Shown here: in pieces, positions 1 to 64,000 of the stretch
Numbering within the stretch: position 1 is the first letter of the stretch
Layout: every line of letters begins with the position of its first letter
Assembly (NCBI GenBank): GCA_024220505.1
Contig: JAKZZE010000022.1
Span: 372,001-436,000 of the forward strand
Reading direction: 5' to 3'
From: Rhizopus arrhizus
Taxonomy: Eukaryota > Mucoromycota > Mucoromycetes > Mucorales > Rhizopodaceae
DNA: 64,000 bases
Program-made: the position numbers and the translations under genes
Notes under the pieces: generated by a model
Seen by the model: the letters and a program-made list of their open reading frames with translations, nothing else
What the model was told of the DNA's origin: nothing
Databases searched by the model: none

Positions 1-1
1 C

Positions 2-694
2 ATTACCGCGGAACCATTGGGAAGAAATATCGTCAAGGTGCAATACGATATCGATGACAGTGCCATAACGGGAAAACAACTGCAGGATGGTGTCCCGCGT
101 TTCGACGGGGGACTCCATAGGTACACCACTAAAATTGAAGCGTGTGAGTGTAGTAGAGAAAGTACGAGTGGCCGGGAAAGGGACTTCGTCGATCACAATG
201 GGTTCGGCAATGGCTTTGTTGCAAGTTTCATTGGAATTCAAAGCAATCTCAATCGACAATGAGTGGCCTTGTTCCTTATGTTGAATGGCGTAGCCAACAC
301 CATAAGGAAATTGTTGGCGGAGTTTGTTGAGCAAAGGAACGTCCAAATGGCGAAGGTTGGCAGGAACAGTGTAAGTGACGGAGCAGTCAGAGGAACCGGT
401 GGCATAAGACAGAGGAGTGGCAGGGGATAGAGCATCGGTGAAGATTGAAATGTAGGTAGGAGTAGAGGTAGCAGAGGTGGCGGGGCGATTGTTGGAATTG
501 GCATGTCGGGAGGAGGAAGGTTTGAAAACTCGAGGTGCGTGGGTGGGAAGCGTGCCCTGGACAGCATCACGAAAACCAGATGTGGGTGTTGAGATCTCTG
601 TGGCAGATGTACTGAAGAGAACCGTTGGTGTAGAGTTGGGAGAATCCCTAGGGACACCCTCTGTATCCAAGTGGTGAATATTGGAAAGAACCAT
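2..694 (-). CDS. LINE ORF1 (gag-like) protein, 5' part, cut by window edge
   Basis: An open frame of 231 codons starts at an ATG at 694 and runs off the left edge without a stop. The N-terminal half is rich in Ser, Thr and Pro and looks disordered. The last third has an RRM-like fold signature (ETRDTILQLFSRYGTVIDIV), the same arrangement as ORF1 of the LINE at 9978, where an equivalent segment precedes two CCHC zinc knuckles. The knuckles would lie beyond the edge. Both ORFs begin with the same nucleotides (TTCATGGTTCTTTC). The protein would bind retroelement RNA. I infer a LINE ORF1; a gag-like gene of another retroelement is the alternative. No frame break is visible in the part shown. Confidence 0.6.
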   Translation of the reverse strand, partial: MVLSNIHHLDTEGVPRDSPNSTPTVLFSTSATEISTPTSGFRDAVQGTLPTHAPRVFKPSSSRHANSNNRPATSATSTPTYISIFTDALSPATPLSYATGSSDCSVTYTVPANLRHLDVPLLNKLRQQFPYGVGYAIQHKEQGHSLSIEIALNSNETCNKAIAEPIVIDEVPFPATRTFSTTLTRFNFSGVPMESPVETRDTILQLFSRYGTVIDIVLHLDDISSQWFRGN

Positions 695-1107
695 GAATGC
701 AAGAATTATATTAGGCACGACATACAATTTATTTGATTTGGAGCTTCAAAAAATCATTGACTTTGACATCAACGATATTTTCATGTTAGGCAACAAGTTA
801 TTCTTGGCGCTGGCGCAATGAATTCTTATGGTAAGTGGGACAAACAATTCTATGTCACCGCCAAAAATTTTTAGAGAAGATTATTAAGTATCTTACAACA
901 AACTGTATTGTTCACCTTTTTGATAATAAATTGATTAAAAAAATGTCCTTTTTTGGGGTCAAACTGATCTAAAAAAAAATTATTATAAGACTACGTCCAG
1001 AATTGGAGTGGAGCTAACCACTATTGTTGTAGGAACGACTGACAACTTATAAATAGTGTTTTTCACAAAACATTAGACAGAAGTCCTGAGATCAATGAAA
1101 TCCTGAA
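695..1107. other. intergenic, with relic of a DIRS-like terminal repeat
   Basis: No gene is seen here. Positions 996-1092 match 18156-18250 in the same orientation, which is the end of the decayed DIRS-like element. The differences are mainly transitions. The rest is AT-rich sequence between the ORF1-like gene and the membrane protein gene that starts at 1108. Confidence 0.6.
996..1092 (+). repeat. dispersed repeat, copy 1 (DIRS-like end)
   Basis: This stretch contains AATTGGAGTGGAGC followed by a conserved CTATTGT-GTAG-AAC core and a downstream block (ATTAGACAGAAG). The same layout is at 18156-18250. It is probably a solo remnant of the retroelement terminus. It ends 16 nt before the ATG of the membrane protein gene. 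Confidence 0.6.
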
Positions 1108-2865
1108 ATGATAGCAACCATATTTGTAACTACTCTACTTGTAAGTTTATTCAAGATATTCACCTCACTTTTGATCAGCAATTTACTCAAGCTTACCATC
1201 CTTTTCGATCATGATGGATCTACAATTATGTTACTGACAAAGTCTTTCTTTAACAGAATCGGTGAATTTCATCGTATGTCTCGAGGACGAAGAACTTTAG
1301 TCTCTATCTCTTTCCTGTTATTGACCGTCGTAGCTGATATCCTACTGCCCTGGACTTCAACTATTTATTTCAAGTTTGCCAGAATTAGCAGTGAACCAAC
1401 AGCAGTTCGTCCTACGTTTTTGCATCCTTCATACTTCTCTTTGCCCACTAGCCCTAATTTCAACTATAATAGTACGACTCAGTATGGGCAAGCCGCAGCT
1501 CAATACTTACTCCCTGAACTTACAAATGATAGTTCTAAATGGGTCGATTCTACCACAGCAAGGATTTATGGCCCTTTGTCTGGTCAACAATTCGATGAGA
1601 AAAAAATTAGAAAACGATTAGGATACCAACCTCCGGGACTCCTTTATTGCCAACATACGATTTTGTCGAGTTGCAATATTACTCAGCCGATCGAGATCTC
1701 ACAGTTAGTTAGTAAATACGGCTCATTGCTAATGTACATAGCAAATTCGGGAGATGACTACAACATCGTATCAGGCTTTGGGCAGTATTTTACAGGCTAT
1801 CTTAATAATTTGCAATATTATGTTAATATGGTGCTCGTTGACCTTCAGCAGGGTTTCTTTTGGGACGGAACTGACATGGCCGCATATAATTACACTCGTA
1901 CAACCTTTAGCATATGGGATGCTGAAGCACTCAACTTAGTAAAGTCTTATGAAATCTTGCCTGATGTGGTTTTCATGAATCTTAGCGGACAAAACATTCA
2001 ATCAAAGTTCTCACGACATGACGACGTTGCGTATATGGCGACTTGCGTCAATGATAAACTGTACTACGGCGCGGTTATGTGTGTAATTGAAACACTAATG
2101 ACCTACCACGTCCCTGTTGCAGGTAACCGAATAGACATGCTTCAAATTAATGAATATGATGCCTCCTTCGCTACTCATAGTCTGCATCAACTTGCGAACG
2201 ACCTCAGTCAGCCATCCAATCGTACAACAAAGTATTACATAACAGATCAAGTTAGGAAATATAAGATCCCCGACGACTCTTATACCGTAATCAGAGAATT
2301 TGAAACTGCAATAAGCAACAGGAGCAGATTTCTAGAATTGAAAGGAGCCACAGCCTACCTATTTCAGAATGATACATTTCTGTTGGTAAATAACCAGCAA
2401 TATAGGGTCGGCTATTCAATCACGGGATGGATAGTTGCTACAGCAATGATAGCGTTATTAGTTGTTGTCTTATATATTTTCTCACACTATAACCGTAATA
2501 TACAACTGATCTCGAGATCACCACAAGCAATTATGGCATCTGCCACCATCCCTAGCTTACAAACTCGCTCCGGTGGAATTCCTCCAGTTACGCTTGCATT
2601 GTCAATGACGCACGATAAAACACAAATATCATTAGTTGACATTAGTAAACCTCCTTTGGAAGAGGATGATAAGGAGTACATTTTAAATGAGACAATATTA
2701 GCAAACTCTAAAGATTTCTCCCAGCCGGCTAGTGACGACAATCTTCATTATGAATCTGCCTATATTGTCAACAACAGGAGACAAGCGGACTTTTCTAGGA
2801 GCTATATGATGAAAAGACCTACGACTCTGACACCCAGCGACTCGGCTACGCGTTACAATCTATAG
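1108..2865 (+). CDS. orphan membrane protein with large extracellular domain
   Basis: The gene is a single uninterrupted 585-residue frame and I do not recognise the family. Visible features are hydrophobic segments near residues 2-33 and 62-88, then about 350 residues with many N-glycosylation sequons (NSS, NST, NDS, NIT, NYT, NLS, NRT) and several cysteines. A strong transmembrane helix lies near residues 438-462, followed by a Ser/Thr-rich cytoplasmic tail of about 120 residues. This suggests a surface protein with a glycosylated ectodomain, perhaps a sensor. It lies among retroelement relics, yet the frame is intact and the codon use is gene-like, so it is probably a real gene or a recent duplicate. 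The start is the first ATG, and a hydrophobic N-terminus follows at once. Confidence 0.65.
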   Translation: MIATIFVTTLLVSLFKIFTSLLISNLLKLTILFDHDGSTIMLLTKSFFNRIGEFHRMSRGRRTLVSISFLLLTVVADILLPWTSTIYFKFARISSEPTAVRPTFLHPSYFSLPTSPNFNYNSTTQYGQAAAQYLLPELTNDSSKWVDSTTARIYGPLSGQQFDEKKIRKRLGYQPPGLLYCQHTILSSCNITQPIEISQLVSKYGSLLMYIANSGDDYNIVSGFGQYFTGYLNNLQYYVNMVLVDLQQGFFWDGTDMAAYNYTRTTFSIWDAEALNLVKSYEILPDVVFMNLSGQNIQSKFSRHDDVAYMATCVNDKLYYGAVMCVIETLMTYHVPVAGNRIDMLQINEYDASFATHSLHQLANDLSQPSNRTTKYYITDQVRKYKIPDDSYTVIREFETAISNRSRFLELKGATAYLFQNDTFLLVNNQQYRVGYSITGWIVATAMIALLVVVLYIFSHYNRNIQLISRSPQAIMASATIPSLQTRSGGIPPVTLALSMTHDKTQISLVDISKPPLEEDDKEYILNETILANSKDFSQPASDDNLHYESAYIVNNRRQADFSRSYMMKRPTTLTPSDSATRYNL

Positions 2866-3150
2866 TGTGAGGCGATGCTAGACTGATTGAGCTCTATTAA
2901 ATACTAACCGGCGTACTACCTGTTGAGGAAAAGCATATCTTCTGTAATGTCTCTACACCTTGATGGATGAAGGAGACAACAATAAGCAATAATAAATTTT
3001 ACTTTGATTTATAAGTTCTACTCTTTCATTGTTCTTATCTTGTTTGTGTGGCTTCCATCACCTCGATATATTACTTCTAATATCTGGATAAATACATTTT
3101 TTTTTTTGGTATCTCGCTCTATATCATTAACTCACTGATAGTTCTTATCC
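2866..3150. other. intergenic
   Basis: AT-rich 3' flank of the membrane protein gene. It contains AATAATAAATTTT near 2990, a possible polyadenylation region. No gene is seen. Confidence 0.4.
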
Positions 3151-3159
3151 CACTGGGCC

Positions 3160-3830
3160 TTCAAAAGTGGATAAGCAAATATTCGTTGACATGCTCAAAA
3201 TATGATATTATTGACGAGTACTTCATCAAAAAGGAATCCAGAAGGACAGTGTTACATGATGGAAACGTTCATGAGGTATTGGCTAAACTGCACAAAGAAA
3301 ATCACCTTGGATGGAAAAGTTCATATTATCTAGCCCAACAGCAATTTATCTACAACAAATTATCTAAAACTGGTAAGGAATTGATTCGTGAATGTATAAT
3401 GTATTAGATGAGAGCTCACCCAGTCTTTAGATGGAAGTAATCTAGCAAACTCTATCAAGGCTCTTAACAAATCTTTCTTCGTGGTTGGTTGTGACTCTGT
3501 TGGACTTCTGGAAATAACTTTACTAGAGGATCGACATATCCTCACTGGTATTTACTATCTCACTAGATGGCCCATAGCTCAAGCTGTACCGAATATGAAT
3601 GGAACAACTACTTGTAATTTTGATACTCTCAAATTGTCTTGTTATATGGCATGTTCGCCTATATTTTAACGGATCGAGATTCTATTTTTTGCTTGGTATA
3701 TATTAAATCCTTTATGAAACTTGGGTGCAAATCTGTCACAACTACTTCGTATTAACCACAGACAAATGGGTTATGTGAAATACTGAATTAAACTCTATGT
3801 GATACTATTGCCAACATGGAGTCACATGTT
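3160..3830 (+). pseudogene. decayed Ty3/gypsy integrase
   Basis: Scattered fragments in changing frames read as a retroviral-type integrase. Near 3240-3407 there is a zinc-binding-like N-terminal piece with the usual LH(K)ENHLGWKSSYYLAQQ pattern. Near 3480-3620 lies the catalytic core start (VVGCDSVGLLEI, then GIYYLTRWPIAQAVPN). Near 3660-3680 is the TDRDS-like strand. Near 3730-3815 is the PQTNG block, with two in-frame stops around it (LNxTLCDTIANM). No protease, RT or LTR was seen nearby, so this is an isolated relic. It is certainly non-functional. Confidence 0.75.
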
Positions 3831-3887
3831 CATCATCTGTTGTCGCTATCATCCATCTTTCTGGTCATTCCTAGCCGATTTCACGTC

Positions 3888-4777
3888 GATCTAAAGACCT
3901 TTATTCCTGACAACGTTCGTATGGATATAATCAACGCGTTCAAGCAGAAATTTAGTATCGAGCAGCAATGCTTCAATTTGGATATTATCAAATCTCTGTT
4001 TGATATAATACAGGTAAAAAGATAAACGGAAATAGATAATAAGCATTCTTCCTGTTACTGATTATTTTTGCTCGTTATTTTTAGGAAATCCGGACACGTA
4101 AGCTTGCACGCGACGTTGCAGTCATTCGACTACTATCACTTTAATCATCAACCCTGTCTCGAGAATATAAAATCGTCAAGTCATTAGCATCGTTAGTCCA
4201 AAAGCTTCCCGATAATAGCATCAGCGGCAAGATCATGGAACAGGAGCTTATTACCCGTTATCTTGAACCTGTCTTGTCATCCTTGCTGGACGATCCTGCC
4301 GAAGACGCCTTTTTCCGGTGGACTGCAACAATCAACGAAGAGTGCAGGTCAGCCAATGCGATAGCCATCAGCAAAAAGCGGTCAGATTCTTGCATCAGCT
4401 ACTTGGATGAATGTTCCTGGGGGCCAATGCAAGGATTTGGCGAGATCAAGTGCCATGGTGAAGCCGATAACAAGCATGCCATTGGGAAAGATTTGCTGCG
4501 CCTTGGCATTTTTGCCAAAAATGCAATCGACACTCACAACCTGGACAGCATTCTCGTCTTCCAAGCCATTCGGCGGCGTGTTTTCTTTTACATTGTCACG
4601 CTCGAAAATGCTGTCATGTATGTTATGTTTGCGATAGGGGAAGTGAAAGTATCGGCAAGATTACTAGGCCTGGCATGCTATATTGAACAAATCGACGTGT
4701 TGCTCGATATGTTATACATCTACGATCAGTTGTGTCATACTGCTGACAATGATCGCTCTGTTACTTTACAACAATGA
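3888..4777 (+). pseudogene. broken gene of a mucoralean unknown family
   Basis: A first piece (about 3888-4013, TFIPDNVRMDIINAFKQKF) is followed by a good intron at 4014-4084 (GTAAAA...TTTTAG). A second piece hits a TAA at 4142-4144 and then continues in frame (REYKIVKSLASLVQKLP) into an open 180-residue C-terminal frame starting at ATG 4235. That frame contains FGEIKCHGEADNKHAIGK and LLRLGIFAKNAIDTHNLD. From memory of fungal genomes, similar proteins recur in many copies in Mucorales without known function. I cannot verify this here. The internal stop argues for a pseudogene, but a shorter protein from 4235 is possible. Confidence 0.5.
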
Positions 4778-6061
4778 AGACGAAAAACTGTCTCCACTTT
4801 CGAATACAACTGTATGCTCGTTAATTCCCGCAATCGCAAACGACCTTCTGTCACTACTCACCAATACAATTGAACCTTTCGTTCTCCTTTATTTCTTATC
4901 TTTCCTTTTTTTTTTATCTTTTTACCCATTTTCATCTTTTACCTGTTCTTTTTTTTTTTTGTTCCTTCTCCAAAATAAAATTTGTTTTTCTGATCAAAAA
5001 GCTTTTCAATGAATGCAAACAACATCACCAATCTGCGGCATCTGGAGACACATTAGAAAACCTTGTTCAACTTGCCTACATCCTTTATTTTCCATTATGG
5101 ACGTTCACTAACAAGTAAAGCAGAATTTTATTAAAAATTTCCATGTGTTGCCAAAGCGAACCATGATGACGCTGTCAATAATACGGTGGCCCGCTGCCCA
5201 ACTGACAGGCAGGACACGATTAGCCACGAAAAGATCATCCGTGTTAAGTGCTTTACATCAAAACCGTTGACCTTGCACCGATCTTCATCATTTGGTACAC
5301 GAATATCCATCTGTAGTTTTTAGTGTTCTGCTGTCGACTCTGAAGTTAAAATATGAGTGGCAATAACAGGTGTGTTTGTGTTACTGGTGGCAGCTGTCGT
5401 ATCTTCACTGTTCGTGCCAGTACCACTATTGCAAAATTAAATGAACTGTCAACAATCACGGAGCAAGCAAAAAAAAAAAAAAAAAAAAAAAAACTTACTA
5501 GTTAATCACATGCTACTCGCAATGTACAGCCATTTTGACAAATGATTTAAAGTGACAATGGCAAGATGGGCAACCATAGTGAATCGACTTTACTTCTTCC
5601 CTTGGAACAAATATCACATTGTTTTTCACTGGTTTGCCTGGTTTTGCCGGGCGAAGTTGAGTACCATGACCATCCAAATGTGCCAACAGCACTTGTTTCC
5701 TGGAAAGCTCGGACGCTTGGCAGATAAAGCAAGTCAGCAGCAGATGTATTTTGTTTTCTAAAGGCGTTGCATGGAGATGAGAAAAGTAGGCAGAAACAGA
5801 AAAAAAAAAAGAACATCTGACTTAGCCAATCATTTTGTTTCCATTCAATAATATTTTGACCAACAACCTCTTCTTTTTTCCTTGTGAACCTGGCCAAAAT
5901 TTTGGTCATATTTCTTTTGTGGTGTTCTCTTGTTGAGACACTTGAATTATTGATCAATGCATATAAAATATGATAAAAACCGTTAGTTAATTACTTACCT
6001 GATACTGCTTACCTCATTCGTATCGCTGCATTATTAGCTTTGATGAAGTCGTCAGTGGCCA
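4778..6061. other. intergenic, low complexity
   Basis: No supported gene. The stretch holds pyrimidine-rich runs (4900-4980) and a poly(A) run of about 23 at 5469-5493. A few short frames on both strands look like chance. The frames at 5547-5957 (minus) and 5552-5761 (plus) overlap each other and show no domain. Confidence 0.4.
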
Positions 6062-6960
6062 TTACATAGGCTCTTTACTTCGACATTTATCCCAGCAGTG
6101 GTAGGAATGCGAAAGGAATCCTTTGAACTGACTTTTCTCTACCATTTTGCAGGATTCTGTAATTCTTTTTGATAAAGTATCTTCCTGCAAAAACCTATGG
6201 CGGTTAATCTTACTTTTCGCTGCTACCAGAACTGTTCTATAGGGTTAAGCTCAGGGGAGTAAGCAGGAAGATACACGCATTTGTATCCTCGATATTCAAT
6301 ATACTTCTTTATGTTTTCATGTGTATAAATAGGGACATTATCCATGATTATATAGTGTCCTTTCATATGTGGACGTTTGTCCATTTCATCAAGAGTCATT
6401 TTCAAGAAATTGATGTAGTGGTCCGTTACAGTACCCGGGCTTATGTACCCATCAGCCTTTCTCTTCTTAGCTAGTCTTGGTTTTGTACACCAACAGTAAT
6501 CAAACCAGCTGCAGAGATAGCGCCCAATATTGACATTTTGTCTGCTCTTGTAGTAGGCCTGGTAACAATCGCACGAGTACCTTTTTCGGACCAAGCTCTA
6601 GAGCGTCTCATATTGATATAAAAAGCAGATTCGTCAAGAAACACGCAATTCGTGAGGAAGTTCATGTCTGTGTTTTCCCACTTACAAGCCTAATTGTACT
6701 GATCCTCAATCTTCGCTGGACTGTTTCTTTCGACAGAATGGAAATCTGCTTTTTTCAACAAAAGGTTGCATTCGTTTCTCATAAAGCTAAACAGTGCTGC
6801 GTGACACTTTCAGATTATTGAATCGTTTCAATATATGTTCGGCTACTTCAACAACAACAGCAGCAGAGGGGTTAGCATCAACTAAATTGATGACAGCCGT
6901 TTTGTGTTTTTCGGTCAAGATACACTTTCAACCTACTTTTTTATAACCCTCAAAAATGTT
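6062..6960 (-). pseudogene. Tc1/mariner-type transposase, frameshifted
   Basis: Read on the minus strand, fragments in different frames give a DDE transposase in the right order. They are an N-terminal helix-turn-helix-like part (LTEKHKTAVINLVDANPSA) and the first catalytic Asp (NCVFLDESAFYIN). The second Asp follows (HYIIMDNVPIYTHE), then the Glu region (SPELNPIEQFW), then a basic C-terminus ending at TAA 6062-6064. All three catalytic residues are kept, but the frame breaks near 6480 and near 6223, and there are stops in the N-terminal part. Terminal inverted repeats could not be placed with confidence. The element is dead, though it could supply ends to an active relative. Confidence 0.8.
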
Positions 6961-7590
6961 ATCAGGGCACATATTATCTCAAATATTTCCCATAAAAAAT
7001 TTAAAGTTTAGACTGTGGTTCTAGGGTGTACCTATGTAATGCGGGTCGAACTAACCCGGACCGGAAAATTTGATAACGTATAGTCTTAAAGCAAAAAAAA
7101 CAGTCACTTGAAGCTAAGTGCCTTTATTCTGAATTGTGCAAGGACTGTTTTCCTAAACAGGTTGTGCAATCGAATTAGGGTCTCTGATCTATATATGGTA
7201 TATGGTGTAACAAATGTGCACCCAAGTGAATGTGATGATCAATTTTCAAGTTATCCCTGGCTGAAAGGTTATAGCCTCTTAGGACGCTATACCGATGTTG
7301 ATAACTTTGTATCTGATAAAAATATATTAGAATTTTCCATTTTTCTTGTACTATACACTATTGTAGTGAAAGAAGACAAACAGTAAATATTTTTTTTGTA
7401 CCACGCCAGTTAGAAAATGAACTTCTGCGTAACAATCTATTTGAAAACGGAGTATCAACTCTTTTGCTTGAAAACCAAAAACAACACAAAATCATAAAAA
7501 CCAAAAAACATATAAATACCCTCATATTGTAACGAAAATGGCAATAAGGATACACAGAGATTAGCCGAGTCAAGTCAGAAAGATAAAAAA
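6961..7590. other. intergenic or unclassified element flank
   Basis: Upstream flank of the first mariner relic. A short frame at 7108-7386 (92 codons from a non-ATG start) has no recognisable domain. A GC-richer patch near 7040-7065 (GGGTCGAACTAACCCGGACC) contains a small palindrome and may be part of the element terminus. Confidence 0.35.
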
Positions 7591-7690
7591 AATTAAAAAT
7601 ATAAAAAATGTTAAAAAGATAAAAAAAGTTGAAAATATAAAAAAAGTCAAAAAAATAAGAAAAGCTAAAAAGAAAACAAAAAAATATTAT
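7575..7690 (+). repeat. A-rich degenerate minisatellite
   Basis: A run of purine-rich units of about 11-13 nt, of the form AAAAAGATAAAAAAA / AAAAATATAAAAAA / AAAAAGTCAAAAAA. The copies are imperfect. The patch separates the 7.1-7.5 kb flank from the LTR-like repeats. Confidence 0.6.
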
Positions 7691-7739
7691 TCATATATAT
7701 ATACCATCTTTTTGTGAAGAAATTGTCAGTCAGTTTAAA

Positions 7740-8750
7740 TAAATCATATATTTTTACTCAATAATTAACAAACTTTAACAAGAAAGTCCCTGTTCACTTA
7801 AACTTTTTACTCTATTTTAACTTTTATCAAGAAACATCGTATTGATCTTACAAATAAGATCTGGTGGTCACTACTTAACAAGCATCTGCTTAAATTCTAT
7901 ATAAAACAACAACTTGCAAGGCTATCTTAACCTTACAATCAAGCTTCACAAGCAAACTTAACTCAAATTAACTCACTTACAACAAGCCAATCTATATAAA
8001 ATAACAATATCTTATCCCTATTTTTACTTCACTTCACTTCACTTTACTTTTCTTTATTACAGAATATTATATTCTTTTTATCTTTTCTTTATTTTATAAA
8101 CCAATAAAACCATCAAGCGTTCAATTGAAACCCTTTGGTCTGTGTTCTATTCAAAATACTGAAGTCCCTTGAAGCTAAATCAACTTCATTGTAAACCTAT
8201 TCCTAAACCTCAAGAGTTTAGCCTATTTTAACAAGTTTGATCTACTTAATAAGATCTGGTGGTCACTACCGACAATACTTATTTACTTACAAAAGTAAAC
8301 CCGCAAACAAGCTATATACATAAAAAAGAAAAATTTACAACATTAACACCAGCAATGGCTGCGGTTTGTGATTTTTTAATTTTGAACCTTATTCTTTTTT
8401 GAACTTTATTTCGAAATCAAACTTTATATCGAAATCAAACCTTATATCAAAATGAAACTTTATTTTCCTTTGTCTATAGAATAGACAAGTTTTTATTTTT
8501 ATTTTACGACACTTATCTTAAATATATTTTATCCAATAAATCAAGTATCTTTATCCCTGAATCTTTTGGTATAACACTCTTAAAATACAAGCAAGCCAAG
8601 TCCCTTGAAGTCAATTATCTTCATTGTAAACATTCTTAAAACTCTTATCAAGTTACCTTATTACAAACAAGTTTGATCTACTTAACAAGATCTGGTGGTC
8701 ATTACCGACAATACTTATTTACTTAAAAATCTAAACTCGCATACAAGCAA
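7740..8750 (+). repeat. LTR/PBS-like repeats, three copies
   Basis: The string AAGATCTGGTGGTCACTAC or a near copy occurs at 7856, 8251 and 8687, spaced 395 and 436 nt apart. The second and third copies share about 130 nt, from AAGTCCCTTGAAG (8162; 8598) through GACAATACTTATTTACTTA. TGG right after the repeat block is what a tRNA primer-binding site looks like next to a 5' LTR. This suggests tandem or rearranged solo LTRs of one retrotransposon. No internal coding region is present. The block abuts the truncated end of the second transposase. Confidence 0.55.
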
Positions 8751-8755
8751 AGAAA

Positions 8756-9935
8756 TTACAGTGTTTCCTCATCCAACAGCTGTTCTCTTTTGAGTTTGCT
8801 TTTGCAAACAGACCAAAATTGCTCAATTGGATTGAATTCAGAAGAGTAAGGAGGTAGATATACACATCCATAGCCGCGGCTTTCAATATGTTTTTGAATG
8901 TCTTTATGCGTATGGATGGGTGCGTTATTCATTACCAGATAATGCCCGCGAAATTGTTCATGACGATCCATTACATCCAAAATACTGCTTATAAAGTTGA
9001 AGTAATGGTTAGTAACTGTATCACCATTATTGTTCTCTTTCGCTTTTGTTCCTCAATTTACTTTTCTCTTTTTTGACGGAGCCAGTGCTCGGTGATATTT
9101 TACACTTATATTCACAACACCGAAAGGAGAAATGGCACCTAGAGTAGTAGTGGCCATTGCTCTTATTTTGGGCACCTTTACAGCTGCGCGACTTCCTTCT
9201 TTGAACCAAGAAAGGTTCCTCTTAAGATTTATATGGAAGGCTGCTTTGTCTATGAACACACAATTGCTTGTGAAATCCAAATCAGTCTCCATTCGTAGTG
9301 CTGCTCAATTTTTTCAGGTGTATTTCTCTCAACAGGTTGCAGATGCGCTTTCTTGAAGGTAATCTTACACTTTTGTCTAGCAAACTTATAGAAGCCATTT
9401 CTAGTGGTTTGAAAATATCCGAACTTTTCAGTCAAAGCATCAAGCATATCTTCTAGTACAACAGAGTTGATGTTCTCGTCCGCCAACTGAATCATGTAAT
9501 TGTTTTGCTCATCTGTTAGAACAGGAGGTCTACCGACTGATCTTCCACTACCAGGCGGCCTTTGAATATATTCCTGTGGATCTTTATTGTTCTTTGAAAC
9601 ACATTCCTGTGCTGTGCGCACGTTAATGCTGAGTTTCTGAGCGGCAGTTCTAACACTCATTCCTTTTTCCTCAACAAGAAAAAAAAGCTGCTCCTTCTCA
9701 ACATCCTTATAATGCTTGTATGAGCCTTTTTTATCATCCATTTGAGGATTTTCAGCGGATGGATTATTTCTCTCTTTGGCTTTCTTAGATGGCTTCAAAT
9801 CAATATAGATGTCAAAATTTGTCACTTTTCAATCGGGTACATTTCGCTGTCTACTTCCATTTGAATATCCATTATTTCATTTCCGTTGTTGTCGTATTGG
9901 TTTCCTAAGCCGTCTTCGTAAACAATATTATCCAT
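8756..9935 (-). pseudogene. second Tc1/mariner-type transposase, broken and 3'-truncated
   Basis: The frame begins at ATG 9935 with an acidic leader (MDNIVYEDGLGNQYDNNG) and stops within about 35 codons. It resumes in another frame at 9825 as a helix-turn-helix domain (GMSVRTAAQKLSINVRTAQE) followed by a second DNA-binding part (GRPPVLTDEQ). It shifts again near 9285 into the first Asp motif (NCVFIDKAAFHIN), and near 9050 into VMNNAPIHTHK and NPIEQFW. The second catalytic position reads Asn where Asp is expected. The C-terminal 40 or so residues usual in the family are missing, cut at the LTR-like repeats. It differs clearly from the transposase at 6062-6960, so two mariner families were present. 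Confidence 0.8.
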
Positions 9936-9956
9936 TTTTTTTATGATTAACGTGAG

Positions 9957-9974
9957 AAAGAAAAGGTTTTTTTT
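9957..9974 (+). repeat. target-site duplication, left copy
   Basis: AAAGAAAAGGTTTTTTTT directly precedes the LINE and is repeated after its poly(A) tail. The first three A residues could belong to the tail, so the true length is 15-18 bp. Confidence 0.8.
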
Positions 9975-9977
9975 TTC

Positions 9978-11429
9978 ATGGTTCTTTCGTATAAAAATCA
10001 TTACCCAAGTTCAAACTCAGCTAACCCTGGGAAGAACGCACCCAACAATTCAAACTATGCTTGGACCAAGGTCGTTACGAAGAATATCTCATCTTTGAAA
10101 CACCCTCCTCCTGGCAACGATTACCGAAATCGAAAACACCGTTCTCCTGTCGCTTCTCGTCGCAGCAGCGTTGCATCTGCGGATTCGTTATTTAGCAATG
10201 TGTCTATTGCCCAACATCCCTCAACCATCCGTCCATTTATAAAAGGAATGGAAAAGCACAGTATTTTAGTGGATGTTACTGATGTGAAAGATGCCGAATT
10301 GTTAAAAAAGGCATTCCAAGAATTTAATAAAGTTGAAAGTGAGAATGAGGACGGCGATGAAGACTACCTTGGTCGCTCGTTAATTAAGCGTACCTATCTG
10401 AATCGCACATTCATTGAAACGCAATGGACCCTAGGTAGCCGAGGCTATACCACTATTTTGAATGATGGTATCACTTTGTCCGATGGCACCTTTGTGAAAG
10501 GGTATAAAAGTCTTCCTTCTGATGCCAAAATCGTCCGTTTGAGACTTGAAAGATTACCTCTCCGCCCTGTTAAGAAGTTGACAAAAGAGATGGAAGCCAG
10601 GCTTTCTTGCTTTGGCGAAGTGCTTGACCTTGGCTTGATTAAATCAGGAGGTTGTAACGTTGGTATTGGCTATGCCACGCTGAATATCGACCCTGTTGAG
10701 AGCCCACTTGAACACCTGGGAAAACTTCAGAGAGTGATTGACTGGGATGACGGCGAAGGCGACATTCGTCATGTATATCTGCAATGGGATGAGATGCCTC
10801 CCTTCTGCCGTATTTGCCAGAAAGAGGATCATTGTAGAGCCGACTGCCCTGACCTGAAAAAGTACTTGGAGTGCTACAACTGTAACAAGAAGGGGCACAT
10901 GATGCGTAACTGTCCCCGCAACAACCATATAAATCCGGTCGTTGCTCCCAATAAGAAAAAGAATATTGCAGCACCCACTAAGGCCACGCGTAAGGGGGAG
11001 GTTGCTCGCCAAATCATTACTCGGCCAACCAGTAGCGGTGACCAACAGCAAACAGCTGCACCGGTTAATGGTCTCCAGACTGGTTTACGCTCAAACAATG
11101 CTGACACACACCATCCTACGAATACGGAAGATGCCGACATGTCAGAAAACGACATAATTAATACGGAAAAGGAGGATGATCCTATGAACGGCACGACAGG
11201 TTCTGATCATCCTAACAGAGAGTCTAACAAGATTAGAACAATTGAAAGCGACGATGAAGATCTCACAACCCTTTGCCGCGATCTAGATAACCGACCGACC
11301 AAACACCCTAGAGTGGATTTGAATAAGGATGTTACAAACTCAAAGACCGATCAGTGTGATAGTATAGAATCACAAGCTTCCAGTAACTATGAGGATACCG
11401 GAGGCAACAGTTCAACCAACCGACAATAA
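9978..11429 (+). CDS. LINE ORF1 RNA-binding protein
   Basis: A 483-residue frame. The N-terminal 80 residues are basic and Ser/Asn-rich. Residues about 85-270 contain an RRM-like region (RLRLERLPLRPVKK, then LSCFGEVLDLGLI). Residues about 277-308 hold two CCHC zinc knuckles with C-x2-C-x4-H-x4-C spacing (CRICQKEDHCRADC and CYNCNKKGHMMRNC). The C-terminal 170 residues are acidic and Ser/Asn/Thr-rich. ORF1 proteins coat the element RNA and act as nucleic-acid chaperones. The ATG lies only three bases inside the element, so the leader is almost absent. The stop is separated from the ORF2 ATG by five bases. Confidence 0.9.
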   Translation: MVLSYKNHYPSSNSANPGKNAPNNSNYAWTKVVTKNISSLKHPPPGNDYRNRKHRSPVASRRSSVASADSLFSNVSIAQHPSTIRPFIKGMEKHSILVDVTDVKDAELLKKAFQEFNKVESENEDGDEDYLGRSLIKRTYLNRTFIETQWTLGSRGYTTILNDGITLSDGTFVKGYKSLPSDAKIVRLRLERLPLRPVKKLTKEMEARLSCFGEVLDLGLIKSGGCNVGIGYATLNIDPVESPLEHLGKLQRVIDWDDGEGDIRHVYLQWDEMPPFCRICQKEDHCRADCPDLKKYLECYNCNKKGHMMRNCPRNNHINPVVAPNKKKNIAAPTKATRKGEVARQIITRPTSSGDQQQTAAPVNGLQTGLRSNNADTHHPTNTEDADMSENDIINTEKEDDPMNGTTGSDHPNRESNKIRTIESDDEDLTTLCRDLDNRPTKHPRVDLNKDVTNSKTDQCDSIESQASSNYEDTGGNSSTNRQ

Positions 11430-11461
11430 TTTTAATGTTATTACACAATAACATTAAAATT
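11428..11461 (+). promoter_or_regulatory. perfect 15-bp hairpin over ORF1 stop and ORF2 start
   Basis: AATTTTAATGTTATT (11428-11442), a four-base loop ACAC, and its exact complement AATAACATTAAAATT (11447-11461). The left arm begins inside the ORF1 stop codon (11427-11429) and contains the ORF2 ATG (11435-11437). The right arm encodes the first residues of ORF2. Such a structure may control reinitiation or ORF2 dosage. The function is inferred; the palindrome itself is seen directly. Confidence 0.75.
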
Positions 11462-14400
11462 GCCACACTCAACTGTCGTGGCCTCACCAAAATAAATCAA
11501 GAAAAGAAACAAAAAAAATTCATTCGCTTCCTTCGCAACTCTGGTGTTGATATCTTGGTTCTTCAAGAAACTCATGCCAGCAATATGATCATTCAAGACT
11601 CGTTTAATATGCAGTTCCAAACACATTCAAGTACTTGGACCAAACACTGCGGTATACTCTCCTTAAATAAACATTATTCAGTTTCTACTAATTGTGTAGG
11701 AATTGATGGTAGATTCATTTTATCGAGCATCGTGCCTTCTATTCACTATGCTTCCTATGACAACACTACCAATAACCAACAAACAATCCTTCAGATCTTA
11801 AATATATATGCTCCAGCTGTCCGCCAAGAAAGAAAACTCTTCTATGCACAACTAATGGACACTTCAATAATACGCAACCTATTACGTGATACCATCGGTC
11901 ATTTATTCATTATGGGCGATTTCAATCACACTTACAGCTCTTCCTCCACCATTCTCCCAACTGGTACCACGCGGGAATGGATAGACTGTTTGCAGTTGCA
12001 CTACCACGATTGTTTTGAACATGATAAACTGGCTACCTTTCGTAGGGGTGAACACTTTTCTACCATTGACCATATATTTTGTCGACCCGATACCTCGCTC
12101 AATGTCAAGGAAAAACACCAAGGTTTTCTCAACAGTGATTGGACAGATCACTCAATGTTGGAAATCTCGTTTATGTTCAATATCCCTGATCAAGGACCCG
12201 GCACATGGAAAGCTAACCCTTTCTTAGCCAAAAACATCCACTTCAAACATGCTTTTCAAGATCATCTACAGTATCTCCAATCACAGTTACCTTCACAGGC
12301 CGAGTACCTAGCTGATCGAGAAATCTGGGACTGGATCAAAGTTCAAGCCAAGACGTTTATCCGAACTTTTCAACTGCAACAAAACAATTGGCGGAAAAAG
12401 CAACTGAATAAGCTACAAAAGAAGCGTAATCGAATTTTGAGGACCTACAAGCACTTCAACATTCTGAATACAGTCTTGCCAACTATTGAACAGCAAATTG
12501 GATCTCTTCAAGATCAAATATCCGAGATTGAATGTCTTAAAGCTGGGAAATTCTGGAGAGAGAACAATGAAAAGTCCCCTGGCTTCTTGAAAAGGTTGAT
12601 TAAGACTCGAGAAAGTCAAAGGTATATACCAAACTTAACCGACCCAGTAACGGAGACTATGTGTTCCTCCAAAGAAGAGAAGATGAATATTGTGGAAGCG
12701 TTTTATGGTCAGCTGTACGATCCAGATCCTGTCGATGACTCTGCGATGATCTCCATCTTGACTCACATCCCCGATTCGTGCAAACTTACTGACACTCAAA
12801 AAGCAACCTTGACGGAGCCGATTACGATCGAGGATGTACTCCTTTATAGCAAACGCTCGCCAAAAAAAAGTAGCCCTGGCCCAGACGGCTTGCCCTATGA
12901 AATCTTGAACTTGATCGTGGCATTCGAGCCTTTCCACTCGTTGATCTGTCGCGTCTATAACGATGCCTTAGACCACGGTGTATTTCCAGCTACTTGGGAC
13001 GAATCACTGATGAGCTTACTCCCCAAAAAAGGAGACTTGACTCAAATGAAAAATTACCGTCCGATTTCATTGGTAAATACTGATACAAAGATATTTACTC
13101 GGCTTGTCAACAGCCGGCTTATGCGTGTCTCTCGCAAGATTGTCAATGAGAATCAACTTGGCTTCATACCTGGTCGCTATATTGCAGAAAATGGAATGAT
13201 CACTCAAATCATAATGGAACACGCCGCCTGCCAATCTTCCTCTGACGATAAGAGCCTAGCCTTACTACTAGATCAGGAGAAAGCGTATGATCGGATCAAT
13301 TTACATTACTTGGAGCAAGTCATGCTTACTTGGGGCTTTCCAGCTTCAATTGTGAACAGCATCATCACCATGCTTGCCAACAACCGTATCAAGATCAACG
13401 TTAATGGGTTTACCTCAGCTGATGTTTTTAAACGAAGAGGCTTGAAACAGGGCGACCCCATATCACCCATCCTGTACAATCTTGCTTTGGAGCCATTTTT
13501 AAGGTCAGTCCTACAAGACTCTACCTACTCTGGCTACATTATGGCTTTACAACCTCATCTTGTTACTGGCGGCTCTACTGATGCTTCGGTGAACGTCAAG
13601 ATCCTTTGCTATGCTGATGATACGCTCGTATTCATCAAGAACTTACAGGATCTCTCCAGGTTAAAACATCATATAGAAGTTTATAGTCGATCTTCTAATG
13701 CTCGCATCAATTACAACAAAGTGGAAACCATCTCGCTATCAGGTCGCGACCACTCTAGCTATTGGGGGCGAGATCTAACTGATATGAATATACCTCGAAT
13801 TCATCTACCAACAAATCCAGATCCTATCGTGTATCTTGGTTTCCCATTAATACAGTCCAGCCTCCAACGTCGCACATTCATGTCTCAGTTTACCAACAAG
13901 ATCAAACAGATTGCCTTACTGCACTCAACTCGCTCCTTATCGATACTTGGTCGAGCAACAATTGTCAATTCTCTGCTACTCTCTATGTGCTGGTATCTGT
14001 TCCGGGTAACTCCCATAACTAAATCAGATATCTCCAAAATTCGCTCAGTAGTATCCAAATTTATGAACCAAGGAATCTTCCCGCGGATAAAATGGACCAT
14101 ATTGACACTTCCAAAGCATCTTGGTGGTCTTAACCTGATTGACCCTCACATTCAGCAAGCTGCCTTATACTTTCGATGGATCCAACCACTATTGGTTACC
14201 AGACAACGATCTCGTCCTTCGAAAGTTACAAGATTGTTACGAATACACTTGAAAAACACGTACAACACGCAGCACCATGAAATACCTCTTTTGTTTCAAG
14301 ATGGACGGAAGTCAACTCAACTTCGTTTATTCAACATTTGCAACCTGCTAACCAAGTCAATTGATTTAATTCCAAGGAATTTCAGCACAATGGAGCTCAA

Positions 14401-15325
14401 TCCACACGCATGTTTACTATTGCCCATCCAAGACATTTTCATGCATCCTGAACAACGTTTCAAGTTTCCTTCGATCTGTGGTCAGATGAAAGTACAAGAT
14501 CTATTTCAGTACAATCAGCAAACACACACGATTGCAAGAATCCCACATGCTGATATGGACAACCGATTTAAACGAGCTGCCAACAAAATCTTCCGTGGTG
14601 TCGAAGCCAGCAAGTTGTTCCTCAGTTACTTCTTTGGTAAACATTGCATACCAGATGCATCTCGCCCTCAACAAATAGATACATCTATCGACGAGGATCC
14701 ACCACAGCTCAGCTTTACCCCATTCGTCGACTGCTTGCAATTCACACTTCCTTCCACCAAAAGCTTCACCGATGTGACAACAAAAATATTTCGCAAAACC
14801 TGCAACCAACTCAACACTGCACCAAAATACTTGACAGATATTCTTCCTCAGCGCTGGTTGGCCTTTTGGAGTCTTTATCTTACTGCAACACAACGAAATG
14901 TTATTTATCGGCTTATCAACAAAAAAATACCGCATAAAGATATACTTCACAAATTCTTTCCCGACAAATTCGATACTCCTAATTGTTCATTTTGTGCATC
15001 TACTATCGATTCCTTGCAACACTTTCTCTTCGATTGCCCTGTCAAACAAGTCGTTTGGCAAGGTCTTGTTCGCGAATTCCTATGGCCAACAGTGGACACG
15101 CAAGATATTTTTAAAGCTTTTACCACATTAGACTACTACTCTGTTTCCTACTGTCAATCCTCCGATATCACCGCAGAATCAGTCCTCATCATTGCCCTTG
15201 GCCAAGTTTGGAAATGCCACTGGCAAAGCATTTTCAACCAACAACCGTTCTTGTCAAGCACTGTACTACAGGCTATCCGCAACAATGTCCAACAACACAT
15301 CGCTGAAGAAGGTGACCTCGACTAG
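11435..15325 (+). CDS. LINE ORF2: endonuclease and reverse transcriptase
   Basis: A 1296-residue polyprotein. Residues 1-245 are an apurinic-type endonuclease (TLNCRGL, VLQETHAS, MGDFNHT, STIDHIF, TDHSML) that nicks target DNA. A linker with coiled-coil character follows. The reverse transcriptase spans about 470-800: SPGPDGLPYEI near 480, LLPKKGD, NYRPISLVNTDTKI, QLGFIPGR, the first catalytic Asp in LLLDQEKAYDRI, RRGLKQGDPISP, and YADD at 726-729. A C-terminal knuckle (CSFCASTIDSLQHFLFDC) lies near 1184-1202. All catalytic motifs are present and no stop interrupts the frame. The architecture fits the L1/Tad-like fungal LINEs. Translation probably depends on coupling with ORF1 (5-nt gap). Confidence 0.95.
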   Translation: MLLHNNIKIATLNCRGLTKINQEKKQKKFIRFLRNSGVDILVLQETHASNMIIQDSFNMQFQTHSSTWTKHCGILSLNKHYSVSTNCVGIDGRFILSSIVPSIHYASYDNTTNNQQTILQILNIYAPAVRQERKLFYAQLMDTSIIRNLLRDTIGHLFIMGDFNHTYSSSSTILPTGTTREWIDCLQLHYHDCFEHDKLATFRRGEHFSTIDHIFCRPDTSLNVKEKHQGFLNSDWTDHSMLEISFMFNIPDQGPGTWKANPFLAKNIHFKHAFQDHLQYLQSQLPSQAEYLADREIWDWIKVQAKTFIRTFQLQQNNWRKKQLNKLQKKRNRILRTYKHFNILNTVLPTIEQQIGSLQDQISEIECLKAGKFWRENNEKSPGFLKRLIKTRESQRYIPNLTDPVTETMCSSKEEKMNIVEAFYGQLYDPDPVDDSAMISILTHIPDSCKLTDTQKATLTEPITIEDVLLYSKRSPKKSSPGPDGLPYEILNLIVAFEPFHSLICRVYNDALDHGVFPATWDESLMSLLPKKGDLTQMKNYRPISLVNTDTKIFTRLVNSRLMRVSRKIVNENQLGFIPGRYIAENGMITQIIMEHAACQSSSDDKSLALLLDQEKAYDRINLHYLEQVMLTWGFPASIVNSIITMLANNRIKINVNGFTSADVFKRRGLKQGDPISPILYNLALEPFLRSVLQDSTYSGYIMALQPHLVTGGSTDASVNVKILCYADDTLVFIKNLQDLSRLKHHIEVYSRSSNARINYNKVETISLSGRDHSSYWGRDLTDMNIPRIHLPTNPDPIVYLGFPLIQSSLQRRTFMSQFTNKIKQIALLHSTRSLSILGRATIVNSLLLSMCWYLFRVTPITKSDISKIRSVVSKFMNQGIFPRIKWTILTLPKHLGGLNLIDPHIQQAALYFRWIQPLLVTRQRSRPSKVTRLLRIHLKNTYNTQHHEIPLLFQDGRKSTQLRLFNICNLLTKSIDLIPRNFSTMELNPHACLLLPIQDIFMHPEQRFKFPSICGQMKVQDLFQYNQQTHTIARIPHADMDNRFKRAANKIFRGVEASKLFLSYFFGKHCIPDASRPQQIDTSIDEDPPQLSFTPFVDCLQFTLPSTKSFTDVTTKIFRKTCNQLNTAPKYLTDILPQRWLAFWSLYLTATQRNVIYRLINKKIPHKDILHKFFPDKFDTPNCSFCASTIDSLQHFLFDCPVKQVVWQGLVREFLWPTVDTQDIFKAFTTLDYYSVSYCQSSDITAESVLIIALGQVWKCHWQSIFNQQPFLSSTVLQAIRNNVQQHIAEEGDLD

Positions 15326-15468
15326 TACCCCTCTATCAACCTTATCTTTCTTTTTATTGTACGCATTCTTTTATTATCATTAACTCTTTTAATTTGCGCC
15401 CGCCTCTTACCGAAACCAATCATTTTGGGTAACGCGGAGCAATAAATAAAAACCTTTAAAAAAAAAAA

Positions 15469-15486
15469 AAAGAAAAGGTTTTTTTT
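15469..15486 (+). repeat. target-site duplication, right copy
   Basis: The same 18 bases as at 9957-9974, directly after the poly(A) tail of the LINE. The T run is 8 here and 10 in the left flank. Confidence 0.8.
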
Positions 15487-15590
15487 AGAAAATACGCTAA
15501 ATTAATTTTACTTGGTATGTGATTTTTTATTTAAAAAGTTCGCTAATTTTTTTTATAAAATGCGCGAATAATTTTTCCACATAGTGTACC
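15487..15590 (-). mobile_element. outer end of the mariner element split by the LINE
   Basis: Sequence that would continue the mariner leader without the LINE. It contains repeated subterminal motifs (ATACGCTAAATTAATTTT, AGTTCGCTAATTTTTTTT, GCGCGAATAATTTTT), which may be transposase-binding repeats. The exact terminus cannot be fixed because the opposite end of the element is missing. Confidence 0.4.
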
Positions 15591-18255
15591 TTTCGGACTT
15601 GAAAAAAGAACATTACATTGAAGCAACACAAAATGTGACAGCAATTTATAAAGCAAACAGGCTACGCACAACTGCAAGGTCAGCCATAGAAATCTACAAC
15701 AATCTCCTTTACATTATCGAAGAAGGTGGAAAAGAGGAAGACGTGCGACAAATTCTGAAAAAAAAGACACCTTGCCATTTATGGGTTCGCGACAGGAAAA
15801 GAACTGGATGAGTACGCCAAAGACCTCATCATGAATGCTTTTAGACTCCCTAACAGCCTCCAATCCCTTGAGGACGAAGACAATGACGAAAAAAGACATG
15901 AAGTTCTCTCTCGATATTGTTGGGAAGATTTAATAAGCCACATATGAAAAAATCATCCTTTGAGGTGCCATAAACAAAACCTTAGGAGGATATGGATCGA
16001 AGTAGAGAGGATTTAGTTATGGATACCAAAATGGGACCGACCGAGGAAAACCTTTTTTGGTCGAGGATGGGAAAGGCCTGAAAATATTCCGTTAACAACC
16101 ATCAACCATCAGCGATACAACACGACCAGCAACGACGATCAATAACGCCAATATTGTCAACAACAAAATAAAAAAAAATCAGAATATACAAAAACAGAAT
16201 ACTACAGTATTCCACAAGACAATATCACTCCAGATGATTGTTTGAATTAGTTCTTAAAGAATTGACAAAAGATCACAAAACATAAATAACCCTTATTAGT
16301 TCTCAAACAAGGTCACAGATTTCAACTCCAAAAGAAGTCAGTTTTATGAAGGCAAAAATCGTTCAAATAGTCAATAAATGATCAAAAAACGGTAAGCAAA
16401 TTTATTGGAAAATTTTGTTGGACTTAGATAATAAAGAGATCATGAATACAAAACGATTGATATCTTTCACAATTTTTCACGAACAAGATACGGCTTACTC
16501 TCAATTGCAAAAAGATCAACGAGCATCACCAATTCTACCACTTCAAGATGGAAGATGGTCCAGCTTTGCGAGAACTGATAGTGTAGAAGAATCTCATAGC
16601 CAAGGATGGCTATGTTGCGATACCAATGCATCACGAATCCAGGCAATTTCTACCGTTCCAACATGAGGAGAATACTTCTCAATACCGTCCTATCCTGTTT
16701 GGAATGGGTATGGCCACTAGAGTATTTTCCAAACTTATGTGATTTGCACTCTCTCATTTGCGAGGGAAATGAATACGAATCATATATTACCTAGACAGTA
16801 TTTGTGTTTTGGTTAAGGCGAAGAAGGAGTCCAAATAGACCACCCATGCGATTATTACCCACTTACAAGGAATATGGGAAACTGAAAGTGGATGCGCTCG
16901 CAACAAGGACCAAATCTCAACTACAGGCGTTCTAGAGCCATTAACCAGATCTAGAGGCAGCAGTAACGGATGTGTTCAGCCAAATATGGTCAACCATAGG
17001 TTTTTATCTTCATCCGTCATAAAGATTGATATCATCGGTACTACGGAAGTTCAAGAGCGATCAAGCAAAGAAAGCAGTTTTCACAACACCAAATTGACCA
17101 ACACAATTTTGTTGGTCTCTTCTCATACAAAGCACCAGAACAACGCTAGCCATAATAAGATTGAACAAATATTGGAGTTAGGCCGCCTGGTTGTTATACA
17201 ACAGTATCAGAGCTCACAAAGAATAAATGCAAAGGTTATGGAGTTTATCAAGAAAGCGAACCATTTTTCTACAAGAAAGAGCTATAATCGAAATGGTCCC
17301 AATGGTGTAGGAACAAATCATTATCGCACTTATCATTGGTTATGTCCTTGAACTCTTGGTAGAGTATTTAGTTGACTGTCAACGTATGTCATATTCAACA
17401 TTAAATGGACATTGAACAACGATCGCATCGACTTTCAGGATTATTTACCCACAACAACCATTAATTGCTACATGTCCGCTGGTTTTATAATCTTTTATGG
17501 CGAAAAGACGCTGAGAGACAGAAATCCCAAACACTTCAAAAGAGATCTTTGATGTCATGATTCGTATTAATCATATTGTCAGGTGAGGTACTGCTGCTTC
17601 ACTGGAACTCTATGCTTTGCAGTTGAAGACTATTTTGTTAATCATGATTGCGACCACGCTTAGACATAAGTAATATTCAATTCAGAGACGTGGTATTCAT
17701 AATGGATAATAGAGAAATACACCAACGGGAGTCACTCTCATCGCTAGACATCCAAAGAGACTAACACAAAGACATCGAAATTGATAATCAAGAACGGTAT
17801 CCTATTTTTACTCTTTGGATATTCTACAACTTCATCAAAGATTGGGTATAACATATGTTAAAAGATCACATGTTGTTCTTGGTGAATTGGCTAACAACGA
17901 TAATTCCACATAGCAATCAGCACAGCTTGACACAATTGCGACATGATTAAAGAAGAAAATGAAAAAAACGGGGTATTGACGCCAACATTTTTTCTATTTA
18001 TTTACTGAGATCAGCTTCAAGCTCAAAAGCTGTCCAAATGGGTGCTCCCATTAATCAAGTAAAAATACATACCAATTGGAGTTTGAATTCAAATGCTTGC
18101 AAATGAACATCATAGAAGGCAACTTTATACTGATCATACTAAAAAGGAACCCACATCTAGAATTGGAGTGGAGCCAACTACTATTGTCGTAGAAACAACC
18201 GACAATAAAAGTAAAAAATGCGTAAGCACATAATTGACAGAAAGCCTTGGATTTT
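15590..18255 (+). mobile_element. decayed DIRS-like (tyrosine recombinase) retroelement
   Basis: Fragments in all three plus frames fit the DIRS order. A gag-like helical region lies at about 15590-15950 (TTARSAIEIYNNLLYIIEEGG, then LDEYAKDLIMNAFRLPNSL). Reverse transcriptase pieces follow at about 16540-16800 (HFKMEDGPALREL, FGMGMATRVFSKLM, and a YLDSICVL remnant of the YLDDI core). RNase H-linked sequence is at about 16890-17130 (VDALATRTKSQLQAF, then FYLHPS and NWPTQFCWSLL). Poorly preserved recombinase-like sequence runs to 18100. Stops and shifts are dense, so it is long dead. The 18156-18250 segment recurs at 996-1092 and is probably its terminal repeat. Confidence 0.65.
18156..18250 (+). 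repeat. dispersed repeat, copy 2 (DIRS-like end)
   Basis: Counterpart of 996-1092 in the same orientation. The two share AATTGGAGTGGAGC and the following core, with several C/T and A/G differences. Confidence 0.6.
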
Positions 18256-18305
18256 ATTTAAAAATAATTATTTTAGCAAAAATAAAATCAGGAAGATAGG
18301 TCTAA

Positions 18306-19592
18306 CTAATCACTACCGCTATCGCTATCGCTCTCTTCTTCACTTTCAGAATATTCTTCAATAATAGTTGCTTCTTTTTGTACTGTTACTTTCTTCTTAT
18401 TTCTTGATTTTTCTTCTTTTTCTTTTAATTTTTTCATAATAAGTCCACTGCGAGCACCAAATGATTTTTCCCATTCTGTCTTCACATTTTTATATAATTC
18501 TATAGTAAATCTAGCATCTTCTACCTAGTAATAGGTAATCAGCTTCTTTTTACATATTTTTACGCTATTATTTGACTTACAGATGAGTGACTTCCTGCTT
18601 GAATAGAAATACCCAGTACTTCTTTGACTAACATTTTCAAACCAGGGCTTTTGCCTTTTGCTAATTTACGAAAAGGTTTATAGCGAGACGTATCACGTAT
18701 TAAGAGAGTAGGATGGGATAACATCAAAACTTTCAAATCATTATATACAGCATGTCCTACTAAAATACGGTTTTTGATTATGGTTGCCACTTTTTCTTGA
18801 GCTTCTTTAAATGTGATTGCTAACTTATGTCAGTTATTATTGGGAAAAGTGTAATCTTTTAAAAAGTTATTTACCTTCGTCACTTTCCAAATGTTTTGGT
18901 TGAATGCCACTTACATGTGTACGATAGTCTGTTACTTTTTCCAAAGGCTTCACATAGGCGTCTAATAACACAGCACCGTTGAAGTTAACAATGGATACTC
19001 TGGCCAAGGCTGAGTCCAAACCACCGGGCCCAACACCCACCATTTCACAGTCAATAGCTACAAATTTCCCCAATCTACAAGCATAAAGTGTTAAATATTG
19101 TCAACAGCTGTATAGTTATTTCTTTTACTTTGAATCAGCCGTATTCATCTTCTCTACCAAGATCTCTTTACTTATCGTTTTTTTGGTTTTGTTTCCATAA
19201 ACGTTTTTCAATACTTCTTCTTCAATATCATCGCCAAACCACAGGTCATCCTTTTTGGGTATCTCCGCCTCTTTCTTTGTCTCTTTCTTTAAAGCCTTTA
19301 ATTCTCTATAAAAAAAATACAACTGAACAATTGTAACTAAATCGATTTTGCAATGCACTCTTACTCTAATTTTCTTTTTTTGTTCCCTTTGTAATTTGGA
19401 CTTATTTCGAATTCATTCGTCTTTCTCTTTTTTGCTTCATTTTTAGAGGTAATCGTCTAAAGATCAAAAATAATATGAATGTCAATTGCAGCATTCTATA
19501 ATCTTTCATTAACTTACAGGTAAAAGTTTTTTCCAGTTAGAAGAAGGAGCAATTGCTGGTGATTTCTTTGCTTTGTTTCCACTTTTTGCCAT
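18306..19592 (-). CDS. REX4: RNA exonuclease 4 (DEDDh family)
   Basis: Six exons: 19592-19518, 19456-19365, 19305-19129, 19074-18875, 18819-18581, 18524-18306. They give 333 residues with every junction in phase. The N-terminus is lysine-rich (nucleolar type). The exonuclease fold starts with [10 protein letters not shown] (DEDD motif I, Asp and Glu of the triad). It continues through [14 protein letters not shown] and [13 protein letters not shown] (motif II), and ends with [16 protein letters not shown] (motif III, His and Asp). The C-terminus is an acidic Ser/Glu tail. Rex4 proteins act in 3' processing of pre-rRNA in the nucleolus. The gene shares a 205-nt divergent promoter region with the glucoamylase-like gene. 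The start ATG has good context and no competing upstream ATG in frame. Confidence 0.93.
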
Positions 19593-19797
19593 TTCTATTT
19601 TTGATCGAGAAAGAAAAAGTATAATTGACCGTGGCTTATCAGTAGTGTAACTTGGATTATTTCATATTCCGATACCAACACAGTAAACAATTATGCAGTA
19701 CAGATTCTCGTTAGAGGTCTTTTTGAACTATCCTTTTCTGTTATTTTTGTTTTTCTTCATATTCTGTCAATTTCTCACATAAAAAATAGTAGAAGAA

Positions 19798-21292
19798 ATG
19801 TTTATAGGATATCTGCTACTAACAATAACGACTTTTTTCTTTTATCGTGCTGTTCAGCAAACCCACATTTTTGATATTGTGCTTAAACGAAATAATGGCT
19901 TGGACGAATGGATATCCAAGCAAATGAGCATTAGTTTTAAAACTATTCTTAAAAATATTCATCCCCCAGGTACCACTCGAGGTTTTCTTGCAGCCTCCCT
20001 CTCTACCTCTCATCCCGATTATTTTTATACTTGGACCAGAGACGCGGCTTTAGTAGTACGAGTTCTTTGCGATTTGCCCGAGACGGAGGATAACCTACTA
20101 AAAGACTATGTTGAATTTCAAGTTGATACCCAAAACACTCCTACTGTTTGCCAATGTTTAGGTGAACCCAAATTCAATCCTGACGGTTCTGCTTTTTCCG
20201 GTCCCTGGGGAAGGCCTCAAAACGATGGTCCAGCAGAAAGAGCCATTACATTCATGAAGATTATCAACCGACTCAAAGGAAAGCATGATGATTTTATAAA
20301 AAAAACTATCATGACAGCTCTTAAAAAAGATCTTGATTATACCGTCCGCGTTTGGGAAGAGCCGTGTTTTGACCTTTGGGAGGAGGTAAATGGCATACAT
20401 TTTTATACTTTAATGGTGATGCGCAGAGCTCTCATGGATGGCTATTACTTTTTTAACAATAAAAAGTATCAATCTACTGCTAATGACATTCAAAAAAGAC
20501 TGGAAACATTCTGGTCGCCAGAGGAGAACTACATCAGGGTTACACAAGATGAGCAATCGGGCGTAAATAAGACTTCTGGTTTAGATGTTTCTGTTTTATT
20601 AGCAGCAAGCACATTTTCTAGTATTGATGAAGGTAAGTTTTTTATCCTCAAGATAATTTGTTAAAGTCAAGATATTGATTATGGTTATTTTGTTTAGGCT
20701 TCTTTACTCCTGCTTCTGATAAGGTTATATATATTTTTTGTTTGGGTATCATAATTATTAACACATGTCTTTATAGATCCTTGCTACGGCAGCAGCCATA
20801 GAACGTGCGTTTTTAAATGTTTATTCAATCAACAAAGACTTGAAAACAGGTTTAGGAACTGCTATTGGTCGTTATCCCGAGGATGTCTATGATGGATACG
20901 AAAAATCCAAGGGGAATCCTTGGTTTTTAGCAACGGCTGCCTATGCTGAACTTTACTACCTAGCCATTGAAGAGTGGAAACAGAAAGGCATTGAAATCAA
21001 CAAAGTAAACAAGCCATTCTTTGAACGCATTGTTCCTTTTGACTATGGTACTTATGCTCCCAACAGCGATCAATGGCAACAAATCATATCCAAAGTGTCT
21101 ACGGAAGCAGACAAATTCTTGGCTACAGTCCAGTTCCATCAACAGACGAATGGATCTATGTCTGAGCAATTCAATCGTAATACAGGTCGTATGCAAGGTG
21201 CTAGAGATTTAACTTGGTCTCATGCTGCGTTTATTTCGGCTGTAAAAGCCAAAGAAGGATTACCCATTACTCCTGTGATCACATCTAAATAA
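19798..21292 (+). CDS. glycoside hydrolase family 15, glucoamylase-like
   Basis: Exons 19798-20632, 20698-20723 (26 nt) and 20777-21292 encode 458 residues. A hydrophobic N-terminus (residues about 2-18) is a signal peptide or anchor. The (alpha/alpha)6 barrel begins with the [12 protein letters not shown] block, followed by [16 protein letters not shown], carrying the catalytic acid, lies near residue 191, and [11 protein letters not shown], carrying the catalytic base, near 414, with DLTWSHAAF after it. The family releases glucose from the ends of starch or glycogen. There is no starch-binding domain, so soluble or intracellular/vacuolar glycogen is a possible substrate. The 26-nt middle exon is supported by phase and by the uninterrupted reading FFTPASDK. 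Confidence 0.93.
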
Positions 21293-21478
21293 ATCAATTC
21301 AAAGCATAAATTGTGTTACCATTCCTAATACTATTTTCTCAACATCCTACACAAAATGTATCTAGTAAGTTGAAAGCTGTGATTGAGGCATGACGAAATA
21401 AAATTAAGGGTGCTTGTAGTGTGAAGTTGTGTTTGTCTCCTCTTTTTTTTTTCTGCTTTCTTTAAATTTTGTTAAATT

Positions 21479-22426
21479 ATGAATTTCTCGATTGCAGATG
21501 TTTTTGAAGATTACATAGAAAGTAAATAAGAAAGTTGTAGAGATTAAGAATACAGTCTAAAAAATAAAGCATAGGTTTACAAAATCTACCTTTTGAAGTA
21601 GATCAAAATATGCAAGAATTAAGAAATATGGACGACGATTTGCAAAGTACAGCAAATTAGATGGAAATCAACTTTGAAATGCATACTCATAATCTAATTT
21701 ATTAGAATATAAAGAAGTTTATACAAAGAATAAGAAACTTTATATAAAACAATGCCGGTTATTGAACCCTGTCGATTTAGCACCTGCTCGTACGCAGATT
21801 GAAAAAGAGTTCAAGATAGCAATGCAGAAACAGGATCAGAAAATTGAATTGGCGATGAAAATGTATGATCTTGTATCACGGCATATTGAACGTCTTGATT
21901 CACAAGTATTAAAAACTGGAGTCAGTGAAGCGGATTGGGTACGATCGAGTGCAATGAGACAAAGTTCTTTAAACAATAGGAAGAGGCCATTATTTACAAA
22001 TATAACAGATGGACATAGAAAAAGGTAAAATAGAGGAGGACTATAGGTTTAAAAGTTGAAACAAATACCAACGTGTACTACAAATAGAATTCACCATTCT
22101 TCTCGACCCAATCCATCTATGATAGGTCAATCAGCAGCCTTAAATGAATCAGAAGTGGATCCGAATGAACCTATCTATTGCTATTGTAATCAAGTATCAT
22201 TTGGTGATATGATTGCTTGTGATGGAGAAAATGTAAGCTGTGAAAAAGTGCTTGCATGCGCCATTAGCAATTAACCACTTTTCAATAGTGCGAGAAAGAG
22301 TGGTTTCATTATGCCTGTGTTGGTCTAGTAGAACCACCTGTGGGAAAATGGTATTGCGATTATTGCAAATCAGAACAATACCAAGACAGCAGTAATAGTA
22401 GCAGCAGCAGTAGCGAAGAAGATTAG
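21479..22426 (+). CDS. ING-family chromatin reader with C-terminal PHD finger
   Basis: Five exons (21479-21521, 21575-21646, 21706-22024, 22088-22232, 22289-22426) give 238 residues. The N-terminal ING domain reads [20 protein letters not shown], then a long helix ([28 protein letters not shown]). A basic linker with RKRP leads to a complete C4HC3 PHD finger near residues 174-222 ([31 protein letters not shown]), and a Ser/Glu tail ends the protein. The PHD of ING proteins binds histone H3 trimethylated on Lys4. Relatives are Yng1, Yng2 and Pho23, subunits of acetyltransferase or deacetylase complexes. I cannot decide which one this is. The stop lies 56 nt from the stop of the convergent amidase. 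Confidence 0.92.
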
Positions 22427-22482
22427 ATATACATACAAAAATACCCCGTTCTCTCACTTTTATTATTATCTTTAATAACTCA

Positions 22483-24347
22483 TTATAAAATATTATCAGC
22501 GAACCAGTGTTCTTTTGGCCTTTCTCTTTCAACAGTAGGCAATCTTTCAATAGCCTTTGCAATTCTGCATAGCAAAGCTTCATTCCACCAAGAAGCCATG
22601 AATTGCAAGCCAATAGGCAAATCATTGTGATAGCCAACTGGGATGTTAACGGCCGGTATGCCTGTTAAATTGGCTAATACAGCATACACCATTGAAGAAA
22701 CGGTCAATTTTGAGTTCATCATACCATAAGACATTGCCTTTTCTGGAATCATGGGTGACAATATAGCGGTTGTAGGCGTTAGTATCAAGTCAATTCCTTG
22801 AACTTTAAAATATCTAGACAAATGATTCATCATTCTAGTACGCACTTGTTGAGCGCGTATATAATCTCTTGCTTCAAGTGCACCTGCAACAACAGACATA
22901 ATTCTTGTGTAGGCAAGGAACGAAGAACGTTTATGTGAAAACTTTGAAGCAAAATTAGACATCTCACTGCAGATGGTAACAGTATGAGCTTTGAGATACA
23001 AATTGAAAAAGAATAAATGAGTATTAAGAATAAAACATGTAAATCGTAATTTACCAGTATGAGCAAGTTCTAGATCAGGTATGTCAATCTCAACAATTCG
23101 TGCTCCTAGTTGCTTTAAATAAGTCTGCACTTGATCAAACTTTTCTAAAATAGCCATTTCGTTAGATAGTTTATTCCATTCAGGAACGACTGCTATCGTA
23201 AGATCCGATAAATTGCTGCATTTGTCATAATCTGCTAGAGATACAGAGGGTTGTTGAAGAGTGTAAGGGTCTTTTGGATCTGGCCCAGCGATGACACTGT
23301 AAGCAATAGCCATATCATCCGCAGTGGCAGCAATCGGACCATAGGATCCTAGCGAGGGATCAAGTGTTGCTCCACCAAATGCAGAAACACGGCCCCAGGT
23401 TGTTTTTAAACCATATAAACCGCAAAATGCAGAAGGAATTCGAATAGATCCACCTCCATCTGCGCCAATCGTAAAAGGAAAAAGCCCAGCTGCTACAGAT
23501 CCGCTACAGCCACCGCTAGACCCTCCGCATGAATGAAGGACTTTCTTGTAGGGATTCTTTGGAATACCTGTGTTTGGGTTGACAGTGAATGTGTCCCATC
23601 CAAGCTCATTCATGACAGTAGAACCAACGACAATAGCACCAGACTTTTTTAGCTTTGCTACTATTGTTGAGTCTTGCAGAGCAGGCTTTTCGTCATTAAT
23701 AAAGCTAGTACCTGACTTAGTTTCCAAGCCTTGAATGTCTACTTCCTCCTTCACTGCAACAAAAACACCATCTAGCTGACTTAATGGATTTTTTGACTTG
23801 TATCTCAAAGTCGATTGTTCAGCTTGTTGTAATATATCGCTTGATAAGAAGCGCATATAGTTCATTGATTTGCTAGCCTCAAGTTTAACAAGCAAAGATT
23901 CAGCAACTTTTGTAGGCGTCGTTTCAAAGTTTGTGTAAGCATTGTGAAAATCCCAGAAGGATAAGAAGGGTGACACACTCTTATGTTCAGGATTTAGCTT
24001 GACTAAAGGCTAAATAAATGGTTTTAGTCATAGTGTTTATACATAGTCTCTATTAAAAACTATACTTCATCCAAGTTTGTATTTCGATGTATTTCATCAA
24101 GAGCTATCGGCACCATAGTAGGATGATCTTCAATATCATCATATTTTCTCAATTTTAATAAACCAGCATCAGCAGCAAGTTTTTGATTTAACAAAGGCGT
24201 ATATTCAACTGCATTTGCAGCTGCTAATAAATTCCAACCATACAGCTCAGGTGCTTTTATATCTACACGATTCTTTTAAAAAACATATTAAATTAAACTA
24301 GACTAAATACAATTAAATTAGTTGCTTACTGCTTTATTTTGATGCAT
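22483..24347 (-). CDS. amidase-signature enzyme
   Basis: Exons 24347-24330 (18 nt), 24272-24066, 24009-23055 and 22988-22483 give about 561 residues. The amidase-signature Ser-Ser-Lys triad is visible: Lys in FVAVKEEVDIQG, cis-Ser in SCGGSSGGCSGS, and the nucleophile in GADGGGSIRIPSAFCGLYGLKTT. The C-terminal GIPAVNIPVGYHNDLPIGLQFM block is also typical. The family hydrolyses amides such as fatty-acid amides, acetamide or indole-acetamide; the substrate here is unknown. The last intron (22989-23054) is 66 nt and free of in-frame stops, so unspliced mRNA would still be translated with a 22-residue insertion. The first exon encodes only six residues (MHQNKA). Confidence 0.9.
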
Positions 24348-24474
24348 TTTATAAATAAAAAGAATAAAAAAAAAGGAATGCACACGGACTCATGCGCTTT
24401 TTTTTTTTTGTTTTTTTTTTTGCAAAAAGTAGACTCCGAAAATTGCTTACTCAAAATCAAATAAAATGGGATTG

Positions 24475-24888
24475 TTATTGCTTCATGATGTGGTGTATAG
24501 CTAATGGGCTATCCAATATTTCAGGAATAGTCTCTAATTGACTAAAATAAACAGGTAAAGATCCTTTTCTTTGCCTGCCTTCTGTTTGTGGTGAATTTGG
24601 TGTTTGAATCATTGAAATACTACGTTTGTACCTAATAGCAGGTTGCAAAGACAAGGTAGTTTCAATACATTGGGCTAACAAATTCTGTGAAGCAATATGA
24701 TTTCTTTCATCTTGCTGCGATTGTTTCAAATTTTTCTTGTTTTTCTTATTTATCAAAGACCACTGAAAACACAAATATTTATTGTTTCTTCTTTCTTGCG
24801 TATCTTCTTTACGTGAATCCTTCTTCTTGAATAAAGCAAGGTTTCTAAAGTACATAAATGTATAAAAGAAAAATGAAAGAGAGAACAA
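24475..24888 (-). CDS. possible small gene, C-terminal part only
   Basis: An open frame whose last 80 codons look protein-like (NLLAQCIETTLSLQPAIRY, MIQTPNSPQTEGRQRKG, YFSQLETIPEILDSP). The 5' structure is unclear. There is an acceptor-like TTTAG at about 24845 and a possible 50-nt intron at about 24765-24814, and the reading frame upstream cannot be settled. No known domain is recognised. It lies just 5' of the amidase on the same strand, separated by about 130 nt of poly(T)-rich sequence. It may be a short regulatory protein or a chance frame. Confidence 0.35.
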   Translation of the reverse strand: MFSLSFFFYTFMYFRNLALFKKKDSRKEDTQERRNNKYLCFQWSLINKKNKKNLKQSQQDERNHIASQNLLAQCIETTLSLQPAIRYKRSISMIQTPNSPQTEGRQRKGSLPVYFSQLETIPEILDSPLAIHHIMKQ

Positions 24889-25048
24889 AACACATTGTTG
24901 TCAAAATAAAAGGATGTTGCTTCTTTGTCAAAAGGCCACTTTTTAAATACCGATAGTCATTTTTAAACAGGCAAAGAAAAAAAAAACTATTGCTCTCAGG
25001 AAAAAATGCAAGAATAAGCTTGATGTTAGATTTAACTTCAGTGATCAC

Positions 25049-26119
25049 TATTCTTGTAATTATTAAATAGCGAAAGTCTGTAAAAGCTAGTTTTAAAAAA
25101 GCTTATTCTATACAAATGTATATCGGACATTTAAATTAGCAAGGGCTTTTTTAATGTAGTACTAAAGTGTGAGTAAAGGATAGCATATACAATGAATGTA
25201 GCATGCATATGTTATGGAAGATACTTGGTATATTTACTATCCAGAGAATAATCTTAAAAATATCAAAGATTATTTAAGGTATTTTGGTAAGAAATGAAAG
25301 AAACAACTGTCTTTTATAAATGATGTTATTTTTGTTGAATTTGAACAAATTCTTTTGCTCTATTTTCCTTTTTCGAATAATGAAGACTTGCTAAAAAAAT
25401 TAAAACAATAGCAATATATCTAATGTCATTCTATTGCTTTCACCCTTTCTGAATAGCATTGGTTTGTTATCACTTTATTTACAAATGAATTGTATTGTGG
25501 AATGGAAGTAGAAGAAGGGGAGAGAAAACTTTAAATACACATTCTCTAGAGTTCTAAAAAAGGTAAAATCTTGATTGTTTTCATTAAAATATTCTTGTCT
25601 ATTTGATCTCTCACTGAATATTCTCTTACGTTTCCAATTCTAATAATAATTTGAAACCAGTTACAAACCCTTTTGACATTGTTGTACATATTTATTAGAT
25701 GTGCTTAGTACAAATGAAGTCTTAAAGTCACTATAAAATTAAGGAGAAGGGTTCGATCATTTAATCGATCTATTGTACTCACAATTTACTTATCTTTTCA
25801 GTCTTTGTATTCAGATAGCCAATGAAGTTTTAGGCAAGAAGCATTTAAACTAAAGATTCAAGTCTAATAACAATAACAATAATCATAAAGGATGTCAAAT
25901 GCTCATTAGAAGTGGCTTATAAACCAATCAGACATGAAGAGTTTCATTTTCGGGAGAATAAAAAAAAAGGCTATAAAAGGTGTGTGCATGAGATAAAGAG
26001 GAAGAGGAAGAGAGATAAAAAGGCAACAGTTGCTCTTTCCCTCTTTTTTTTATTATTACTCTTTTAATAAATAAAAAAGAAAGTAAAAATTTCTTATTTA
26101 TATACGGCAAAGCAACAGT
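25049..26119. other. intergenic, promoter side of the 7TM-RGS gene
   Basis: AT-rich with no gene seen. A TATA-like element (TATAAAAG) lies at 25972-25979, followed by purine-rich sequence. The last 140 nt are probably the leader of the RGS gene. Confidence 0.4.
25972..25979 (+). promoter_or_regulatory. TATA box-like element
   Basis: TATAAAAG lies 141 nt before the ATG of the 7TM-RGS gene. Position and match are good, but the transcription start is unknown. Confidence 0.45.
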
Positions 26120-27886
26120 ATGCTATATGCCTTTGATCCACTTCCAGCATGTAATGACCCTATAACATTACAAGAACAGTTTTTATCAAATAACTTGACA
26201 TTAGACGATTGCTTGGCTCAAAGAAGAAAATTCATTTCTGGTAGAATTTACTTTGCTGCGACAATCTTTAATGCTTTTTTTATTATAATCACAACACTCT
26301 TATATATTTTTTGTGCATTAGATCCTTCAAAAAATCGTGGATCTTCATCATCTATTGAATTGCATTCCAAAGGTCGTCTGCAGTTGGTATGGAAAAGATA
26401 TTCTTTACAGAAAAAGTCAATCGCCTGTGCAACTTTGGGAGCAGTTGGACATTTAATATTCAGCACATGTGTATTTGCGGCTCAGGCATTCAATCCACTT
26501 TTTGCTTGTTATTTTATGTTGTATGGTACAGTCATTGGTTTTTATACTTGGATGTTTGCTTTTTGTACAAGAGCTTATCGACTTCGATATCTTTATCGAA
26601 TCAATCAATTCAAAGTCAAATATTCACGAATGTCAGACGAAGAAAAGCTATCGCACCTAAAGGATAAGACATATAGGTGGTACGTGACACATAACCAAAA
26701 GGACCTTGGGAAAGTCTTACGAAAGCCATTTTTGATTTATGCCATGTCTTTAATACTCATTCTTGCAATTACTGTTCCATCACAACAGCACGCAATTCAA
26801 GTATTGCATCGATGCGATCCTAGTTGGGGTGCATGTATTTTGCTTGGTATGTTTGGTTTCTTTATTGCTATCCTCACACCTTCTATCACCTACCTTCTCA
26901 GAGATAATCCAGATGCTCATGGTATCCGAACAGAACTTTGGATCATTGCTTTCATTGGATTTCCACTATTTTTGCTTTATACCATCTTCTTCTTCAAACT
27001 ATCTCCTTTACAATCAAATGCGAAATTATATATGCATAGAGTCTTTGCACCCGCCAATTGTGTCTTATTTTTCACCGCTTTCGCTCATATGATATCTATT
27101 GTAGTCCCTTTATTACAATATATTCCTATTCGTATCCGTGTACCAAAGTATTTTTTCAAAAAACGCAATTTTCGTACAAATAGCTCCACTGAAAATTTCG
27201 ACATTGGAAGATTGGCGCCTAGACAAGTATCATCCTTATCAGCACCGCTCGAGTTAACAATGGAATGTTTGGAACGTACCTTGATGGACCCTTACATGAT
27301 GAGTCAACTTCAAGAATACGCTATTCGAGACTTTAGTTCTGAAAATTTGTTATTTTATGAAAAACTTTTGCAATTAGAAGAAAAAGTGAAGAATGAAGCT
27401 TGGCGGTCAAATAATCAAACTAGCACTCGGACCAACTCACATTCAATAGCCAGTAGTCAGTCCGACACACATTCAATACCAGAAAAGGATATTTTGACAT
27501 ATCCCATTCCAGAAAAGTTATTAACAGAGAGCATTGAATTATATGAAAGCTTCATTCGAGAAAATGCATCATTTCAGGTGAACATATCTTATAAGGCCCG
27601 CACCACCATAGACCAAGCCTTCCAAGAACTCTATAGAAAATACCCACGTCTAATACCCCACAAAAATCGTTCCCAAAAACAGCCTGATTGCTTATATAAT
27701 ACAATGATACCCCTTTGGGATGAAATTGGGAATCCATCCCGTAATGGAAACTGTGAACAAGTAAAAGATATGAATGGTGATATACCAATGAATATAACCC
27801 TTGGGCTCTTTGAAACGGCTCGAGTGGAAGTATGTTGGAATGTATTTAATAGTGTCTATCCAAAATTAATAGAACAGAACGGCTAA
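26120..27886 (+). CDS. seven-transmembrane protein with C-terminal RGS domain
   Basis: A single-exon frame of 588 residues. About seven hydrophobic segments lie between residues 45 and 345 (IYFAATIFNAFFIIITTLLY, FACYFMLYGTVIGFYTWMF and later ones). A cytoplasmic part follows, with an RGS fold split around a Ser/Thr-rich insert. The first half starts near residue 376 (LELTMECLERTLMDPYMM, then FSSENLLFYEKLLQLEE). The second half starts near 470 (LYESFIRENASFQVNIS, then DQAFQELYRKYPRL). RGS domains speed GTP hydrolysis by G-alpha subunits, and the receptor-like part may sense a ligand. The arrangement recalls plant AtRGS1 and several fungal proteins. Poly(A)-signal-like AATAAAAATAAAA follows at about 28005. 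Confidence 0.9.
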   Translation: MLYAFDPLPACNDPITLQEQFLSNNLTLDDCLAQRRKFISGRIYFAATIFNAFFIIITTLLYIFCALDPSKNRGSSSSIELHSKGRLQLVWKRYSLQKKSIACATLGAVGHLIFSTCVFAAQAFNPLFACYFMLYGTVIGFYTWMFAFCTRAYRLRYLYRINQFKVKYSRMSDEEKLSHLKDKTYRWYVTHNQKDLGKVLRKPFLIYAMSLILILAITVPSQQHAIQVLHRCDPSWGACILLGMFGFFIAILTPSITYLLRDNPDAHGIRTELWIIAFIGFPLFLLYTIFFFKLSPLQSNAKLYMHRVFAPANCVLFFTAFAHMISIVVPLLQYIPIRIRVPKYFFKKRNFRTNSSTENFDIGRLAPRQVSSLSAPLELTMECLERTLMDPYMMSQLQEYAIRDFSSENLLFYEKLLQLEEKVKNEAWRSNNQTSTRTNSHSIASSQSDTHSIPEKDILTYPIPEKLLTESIELYESFIRENASFQVNISYKARTTIDQAFQELYRKYPRLIPHKNRSQKQPDCLYNTMIPLWDEIGNPSRNGNCEQVKDMNGDIPMNITLGLFETARVEVCWNVFNSVYPKLIEQNG

Positions 27887-28873
27887 GTAATTGCTTGTTC
27901 TTTTGTACTATTCTTTTTGCTTTTGTATTTTTATAAAATTGTTACATTGGCTATTCTCCAGCCTAGAAGCTAGGATATTGCCTATATCTGTGTTTACATA
28001 TTTTTAATAAAAATAAAATACATTTAAGAATCCTCTTCAAAAATGATAACTTTTTTAATTCATTAACGCAGTAACAATAACGATTATTAAAAAACTGGAA
28101 TTGCTATACACTCCTTTCACAAAAAAAAAAAAAAAAAAAAAAAAAAACAGGGTTTAGAATATTGTAACGCCATATAACCTTACAATTCGTCGAATTTGAG
28201 GATACATTCTGTTAGAAACGTCTAAAATTCCATAAGCTGTTGTTGCTTTAATTCTGCTTGTAGCGCTGAAACCTATCACATATGATTAAAAACAGTAGTA
28301 ACCGTTATCCAAAGTATAAAGTTTCCAAAGACGTATCTAATTAAACATTTATATATTAGTTGAACGAAAGTAACCAATTATGAAACAAAGTCGGTTTTCT
28401 TTCTATTGAAACCAAGCTCTGGAAGTTAGAGCCAGGGACTTCAAATAATAACAGACATAAAAGAAACGTGAAGTTATTTGGTTAACCAACAAAAAGTTGT
28501 ATCAATCAACTATCAAAAATATTCCATGTAAGAGTGTTTTGCTTAGGATTTAAATTTCATAAAGCTCTTAAAACAATTAAAAATCATGAAATTTTGTTTT
28601 GTTGCTTTCTTCATTTATGAATTCCTTGAATTAGAAATTAATGATGAATAGTTCAAAAAGATAATTGAGCAAAATCACTAAGAATAAATTGACATGAATG
28701 CGCGAAATTCTAAGCAGCCGAGTGTTGTCTAATCTTTGCTTCCAAAATAAACCTGATCTCTAGTGTATGATTCTATGTTCTAAACAAAACTCATGTGTCC
28801 AATCGTGACAAAATTTGTGTCGAATATTTACACTTTTATTTCAAACAAACCACTTGATAAAACTGTAGCATGA
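27887..28873. other. intergenic between convergent RGS and eL43 genes
   Basis: No gene seen. It has a poly(A) run at 28122-28146. A small imperfect hairpin (GCTCTGGAAGTTAGAGC) lies near 28422. Nothing matches a tRNA or a snoRNA convincingly. Confidence 0.4.
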
Positions 28874-29255
28874 TTAGATTTCGGCGAGTTCACGAAGACG
28901 ACGAACAGTGGAGCGAACAGTAGCAGCAGCAGTAGTGCTATTTGAAAAATTAGTTAAATTTATACATTGCACACCAGTAAAACTTACGAGACAGTATAAG
29001 CACCACCAGCCAAGGTCTTCTTACAGCCCTTACACTTCCAGATACCAACAGCAGTACGCTTAACGGCATCCTTACCACAGAAGGTGCAAGTGTATGTGGC
29101 GTGTTGAGTGATTTCCATCTTCTTTACAGTCTTTCTGAGAGAAGCACCATAACGAGTACCGTATTTACCGGTGATTCCGACCTTCTTAGTACGCTTGGCC
29201 TTTTATAAAATGTTAGACGGATTACTTTTTGGATGGATGTATTTTACTATACCAT
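28874..29255 (-). CDS. RPL43: 60S ribosomal protein eL43 (L37a/L43)
   Basis: Exons 29255-29253, 29199-28988 and 28937-28874 give 92 residues, exactly the family length. The protein reads [20 protein letters not shown], with a four-cysteine zinc ribbon (CTFCGK and CKGCKK) and the C-terminal RRLRELAEI. It is a component of the large ribosomal subunit. The first exon holds the ATG and nothing else. The GT donor follows at once (ATG|GTATAG), a known layout in ribosomal protein genes that leaves the start codon dependent on splicing. The promoter region up to 29596 is shared with the divergent Kelch-BTB gene. Confidence 0.95.
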
Positions 29256-29596
29256 ATTAAATGGATTATATGGAAAAAGGAGGGGGAATGCTTGATTATG
29301 CTGCCATACTGTTCATTACTTTTTCCAACCGAGACCTCAATAGAACCACTGTTTCATCCTGTGGACCGGACAATGACGTATTAAAAAAAATCAATGCATA
29401 TGATTGGCCCAATGCAAGCTTTCAAAAAAAATAGCTTTTTATGGTTTGTCTTTCTTTTCTTGTACAAATATTTAAAGTATTAAAAATATATTTTATTAAA
29501 CCTGCCAAGTAATAAGCGAAGAATCACTACTCTTTTGGAGATTTTTTTGTGCTATATTTGATCAAGCATTTTTTATCTTTGCATAAAACTATTAAA
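29256..29596. other. divergent promoter region, RPL43 and Kelch-BTB
   Basis: No gene seen in 341 nt. It should hold both promoters. No TATA box is obvious on the RPL43 side. Confidence 0.4.
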
Positions 29597-31306
29597 ATGA
29601 ACAGTCCTCATCCAAATTCACCTCATGTAACCATTCCTTCAAGAGATCGTACACCTTCTTCAAATGGTTCACCTATGATAGAGTATTCTCAACCTATTCG
29701 AACCACTGGCGAAAGGCTTGCTTCTCTTGTTGGGGCTTCTCTCACAACAGTTGGTGATACTGTTTATGTCTTTGGTGGTTTTGATCAATATAGCGATGAC
29801 ATTTTTAATAAGTTATATAAACTTGAGTATAAAGAAACATGTCACTGGACACAAGTGATTTATACAAAAGGCGAACCACCTTCTAAACGTCATGATCATT
29901 CAGCCACTTTATGGAATGGTGACAAATTGATTATTTTTGGTGGAAATTCCGAAGAAGACAAATACTTTAATGACATTGTAATCCTGGACTTGAACACCAT
30001 GACATGGCACCACCCAGAGACTCATGGGCTACTTCCAGAAGGAAGAATTAGACATTCAGCCACAATTTTCGAAGACAAACTCTATATTGCAGGAGGAATC
30101 TATGCAGGCTCTTCGGCTTCTTTTGCCGATACATTGCTTATTTTAAACCTGCTTACATGGGAATGGGAGCAACCACTGCCATTTGCTCGAAGAGTACAGC
30201 ATATGAGTTTTGTATATAACAAGAAACTGTATGTTTATGGTGGATTGCGAGAAGATATGAGTCGATCGAATGATTTAACATTTATTGATTTATGCAAACC
30301 AGAAAATATTACGCAGTTGGATATTACCTCGAGTGCTTCACCCTCACTTTTATTTGGCCAACGCTTTGCACAATTATGTGATGACCAGTTGGTCGTCTTA
30401 GTAACTGTACCTTTTAGAGAAGCTGTTATTAATGTTCCAACGACGGGTTTGTGGACATTGGATTTATCATGTATGCAGTGGCAGTGTCGGGAATTAGGCG
30501 CACGCTACGAAACCTGCAGCTGGCACTGTTTCTCTATGACAGAAAATGATAGACACTTTTATTTGTTTGGTACAAATGAAGATGAGCCTGAGGAATTTTA
30601 CTCGATGGTATTACGAGTTGATTTAGAAGAGGTTGGTGTCATTCCTGTGCCTCCTCCACTGTTAGGAAAAGACCTATTAAGATTATTAGACGAGAAAAAG
30701 AAAGGACAAGAAGCCAACTTTACCATTTGTTCATCCATTGACCCTGATGATCCTGGCATTCCTGTACATCGTCTAATATTGTTAGCACGCTGGCCTTATT
30801 TTGTAAATCTGTGGGATTCGGGTATGTCAGAAACGGTAAATAATAAAATTGCTATAGCCGAACCCATTTCAACACTCAGAGGATTTGTGAAATACTTGTA
30901 CTCAGATTCAATAGAAAATGAAAACGATTTTTCAACAGAACTGGTTTCTGATTTATTAGTAATGGCCCATGTATATATGGCACCAAGACTATCTGCGTTG
31001 TGTATCAGAAGACTATTCAAAGAAATAGATATTGAAACAGCAAGTAAAATATATCACAGTTCAAGTTTATCAGAACAAAAAGGATTACAACAAGCTGCTT
31101 TGAATTATATTTTTCAGCATTTTGGAGCTGTCTCTCATACAACAGGATTTCGTCTACTCCCAAGACCAATTTTATTCCAAATATGGGATTATATGCCTGA
31201 AAACGCATCGATTGTCGATAGAGGACAAGATTCACAACATAGTAATATAATTAATAATGAACAAAGAAATGAAGAAGATGAAGAAGATTTTGATATGGAA
31301 GACTAA
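29597..31306 (+). CDS. Kelch-repeat protein with C-terminal BTB domain
   Basis: One exon. I prefer the ATG at 29597 (569 residues, MNSPHPNSPHV); a frame extension upstream to 29549 starts with a non-ATG codon. Kelch repeats span about residues 40-350, with GG doublets in VYVFGGFDQY, LIIFGGNSEED, LYIAGGIYAG and LYVYGGLRED. A BTB/POZ domain follows near residues 390-470 (ANFTICSSIDPD, PVHRLILLARWPYF, LRGFVKYLYSD), and then a BACK-like helical part. Proteins of this kind serve as substrate adaptors of cullin-3 ubiquitin ligases; in fungi the order Kelch-then-BTB is common. The C-terminus is strongly acidic. It lies tandem to HSP90, 261 nt upstream of its ATG. Confidence 0.88.
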   Translation: MNSPHPNSPHVTIPSRDRTPSSNGSPMIEYSQPIRTTGERLASLVGASLTTVGDTVYVFGGFDQYSDDIFNKLYKLEYKETCHWTQVIYTKGEPPSKRHDHSATLWNGDKLIIFGGNSEEDKYFNDIVILDLNTMTWHHPETHGLLPEGRIRHSATIFEDKLYIAGGIYAGSSASFADTLLILNLLTWEWEQPLPFARRVQHMSFVYNKKLYVYGGLREDMSRSNDLTFIDLCKPENITQLDITSSASPSLLFGQRFAQLCDDQLVVLVTVPFREAVINVPTTGLWTLDLSCMQWQCRELGARYETCSWHCFSMTENDRHFYLFGTNEDEPEEFYSMVLRVDLEEVGVIPVPPPLLGKDLLRLLDEKKKGQEANFTICSSIDPDDPGIPVHRLILLARWPYFVNLWDSGMSETVNNKIAIAEPISTLRGFVKYLYSDSIENENDFSTELVSDLLVMAHVYMAPRLSALCIRRLFKEIDIETASKIYHSSSLSEQKGLQQAALNYIFQHFGAVSHTTGFRLLPRPILFQIWDYMPENASIVDRGQDSQHSNIINNEQRNEEDEEDFDMED

Positions 31307-31442
31307 TGCAAATACTAATACAATAAAGACTGCACATAGGCACAATTACCAACTATGTAACCCAAAGAATATTCTTTTTCTTTCTATTTACCCAATGAGG
31401 CAATTTTTTTTATTGTATAGAACAAATATTTTAAATTCAGAT

Positions 31443-31495
31443 TTCTGGCAGGTTCGAGTGAATACGAGGGGACAGCAGTGAATTGGATATATAAA
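31443..31495 (+). promoter_or_regulatory. heat-shock element and TATA box of HSP90
   Basis: TTC at 31443 and TTC at 31453 are exactly 10 nt apart, with GCA between them where GAA is expected. This makes an imperfect inverted-pentamer heat-shock element. TATATAAA follows at 31488-31495, 73 nt before the ATG. Together they fit a heat-inducible promoter of the downstream chaperone gene. Confidence 0.55.
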
Positions 31496-31567
31496 GGCAC
31501 CTCTCTTTCCTTCTCTTCCTTCTTTCTTCTTTGTTTACTTACTTTTTCATTTACATACGCCATCAAG

Positions 31568-33726
31568 ATGACTACTGAGACTGAAACCTTTTCATTCCAA
31601 GCTGAAATTTCACAATTGATGAGTTTAATCATCAATACCTTTTATTCAAACAAGGTAAAGCAATAAAAAACATCCGAATTAAAAAGTTGTCGATCTCTAA
31701 TAAGAAAGCTGTTTAGGAAATTTTCTTGCGTGAATTAATCTCTAATGCTTCTGATGCTTTGGACAAGATCCGTTACCAGTCCTTGACTGATCCCTCTGTT
31801 CTTGACTCTGAAAAGGAGCTTTACATTCGTGTGACTCCTGATAAGCAAAACAACATTTTGTCTATCCGTGATACTGGTATTGGTATGACCAAGGCTGATT
31901 TAGTCAACAATCTGGGTACTATTGCCAAGTCTGGCACCAAGTCTTTTATGGAAGCTCTCTCTTCCGGTGCTGATATTTCCATGATTGGCCAATTTGGTGT
32001 TGGTTTCTACTCTGCTTACCTTGTTGCTGATAAGGTTCAAGTCATTACCAAACACAATGACGATGAACAATACATTTGGGAATCTTCTGCTGGTGGTTCC
32101 TTCACCATCACTCGTGATGAAGTCAATCCTTCACTTGGCCGTGGTACTGAGATGCGACTTTTCTTGAAGGAAGATCAACTTGAATACCTTGAAGAAAGAA
32201 GAATTAAAGACATTGTCAAGAAGCATTCTGAATTCATCTCTTATCCCATCCAACTTGTTGTTGAAAAGGAAGTTGAAAAGGAGGTCTCTGATGATGAAGA
32301 AGAGCCCGTTACTGAATCCAAAATTGAAGAAGTAACTGATGACGATGACAAGAAAGACAAGAAGAAGAAGACAGTTAAGGAGACAGTGACCGAGAACCAA
32401 GAACTCAACAAGACCAAGCCTCTTTGGACTCGTACCCCAGAGGATGTTAAGCCCGAAGAGTATGCTGAATTTTACAAGGCTCTTACCAATGATTGGGAGG
32501 ATCATCTGGCTGTCAAGCATTTTTCTGTCGAAGGTCAATTAGAATTCCGTGCTATCTTGTTTGTTCCTAAGCGTGCTCCTTTTGACATGTTTGAAACTAA
32601 GAAGAAGAGAAACAATATTAAACTCTACGTTCGCCGTGTATTCATCATGGATGACTGTGAAGAATTGATTCCTGAATGGCTCAGCTTCATTAAGGGTGTT
32701 GTTGACTCTGAAGACTTACCACTCAATATCTCTCGTGAAATGTTACAGCAAAACAAGATTTTGAAGGTCATTCGTAAGAATTTAGTCAAGAAGTGTCTTG
32801 AGATGTTCCAAGAAATTGCTGAAGATAAGGAACAGTTTGATAAGTTCTATGAGGCCTTTAGCAAGAACATCAAACTTGGTATTCATGAAGACTCTCAAAA
32901 CCGCAGCAAACTTGCTGATTTGCTTCGTTATCATTCTACCAAGTCTGGTGATGAAATGACCTCTCTTAAGGATTACGTTACTCGTATGTCCGAGAAACAA
33001 AAGAACATTTACTACATCACTGGTGAATCTCGAGCTGCTGTTGAACATTCTCCTTTCTTGGAAGGTTTCAAGAAGAAGAACATTGAAGTTTTGTTGATGA
33101 CTGATCCTATTGATGAATACTCCACAACTCAATTAAAGGAATATGATGGTAAGAAATTGGTCTGTATTACAAAGGAAGGTGCCGAACTCCTTGAAGAGGA
33201 TGAAGAAGAAAAGAAGAAGCGCGAAGAAGAAAAGAAGGAGTTTGAAAACCTTTGTAAGACTGTAAAAGAAATCCTTGGTGATAAGGTTGAAAGAGTAGTT
33301 CTTTCTGCTATTTTGACTGATTCTCCTTGTGTCTTGACTACTGGTCAGTTTGGCTGGTCTGCCAATATGGAACGTATCATGAAAGCTCAAGCACTCAGAG
33401 ATTCTACTATGTCTAGTTACATGGCTTCCAAGAAGACTTTGGAACTCAACCCACATCATCCTATCATCAAGGCACTCAAGACAAAGGCTGAAGCAGACTC
33501 TGCTGATCGTACTGTGAAAGATCTCGTTACACTGCTGTATGAAACTTCTCTTTTGACATCTGGTTTCTCCCTTGATAACCCTAGCTCTTTTGCTTCCCGT
33601 ATTAACCGTATGGTTGCTCTTGGTCTTAGTATTGATGAAGAAGATACACCAATTGAAGAAGCGGACAGAGAAGAAACTCCTGCCGAAGAGAACACCGAAG
33701 CTTCCAAGATGGAAGAGGTTGACTAA
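31568..33726 (+). CDS. HSP90: cytosolic chaperone Hsp90
   Basis: Exons 31568-31654 and 31717-33726 give 698 residues. The N-terminal ATPase (GHKL) domain shows [24 protein letters not shown] and [13 protein letters not shown] charged Glu/Lys linker lies near residues 215-260. The middle domain ([31 protein letters not shown]) and C-terminal dimerisation domain follow, with the terminal MEEVD that binds TPR co-chaperones and marks the cytosolic form. Codon use is visibly biased, as expected for a highly expressed gene. The single intron (31655-31716) falls early, after the 29th codon. AATAAAAG near 33799 is a likely poly(A) signal. Confidence 0.97.
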
Positions 33727-33965
33727 AAAAATTTACCATATATTCCCATATCTTTTTTTTTTCTTTATAATTCATTCTTTATTGCATAGTTATTTTTTAA
33801 TAAAAGTATCAAACATAACTTTTGTGTCTTTTATCCTGCTTGATTTTCGGTTTTTAAATCTCTGCTTGCGTCACCAATAGGGTCTCGAGGCTCAACTAAC
33901 CCTAGCTTCCCTCTATAATTTTCTTTTCTCTATTGGAACTCCACATTTTCTTTTTTTGTTCAAAC

Positions 33966-34541
33966 ATGTCTATTGCCATTAACGCCATTCGCTCCGTTGC
34001 TATCAAGGTAAGAAACAACAATAATAGTTATTTATTAAAAAGAGGGAAAAGAAAGGAAAAAAAAAAAAGTGGAATCATTTGAAACTTTTATAATAATTAA
34101 AATTCTGCTTAATAGTCTGCTCAAGCTTCTGTTCCCGCTATGGCTGCTCGCAGCTTCTCTGCTGCTGCTGTTGTAAAGAAGGGTAAACATAGTTGAACTA
34201 GAATAAGTAGATTAACAGGGATATTAATTACTTGTGCATGTTTAGATGTCCTTCAAGACTTATTTTTAAAGGAATTGAAGGTCTACAAGCCCCAACCTGT
34301 TGTAGGTTTTTTTTTTTTTGTAAAATACATATAATAGAAATTAATGGACTATATTAAAATAGGCTGCCTCTGACGAATCTATCGCTAAGGACTTCAAGCT
34401 CCCTCCTGCTCCTGCTGTAAGTAGAATGATATAAATAATTGAATGGGAATATTAATGAAAGACTAGGTTCCCGAAGTTGATGCTGATATTTCTCAACAAT
34501 TGGCTGCTTATGATGCTGAACCTGAGGAAATTGCCCACTAA
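33966..34541 (+). CDS. ATP14: mitochondrial ATP synthase subunit h (Atp14)
   Basis: Exons 33966-34007, 34116-34182, 34246-34301, 34363-34416 and 34467-34541 encode 97 residues. The N-terminus (MSIAINAIRSVAIK, then ARSFSAA) is a basic, Ser-rich mitochondrial presequence. The mature part reads DVLQDLFLKELKVYKPQP and ends QQLAAYDAEPEEIAH, the pattern of the small F1Fo stalk subunit h. It would act in the peripheral stalk of ATP synthase at the inner membrane. Introns split a gene of under 600 nt into five pieces. All phases close. Identification rests on the short conserved middle and is less certain than for the enzymes. Confidence 0.8.
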
Positions 34542-34820
34542 GTTATTTGTATAAAAAAAGAAAAAACAGATCGCAGCAATTTCTAAAAAAGAACAATGGC
34601 TTTTTTTTTGAAATTTACAAAATAAAGAAAAAGTGTGTGTATAATAAATACTGTTATTATGTGTTTGTATTCATCAAAATACATATTATCAAACTATGCT
34701 TATTTTTTAAAGTGGCACAGAACTCTTGAAGTTTTTTTAATTAAGAATCCGAAATAGACCTGCAGTCACTTTTTTTTTTTCTTTTTTCTTTTTTTTTTCT
34801 TTGCTTTATTGTTGTCAATC

Positions 34821-36917
34821 ATGGAAAGCAAAACAGGGTTACCGTCTTCTATGACCCCTGAAAGTATTGCTAGTACAACACAAACACAATTCGAAGCCTA
34901 TCCACCTGCTGAAGCACCCAATTTATGGCAATTGTTTAAATCCCAAGTGGGTAGTAAAGAAGGATGGTGGGGTAGTTTTGATTGGAAAAATATGTGTATG
35001 CCATCCATTTTACAAAAAGAAAAAAAGAATGCTCCATTTTGGGGATTAAATAGTCGATTACCATTGGGTTTAGCTATCATTATGGGTTTTCAGCATTCTT
35101 TGGCTATGGTAAAGAAACAATTTCCAAATATTGAATTAAAGATTGAACAAATCTGACAGGTCAGTGGAGTGGTTACACCAATTCTAATTATGGTGGGATC
35201 AGGACCAACTGCCTTGAACTTGAAAACAGAAGATCAACAGTACCTTTTATCAGCCGCTTTAATTGTATCTGCTCTTTTATCACTTATTCAAATCACCCGC
35301 TTTAAGATTTGGAGAACAGGTAAAAATAAGAAAGAAGGAGAAGATGATTACTTGAACAATTTGTTTAGGTTATTATGTTGGAACTGGTTTATTAAGTGTA
35401 GTGGGACCCAACTTTGCTAGTATCCCAGCAGCAAGCGCTGTTATTAAAAATATGTATTCAACAGGTTATTGTCCCACTCAAATACTACCAGATGGAACCA
35501 CCGAGTATTTGCCATGCCCTCGAGCCTGGGGTGCTATTCTTGGAACATGTAAGTAAAGAAAAAAGAAGGGGGTAGTGAAGATTGAGACGAAAACACAAGA
35601 CTAAATGCTGAATTAACACAAAGCCATGGTTTGTTCGTTTTTTGAAATTGGCATGAGCTTCTTACCACCAAAAACTATTCGTCGATTATTTCCACCTATT
35701 GTAAGTGGTAGTACGATCTTGTTGATTGGTTGTTCAGTTATCAGTAATGCCTTAAAAGATTGGGCTGGTGGATCAGGTAATATATAAAAAGAATTTTTTT
35801 TTTTAGTTTATTAACAAGAGTGATACAGGTTCATGTGCTTCCATGCCTGATACTGGTTTATATTCAAAATGTCCAAATATTAATGCTCCTCATGCACTTC
35901 CCTGGGGAAGTCCACAATTCCTTGGTCTAGGTCTTATCGTCTTCCTTACTATCATTTTAATTGAAAATATAGGCTCAGCATTCATGAAGAGTTCACAGGT
36001 ATAAAAAAAGAACTTCAAATAACAAGTATTAGCTATTGATTTTTTCTTTCTAGATTGTTATCGGTTTAATTGTTGGCTTAATTGTCGCAGCTGCTTGTGG
36101 CTATGTTGACCACAGTACAATTGACACTGCTCCTCCCATCACATTCCTCTGGGTGAAAACATTTCCTATTACAGTCTATGGTCCAGCAGTGATACCATTT
36201 TTAATTGTTTATTTGGACAACATACTCGAAAGTATTGGGGATATTACTGCATCTTGTGATGTATCTGGTGTTGAAGTCGAGGGTGAAATTTTCCAGAGCC
36301 GTATTCAAGGAGGCTTATTGGCAGATGGCATCAACTCGTTTTTATCTGCCTGTATGACTATCTCACCTCTTGTGACCTTTGCACAAAACAATGGTGTGGT
36401 AGCAATGACTCGCTGTGCGAACCGGTTAGCTGGCTACTGCTGCTGCTTCTTTATCTTGCTTTATGGCATCTTTGGTAAAGTGTCAGCTGTCTTTTTGGCT
36501 ATTCCTGCCCCTGTACTGGGTGGGATGAACGCGTTTCTTTTTGCTTCTGTCACTGTCTCTGGTATTCGTATCCTTGCTTACCTTCAGTGGACGCGTCGTG
36601 ATCGATTTATTGTGACATGCTCCTTGGCGCTTGGTTTAGGTGTTACTTTGGTACCTAGCTGGTTTACACACGTATTCCAATACTCTGGAGACAATGCAGC
36701 ACTTAAAGGGTTTTTAAGCGCTATTGAAACCATTGTAGATACTGGATATTGTATTGGATCATTGATGGCCATCTTCTTAAACTTAATTGTACCTGCAGAA
36801 TGGGGACCAGAAACAATGAAAGAAATTGAAGACAAAAAGCGTATGGAAAGAGAGGCTATTAGAAATGGTTTTATTAATGACTCTATTCAAGAAGATAATC
36901 CTCTTGAACGTATTTAA
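34821..36917 (+). CDS. NCS2/NAT-family purine (xanthine/uric acid) permease
   Basis: Six exons (34821-35108, 35160-35319, 35369-35548, 35624-35776, 35829-35998, 36054-36917) give 604 residues. The family's QH motif (IMGFQHSLAM) lies near residue 92, and the NAT signature QNNGVVAMTR near 427. Another marker is the acidic TM8 region (LDNILESIGDITASCDVSGV). About 12-14 hydrophobic helices are spread over residues 80-560, and the tail is charged (KEIEDKKRMEREA). Relatives such as UapA and UapC carry uric acid and xanthine with protons across the plasma membrane. Substrate choice cannot be read from the sequence. The pyrimidine-rich stretch before the ATG is probably the leader. Confidence 0.93.
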
Positions 36918-37071
36918 CTCTCTTTTTTTTTTTGTAAATAAAAAATCATGCCCTTCTTAGATGACTCGGGGTAGCTTTGTATTACAATTTTGGTTGGTGT
37001 AACTGCAAATTGAGTATAAAATGACTTGACTTTTTTTGTTTTTAACTTTTTTTATTAACTAAAACTTAACC

Positions 37072-37538
37072 ATGCCTTCTCAAGTAAGTTTTAATCTTTT
37101 TTAAAAAAAAAAATTAGAAAGCAATGAAGCAAATAAGGAATGGAAATACTAAATGAGTACGTCTTTAGCAATTCACTACTGCTGCTGAAGAAGTTCAAAA
37201 TCTTTCTTCAAAGCCTTCTAATGACGAACTCTTGGAATTATATGGTTTGTTCAAGCAAGCTACTGTTGGTGACAACGAAACCTGTAAGTAACATTGAATG
37301 TTATGTAATAACGCGTTTTAAACTAAATTGTTGATATTATTTCAGCCAAGCCTACTTTCGATATCAAGGGACGTTACAAGTGGGATGCTTGGACCAAGCT
37401 TAAGGGTAAGGGATAAAAATAAAAACAGTACAAAAATTGGGGTAAATAAAAACTCATTATTTATCAATAGGCATGTCACAAGAAGAAGCTGAACAAAAAT
37501 ACATTGAATTGGTTGAAAAGCTTAAGGCCAGCCAATAA
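37072..37538 (+). CDS. ACB1: acyl-CoA-binding protein
   Basis: Exons 37072-37083, 37169-37283, 37346-37405 and 37471-37538 make about 84 residues, the usual family size. The sequence runs MPSQQFTTAAEEVQNL, then ELLELYGLFKQATVGD, YKWDAWTKLKGMSQEEA and KYIELVEKLKA. The conserved YKWDAW ligand-site block and the four-helix layout are clear. It binds long-chain acyl-CoA esters in the cytosol. The first exon encodes four residues only. The gene has four exons in under 470 nt. Confidence 0.95.
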
Positions 37539-38244
37539 ATATCCCCAAAAGAACTTGATTCTTTACGTGTGAATATAATAACTGCCTCTTTTTTTTTTCT
37601 GTAAACGGGAGGATCACATGAATATTTGTTATTACAAGCTAAAGTTCAACTTGTTTGTTTTTTAAACAGCGAGAAAGCGGGAGAAAAAAAAAAGGGAGAA
37701 CTTTTGTACCAAATAAGTTTACTGAATGTTGTACGGTTCAGTCATAGTCTTTATTAATCAAAACGCGAAACATTCAATCATTTTACTTATACACGCTTAT
37801 ATCCATTATGAGTATACATCACTCACTCTTTAATTGGTATCCTTGACCGCTTTAATATACTCCCCTTATCTTGTTCTCTTATGACTTGGTCCATTCTGTC
37901 TTTAAGTTGATTTGGCTCTTTAAAACTTGTTTTAGTTATTATATGAAATCATCACTAAACTTAAAAAATCATTTAATAAAATTACTGTTAAAAGTTAATA
38001 AAAAACAGTATATGCTTTTGTCTGTCATTTCAAAAAGGATTACAAAAAATGCAGAAAGTACAGACTAGCGCTTGCATTTTAAAGCCTTTTATAGTTGTAC
38101 CTTTTATCATTTTATTTTTGTATTAAGCATTGATTTGCTCTGTTTGTCTTTTGTGGCGTCTCAGGGGTTTTACACTCCACGAAAAACGCCAAAAAAAAAA
38201 AAAGGTTCGCGGCACTTTTTCTTTTCTGTTGTAAAAAAAAAAAA
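37539..38244. other. intergenic between ACB1 and polymerase eta
   Basis: No gene seen. It holds poly(T) and poly(A) runs and a short frame with no domain (38072-38269) that overlaps the first exon of the polymerase gene. Confidence 0.4.
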
Positions 38245-40499
38245 ATGCCTTCTTTACCGCAGGAGCTGAAAGGATCTTGCTGCATATTACATATCGATTT
38301 GGGTAATTAAAACACAAAAGACTAAAGAGTTAAAATAAGAAAATATTTCTGATTTTTGAATTAGATTGCTTTTACTGTCAAGTTGGTAACGACATATGAA
38401 AAGAAACATTCCGCAGCTGACAAAAACATGTTGAATATAGAGCAAGTGAGATTAGGTATACCTTCTGATGTTCCTGCCGCAGTTCAACAGTGGAATACAT
38501 TAATTGCAGGTTTAAAAGGGAACATGATTTGAACAATGAAGAAAAGCTAAATTTCTTATTTAAACATAGTAAATTATCCAGCTAGGAAAGCTGGCGTTGC
38601 AAGGCATAGTACTACAGAAGAAGCAAAAGAATTATGCCCAGAAATAAAATTTATGCATGTCCCAACTTACGCAGCCGATGAAAGAGAACCTTCCTATCGT
38701 GAAAACCCAGATCGCTCAACACAAAAAGTATCACTAGATCCTTATCGAACCGCCTCAAGAAAGATATTTCTTATATTTTACAAGTATTGCAGCAAGCTTC
38801 AAAAGATTGGTTTGGATGAAGCGTTTATGGATGTGACAGAGACTGTAAATAAACGCTTGATGACAGAATATATGGATCGATGGCCACAATTATTAGAAAG
38901 AGTTAACGATAAAGAGTGTGGATTTGAACTTGATTGGGATGAAGTCGGTATTACGATAGAATCCAAAGAAGAAGAGCAAAGAAAGGAAACATTTAAAGAG
39001 AAAAGATGGTCCAAGGCAACTTGGAAGGATTTACAATTATACATTGGCGCAAAATTAGCAGCTGAGATCCGTAACGAAATATTTGAGTCATTAAAATTTA
39101 CGTGCTCAGCAGGTAAAAAGAAAGAGGATGGAATCAGATTAACTATTAGATTTTCTGATATGATAAACAGGTATTGCGCATTATAAATCGGTAGCTAAAC
39201 TTTGTTCTAGCAGAAATAAGCCGAACAAGCAGGTAAATAAGAAAGGAAATGTATTGAATAATTCAAAATTGATGCGAATATTGTATAATTGAAAGACTAT
39301 TTTAAGGCTTTCAGCTACATCTGATTTCATGGAAACCATTCCTTTTACAAAAATTAGAAATTTGGGCGGTAAATTAGGAAGTGAAATAGAATCAGATTTA
39401 TCAATTGATAAAGCAAGTGATTTATGGTATGAGTCATTGTATAAATAATGCATCTTACAAAACCCGTAATGCTGTAATATTAGGCCATATAGTATGGAAG
39501 ATCTTCAAAAGAGATTTGGAACATCAACTGGACGTTATTTATATCATATTTGTAGAGGAATGGACCATGAAGAAAGTGAGGAAAATATAAAAAAAGTAAA
39601 AAGCAAGTGCACAGTGCTAATGAACCTTTAATAGTTATTCCTTCAAAAGCACCCAAATCAATCATGGCTTCCAAGTCATTTAATCCTGTTGTTGAAGACC
39701 TAAATGAGATGAATAGATGGTTTTCTATTCTCGCTATCGAGCTACATAATAGAATCATGCAAAACCTTGAAGAATATAATACATGGCCCAAAACATTTAG
39801 CGTACTTACAGGCTCTTTCTCTGCATATTTGTATGTACTTATTTCGTCATTAGTTACACTACGCTTCAATACCGTATCTTTCATTTCGTTCAAAAGTGAT
39901 AGGATCAATTACAAAAGATGAAATGAAAAACACGGGTAAATACGTAAAAAGAAATGCAAAGAGCAAGAACGACTAAAATAGTACGAATTTAAGAAAATGT
40001 AGCAAAAAGGTTAGAAAAGGTATTTAAATCATTAAAAGGCACCATGCCGTGCTCAGGTATTCAGTTCCAGGCCAGTGGTATGGGACAAGCACCTTCGAGC
40101 TCGCATTCCATACAGCACTTTTTTACAAAAGCAGCAAATAAGACAGCAGCAAATAAGACAGTAACAATAAACGATCGAAAATCCCAGGAGACTGGCAAAA
40201 TAGTGGTTGAGACAAAGAAAAAGAAAAATGATTTGAATTCTTTTTGGAAATCACCGCCTGCAAAATCAACCAGTAGCACTGAATGGGTGTGTGATAAATG
40301 TAGTAAGAAGATTTTACTGAAAAATGTTGATGAACATACAGATTTCCATTTTGCTTTGGAACTTCAAGAGCAACACCAGCGAGAGGAAGATATGAATATG
40401 CACAGGTCAGTGAGTACAAGTGATTCGACAAACAAGCGAGAAAATAGTGATAATGAAGGAAGCAAGAATAAAAAGAAAAAACTATTCTTTTCTTCATGA
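38245..40499 (+). CDS. RAD30: DNA polymerase eta (translesion, Y family)
   Basis: Ten exons: 38245-38302, 38365-38385, 38441-38509, 38570-39112, 39171-39232, 39296-39426, 39484-39575, 39608-39801, 39854-39935, 39994-40499. They give about 585 residues. Motif I is LHIDLDCFYCQVEQVRLG. NYPARKAGVARH, the second carboxylate pair GLDEAFMDVTETV and the HhH-like KIRNLGGKLGSEIE follow. KSIMASKSF opens the little-finger domain. The C-terminus has a PIP-like SHSIQHFF and a UBZ-type zinc finger (CDKCSKKILL with two His). The enzyme copies past UV dimers at stalled forks. The intron at 39576-39607 would be only 32 nt with an AAG acceptor; this junction is the weak point of the model. Confidence 0.9.
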
Positions 40500-41283
40500 A
40501 TTGCTTGTATTACATGCTGCGCAAGTCGTTGTATTTCATTTTAAAAATATTAAAATTCAGGCAAGCGAGAAGAATAAGAAAGATAGATGAGGAATAAAAT
40601 GATGTCAGTGATATGCACCCCATTGTTTTTAGCCAAGGTACATGTTTTGTTCTTGGCCCTGTTTGTTTAAAAAAGACGTTTTGCATAAATTTAAATTTGT
40701 TTGACTAAAAGATCAATACAATATGCTCTAAAGTCACAATTATAAAATAAGCCAACTGTCAGCTAGGAATACTTTCTTTTTTTTGTAACACAGTTTTCAT
40801 ATAAAAAAGTGTAGATAATTTTATTTTTAGTATCGAAAACAATTATAGGGCAAAAACAAGGGTGGTTTTGTTCCTGCCAGCTGCCGTGGGTATTTTTATC
40901 CCGTAAAATCTGTGAGTATTAAACTTAAAGCAAGAATGTACAACCTCACATGTGTTTCCGTATATGTAAGCTTTGAAATCCATTTGACTGAACATGAGAA
41001 AAAAAGAAACTGGATTCAAAGGTGATTAGCACTATAATTTGAATATCTTTCTTCTTGTTATGCATTCATAATGTCGCATTATAGTGAACAATGACCGTTA
41101 AAGGAATATGTCATGAACAAGATCATAAAAAAAAAAGGAACCGTGGCTCATAGAATGGATTTTTAAGAAAAAAAGGGTGATCGTTTCAATAAAATGCACA
41201 TTTAAATTGAATTGATTACATCTTTTTTCTTTCTTTTTTCTTTCTTGCTATCATCTTTATATTCTATTTATTCTTTGATAAGC
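40500..41283. other. intergenic
   Basis: No gene seen between polymerase eta and the F-box-like gene. It is AT-rich with short A and T runs. Confidence 0.4.
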
Positions 41284-42090
41284 ATGACCCTATTAAAAAG
41301 TGCAATCATTCTAAACATTTTTTTTGGTCAAAAGAAAACATCTCGTTACACTTTGGTGACAGACTTCGATGATGAACCAAATGGGCCATTCAATCGCTTA
41401 CCTGATGAACTCATCATTTATATCCTTTCACAATCTGCTTTAAGCATACATACCCTCCATCACATGATGAAAATATCCAAGCGAATGTTTCATCTTTGCC
41501 TTCATGTACTCGTTCAGTACAAGTTCCCGTTATATGTTGTAGAAGCAACCATCGATCAAGAAGGTCACAGTCGCTCACTTACTCATTTTATATTCCAAGG
41601 CATTCATGCAGACACATTGTCCTTTGCTGTAAGAGCACCTTTAGCCAGGAGATATTATACGAATAGAGAAGTCCCCAAGATCCGACGTATGGTGATAAAA
41701 GATTGCTATGACTCACAAAGCACCAAAGAAAATGCGAAACTGTGTTTGTCTATCGGACAGGTCGAGAAGAAAGTACCAGTGACTGATAAAGAAGACTACA
41801 AGACATCATCTTCATCTGTGAACACAGTCAATGTAAAGGCGATGGCTGACACTAGAAATAAAAGAATTCATAAAGTGAAAATGGAAGGAATCCATTATGT
41901 ACAAGTGTTTCAACCCCTTTTACAAAAATGCTATTTTGCAATTCAAAATCGGTTGGCATGGAAATTTGGATATCGTATTGACAGAAAAACAAAAAAGGAA
42001 TACTCCCTTACACCTCTTTATGTGGATATTCAATTTAGCTATTTTATAGAATTATTAAAAGACAAAGGAGCAAAGAAAAAATTCCTATGA
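41284..42090 (+). CDS. F-box-like protein
   Basis: One exon. I choose the ATG at 41284 (268 residues); an upstream start at 41212 would add a hydrophobic stretch that looks like translated leader. An F-box-like helix pair lies near residues 37-75 (FNRLPDELIIYILSQSALS, LHHMMKISKRMFHLC). The rest has no repeats that I recognise and ends in a basic tail. F-box proteins link substrates to SCF ubiquitin ligases through Skp1. The stop is followed within a few bases by a poly(A) run of about 28, which may mark the transcript end or simple slippage. Confidence 0.7.
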   Translation: MTLLKSAIILNIFFGQKKTSRYTLVTDFDDEPNGPFNRLPDELIIYILSQSALSIHTLHHMMKISKRMFHLCLHVLVQYKFPLYVVEATIDQEGHSRSLTHFIFQGIHADTLSFAVRAPLARRYYTNREVPKIRRMVIKDCYDSQSTKENAKLCLSIGQVEKKVPVTDKEDYKTSSSSVNTVNVKAMADTRNKRIHKVKMEGIHYVQVFQPLLQKCYFAIQNRLAWKFGYRIDRKTKKEYSLTPLYVDIQFSYFIELLKDKGAKKKFL

Positions 42091-44540
42091 AAAAAAAAAA
42101 AAAAAAAAAAAAAAAAAGAAAAAATTCCCTATGCAATTTAACAGTGTATCTGATTCTTATTAAATATTTATTGTGTGTCTAGTTACAAAACAAACAAAAG
42201 GAAAAGCAAGGTTCAATTGGCAATCACTTTTCATAAGTTTGAGTCTAAACAATGATAAGCCAGTATATAACCTAGTTGGAGCAAATCATGATCATATTTG
42301 ACAAAAGCAAACTGCTAACTTCTGAAAGAGGCTTCACTGCACTTAACACCAAATGATCTATTAATCTGATCTTTACAGCACTTACTAGGTTACACTACGT
42401 GTCTCTTTATCTTTAGCTGTAAACCAGCATTATACACATGCACTTTGCAGCAAATGATAAGATGTGATGACTATACTTATAGCACTGTTTATTTGGATTT
42501 ACTTGTACAAATGTCTTGGCATCTGCTTACACGGAGAAAACACAAATAATTTAATTTAAACAAATACACTTGCAAACAATTAGAAAGGATAACTGCCCGT
42601 GTCAGCTTTTACTGTTTTCCTTTCCCTATCAAATTATTAAATATACACGTAATCATCAGAACGTTTTTATGTTCATTTAATAATATTTCATATTCGCCTT
42701 TAACATTCATCCTCTGATTACTCATTTGGGTTCTTTCTTTCCTGTATAATATAACTAATATACATCACATCATCTTTTTGCTATTTTCAGATTGAAAACT
42801 ACATTTCAAGCTTACATCCTTTCTATTAAGGAAAGTTCAGCATTTCTTTATTTCTCTTCATAGAGCAAAAGATAAGGAGCATTACTGCAGAAAGAGAGAA
42901 CCACAAATCCCTACAACCACTCTCATTTTACCGACAACGCATTCCTTTGCTGTATAAAAATGTACATTTGAACTCTCTTTCAGATGTCTGTTCGTTGTTT
43001 CCTTCATTTCTTTTAATAAATAGGTTTATAATCCTCGCTGTTGTGCGTTATATTTTTTTCGTCAATAAGAGATGTGTCCTAATTGCACATTTTATAACAA
43101 AGAAAGGTTATCTCCTTAGTAAAATATAAAAGAATGATTGAAGGAAAAGAAAGAAAAAAAAAGATTTTTCAAGCTTTATAGACTGAGACTGAAATTATTT
43201 AGAGATGAAGAAATTAAGGAACATCATGAAATATTGCTCATACTTTTCAAAGAACAGTAAGATCGATTCTTAAGATACATGAAATTTATAATTGGCGAAA
43301 TAACCACTGTCTAAATAGGCAAAATAGGCCAAAGCTAAGCTTTTGATGATGGATTATAATTAATCAACAGCAAAGAAATTCTTTCAAGAGACAGTGAATT
43401 AAACACCTTGCGACATAATTTATACTAAACATAACATGTCAAGCACTTGATACCCATAGTTAATAAACCTCTTATAATTGAGAAGGCATCTATGTTATTA
43501 ATATTCAAAATCGGTATCAATTTAGAATATTGAATATTGTATCTATGGCATGTTCTTTAATAGCATTGAATGAAAGAAGACAAAGCATTACAGAAAAAAA
43601 GAAAGCCATCAGCAAAACATAAACATGTAAGATTAAATCAAAAAGGCGGTCCCTGTGTTTTTTAATTCGTGGTAAGAAAAAAAGGTAACGTTCCATTAAA
43701 TGAATAGGCTATTTGTTTTGTGCAAAGGTTAATACTATACATGACCTATTTTTGAATTAATATATGTTTTTTAATGAAAAAGCAAAAGAACACATGTTTT
43801 CAAGTAGTCAAATGAAGGGTATGCTAAGCATAAAAATAAAGAATTTGCCAAGATGATAAAGACGCAGCACAAATGCCAAAAACAGGCCTTCTACGCTTTC
43901 TTTTCTGAGTCTTGGCATACAAAAATAGCCCATACAAAAACTGTAATCCAGTTATAAACAAGAATGGTGGAGGAATAAGGAAAAAAAAAAACTACTGGAA
44001 ATTTTGGACAGGGCATTTCAGTATTATTACTTTGAAAGGTTGGTAGAAAAGTACAAGGGCATGTCTGTATTTTTTATCAGTTTTTTTTTTTTTGTTATTT
44101 CCTTTTATAGCATCCATCGATGGAGACTTTGTCCACTGGCAAATCAAAACGAAACCCCAATCTTTTCAATCATTTTCTCAACCAATGAAACATTTCAGCG
44201 TTCGATCATTGTTTACAAATTACGCAGTATCAGCTTACAATTGCACATCTAAAGTGGAGCACATACAAAGTTTGGCTGATTAATCGGGCTTAGTGTAAAA
44301 GCTAAGCAGCCGTCAGGTACTTTCTTATTTGAAACACCCCTTATGATCTCATTTGTGAACGCAAATTAAAAATTCTATAAACTACAATTGTCCTATGCTT
44401 CGGAGCAAAATATTGGTTACCAAAAAAAAAGTTATTTTTTTTTGCCAAACGTAACTATTCAGTTACAACCACAGACTATAAATAAAAACGTTATTTTGGC
44501 CATTTTCGAATTTCTGTTCTTTATGTTTTCAAAAGAAAAA
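42091..44540. other. long intergenic stretch
   Basis: About 2.4 kb without a supportable gene. The short frames at 42947, 44004 and 44092 show no domain or codon signal. The last few hundred bases are probably the promoter and leader of the CotH-like gene. Confidence 0.4.
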
Positions 44541-46378
44541 ATGTTATTTTTGAAATACATATTAGCAACATGTAATGTTTCAAGTCAATTTATGATTTAA
44601 TACGCTCTAATCGATTTCTATTCATCATTCTAGGGTTGCTGTTTGCGATTGTTACTAATGCACAATCAGATCAAGGTTCTATGATAAGCTACAATGTCAT
44701 TGCTCTTTTAAATCAAACTACCTTCAAGTCAATGGCTGTCATAGTAGACAGTATTAGTTATCCTTTAGAGGCCAACAAGACATTCCCAATCCTTTTCTCT
44801 GGAAAGGCACCTTCTGCTAAATCAGGCTATCACTATGCAAAGGTGTATGTCAGTGATAACAGTACACTTGCAGAACCATTTGAACGTCAGTCTGTCAACC
44901 AAAGCACACCTCATGAGTTCTTCAACCGTACCTGGAACACACATGATAATGCCCAATTACCACAGGTCTATTCTCCTTTGAGTTCTATTCATCGCCTCAA
45001 ATCTGATCTGCACAGAGATAATGAGATCCCCACTATTCACATCATCGGAAATCAAACAGAATTAGACCAGCTGAAGGTCAACGTCACTGAAGATATATCC
45101 ACCAAGACTACCATTTCCTATCTCTCACTTCATGATGCTTTCCAGTTTGAAAATGTAGAACTCTCTTTATCCGGCAACAGTGCCAAACTGTTACCCAAGT
45201 CATCATACAATCTCAAGCTACACAAGAAGGATAGTTTGTATGGCTATAGAAATCTTAAACTTCGTTCTTTAGGTTTTGATCCCTCTTATATTCGTGAACA
45301 ATTGGGTTACGACATCCTTAAATCAGCCGGCTTAATCTCATCCGAATTTTCCTTTGTCCGTATTTTCATGAACGATCAAGAACTTGGCTTGTATGGTATC
45401 ATTGACACCTTCAAGGGCCCCTGGTTTTCTGATGTGTTTGCAGATGGAGACTCTTCCTATAAAAATGGATATCTTTATCAATCCAAGGCTGTTGGTGCTA
45501 ATAATCACACGGCTGACCTTTCTTACTATGAAAACATGACGGCCTATGCTGATGGGCAATACAAGATCAAGGAAGAAGCCACTGGTGGCGAAAAAGACAA
45601 TTATAAGCCTTTGATGGACTTGACGAAATTCATTGCTGAAGCACCTACGAATAGTTCAGATGCTGTCAACGAATGGAACAAAAGGTTTGATATGGATTCT
45701 GTTATTCGATCGTAAGTGTCAGTCGTTGTTTTATAGTCAAATGTGCTTATAAACTTTTTCTTTAGATTGGTAATTGAAATCTTGGGCGGTTATGCTGATG
45801 GTTACCTTTCAAACTTAAACAACTATTACCTTTATCAGTATCCTGACAGTGGTCAATATCTTTACATCGCTGCTGATCTCGATTTCTGTCTGGGCGCGAC
45901 TGTCGTAAATATCACAAACTTGTGGACTGGCAACTACAACACATTCCCTGGATGGGGTGAACGACCCCTGGCGGATCAAATGATGCGCGTGCCAGAGTTC
46001 AATCAGAAATTTAAGCAATTGCTTCAAGAGTTAAATACCAAACTATTTAACCCCGATGTGATGAATCCTCGTATCAATGATCTTGCTAATATGATTAGAG
46101 AAGACGTTGTATGGGATCACGCATTGAATGACCCTCTTCTCAGATCTTTCTTTGATAGCATGGGGGCATCGGATGGACCAGATGGTTTGAAGGTGCCTGG
46201 ATTTACAGTCGTCTTAAATTCTGATCCTACAGTATCGGATATAATCAAACGATTGTTTCATGGAGTTTCATTTGATGTCGCATTGAATGGCCCAACAGGA
46301 CATATTTCCTTGTCAGGTCTTAAGGAATGGTTTAGCGTCATTCATCAAAACACAGCAAATTTCTTTTCCCAACAGTAA
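44541..46378 (+). CDS. CotH-family secreted protein (CotH kinase fold)
   Basis: Exons 44541-44571, 44634-45711 and 45766-46378 give 573 residues. A short first exon joined in phase makes a clean signal peptide (MLFLKYILATWLLFAIVTNA). The mature protein has many N-glycosylation sequons. Conserved CotH blocks are KLHKKDSLYGYRNLKLRS, YIREQLGYDILKSAG, LGLYGIIDTFKG and the metal-binding IAADLDFCLGA. CotH proteins are atypical secretory kinases related to spore-coat protein H; in Rhizopus some members act as host-cell invasins. No Ser-rich GPI tail is visible here, so this member is probably secreted and not wall-anchored. A role in spore coat or surface glycoprotein modification is inferred. Confidence 0.92.
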
Positions 46379-48121
46379 ATTCTTTTTTCCCCCTTCGTCA
46401 AACTACGCTTGTATTGTATCAATAAATATTTTTGATTTTTAAAGAAATTGTCTTATTTTGTCATTGTTGACAATACGATCAATACTGTCATCATTCTTTT
46501 CACAAACGAGGATTGAAGGTCTATTCTCATGAAAGGGCTATTGATAAATACTCCCCCTTTTTTTTCTCATTGTTAATAAATCATGACTCAGAATATCTGT
46601 ACATTTCAATGGTATTTATTGGAAACTCGTGATACTTGAAGCGAAACAACGGATTCCTTGGCTGCACCGTTTATCTCAGATCAACGTTGAACAATAGTAA
46701 AATGAGTGCACAAAAAGTCGTAAGACAAGAATATTTTTTTAAAAAGTAGAGTTGAATGATTTTTTTTTTTTAAAAAAAAAGATAACCTTTTGTTCTGTTT
46801 TCACAAATGCGTAAGAAAAACAATAGACTTTGAGCCTGTTGCTGTCATTCACTTTTTTTATAAGATCTGAATAAACAGTTAATAGTTCAGAAGCTTACAT
46901 CACACAGAACAAAAAGATTTGCTTTCCATATTTTTACATATCCTATCAAAAGGACACATATAATCTTTATTGGCAATTCAATCATTTGCTTTATAAAACT
47001 ATTTTTTCCCCCTCTAATTAATGGGATGATCAAAGCGCACCGAGTACAAAAGAAGTTTTGGTGTTTCAAATCATTTTAATGAAGTGTACAACGTTTTACT
47101 ATGCTACCTGGGCTCTATCCATTTGTAATCAAACAATTTCTCCTTTATTTTTTTCCTATTTTGTATCTTTTACAGTCTTTATGACTTATTCCACAAGTTC
47201 CCAACTTTTCTGGTGGACCCTGCGGAAAGAAATAGAAAAAAAAAAGTTTTGTTGGAGCTCTTACGCAGCTTGTGTTTAAAATCATGTTGGGATGCAACAA
47301 AATAGTTTCATTTAGTGTCAAACTATATTTGTTAAAGTAGCCAATGATATGAGCAATGATGAATATTGAAATTTCTATTCATTGATGTTCATCGGCAAAT
47401 ACTATTTTATATTCTATCCATCAAAAAGTAACAAATAAGACTTTTTTATTTTGCTGGTTGGATAGGAATGGATACAAAGAAAGTACATTTAATGTAAACT
47501 GTATCAGTTCAAAGTCCACAAAGTATCCTTTCATGTAAGCAGAGGATGGTTTAATCGGCTCACTGTCGGATGGTCTCAAGCATCAGCACATGATCATAAC
47601 ACGGATATGAATTGCGCAGTGTTTTCTTATTTAAGATGACCTTATTTAAACTGTATTGTTTCCTTCTTTTTTAATTAGAATTTATAAAATTCAATTGATT
47701 TATCACAAGATTATTTTTTTCACACACACACACACATTTATTCTCTTTCTATTGTAAAAGTATAAACATTTGTGTCCCACTAATCAATGGTACTAAATTT
47801 ATTTTAATATCCCGCCCATCTTCGTTCAAATTCAAGCACGAGTATCCATGACTTTGATGCATAAAAAAGCAAAAATTATATAAAACAAGGGTATATGTCT
47901 TTTAATTGTACCGTGTATTGATTCATAAAGGGTATAATTCATGTCTTTCTGTTCACTGTTCAAAATAAGGTGAGTTCCTTAAAGTAAATATGAAAGGTTG
48001 TGAGGGAGGGGGTAAGCAAAAAAAAAAAGAAAACATGGAGTTTTAAAAACCATGTTACAATTTTAACTTATTTTCCTTTTTTTTTTTCATATTTATTTAT
48101 TTTTTTCTCATACGAAAAAAG
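46379..48121. other. intergenic before the bHLH gene
   Basis: About 1.7 kb with no gene seen. It contains a (CA)8-type run at 47721-47736 and several poly(T) runs. A stretch at 46640-46700 is less AT-rich but matches no RNA gene that I can recognise. Confidence 0.4.
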
Positions 48122-49271
48122 ATGTACAATAACAGCAATCATAACTGGACATTTCATAGAAACAGTGAGAGTAATAATAGTGAATTTAACGAACCACTAC
48201 AAGAACCAGTGGCATTTGAAGGTAAGAAAGACAACGGTTTATTTTATTCTTGTAATTTATATTTGATGTATAGATTTTCAGTTTAGTTTAGGACTCGATC
48301 CTAATTTCGCAATGCCCATTCAACTCGATATACCACCCACCTCTATGGACCCCTTTTCATACATACCACCACCTGAAACCTTTTCATCACAAAATACCAG
48401 TGTTTTAAACGAACAAGACCAAAAGGCCTTTAGTGAATTTTTGGATCAACTTTATGTGAACCCAAACATGCAAATCGATCCTCAGCCATTTTCCTTGTAT
48501 TCTTTTGAAGAAGAGCAAGAAGAACAAGTGCGCCAATCCACTATACTTCATTCACTAGACGAACAAAAGAAATCGTTTAAAGAAAAACCAAATGCCGTTT
48601 ATCTTCAACAAAGTAATGCAATCAGTGCACCTTATATCATTCGCGAAAATAACAAAGAAAAGCAAAAGACAAGTACAAGTTCAAGTAGTGCTAGCAGTAA
48701 CAGTAGCAGTAGTAGTAGTAGCAATAATAATAGTAACCATATTAAGAGTGGCAGTGGTGGTGGAGGAGGAGGAGGAGCGATGAGAAGAGGAAAATCAAAT
48801 AAAGAGCTATTGACAGAAGAAGAAAAGAGAAGCAATCATATCGCATCAGAACAAAAGAGACGAGGCATGATTCGATCAGGGTTCAAGGACTTGACAGAGA
48901 TCGTGCCTACATTAAAGAACATAAACAACTCGAAAAGCACAGTTCTTTTTAAAGCGGTGGATTACATTAAATATCTTGAAAAACGAAATAGAAATTTAAG
49001 AGAAAAGATTAAAAATTTGGAAGTAAGAGCAGAAGTAGAAGGACGTATGGGCGTATTGGGCAGGACCCCACACCATCATCACCCATCATCATCAACACAA
49101 GCTGCTTTATTACAACATAAAACACAACAAAGACAACTATATGAATTACAAGAAAAGTTACAGCATCATCAAAAATTAATAGCTCAGCAAAAACTATACA
49201 ATCCTTCTAGTAATTCATTATGGCATAACGAAAAAACAAAAAATGAATATGAAGATACTGTTTCAGCATAA
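48122..49271 (+). CDS. bHLH transcription factor
   Basis: Exons 48122-48221 and 48274-49271 give 365 residues. The N-terminal 130 residues are acidic and Pro/Gln-containing, like an activation domain. A Ser/Asn homopolymer and a Gly run (near residues 165-195) follow. The bHLH lies near 213-275. Its basic region is SNHIASEQKRRGMIRSGF, with the H-E-R trio that contacts CANNTG E-boxes, and helix 2 is KAVDYIKYLEKRNRNLREK, running into a leucine-zipper-like coil. The C-terminus is His/Gln-rich. The AEQKRR/SEQKRR type recalls the Ino4/MLX group, but I cannot name an orthologue. The homopolymer is encoded by an AGT/AGC repeat likely to vary in length. Confidence 0.88.
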
Positions 49272-50712
49272 ATTAGTTTTTATAAATAAAAAACATTTAA
49301 TTCATAGCATTCGATGGGTCATTTTTAAATAGGTTTATTATTATTTATAATTTACTTGTCCCCCTTATTTTTTTTTCCTTTCATGACAAGTACTTTAACA
49401 GCTTATTAAACTATCCAATGCGTTTCATAAAACATTTTACACACATTCGTATCACTTCAAAAGAACAAACAAGGTTTATCCTGTGTTTAAAGAGAACCCC
49501 TCAAATACAAAATGGTAACAATGGAAACACATGTGATTTTTTAAAAATGTAAGCCACAAAAATATTTATTTAAAAATAGAAAATTATTCGACTATTAAAA
49601 TAAGATGTTAATACAAGAATTGAACAAGCTTTTTTTTTTTTTTCAGAAAATCGACATTCGACATTCCATAGTGAGCAAAAAAAGTACACAGATGCTCTAG
49701 TCCGTCCGCCCGTCGATAGGTTTTCATCATTAAAAAAATATTATTTTTATTACTTACATCAAACAAGACACCATCAGCTTTAGAAGGAGAGAAGAAGTAC
49801 ACTATTCTTCTTTTATTATCAATAAGCCATTATATAAAATAACTTTGATAACAAAATAAAAAAAAATGTTCTTTTCAACCTAAGATGAAATAAGTACAAG
49901 TACAATAAAATAGATTGAATGAGAGAAAGAGTCAGACAAGGCTGATAACTTGTATGTCTTTTAAGGCAACATAATTGTAATTCAGTTGATAAAATAATAA
50001 TTGGACATTTTATCTTCATTCTCCTTCTCCCCTTTTTATATCTTTGAATATTTACCCTTTTGTCTGTTTACAAAGCAAAGAGAAAAAAAAAAAAAGAAAA
50101 TGAATGACAGAGAGTGATTTATAAGAAAATCCACCGAAAAAAAAATTTTCTATTTTAGTGACTGTCGATCAAAGCTTTTCTGGTAGAGCCTTGAAAAAAA
50201 AAAAAAAAATTCTAATGTCAAGGTTGCTGGAAAAAAAAAAAGAATCTGATGGCTGGGATAGTTTGATTCACTTGAATTTATTAAATTATGGAAAGACAAT
50301 AAAATGAGTGATACTGTTTAATCCAACTTGCATTTGCTTGTGACTAATATTACGCGTACATGAATAAAAAGGGAGTAAAAAAAAATTACTAAAGCTACAC
50401 CATGTGCTGTAGAAGAGAGTATAACACGTAATTTCCATTCTAATACAAAAAGACAACGACCCAAGTGGCGATAAATGTCCTGAAAGGGATCATTCCATAA
50501 TTATTCTGTATTATCAGCTTATCAATCCATCAAAACAAATTTAGCTCACCATTTTTTTTTTCATCTACCGCTCCCCCCCTTTCTTCATCTAATCCTAAAG
50601 AAGTTCATATAAACACCATGCAGGGGGGGAGAGGGGAGGAGAGAGAGGAAAGAAAGAGAGAAAAGGAAAAGAGAAATAAGTTGGTTTTTTTTTTATATTT
50701 CTTTTTTTTTTT
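49272..50712. other. intergenic with long purine tract
   Basis: No supportable gene. Frames at 49608-49802 and 49819-50019 (minus) lack domains. The right end holds a C7 run (50573-50579), a G7 run (50623-50629) and a purine-only run at 50622-50676, just before the next gene. Confidence 0.45.
50622..50676 (+). repeat. 55-nt homopurine tract
   Basis: Only A and G over 55 nt, starting with G7 and then GA-rich blocks. It lies 37 nt before the start codon at 50713, so it is probably in the leader or core promoter. A C7 run 43 nt upstream could pair with G7. Confidence 0.7.
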
Positions 50713-50991
50713 ATGAATAATAATTGTACAGAAGAATCAAGATTGTTATATCGTTTACATACAAATGAAAGTCAATTACGTATATTGGCTGTAGTATTAA
50801 GTTTAACAGGTGGATTAGTACTTTCATTTGCTTTGGGTGTGAGTATTTTAATTTATTGGCATACACGTAAATCAAAGAAAGAAAATCAACAAATAACACC
50901 ACCACTTTTATTTCCACGAACTATTCCAGAACCTTCAGCACCTTCAGCTAATGATATACCCCCACCTGAATACACTTTAAAAAAGAATTAA
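50713..50991 (+). CDS. small single-pass membrane protein with PPxY motif
   Basis: A 92-residue frame. The N-terminus is short and polar with NxT/NxS sequons. One hydrophobic helix spans about residues 23-48 (LAVVLSLTGGLVLSFALGVS). A basic stop-transfer sequence (HTRKSKK) and a Pro-rich cytoplasmic tail follow, ending DIPPPEYTLKKN. PPEY is a PPxY motif of the type bound by WW domains of Rsp5/NEDD4 ubiquitin ligases. Small membrane proteins with PPxY act as Rsp5 adaptors in yeast, so an adaptor role is a reasonable inference. I do not recognise an orthologue. No intron is needed. Confidence 0.65.
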   Translation: MNNNCTEESRLLYRLHTNESQLRILAVVLSLTGGLVLSFALGVSILIYWHTRKSKKENQQITPPLLFPRTIPEPSAPSANDIPPPEYTLKKN

Positions 50992-51058
50992 ATTTAAAAT
51001 ATCGTTTAATATAAAACAATTCTAACAATAATAATAAATTTAATTCATCAACTGGGAT

Positions 51059-51773
51059 TCAAGTCAACTGTGATAAAGTATTATTTGATTTACTGTTGCT
51101 ACTTCCTCCGAGTTTAAACATACGACCAAGAGAGGATCGAAGTGAATAATTGGAAGTAGATGATTTAGGTTTCAATATACGTTTATAGGCATCCTATTGA
51201 GTCATTAGTTAATTATATATTGTTTATCATCCTTGTTTACCAAATAAGCAATCTGAGGTTTGTTGAATGCTCCTCTTCTTTTACTTCTAATAAATTCAAT
51301 TGCATCCAGTGGTTTCATTCCCATTTCAATCAAAGCAATAGCTACCAAAACAGGTGCTCTACCTAATCCCGCAACACAGTGAACAGCAATCATCGGTATA
51401 GGTCCATCATCCTTTATGCTATCAGCTATTTCCTTGTTTTTTTCTACCAATTGTAACCATTCACGCACAACTTGAGGCGGAGGCTGTATCATATTTAGTA
51501 AAAATGCGTCATGATATAATAATGTCAACTTACTACACCACCGTCTTTGAAAGGTAGATCCATGACTTGGATATTCCTCTCGTTCAATCTATTAGCACTG
51601 TATGTTGGTTGACAACATCGAGCTACTGCAACCACATGAAGTCGCATAAATTCTTCCATATAAAAATCCAGTGTGGATTCAGTTGGGCAATCCAATATCA
51701 AAAAGCGCAGTGAAGAGTTGGGACAATCAATAACAGTCAGCATACGTCCTAAAGGTGAGTTGTTTCGAGACAT
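51059..51773 (-). CDS. PRL/PTP4A-type protein tyrosine phosphatase
   Basis: Exons 51773-51534, 51483-51241 and 51193-51059 give 205 residues. The core shows [32 protein letters not shown], the general-acid loop [11 protein letters not shown] and the active-site P-loop [10 protein letters not shown] (C-x5-R, with Ala after Arg as in PRL enzymes). [14 protein letters not shown] is also typical. Animal PRLs end in a CAAX prenylation box. This protein instead has a Ser/Lys-rich tail of about 45 residues ending SQLT, so it is not expected to be prenylated. Its substrate is unknown. The AG acceptor of intron 1 lies next to a CCTCCGCC stretch encoding PPP. Confidence 0.9.
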
Positions 51774-54700
51774 TTTGAAAGTGAAGGGGAGATGAATATA
51801 AAAAAAAACAGAAAAAAATATGAAAAGGGAATAAAAACAAATAAATAATAGTGTACGTGCGTTCTTTTTTTTTTCTTGCAAAGTAAAGAAGAGGAAAATT
51901 TATAATTTATGGGAGTGACCACAAAGTAGGAGAATAGTTGTGAATGAGAACAAGTTGATCAATCTTGAGATCAAGAATACAAGTGAACATAAAAAAACTA
52001 AGAGAAAAAAAAAAAAAAAAAGAAATCAGAAACAAATCCTCAAAAAAAAAAAAAATTTATTCCGCTCAGCCCCGACACACACACTCTCTCACACACTTGC
52101 AAAAAGAAAAAAAAAAAAAAAAACCTCAAAACCGGTTGCTTATTTTGGTAAACTTGCTTCGTACAGTGTTCGGAAATAGAATTTAGAAAGGGATTTGTTT
52201 TCCTTTTTGCATTTGATCAAAACTGTAAAAGCATCTTGCACCCCCCCAGACTGGGACTTTTATATACGATACTCATGATACCTGTTTGAGGCTTTGATTA
52301 AGTTACAATCTACGGCTTAGATCTATAACTTGAATGATTACAACTTACTTGTCTGGTAGTAAACCAAGGTCATCTTAACACTATCTATCATCTATTTCAC
52401 ATAAAAAGCATGTTACACATTCTCTCCAGATCCACAGAAACTTGAGTCAAAATATCAACAACTCCCTTGTGATTCCCACTGAATATGGATCAATAAAGAA
52501 ACCCAGTAGTACAAATTTATTGTTTTCTAGAAATCATCGTTTACAAAGACTTGTATGATCAAAGACAAACCATAAATATTTATGAAAATTTACTTTTTTC
52601 AATGCAAATTGGATAATACTCGAATCAAGCAGCCTTATTCTCTCTTCTTTTTCGTATTTTATATACTTGAAAGGAATTCTTTATAGATCAAATAGAACTG
52701 GTTCACACAATTAGTTTATTCTTTAAAAAAATAAAAGCTCAATTCATCTTTGATCTCATCAAATACTTTCTTTTTATACAATAAGGATACCAATGCTTCT
52801 CTCTCCCCCTTTTTTTTTTTTTCTTCTCACAAGGACAGACAAGAAAAGATGGTAGATGAAGATACAATGATGTAATGGGGGTAGGCTATTGCTTCATTTA
52901 GTAGTCTAAAAAGTTGAAATGAATAGCAAAAGGTTTAAAATATCAAACTTGTGTATATTTGCTAAAGAAAGTGTATTACTAAATCTTTACTGGTATTTGA
53001 TCAATTGATGCTATTTCTTATATTCAAAACGTGAAAATTGATGGCTGTGTATAGAATGCAAAAAGAAAGTACATGATCCTTTAAGCCTCTTTGATCAAAT
53101 CATTTTAGAGTCAACCTCAAGGTTATAAGGCCAATTTGTTTTTAGTTCTTGTCGGCAAGTGAAGCTTTAATTATTCATGTTGCTTCTAGGTGCTCTATCA
53201 AACTAATACTCGACCTGTACCTGAATTCAAATACAGAATAAAACCATGGGTTCTCTTGAATTATTTCTGCTTTTGATAAAGGCCAAAGAAAAGGTTAGCG
53301 GGCTATTTATGTTTTATAAAGGGTGCGTACTCAAGTTGATTTATGTTTATGTGAAATTGCAGTTGGCATATTATTGAACAAAGGATGGACCTATCATCGT
53401 CAAAGCATGTTTTTAGAATAGCTCAGAAAATTAGGATAGCCCCAATAAAATCGATAAAAACCTACTGCGCTTTTCTCTTTACCTTTCTTTTGAAGTCATA
53501 GGTGACTGATCTATGCATTAGAACATTTTCAACAGGGCCGCCTAACCTTATGATACCCAACTTTTTCATTCATACTCTTGCCAAATGTAAAAGGTAGAAT
53601 AGAACTCTGGCTTTAGGGTGCACAACTTGATTCACCCAACATTCATATGAATTGATTGTGATTTTTATCAGATTTAGAATAATCACCTCTGTTCGTTATC
53701 ATTAACCCTCTTGTACTTTTAGGTTATAGTGTTATCATCTCTTCATCAGAATAGCTCTGCCTTGTTTATTATTATAATTCGAGTAGTTTATTATCAATAC
53801 AACTATCACACAGATGCTTATTTCCATCTATAATTTCTTTTGATGAAGAAAGAAAAACAATTTTTATAGGATACATGAGATAATATTCTGTGAACAGATC
53901 AAGCGATTCAGCAAAAACTTTACTGATTTCTTTTGATCATTCAGATTTTTTATACAAATTATTTAATTTATCCTTATAGGCCATTGGATCTCTACAAACA
54001 ACAGAAGTATCATCACCTCCTATCCATCTTTTTATGTCCATTTGCAATTATACAGTGATACCAATCCCTGCCTCTCTTTTTGTCTTCTTTTCTAAACAAC
54101 CTTTTATTAGCTTGTCTGTCTTTTTTAATAGAAACATATGCTTAACTCTTTCAAACAACCAACATCATGGTCGTATTCAGCATTATACTCGATTTATGGT
54201 ACATTGGGATGGTTAAAGCAGATAAGTTTAAAAAAGATAGGGTTGCTTCTTAAAGCTTTTTGAAGTTCGCGTCAATTGCCAGATAAGCTCAATTTCTGTC
54301 CACTTGGTGCTTTTTATTATTATTACAAATCTATTCAACCCTACGTTTAACAATCGATTGTCAACGGTTGACTTATCTTCAAAATTCGAAAATTCGATGG
54401 CATTGGGATAAGCTAGTAAGCTCTAATGGCTACTATAGTATTCCTTTAGTAACCATACAAACAAATATTTGGCATTCACTTTCAAGAGAGAAAGGCTCGG
54501 TGAGTTGAAAAAAAAAGAATCCCAATGAGACTCATGCAAATTCTTTTGATAGCCTTCATAAAACCAAAGGGGTTTTTAGTTGTTCATTTGATTATAATTT
54601 TTTTTTTGTTTTGGTTAACAAATCTGGTTTGTATTACATGAATCAAAACGGCTACTGCTGCAGTTACGTCAGTAGAAAAAGAAAAACAAGATGACTGTTG

Positions 54701-55175
54701 CAATTAAAAATAATTTCCAAGTGAGCAAGCGTGAATATCTTTCGTAAGTTCATCACAACCCATCTATTCTGTGTAATTGAATCATCAGTATCCACTAATA
54801 TGGATATAAACAATACTAAGCTTTGTTATTATTAAAATATCCTGTGATCGCTTAAAGCTATTCATCGCAGTTTATATTCCCTACAGTCTCTGTTGCTGAT
54901 AAATGATTCTTTTACAAGTGCAAAAAGAACGTCATGATTAGATAGCTATGGAATTCGCGTTGAATGCTTGAAGTAGTGCTCAAGATAAAGCATATTTCTT
55001 GCTAATAAGCTCATTCTAGAAAATAATGTCATTACACTGCACGTCAAGTAGGTCATGCATAAAGATAAGGAGCATTTATCTCTCACGCCTGAAACAAGTA
55101 ATTTTTTTTTTATTTAATTTTCTTTTTTCATTTTATTATTATTTCATTTTTTTTACTTGATTTCTTGACTTATAA
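51774..55175. other. largest gene-free stretch of the right half
   Basis: About 3.4 kb. The first 400 nt are A-rich with CACACA near 52077-52087. The remainder is unremarkable AT-rich sequence with scattered poly(T). A CRE-like TTACGTCAG lies near 54665, but no gene can be attached to it. Short frames such as 54034-54216 look like chance. Confidence 0.4.
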
Positions 55176-56818
55176 ATGCTTAAATCACTTAAATCTCGAC
55201 TATTTGGTAAAAGTGTAGAAGACGAAGCGAGTACACGGTTGCTAGGTGACCGGAGTTTAGATCAGTGGAAGCAAGAACCGATAGACAAGTACAATTTGGT
55301 ATATTGGGTCAGTTTGGAACAAGAAAGAATTCGTACAGGAATGAGTTGAAGAAATTAACAAAATGTTTATAGATTTACTTTGTTTATGGAGTAGCTATGC
55401 TACTGCCTTGGAACGGTAAGAGAAACAAAGAATGACAAAAGGTCAATCTCACTCTTAAAAAACAATTGTCCTAGTGTTCATTACAGCTTCCGAATTTTTT
55501 GCTAAACGGTTTGCAGGAACGATCTATGAAGAAAGATTTCAAAACTATTTCTCGACTTATTCGACTCTTACAAATTTGCTCACGTTTATATTAGTATTAT
55601 GGCTACAAAGCAAGGTAAGGAAGAGTGATGCGTAAGTATAGAGTGATAGATTGACATTGTTTAGTCACTGTTTAAAATGAATTCATTTATACCGATTGTT
55701 ATCAACACAATCGTGTTTGGTACCATGGCAATCACGGTTGAAATAGATTTTCAAGGAGAAGATTATTTTTGGTTTGTGCTGTTCTTCATGGTCTTGACGG
55801 GAGGAACTACAAGCTTTTTCCAAAATGCCGTGTTTAGTGAAGCAAGCCGATTGCCCCCAGTTTATGTTCAAGCTGTACTCAGGTATGCACATTAAAAAAA
55901 AAAAAAAAAAAAAAACTCGACTGTTGATATCATTCTTAGTGGCCAAGGTATTAAGCATATGAAATGTTGAAAGTAAGGGGGGAAAACTAACATTCTTTGA
56001 ATGGGAGTATAGGCATTGCAGGAGTCGTAGTTGCAGTTTCATCCATCTTGAGCGCACTTGCAGGCAGTAGTGATAGCGCTCCTGATGATACCTCGATTGC
56101 CCGATCAGCCTTTTTATACTTTTTGTCTGCACTTTTGATTACTTTGACTGCTTTGGTCGGTCGTGTGTTGGTTACTCAACTTCCTTTTTATAATTACCAC
56201 ATCCATTCACGATATGAAGATAATGAATCCGGAGAACAAGACGGAGTAGAGAACGAGCCGGTGACAGTCATAGATGTCGTACGTAAATCATACGGACTTA
56301 TCTTTTCGGTTGCCTATGTGTTTGTGATCACTTTGATCCTTTTCCCATCCCTTACAGCTCTCATCAAATCCGTTCATCGATCAAACAACAGTGGTAGATT
56401 CTTTGACGACGACATCTTTGTTGCCTTTCATTTCCTTTTGTTCAACGTAGGTGACTGGGTAGGTCGTGTGATGCCTCTCTCGGAACGCTTTCAAGTCTTT
56501 CGCGTGAAATCTCTTGTCAGTATGTCCTTGCTTCGTACAATCTTTGTTCCTTTATTTTTGGTATGCAACGTCGTTGTCTCTAGCGAGCGAAATCTTCCTG
56601 TACTTGTCCGAAATGATTTTGTTTACTTTTTAATTGTCTGGATTTTTGCGGTCAGTAACGGTTGGATTGGTAGCTTGTGTATGATGGCTGCTCCTCAACA
56701 GAAGGCAATCAAGTCTGGTAAAGAGAAATCCATGGTAGGAAGCGTGATGAGTTTTTCACTTGTACTCGGCCTGGCTATAGGTGGTCTATTAAGCTTTCCT
56801 TTTAGACAATTGATTTAA
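55176..56818 (+). CDS. equilibrative nucleoside transporter (ENT family)
   Basis: Six exons (55176-55307, 55373-55415, 55475-55614, 55665-55882, 55940-55947, 56013-56818) give 448 residues. The first helix is IYFVYGVAMLLPWNVFITA, the ENT signature with PWN. A later block (GGTTSFFQNAVFSEASRLPP, VQAVLSGQGIAGVVVA) matches the family's Q-G-Q-G-x-AG region. About 11 helices are visible, with a hydrophilic loop near residue 245 and GDWVGRVMP late in the protein. Exon 5 is only 8 nt (55940-55947), yet it is needed to write S-G-Q-G. ENT proteins carry nucleosides down their gradient. The stop lies 87 nt from that of the convergent nucleotidase gene. Confidence 0.92.
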
Positions 56819-56905
56819 TGTCATTTTTGAAATAAACATACGCTAATTTTTGAACTTGTTTTTTTATTTTTAAAAAGATACAAAAATGCTACAACTATAT
56901 TTTTT

Positions 56906-59128
56906 TTATTCAGATACATGCTTAATTTGGCCACTGTCAACAACTTCTTCTACCAATCGTTCACTATGGTGAAAAGATTTAAATGTAAACCAAGAAATAG
57001 CAATAGATACAAATTACTTACTGGGGCAAATAGGCTCTGCTTGGATAGAACACATAGTCCAACGAAAGTTCATCCAAATTAGTTACGTTGGCCATGTAAA
57101 TATCTGCAAATTTTTGAATTTTGCTGGCAAAAAAGGAAGGGTTTTGATAAGTTCTAAACATACTTCCAAACGATCTGTTAAATGCCGTCTTTAGTTCTAT
57201 CCTAACTTGTTTTCTTTCAGATTGCCATTCGGATAATAATGTATTCAATTCATCCGTATAATGGTCTTTGCTCCAAGATTGAGCTTCATTTAACAACCTC
57301 TCAAGACACAATAACCATGATAATTTATGACGATAGGATGCTTGGTTTCTAATTTCAATCTCTTTAGCAAGTTCATGAATGATTGCACCCTGTTGTTTTT
57401 GATAAAAGAAAAAAATAATAAATATCTTGTCGTTATAATCATGTTTTGATATACTAACTGTATGCCAGCCATGCTGAAAAGATGCATCTACCAAATCAGA
57501 ATATACATGATCACCAAAATACAATACCATTTGTCTTTTATATATACATACAATTCATTAATCTACATTGATATTATCCTGTTCTTCCTCTTACCCTTTC
57601 CTACATTAACAAATCAAAATTAAGTATTTAAAAATTATTAATATATGTCTACATTTACCAATTAGTCAATGTTTCAAAATCCTTTATATTTCCACCTTGG
57701 TAAATCTGTCCAGGTACAAAAGAACTGACCATATCCCAATTTGGCTCATTTGCATTTCTAAAAGGTCGGCAAGATCGATAGAATTCAGGCTTCCTAGCGT
57801 TCACAATCACACAATCAAAGAGATCTTTCCAATCATCGGTTGAGGTTAGGTAACTCATGCCTCTGGATATAAAAGGCAAAGAACTATTTGTGAGTAAAAA
57901 AGTCTTTTTCCCATTTCTTCTCAACTTTTCAATATATCCGACGAGTTTGGGAGATCTTTCGAGGTATTTTGATATGTCCTTCATTACTTCCATATGAAGC
58001 GTGCCTCCAATTCTGTACTCGCTCGTGTGTAAGATACGAGCAGCGTGCTTTACATCGTCTGACAGATAGCGAGGATGAAAGCTCATGCTGTGGTCTTTAA
58101 AATATTGAACCAAGTCGCTTAGTAGTGTAGCCTAATGTTAGAAGGGAAAGTAATGTCAGCATATATAAGATAGTAACTGATAATAGCTTACTTGAGGTAC
58201 TGAAAACAAGTCACTTAGTTGGAACATGTTTGTATTTAGATATTCTGGTGGTATATGTCTTCCTTTGTGGTATTCTATTATTTCATTTACATCTTTGATA
58301 GGCTCTCTTCCAACTAAAAGACATGTTGTTTAATAAATGATTGTACGCAAAAAAAATAAAAATAAAAAATTAGAGTCAGTTTGAATTTTAGCATTTACCA
58401 TGAACGGTATTTAACTGGATATTTGCCATATTATCTATCTTCATGAGCCAACCGTTATTAAAATCTAAATAAACAATTTATTATATGTTTCTGTATGTCC
58501 TTGAAGCTTCATTTCTCTTTCTTTACCATAATGAAGCCCTCTAATAGCAAAGTTGGGATCAAACTTGAAGTCTACTACATAGAATATTAGCTGTAATCTA
58601 TTTATACAATGAAGGAAATGAACTCATTTTTGCCTTTGATTTGCCTTGGGTACTTGAACATGTCAACCAATATGTCGCATAAAAAATTATAGATCGTGAG
58701 AGATAGACTATCTGTGTAATTTGCTAGTGTGTACTAAAGTATAATGAGTTACTCTATCTTTTCGTTTGTTGCTCAAGCCTACATCATAATCGAATCCGTA
58801 AACTTCAATGTTCTTCAAATTCAATTCATTATTAATAAACCTACGAATATCTTATCTGTCTTAAAACTTCATCTTTAAATCATACAGATATATAATACTA
58901 CACTCGATCAGGAGAGGTATGTCCTAAACTCTCCAATGTTTTAAGACTCTCATCTGGTAAACGAGAAATTTTTTTTGAAAGTAAGGATACTTGACCTTCT
59001 TTTTCTGCAGAACGCATGTGTTGAAACTTTTTAATTTCGTACTCGTTCCTTAAAATATCGGTTGTGCGTCGATTGCTATTAGACAATCGATTATAATATC
59101 GTTTAGCGACCCATCGGAACATTTTCAT
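56906..59128 (-). CDS. NT5DC-type 5'-nucleotidase (HAD superfamily)
   Basis: Eleven exons: 59128-58902, 58840-58783, 58733-58634, 58571-58527, 58464-58399, 58313-58192, 58131-57659, 57600-57595, 57534-57459, 57389-57022, 56963-56906. They encode 532 residues. HAD motif I is VYGFDYDYTLANYTDSL, split by an intron inside it. DPNFAIRGLHYDF and DVKHAARILH follow. Motif II is KTFLLTNSS, and motif IV is VLYFGDHVYSDL, followed by HGWHTGAI. The family is related to cytosolic purine 5'-nucleotidase; the substrate of NT5DC members is unsettled. Exon 8 is 6 nt, and the intron at 58572-58633 appears to be GC-AG. The N-terminus is basic and could be mitochondrial. Confidence 0.9.
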
Positions 59129-59610
59129 GTAAATTGAGAATAATAATAATAATAAAAAAGAGGGAAAAAGAAAAAAGAAAATTAACTTTACCCACGAATC
59201 AAAAAAGCAACTAAGAATTAATCATTACAAATGAATGAGCAACAAAAACTATACCCCATTTCTAACTCTATAAAAAGCTAAAGGCAATATGTTACTATGC
59301 GCTGTAGTATTGACTAATAGATAATTTTTTTTACCAAAAAACTTATCTTTTCAATTAGACTAGTGGTTTTATTGATATTTTTTGGTTTTTATAATAACTT
59401 AGAGTTAAGCGACCAATATTCACCTTTGATAAATTATTCACGTCACTATGCCGTTCTATCAATTGGTGCATGATTTATAATTCTCCTTTCGGATTTGCTT
59501 TGATCCAAAAAATATAACTCAGAATTCATCAGTCACAAACACAGTCCTATCATTTAAACTTTTTTTGATTTCTTTTTAAAACCTTTTTTCTCTCTCTTCA
59601 AGTTTACTCA
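59129..59610. other. divergent promoter region, NT5DC and DUS3
   Basis: No gene seen in about 480 nt. It is AT-rich and should carry both promoters. Confidence 0.4.
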
Positions 59611-61990
59611 ATGAGACAAGCTGAACAAAGATCAGGTGAAGCCCTTATTAAGCCAGAGTAAGAGCTTATATCGTCCAAGAAAATAAGAAGCTCATTTAAT
59701 TTTTTATTATTACAGGTACCGAAAGGAACGTTGGTTTAATGACTCCGAAGTGACAGAAACAGCCGCCAACGACGATGAAGCAGAAGGTGGAGCAACTTTT
59801 GAAAATAAAAAACAGAAAGTAGGAAAAAAAAAAGCTTCTTTATAGGAATCTATGTACCTTAAAAAACTAAACTCAGACAATAGAATGCTCGAGGTGCTAA
59901 TAAAGGACAAAGGGGAAAAAAGCGTATTGAAGATAGTATCAGGATATGTAAACACGTTGCTGTTGATGAATCATGTCCTATTATTGAAAAGTAAAAAAGA
60001 AAGATGATATATGAATGCTTTATCTTTAACATTGGTATTTGTATAGATGCAGATTTTCCCATGATCTTGAAGCTTACTTGGCTGCTAAACCTGCAGATAT
60101 TGGAACTCGATGTGTACAATTTGATTTATTTGGAAAGTAAGAGAGAGTAAAAAAAAATGCTTATTATGTTTATTTAACATTCTCCAAGATGTCCTTATGG
60201 TTATAAGTGTCGTTATCTTGGTGCGCATATTGATGAAAACAAAAAATTGATTGTAAATGAGGCAAAGATAGCAGAGAAAAATGTTTACACTACCAATGGC
60301 ATCTCTCACAAAACTCAAGTTGCCCTCAATCGTTCAAGAGTAAAAGAATATCAATTTTTGCTATTATTATTAGAGTTAACTCTTTCTATTTAGTACGAAT
60401 TCCCAAGAACCGAGGCTTACATGACTATAGTGAAAGAACAAATAGAGGATGAACAAGCCATGAAGGATGCGAATACAGCAAAGAGAAAGCTAGCTGCAGA
60501 GGCGGCTACCAAAGAAGCAGTGAAAAAGCAAAAAGCTGAAGAAGAAGAAAGTGAAGATGAATTCTTTGATGCACCTAGCGAGTTTACCAATGTTACTATT
60601 GAACCAGTTGAAACAAAAAAAGAAGAAAAGCCTATTGGACCTATTGATCTTAAGTACAAGAAGGTAAGACATCAAAAAGAAAAAGCAAAGAGGAATGCTA
60701 ACAAAAGTGTTGTTTAGATTATCGATTTTAGAGACAAAACATATCTTGCACCTCTTACGACCGTTGGTAATTTGCCATTCCGAAGAATCTGTAAGGAATA
60801 TGGAGTTGATATCACTTGCGGTGAAATGGCCTTGGCTTTCAATTTGCTTCAGGGACAACAATCAGAGTGGGCTTTAACAAAGCGTCATAAATCAGAAGAT
60901 ATTTTTGGTATCCAAATTTGTGGTTCTAAAGTAGAGCAAGTGACCAAAGCTTGTGAAGTATTGAATAACGAAGTTGATGTTGATTTTATTGATCTCAACA
61001 TGGGATGTCCTATTGATTTAGTATTTAAACAGGTAATAAATCTGAAGAAATGGTGCCTTCAATGACTAACAGCAAAGCATTATAGGGGGCTGGTTCAGCG
61101 CTGTTGGATGCTAGAGGCAGGATGTTTAAAATATTAAAGGGTATGCAGACAGTGACCGATATTCCTATCACTGCAAAATTCAGAATGGGTATTAAAGATA
61201 ATATGCCTGTTGCTGACAGAGTTGTTCCCAAACTTGAAGAACTGGTAGGGTATAACAATCATGATATCAGCTTGATGACTTACTTTTTTTTTTGTAAATT
61301 AGGGAATTGCATTAGGCTCTGTAAGTTTTTTTTATACTTGTAATCAACATGATGATTAATATTGTTATATTTTAGCTTCATGGTCGTTCTCGTGCCCAAA
61401 GATATACTAAAAAAGCAGACTGGGAATACATTGGAACCATGAAGAATTTGACCAGCAGCATGCCATTATATGGTAATGGTGATATTATGAGTTTTGATGA
61501 TTATAATACTTGTAAAAAAATCAGTGGCGTTGATGGAGTTATGATTGGCAGAGGTGCATTGATCAAACCCTGGATCTTTGATGAAATTAAGAACCAAAGA
61601 GATTACGATATTTCAGCTAATGAACGATTTGACATGTTGAAGCGTTTTTGTGATTATGGTCTGGAGCACTGGGGATCTGATAGCCAAGGTGTTAATATTA
61701 CTAGACGATTCTTGTGTGAGTGGCAGTCTTTTTTGTATAGATATGTTCCTGTTGGTATATTAGAAAAACCTCCTCAGCGTATGAATGAAAGGCCTCCTCC
61801 TTTCCAAGGTCGTAATGACTTGGAAACCTTAATGGCTAGTCCACTCGCCTCTGATTGGGTTAAACTTAGTGAACTTATCCTTGGCCCTGCGCCAGAAGAC
61901 TTTAAATTTGTACCAAAACATAAAGCCAACTCATTTGAATCAATTCAGGTACAAAAAATAATTTATCTATTTGTAGAAAACGAATCTTAA
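59611..61990 (+). CDS. DUS3: tRNA-dihydrouridine(47) synthase [NAD(P)+]
   Basis: Ten exons: 59611-59657, 59716-59818, 59884-59990, 60047-60136, 60189-60339, 60394-60663, 60718-61032, 61086-61244, 61303-61320, 61376-61990. They give about 624 residues. Two CCCH zinc fingers lie near residues 70-130 (the first ends CRFSHD; the second is [18 protein letters not shown]). A charged linker follows, then the FMN-binding TIM barrel: [68 protein letters not shown] and GVMIGRGAL. Dus3 reduces U47 in the variable loop of tRNAs. Exon 9 is 18 nt. The last few residues after KANSFE are uncertain, since a final intron may be missed. Confidence 0.93.
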
Positions 61991-62093
61991 TACTTTACAA
62001 TAGGGTTAAACACACATTTGTATAAACATGTATAAATAAAAGTAAAAAAAAATAAAAAATAAGAGAAAGATTGTAAGTACAAAATAAAAAAAA

Positions 62094-63957
62094 TTAATGA
62101 TTATTACAACAAAATTCTATATCAACAACTTCCTTGGGTGTATTTGATGTGAGCACATAAGGTTCCTCTTTACCAATGACTACGTTATCTTCAATACGAA
62201 TACCAATTCCTTGATATTTGCTTGGAAATTTGTCATCATATGGAACATATATTCCAGGTTCAATAGTAATCACCATATTTTGCTTTAATTTACGAGATCT
62301 ATCCAAGCTATGTAAATCGTGTACATCTAAGCCTAAGTAATGTCCAACATGATGAGGATAAAGTATCCTTTCCAAATCCTATACAAAGTCAATATGTCAT
62401 CTTCTTTTGACAACGTACTTACCCATCCTGTTACGTTAAATCCAATTTCTTCAAGTTCTTCTTTCATAAATCTGACGGATTCTGAGTGAATGCCATGAAG
62501 AGAAAGATTGCTGGATTCGGTACATAATTTGATACATTTTTTGTTTACATTTAAAACGGCCTGGTAGAGCTCCTTTTGTGCGTCACTAAATCTGCCGTTC
62601 ACAGGCCAAGTACGAGTGATATCGCTTGCATACCCATTATATTCTCCACCACAGTCAACTAACACTAAATCATTGTCCCTAGTGAATTGTTAGTTCTTAA
62701 TAATAAAATAAAAGATGATGTCTTACTTTAGTTCCATATCATTTCTAACATAATGTAAAGATAAAGCATTTGGCCCACCAGCAATGACAGGTACATAGGC
62801 CAACATACTTGAACCCCTCATTCTAGTCTCATAATCAAACTTTGCCCAAAGTTGAGCTTCTGTCAAACCGGGTTTTGTCCATTTCATTGCCTCAACAAAG
62901 GCCTTTGCACTGATTAACCCAGATTTTTTCATAGCCTCTATTTCACTTGGACTTTTAATCATTCTCAACTCTTGCACTTTTTTACTTAGCGGTAATATGC
63001 TTTGAATCTTCAGTCCTATGCACAATTCAGTTTTAGTATTTTTTTTTGTTTTCTAATTAGATCAAGGAAAGGGGAACTGAACTGAACCATTTTTTATATT
63101 AGACCAGAGCCTCCCCAAAAACGTACCAGTCTGGATGAGCTTTGCAGATTCATCAGAGAGTAACGTAGGCATCTTTTCGGGACTGTCCATAAAGATGTTT
63201 TTATATGAGCCAATGATGTGCTTTAAATAAGCAGTAAACTTTGTACTTTCATAAGCTTCATCTGCACCAAATATTTCTTTGGCGCCTTGTATACCCGTAC
63301 GAGGACCATCCCATAATTCTGCATGAGCGTTCTTTGGTGGGACAAACATGGTTTGCTTGTAGCCTCTTTTCGATTTATCTTTTTCTATATATTGTAAATG
63401 AAGATGAATACCTAAATTTACCTTATCTTCAAAAGAGTTCTTCTTTTTTACTTACCTAAAATTAGAGCTGAATCCGGTTCATTAAATCCACACAAATACC
63501 AAAAATCAGTGTTTTGGTGAAAAGGGTAAAATATGTTGTTTGTCATATAACGAGTTCCATAACCCAAGCATATTACAACGCTGTCTTCGGGTAAGGTGCT
63601 CATCAAGTTAGATCTTCGTTTTTCGTATTCAACAGCAGTGAATCCAGGTGTCACTTTGTTGTCATTGTTATTCCCAAGCATGTTTTTAAAGAAAAAAAAA
63701 GTGTTGCAATCTTACCTTCACCCTTTTTCATTAGATTAGAATGAGTTATAAATGTTGGCTGACCAAAAGATCTTTTGTGTGTTACTGGTATGTTGACATT
63801 AGAAGTAACATAGGATCGTGTAGAGTTAACGATCAATCGTGATTTAAGTGCATGTCTAGAAGCTGAAAAATAAAAGGCTCAGTATTAGTTGATACTAATA
63901 CTATTTTTCTTATGTACCAGTAGTTAATAGTGTTTTTGCTAATGAAGAACGAAACAT
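62094..63957 (-). CDS. ICP55: mitochondrial intermediate-cleaving aminopeptidase (Xaa-Pro type, M24B)
   Basis: Seven exons: 63957-63918, 63862-63716, 63653-63456, 63384-63127, 63015-62727, 62678-62423, 62378-62094. They give 490 residues. The N-terminus ([20 protein letters not shown]) is a typical mitochondrial presequence. The aminopeptidase-P N domain follows ([34 protein letters not shown]). In the creatinase-fold domain the metal ligands are visible: Asp in [20 protein letters not shown], His in [13 protein letters not shown], Glu in TIEPGIYVP and Glu in GIRIEDNVV. Icp55/XPNPEP3 trims one residue from precursors after matrix processing peptidase and stabilises them. The stop lies 103 nt from the convergent DUS3 stop. 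Confidence 0.95.
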
Positions 63958-64000
63958 GATTTTATTATGTAAAAGAAAAAGAAAAAAATTGACAGGTACA

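Follow-up and report, generated by a model that had tools for sequence, protein, structure and literature searches.

How the second protein of a two-ORF LINE is synthesized is a long-standing open question, and SART1 and mammalian LINE-1 are the studied cases according to the available text of PMC5972666 and PMC2881922. A LINE of Rhizopus arrhizus raises this question at a precise site. In the stretch of DNA analyzed here, which is 64,000 bases long and is called the window below, a first-pass annotation had described a perfect 15-bp hairpin with an ACAC loop at 11428..11461, placed over the ORF1 TAA and the ORF2 ATG, and had proposed that the stem hides the ORF2 AUG and thereby sets ORF2 dosage by termination-reinitiation. 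Is this hairpin a selected structure, and if so, what does it do? The hairpin itself was confirmed, with an extra U-G pair, and the interpretation as a whole was partly supported: a selected structure at the junction is well supported, a role in ORF2 translation is likely, and we infer from the sequences that ORF2 dosage may be controlled through reinitiation.

The element is indeed a two-ORF LINE, as had been proposed. A full-length copy lies on the forward strand at 9977..15471 (end approximate), and its first base, C, is directly 5′ of the ORF1 ATG. ORF1 (9978..11429, forward strand) encodes 483 amino acids with a CCHC zinc knuckle at residues 298–313 (PF00098) and ends with the stop codon TAA at 11427..11429. 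ORF2 (11435..15325, forward strand) encodes 1,296 amino acids with endonuclease (PF03372), reverse transcriptase (PF00078), and zf-RVT (PF13966) domains, all four Pfam matches being above the cut-off. Its ATG is at 11435..11437, so that 5 nt separate stop and start, as first described. By domain criteria, the element is a two-ORF, L1-like LINE of the Grem-LINE1 kind of Mucorales, a kind whose RNA is reported to be elevated in an RNAi-deficient laboratory strain of Mucor lusitanicus. The Grem-LINE1 elements of Mucor are likewise L1-like, with a zinc-finger ORF1 and an ORF2 containing AP endonuclease, reverse transcriptase, and zf-RVT domains (PMC7377519); in the available main text of that paper, “hairpin” and “stem-loop” occur 0 times and no junction structure is described, and the available part of PMC11943222 contains nothing further on the Grem-LINE1 ORFs. 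The ORF2 relatives with a named source came from Rhizopus, Mucor, Parasitella, and Choanephora, and the identity with the named Mucor and Parasitella proteins was 31–43% over the aligned part. Two Rhizopus arrhizus proteins (P0031 and P0032) had the same first residues as the copies L116 and L080.

The 5′ end was placed at 9977 because the sequence common to six copies with unrelated flanks starts there. At the 3′ end, AATAAATAAAAACC ends at 15441 and an A-tail begins at about 15459. A target-site duplication of 15–18 bp was found at 9957..9974, and the identical letters follow the A-tail at 15469..15486, where the first three A may belong to the A-tail. Both an A-tail and a target-site duplication were present in four of the six close copies, i.e., those in which the 3′ end was found; the 3′ ends of the other two were outside the stretches fetched. 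All six close copies start one base 5′ of the ORF1 ATG (9977–9980 in the window) despite their unrelated flanks, which suggests that the leader of the LINE is a single nucleotide. The CATG of copy C23 may be part of the target rather than of the element, and copies C30 and C1 have one extra G between the duplication and the first C. Such a G could be the trace of a copied cap. In the L030 family, the element starts near ACTCTTTCGTG, some 200 nt ahead of the first ATG in the ORF1 frame, and the window LINE has TTCTTTCGT at 9982–9990; the CTTTCGT common to these two 5′ ends could be part of an internal promoter.

At the junction, the 5′ arm of the hairpin (AATTTTAATGTTATT, 11428..11442, forward strand) includes two bases of the stop codon and the entire ORF2 ATG. 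It is followed by the ACAC loop (11443..11446), which is replaced by ATGT or ATCAGC in related copies with most of the stem unchanged, and by the 3′ arm (AATAACATTAAAATT, 11447..11461), which is the exact complement of the 5′ arm and encodes ORF2 residues 5–9 (NNIKI). Beyond the 15 perfect pairs, U11427 and G11462 form a sixteenth, U-G, pair, and a smaller hairpin, GCCAC...GTGGC, lies immediately downstream at 11462..11482 on the same strand. When 134 nt around the junction were folded, the hairpin was returned with z = −3.66, and none of 200 dinucleotide shuffles was as stable. Within the 64,000 bases, no other perfect Watson-Crick hairpin combines arms of 12 or longer with a loop of 3–12; among 12 shuffles of the whole window, arms of at least 15 were found in none and arms of at least 12 in two. 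A scan of the 50.3 Mb genome (41 contigs) for the core pattern TTAATGTTAT-N(3-10)-ATAACATTAA gave 10 occurrences, all 10 of them at LINE copies returned by the DNA search described next, and the reversed control pattern occurred 0 times.

We then compared the copies of this LINE. A DNA search returned six close copies (including that of the window), four matches at 77–78%, and one fragmentary distant match, together with six in which the hairpin matched its opposite strand. Intact copies without the complementarity would have spoken against the original proposal; within this LINE there was none, the stem being identical and perfect in six of six close copies, and it was among the other families, described below, that about half had no strong hairpin. 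In the sister family, the stem was kept around the loop ATCAGC, two of three copies being free of mismatches and the third having one. The degenerate copy L007 had the loop ATGT, one stem mismatch, and a two-sided change from T-A to C-G at pair −4:+23; its ORF1 is broken and its ORF1 stop was set by analogy at −8. Between the window LINE and the sister L023, ORF2 identity was 58.7% over 242 codons, and the end of ORF1 next to the stem had only 3–9 matches per 20 bases (ungapped), while the 12 bases preceding the ATG had 11 matches. Among the codons that specify the same residue in both, all five within codons 2–9, in the stem, were identical, compared with 57 of 131 elsewhere and 14 of 25 in the codons that follow, as far as codon 40. 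The stem has thus drifted less than neighboring sites, although this comparison rests on few codons. Taken with the resampling of codons presented below, it supports the earlier suggestion that the match is kept beyond coding constraint.

A genome with dozens of LINE families, whose junctions occur with and without a hairpin, is a natural experiment on such a structure. An endonuclease search of the organism's own genome gave 155 matches, from which loci were chosen among the matches listed, and three further searches seeded from other clades were added; in all, 140 loci were picked from the match lists, generally one or a few per score group. A junction was accepted if the ORF2 ATG was −5 to 40 nt from the ORF1 stop, in-frame cases being excluded. 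This gave 118 callable junctions, which belong to 43 families at 80% identity; among the 22 loci dropped are L007 and broken copies, as well as families whose ORF2 is open, for example L041, L042, and L116. Of the 118 accepted junctions, 113 had a distance of −1 to 16 from stop to ATG, and the commonest values were −1 (33), 2 (21), 4 (11), 8 (10), 14 (9), 5 (9), and 13 (8). Stop and start were spaced as in AUGA in 33 junctions and as in UAAUG in 21. Relative to ORF1, ORF2 was in one of the two frames left by this calling procedure in 83 junctions and in the other in 35.

The AUG hairpin was better than every control anchor of its locus (8–15 per locus) in 19 of the 43 families, where about 2.7 were expected, and the comparison with the control anchors was significant (Wilcoxon p = 0.0009). 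Hairpins of ≤ −8 kcal/mol were found at 10 of 43 junctions and 13 of 619 control anchors, those of ≤ −6 kcal/mol at 15 and 45, and those of ≤ −4.5 kcal/mol at 22 and 80, respectively; the families, all from one genome, are kin to each other, so these family counts are not independent. In 21 of the 43 families, no AUG hairpin of −4.5 kcal/mol was found, and the weak-hairpin families with an open ORF2 include L045, L069, L081, L096, and the L102 group (through L106). The hairpin is therefore common but not universal. The stems were long in several families: 14 pairs in L065 (TTAATTATGATAGA-GAAA-TCTATCATAATTAA) and in L034, 17 pairs with one mismatch in L044, and 13 pairs in L136. Others were AGTAATAAGT-6 nt-ACTTATTACT in L043, TATGAGAG-4 nt-CTCTCGTA in L088, and CACTCAT-CACA-ATGAGTG in L030, in which the AUG is in the 3′ arm. 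The stem sequences were unrelated between clades. In a rough protein tree (55 columns), the 21 hairpin families other than L093 fell in about nine separate places; nucleotide clustering at 55% gave no usable clades. Among the 22 families with a hairpin of ≤ −4.5 kcal/mol, at least two of the three AUG bases were paired in 15, one was paired in three, and none in four; the AUG was wholly paired in the window LINE, and in one family (L093) the hairpin was upstream of the AUG. In L034 and L044, the endonuclease LNC motif lies 47 and 52 codons, respectively, beyond the AUG, compared with 11 in the window LINE, and in both families the hairpin was located at the AUG and not at the LNC motif. L093 and L109 have little AUG hairpin and a long downstream stem (GCTTC...), in which, by eye, the differences between the two seem to preserve pairing.

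To separate structure from codon choice, synonymous codons were drawn at random while the peptide was left unchanged. Structure at the ≤ 0.05 level was found in the AUG zone in 18 of 43 families (7 at 0.01), in a downstream zone in 16 (10 at 0.01), and in an upstream zone in 13 (3 at 0.01). In three control windows, the counts were 0 of 37, 6 of 41, and 0 of 38; the window with the raised count (6 of 41) adjoins the upstream zone. For the window LINE, 2 of 400 resamplings were as stable in the AUG zone and 8 of 400 in the downstream zone, around the hairpin at 11462..11482; in the upstream zone, the number was 85 of 400, which was not significant. When a sliding z-score was calculated for 41 families from the first 90 loci, in some of which the ATG was loosely placed, it gave three zones centered near −40, +10, and +50, with background elsewhere. 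The strongest structure was at and after the AUG, and the mean fell to background farther than about 60 nt upstream or about 70 nt downstream of it. The upstream zone lies at the end of ORF1, in the 75 nt preceding its stop codon.

Compensatory changes in the stem, which the annotation had named as a check, were found; in the group of this LINE they amount to the one pair in L007, and they are best seen in a clade in which ORF2 begins with MSNKS or MNNRS (23 copies, 18 distinct sequences). In this clade, two hairpins occur in tandem, 91.6% of 450 cells are standard pairs, and five pairs show two-sided changes, in 19 cells. When the structure was slid by 1–3 columns, 26–49% were paired (maximum 49.3%), with at most four two-sided pairs in four cells. 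In a control in which the letters were redealt, 9 of 500 runs reached five two-sided pairs and none of 500 reached the observed number of cells, percentage, or score; further pair types were not above this control (18 vs. 18.4). RNAalifold recovered both hairpins unprompted from a wider alignment of 21 sequences. The second helix contained G-U in 41 of 234 cells; since G-U would be A-C on the opposite strand, this points to the sense RNA as the form that is kept. Two more clades (8 and 11 sequences) fold into a hairpin at or around the AUG plus one downstream, with little support from covariation (one two-sided pair each and covariation terms of 0.2 and 0.08). In L059, L085, and L139, a core pair was broken and ORF2 had stop codons, but L083, L137, and L138 kept the stem despite stop codons in ORF2, so the link between a broken stem and a broken ORF2 is weak.

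What, then, would the structure do? Distant LINEs of the same genome form the fold with different letters, and the fold therefore probably helps to set ORF2 production. On balance, we consider it probable that selection maintains the hairpin as an RNA element of the two-ORF mRNA, most likely for coupled termination-reinitiation. The proposed junction module comprises an upstream structure, the AUG hairpin, and a hairpin about 35–65 nt downstream, with families varying in the parts present, and it would stay with the ORF2 start codon. If the leading edge of a terminating ribosome is taken to be 13 nt beyond the first base of the stop codon, the ribosome that completes ORF1 would sit on at least half, and up to all, of the 5′ arm in 22 of 22 hairpin families, so the stem need not block a ribosome that has just completed ORF1; it could block others. 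A ribosome finishing ORF1 would thus open most of the 5′ arm and free the adjacent AUG, the 3′ arm and the downstream hairpin would then face its front and may keep the small subunit on the AUG, and ribosomes arriving without translation of ORF1 would meet a closed or nearly closed ORF2 start. That the structure affects ORF2 translation, that the two ORFs are coupled, and that the small subunit is held are all what we infer. Leaky scanning to ORF2 is disfavored by the 32 ATGs that occur from the ORF1 start (including that of ORF1 itself) to the ORF2 start. More tentatively, the three parts may form a portable RNA device that has been rebuilt with new sequences several times around the ORF2 AUG, with the ORF1 ribosome melting the hairpin and gaining sole access and the downstream hairpin holding it; the output of ORF2 would then be a fixed fraction of that of ORF1, set by the strength of the stem.

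Selection on structure leaves its purpose unspecified, and a selected RNA element might have a different job, such as binding of the ORF1 or ORF2 protein for packaging and cis preference, or RNA stability; the zinc knuckle of ORF1 could bind RNA. We regard this as unlikely: the hairpin tracks the stop-start site even where the ORF2 leader is long (L034 and L044), the mean structure returns to background on either side of the junction, and, as the stems are unrelated between clades, no common binding sequence was seen among them. It also seems improbable that the stem is only an inhibitor, a lid on the AUG that holds ORF2 at a low level with no coupling involved. The wholly paired AUG of the window LINE and the 15 of 22 families with at least two-thirds of the AUG paired are what such a lid predicts. 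The hiding of the AUG that was originally proposed was only partly supported, because the stem contains the AUG in most families but not in all: it is unpaired in 4 of 22 hairpin families. In addition, with the ribosome edge assumed above, a terminating ribosome would cover at least half of the 5′ arm in all 22, and the second, downstream hairpin is kept too. The placement of the stop, which brings the 5′ arm under the ribosome, and the four families with an unpaired AUG favor coupling over a plain lid.

Chance, composition, or coding constraint (an AT-rich spacer and Asn and Ile codons), or a functionless palindrome produced by template switching, is a very improbable source of the hairpin. 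The stem is AT-rich, L044 and L114 contain repeats such as ATTATTATG against AATAATAAT, and the strong hairpin is missing from about half of the families, all of which would suit this explanation. Against it, chance and composition were rejected by the whole-window and dinucleotide shuffles, the sliding z-scores, the control anchors, and the codon-preserving resampling, and the conservation relative to the diverged sister L023 also argues against them; a functionless palindrome is disfavored by the two-sided changes and by the unrelated stems in other clades. Frameshift and read-through signals typically include a stable hairpin close to a stop codon, but stimulation of either to give an ORF1-ORF2 fusion is scarcely credible here, since the stem starts within the stop codon rather than some nucleotides past a slip site and, in place of the one fixed frame relation of a programmed frameshift, both out-of-frame relations occur (83 and 35 of 118), which stop-start coupling fits and frameshifting does not; read-through is less well tested by these counts, from which in-frame cases were excluded.

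Kojima et al. reportedly described, in 2005, stop-start translational coupling at UAAUG in the silkworm element SART1. According to the available text of PMC5972666, this coupling needs a downstream structure, and in the portion of PMC2881922 at hand, studies of SART1 and human L1 suggest that translation of ORF2 depends on that of ORF1. On these partial descriptions, SART1 is by analogy the nearest known case: both it and the window LINE are two-ORF non-LTR retrotransposons with a stop beside a start and RNA structure downstream. Structure downstream of the start was found in the window LINE (8 of 400 resamplings) and in 16 of 43 families, and it is kept in one clade. The overlapping UAAUG was not found in the window LINE, which has UAA-5 nt-AUG, but an overlap occurs in some other families here. 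A second difference from SART1, as far as it is described there, is that the main hairpin here holds the AUG and that unrelated stems do so in many families of one genome. Mammalian LINE-1 is similar in that ORF2 is translated from the same RNA after ORF1, reinitiation having been proposed, and differs in its spacer of 63 nt (available text of PMC5972666 and PMC2881922), compared with an overlap or ≤ 16 nt in 113 of the 118 accepted junctions here. The TURBS of caliciviruses and influenza B and the upstream pseudoknot of victoriviruses are also coupled stop-restart systems with nearby structure, as outlined in the same part of PMC5972666, and a structured zone upstream is present in the LINE families as well. 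Unlike in TURBS, structure here peaks, by z-score, at the AUG and beyond it, and UGGGA within about 100 nt upstream of the junction was not enriched (2 of 43 families vs. 3.2 expected), which disfavors reinitiation of the TURBS type. A literature search of limited depth found no report of a hairpin at a LINE ORF junction, and a search for Rhizopus LINEs with ORF2 and start codon found none. The recurrence with new sequences is unusual for stop-start coupling in LINEs. If the hairpin couples ORF2 to ORF1, it would be a simple eukaryotic stop-start device that is portable into reporters.

Several minor observations were also made. The viral contigs scanned gave no relative. Another LINE, L116 (contig C15), lies about 0.9 kb before the start of the window and has no strong fold at its ORF2 ATG, and Pfam matches identified host genes at 19798–49271 of the window, i.e., glycosyl hydrolase 15, amidase, Kelch-BTB, HSP90, CotH, and a bHLH protein. 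Four copies with equal scores, L059 (C5:1361106), C8:876452, C12:451906, and C18:550245, have one TGA each in ORF2. In L059, in which its position was read, this TGA is codon 9, within the 3′ arm of the hairpin, and a subfamily may have spread carrying it.
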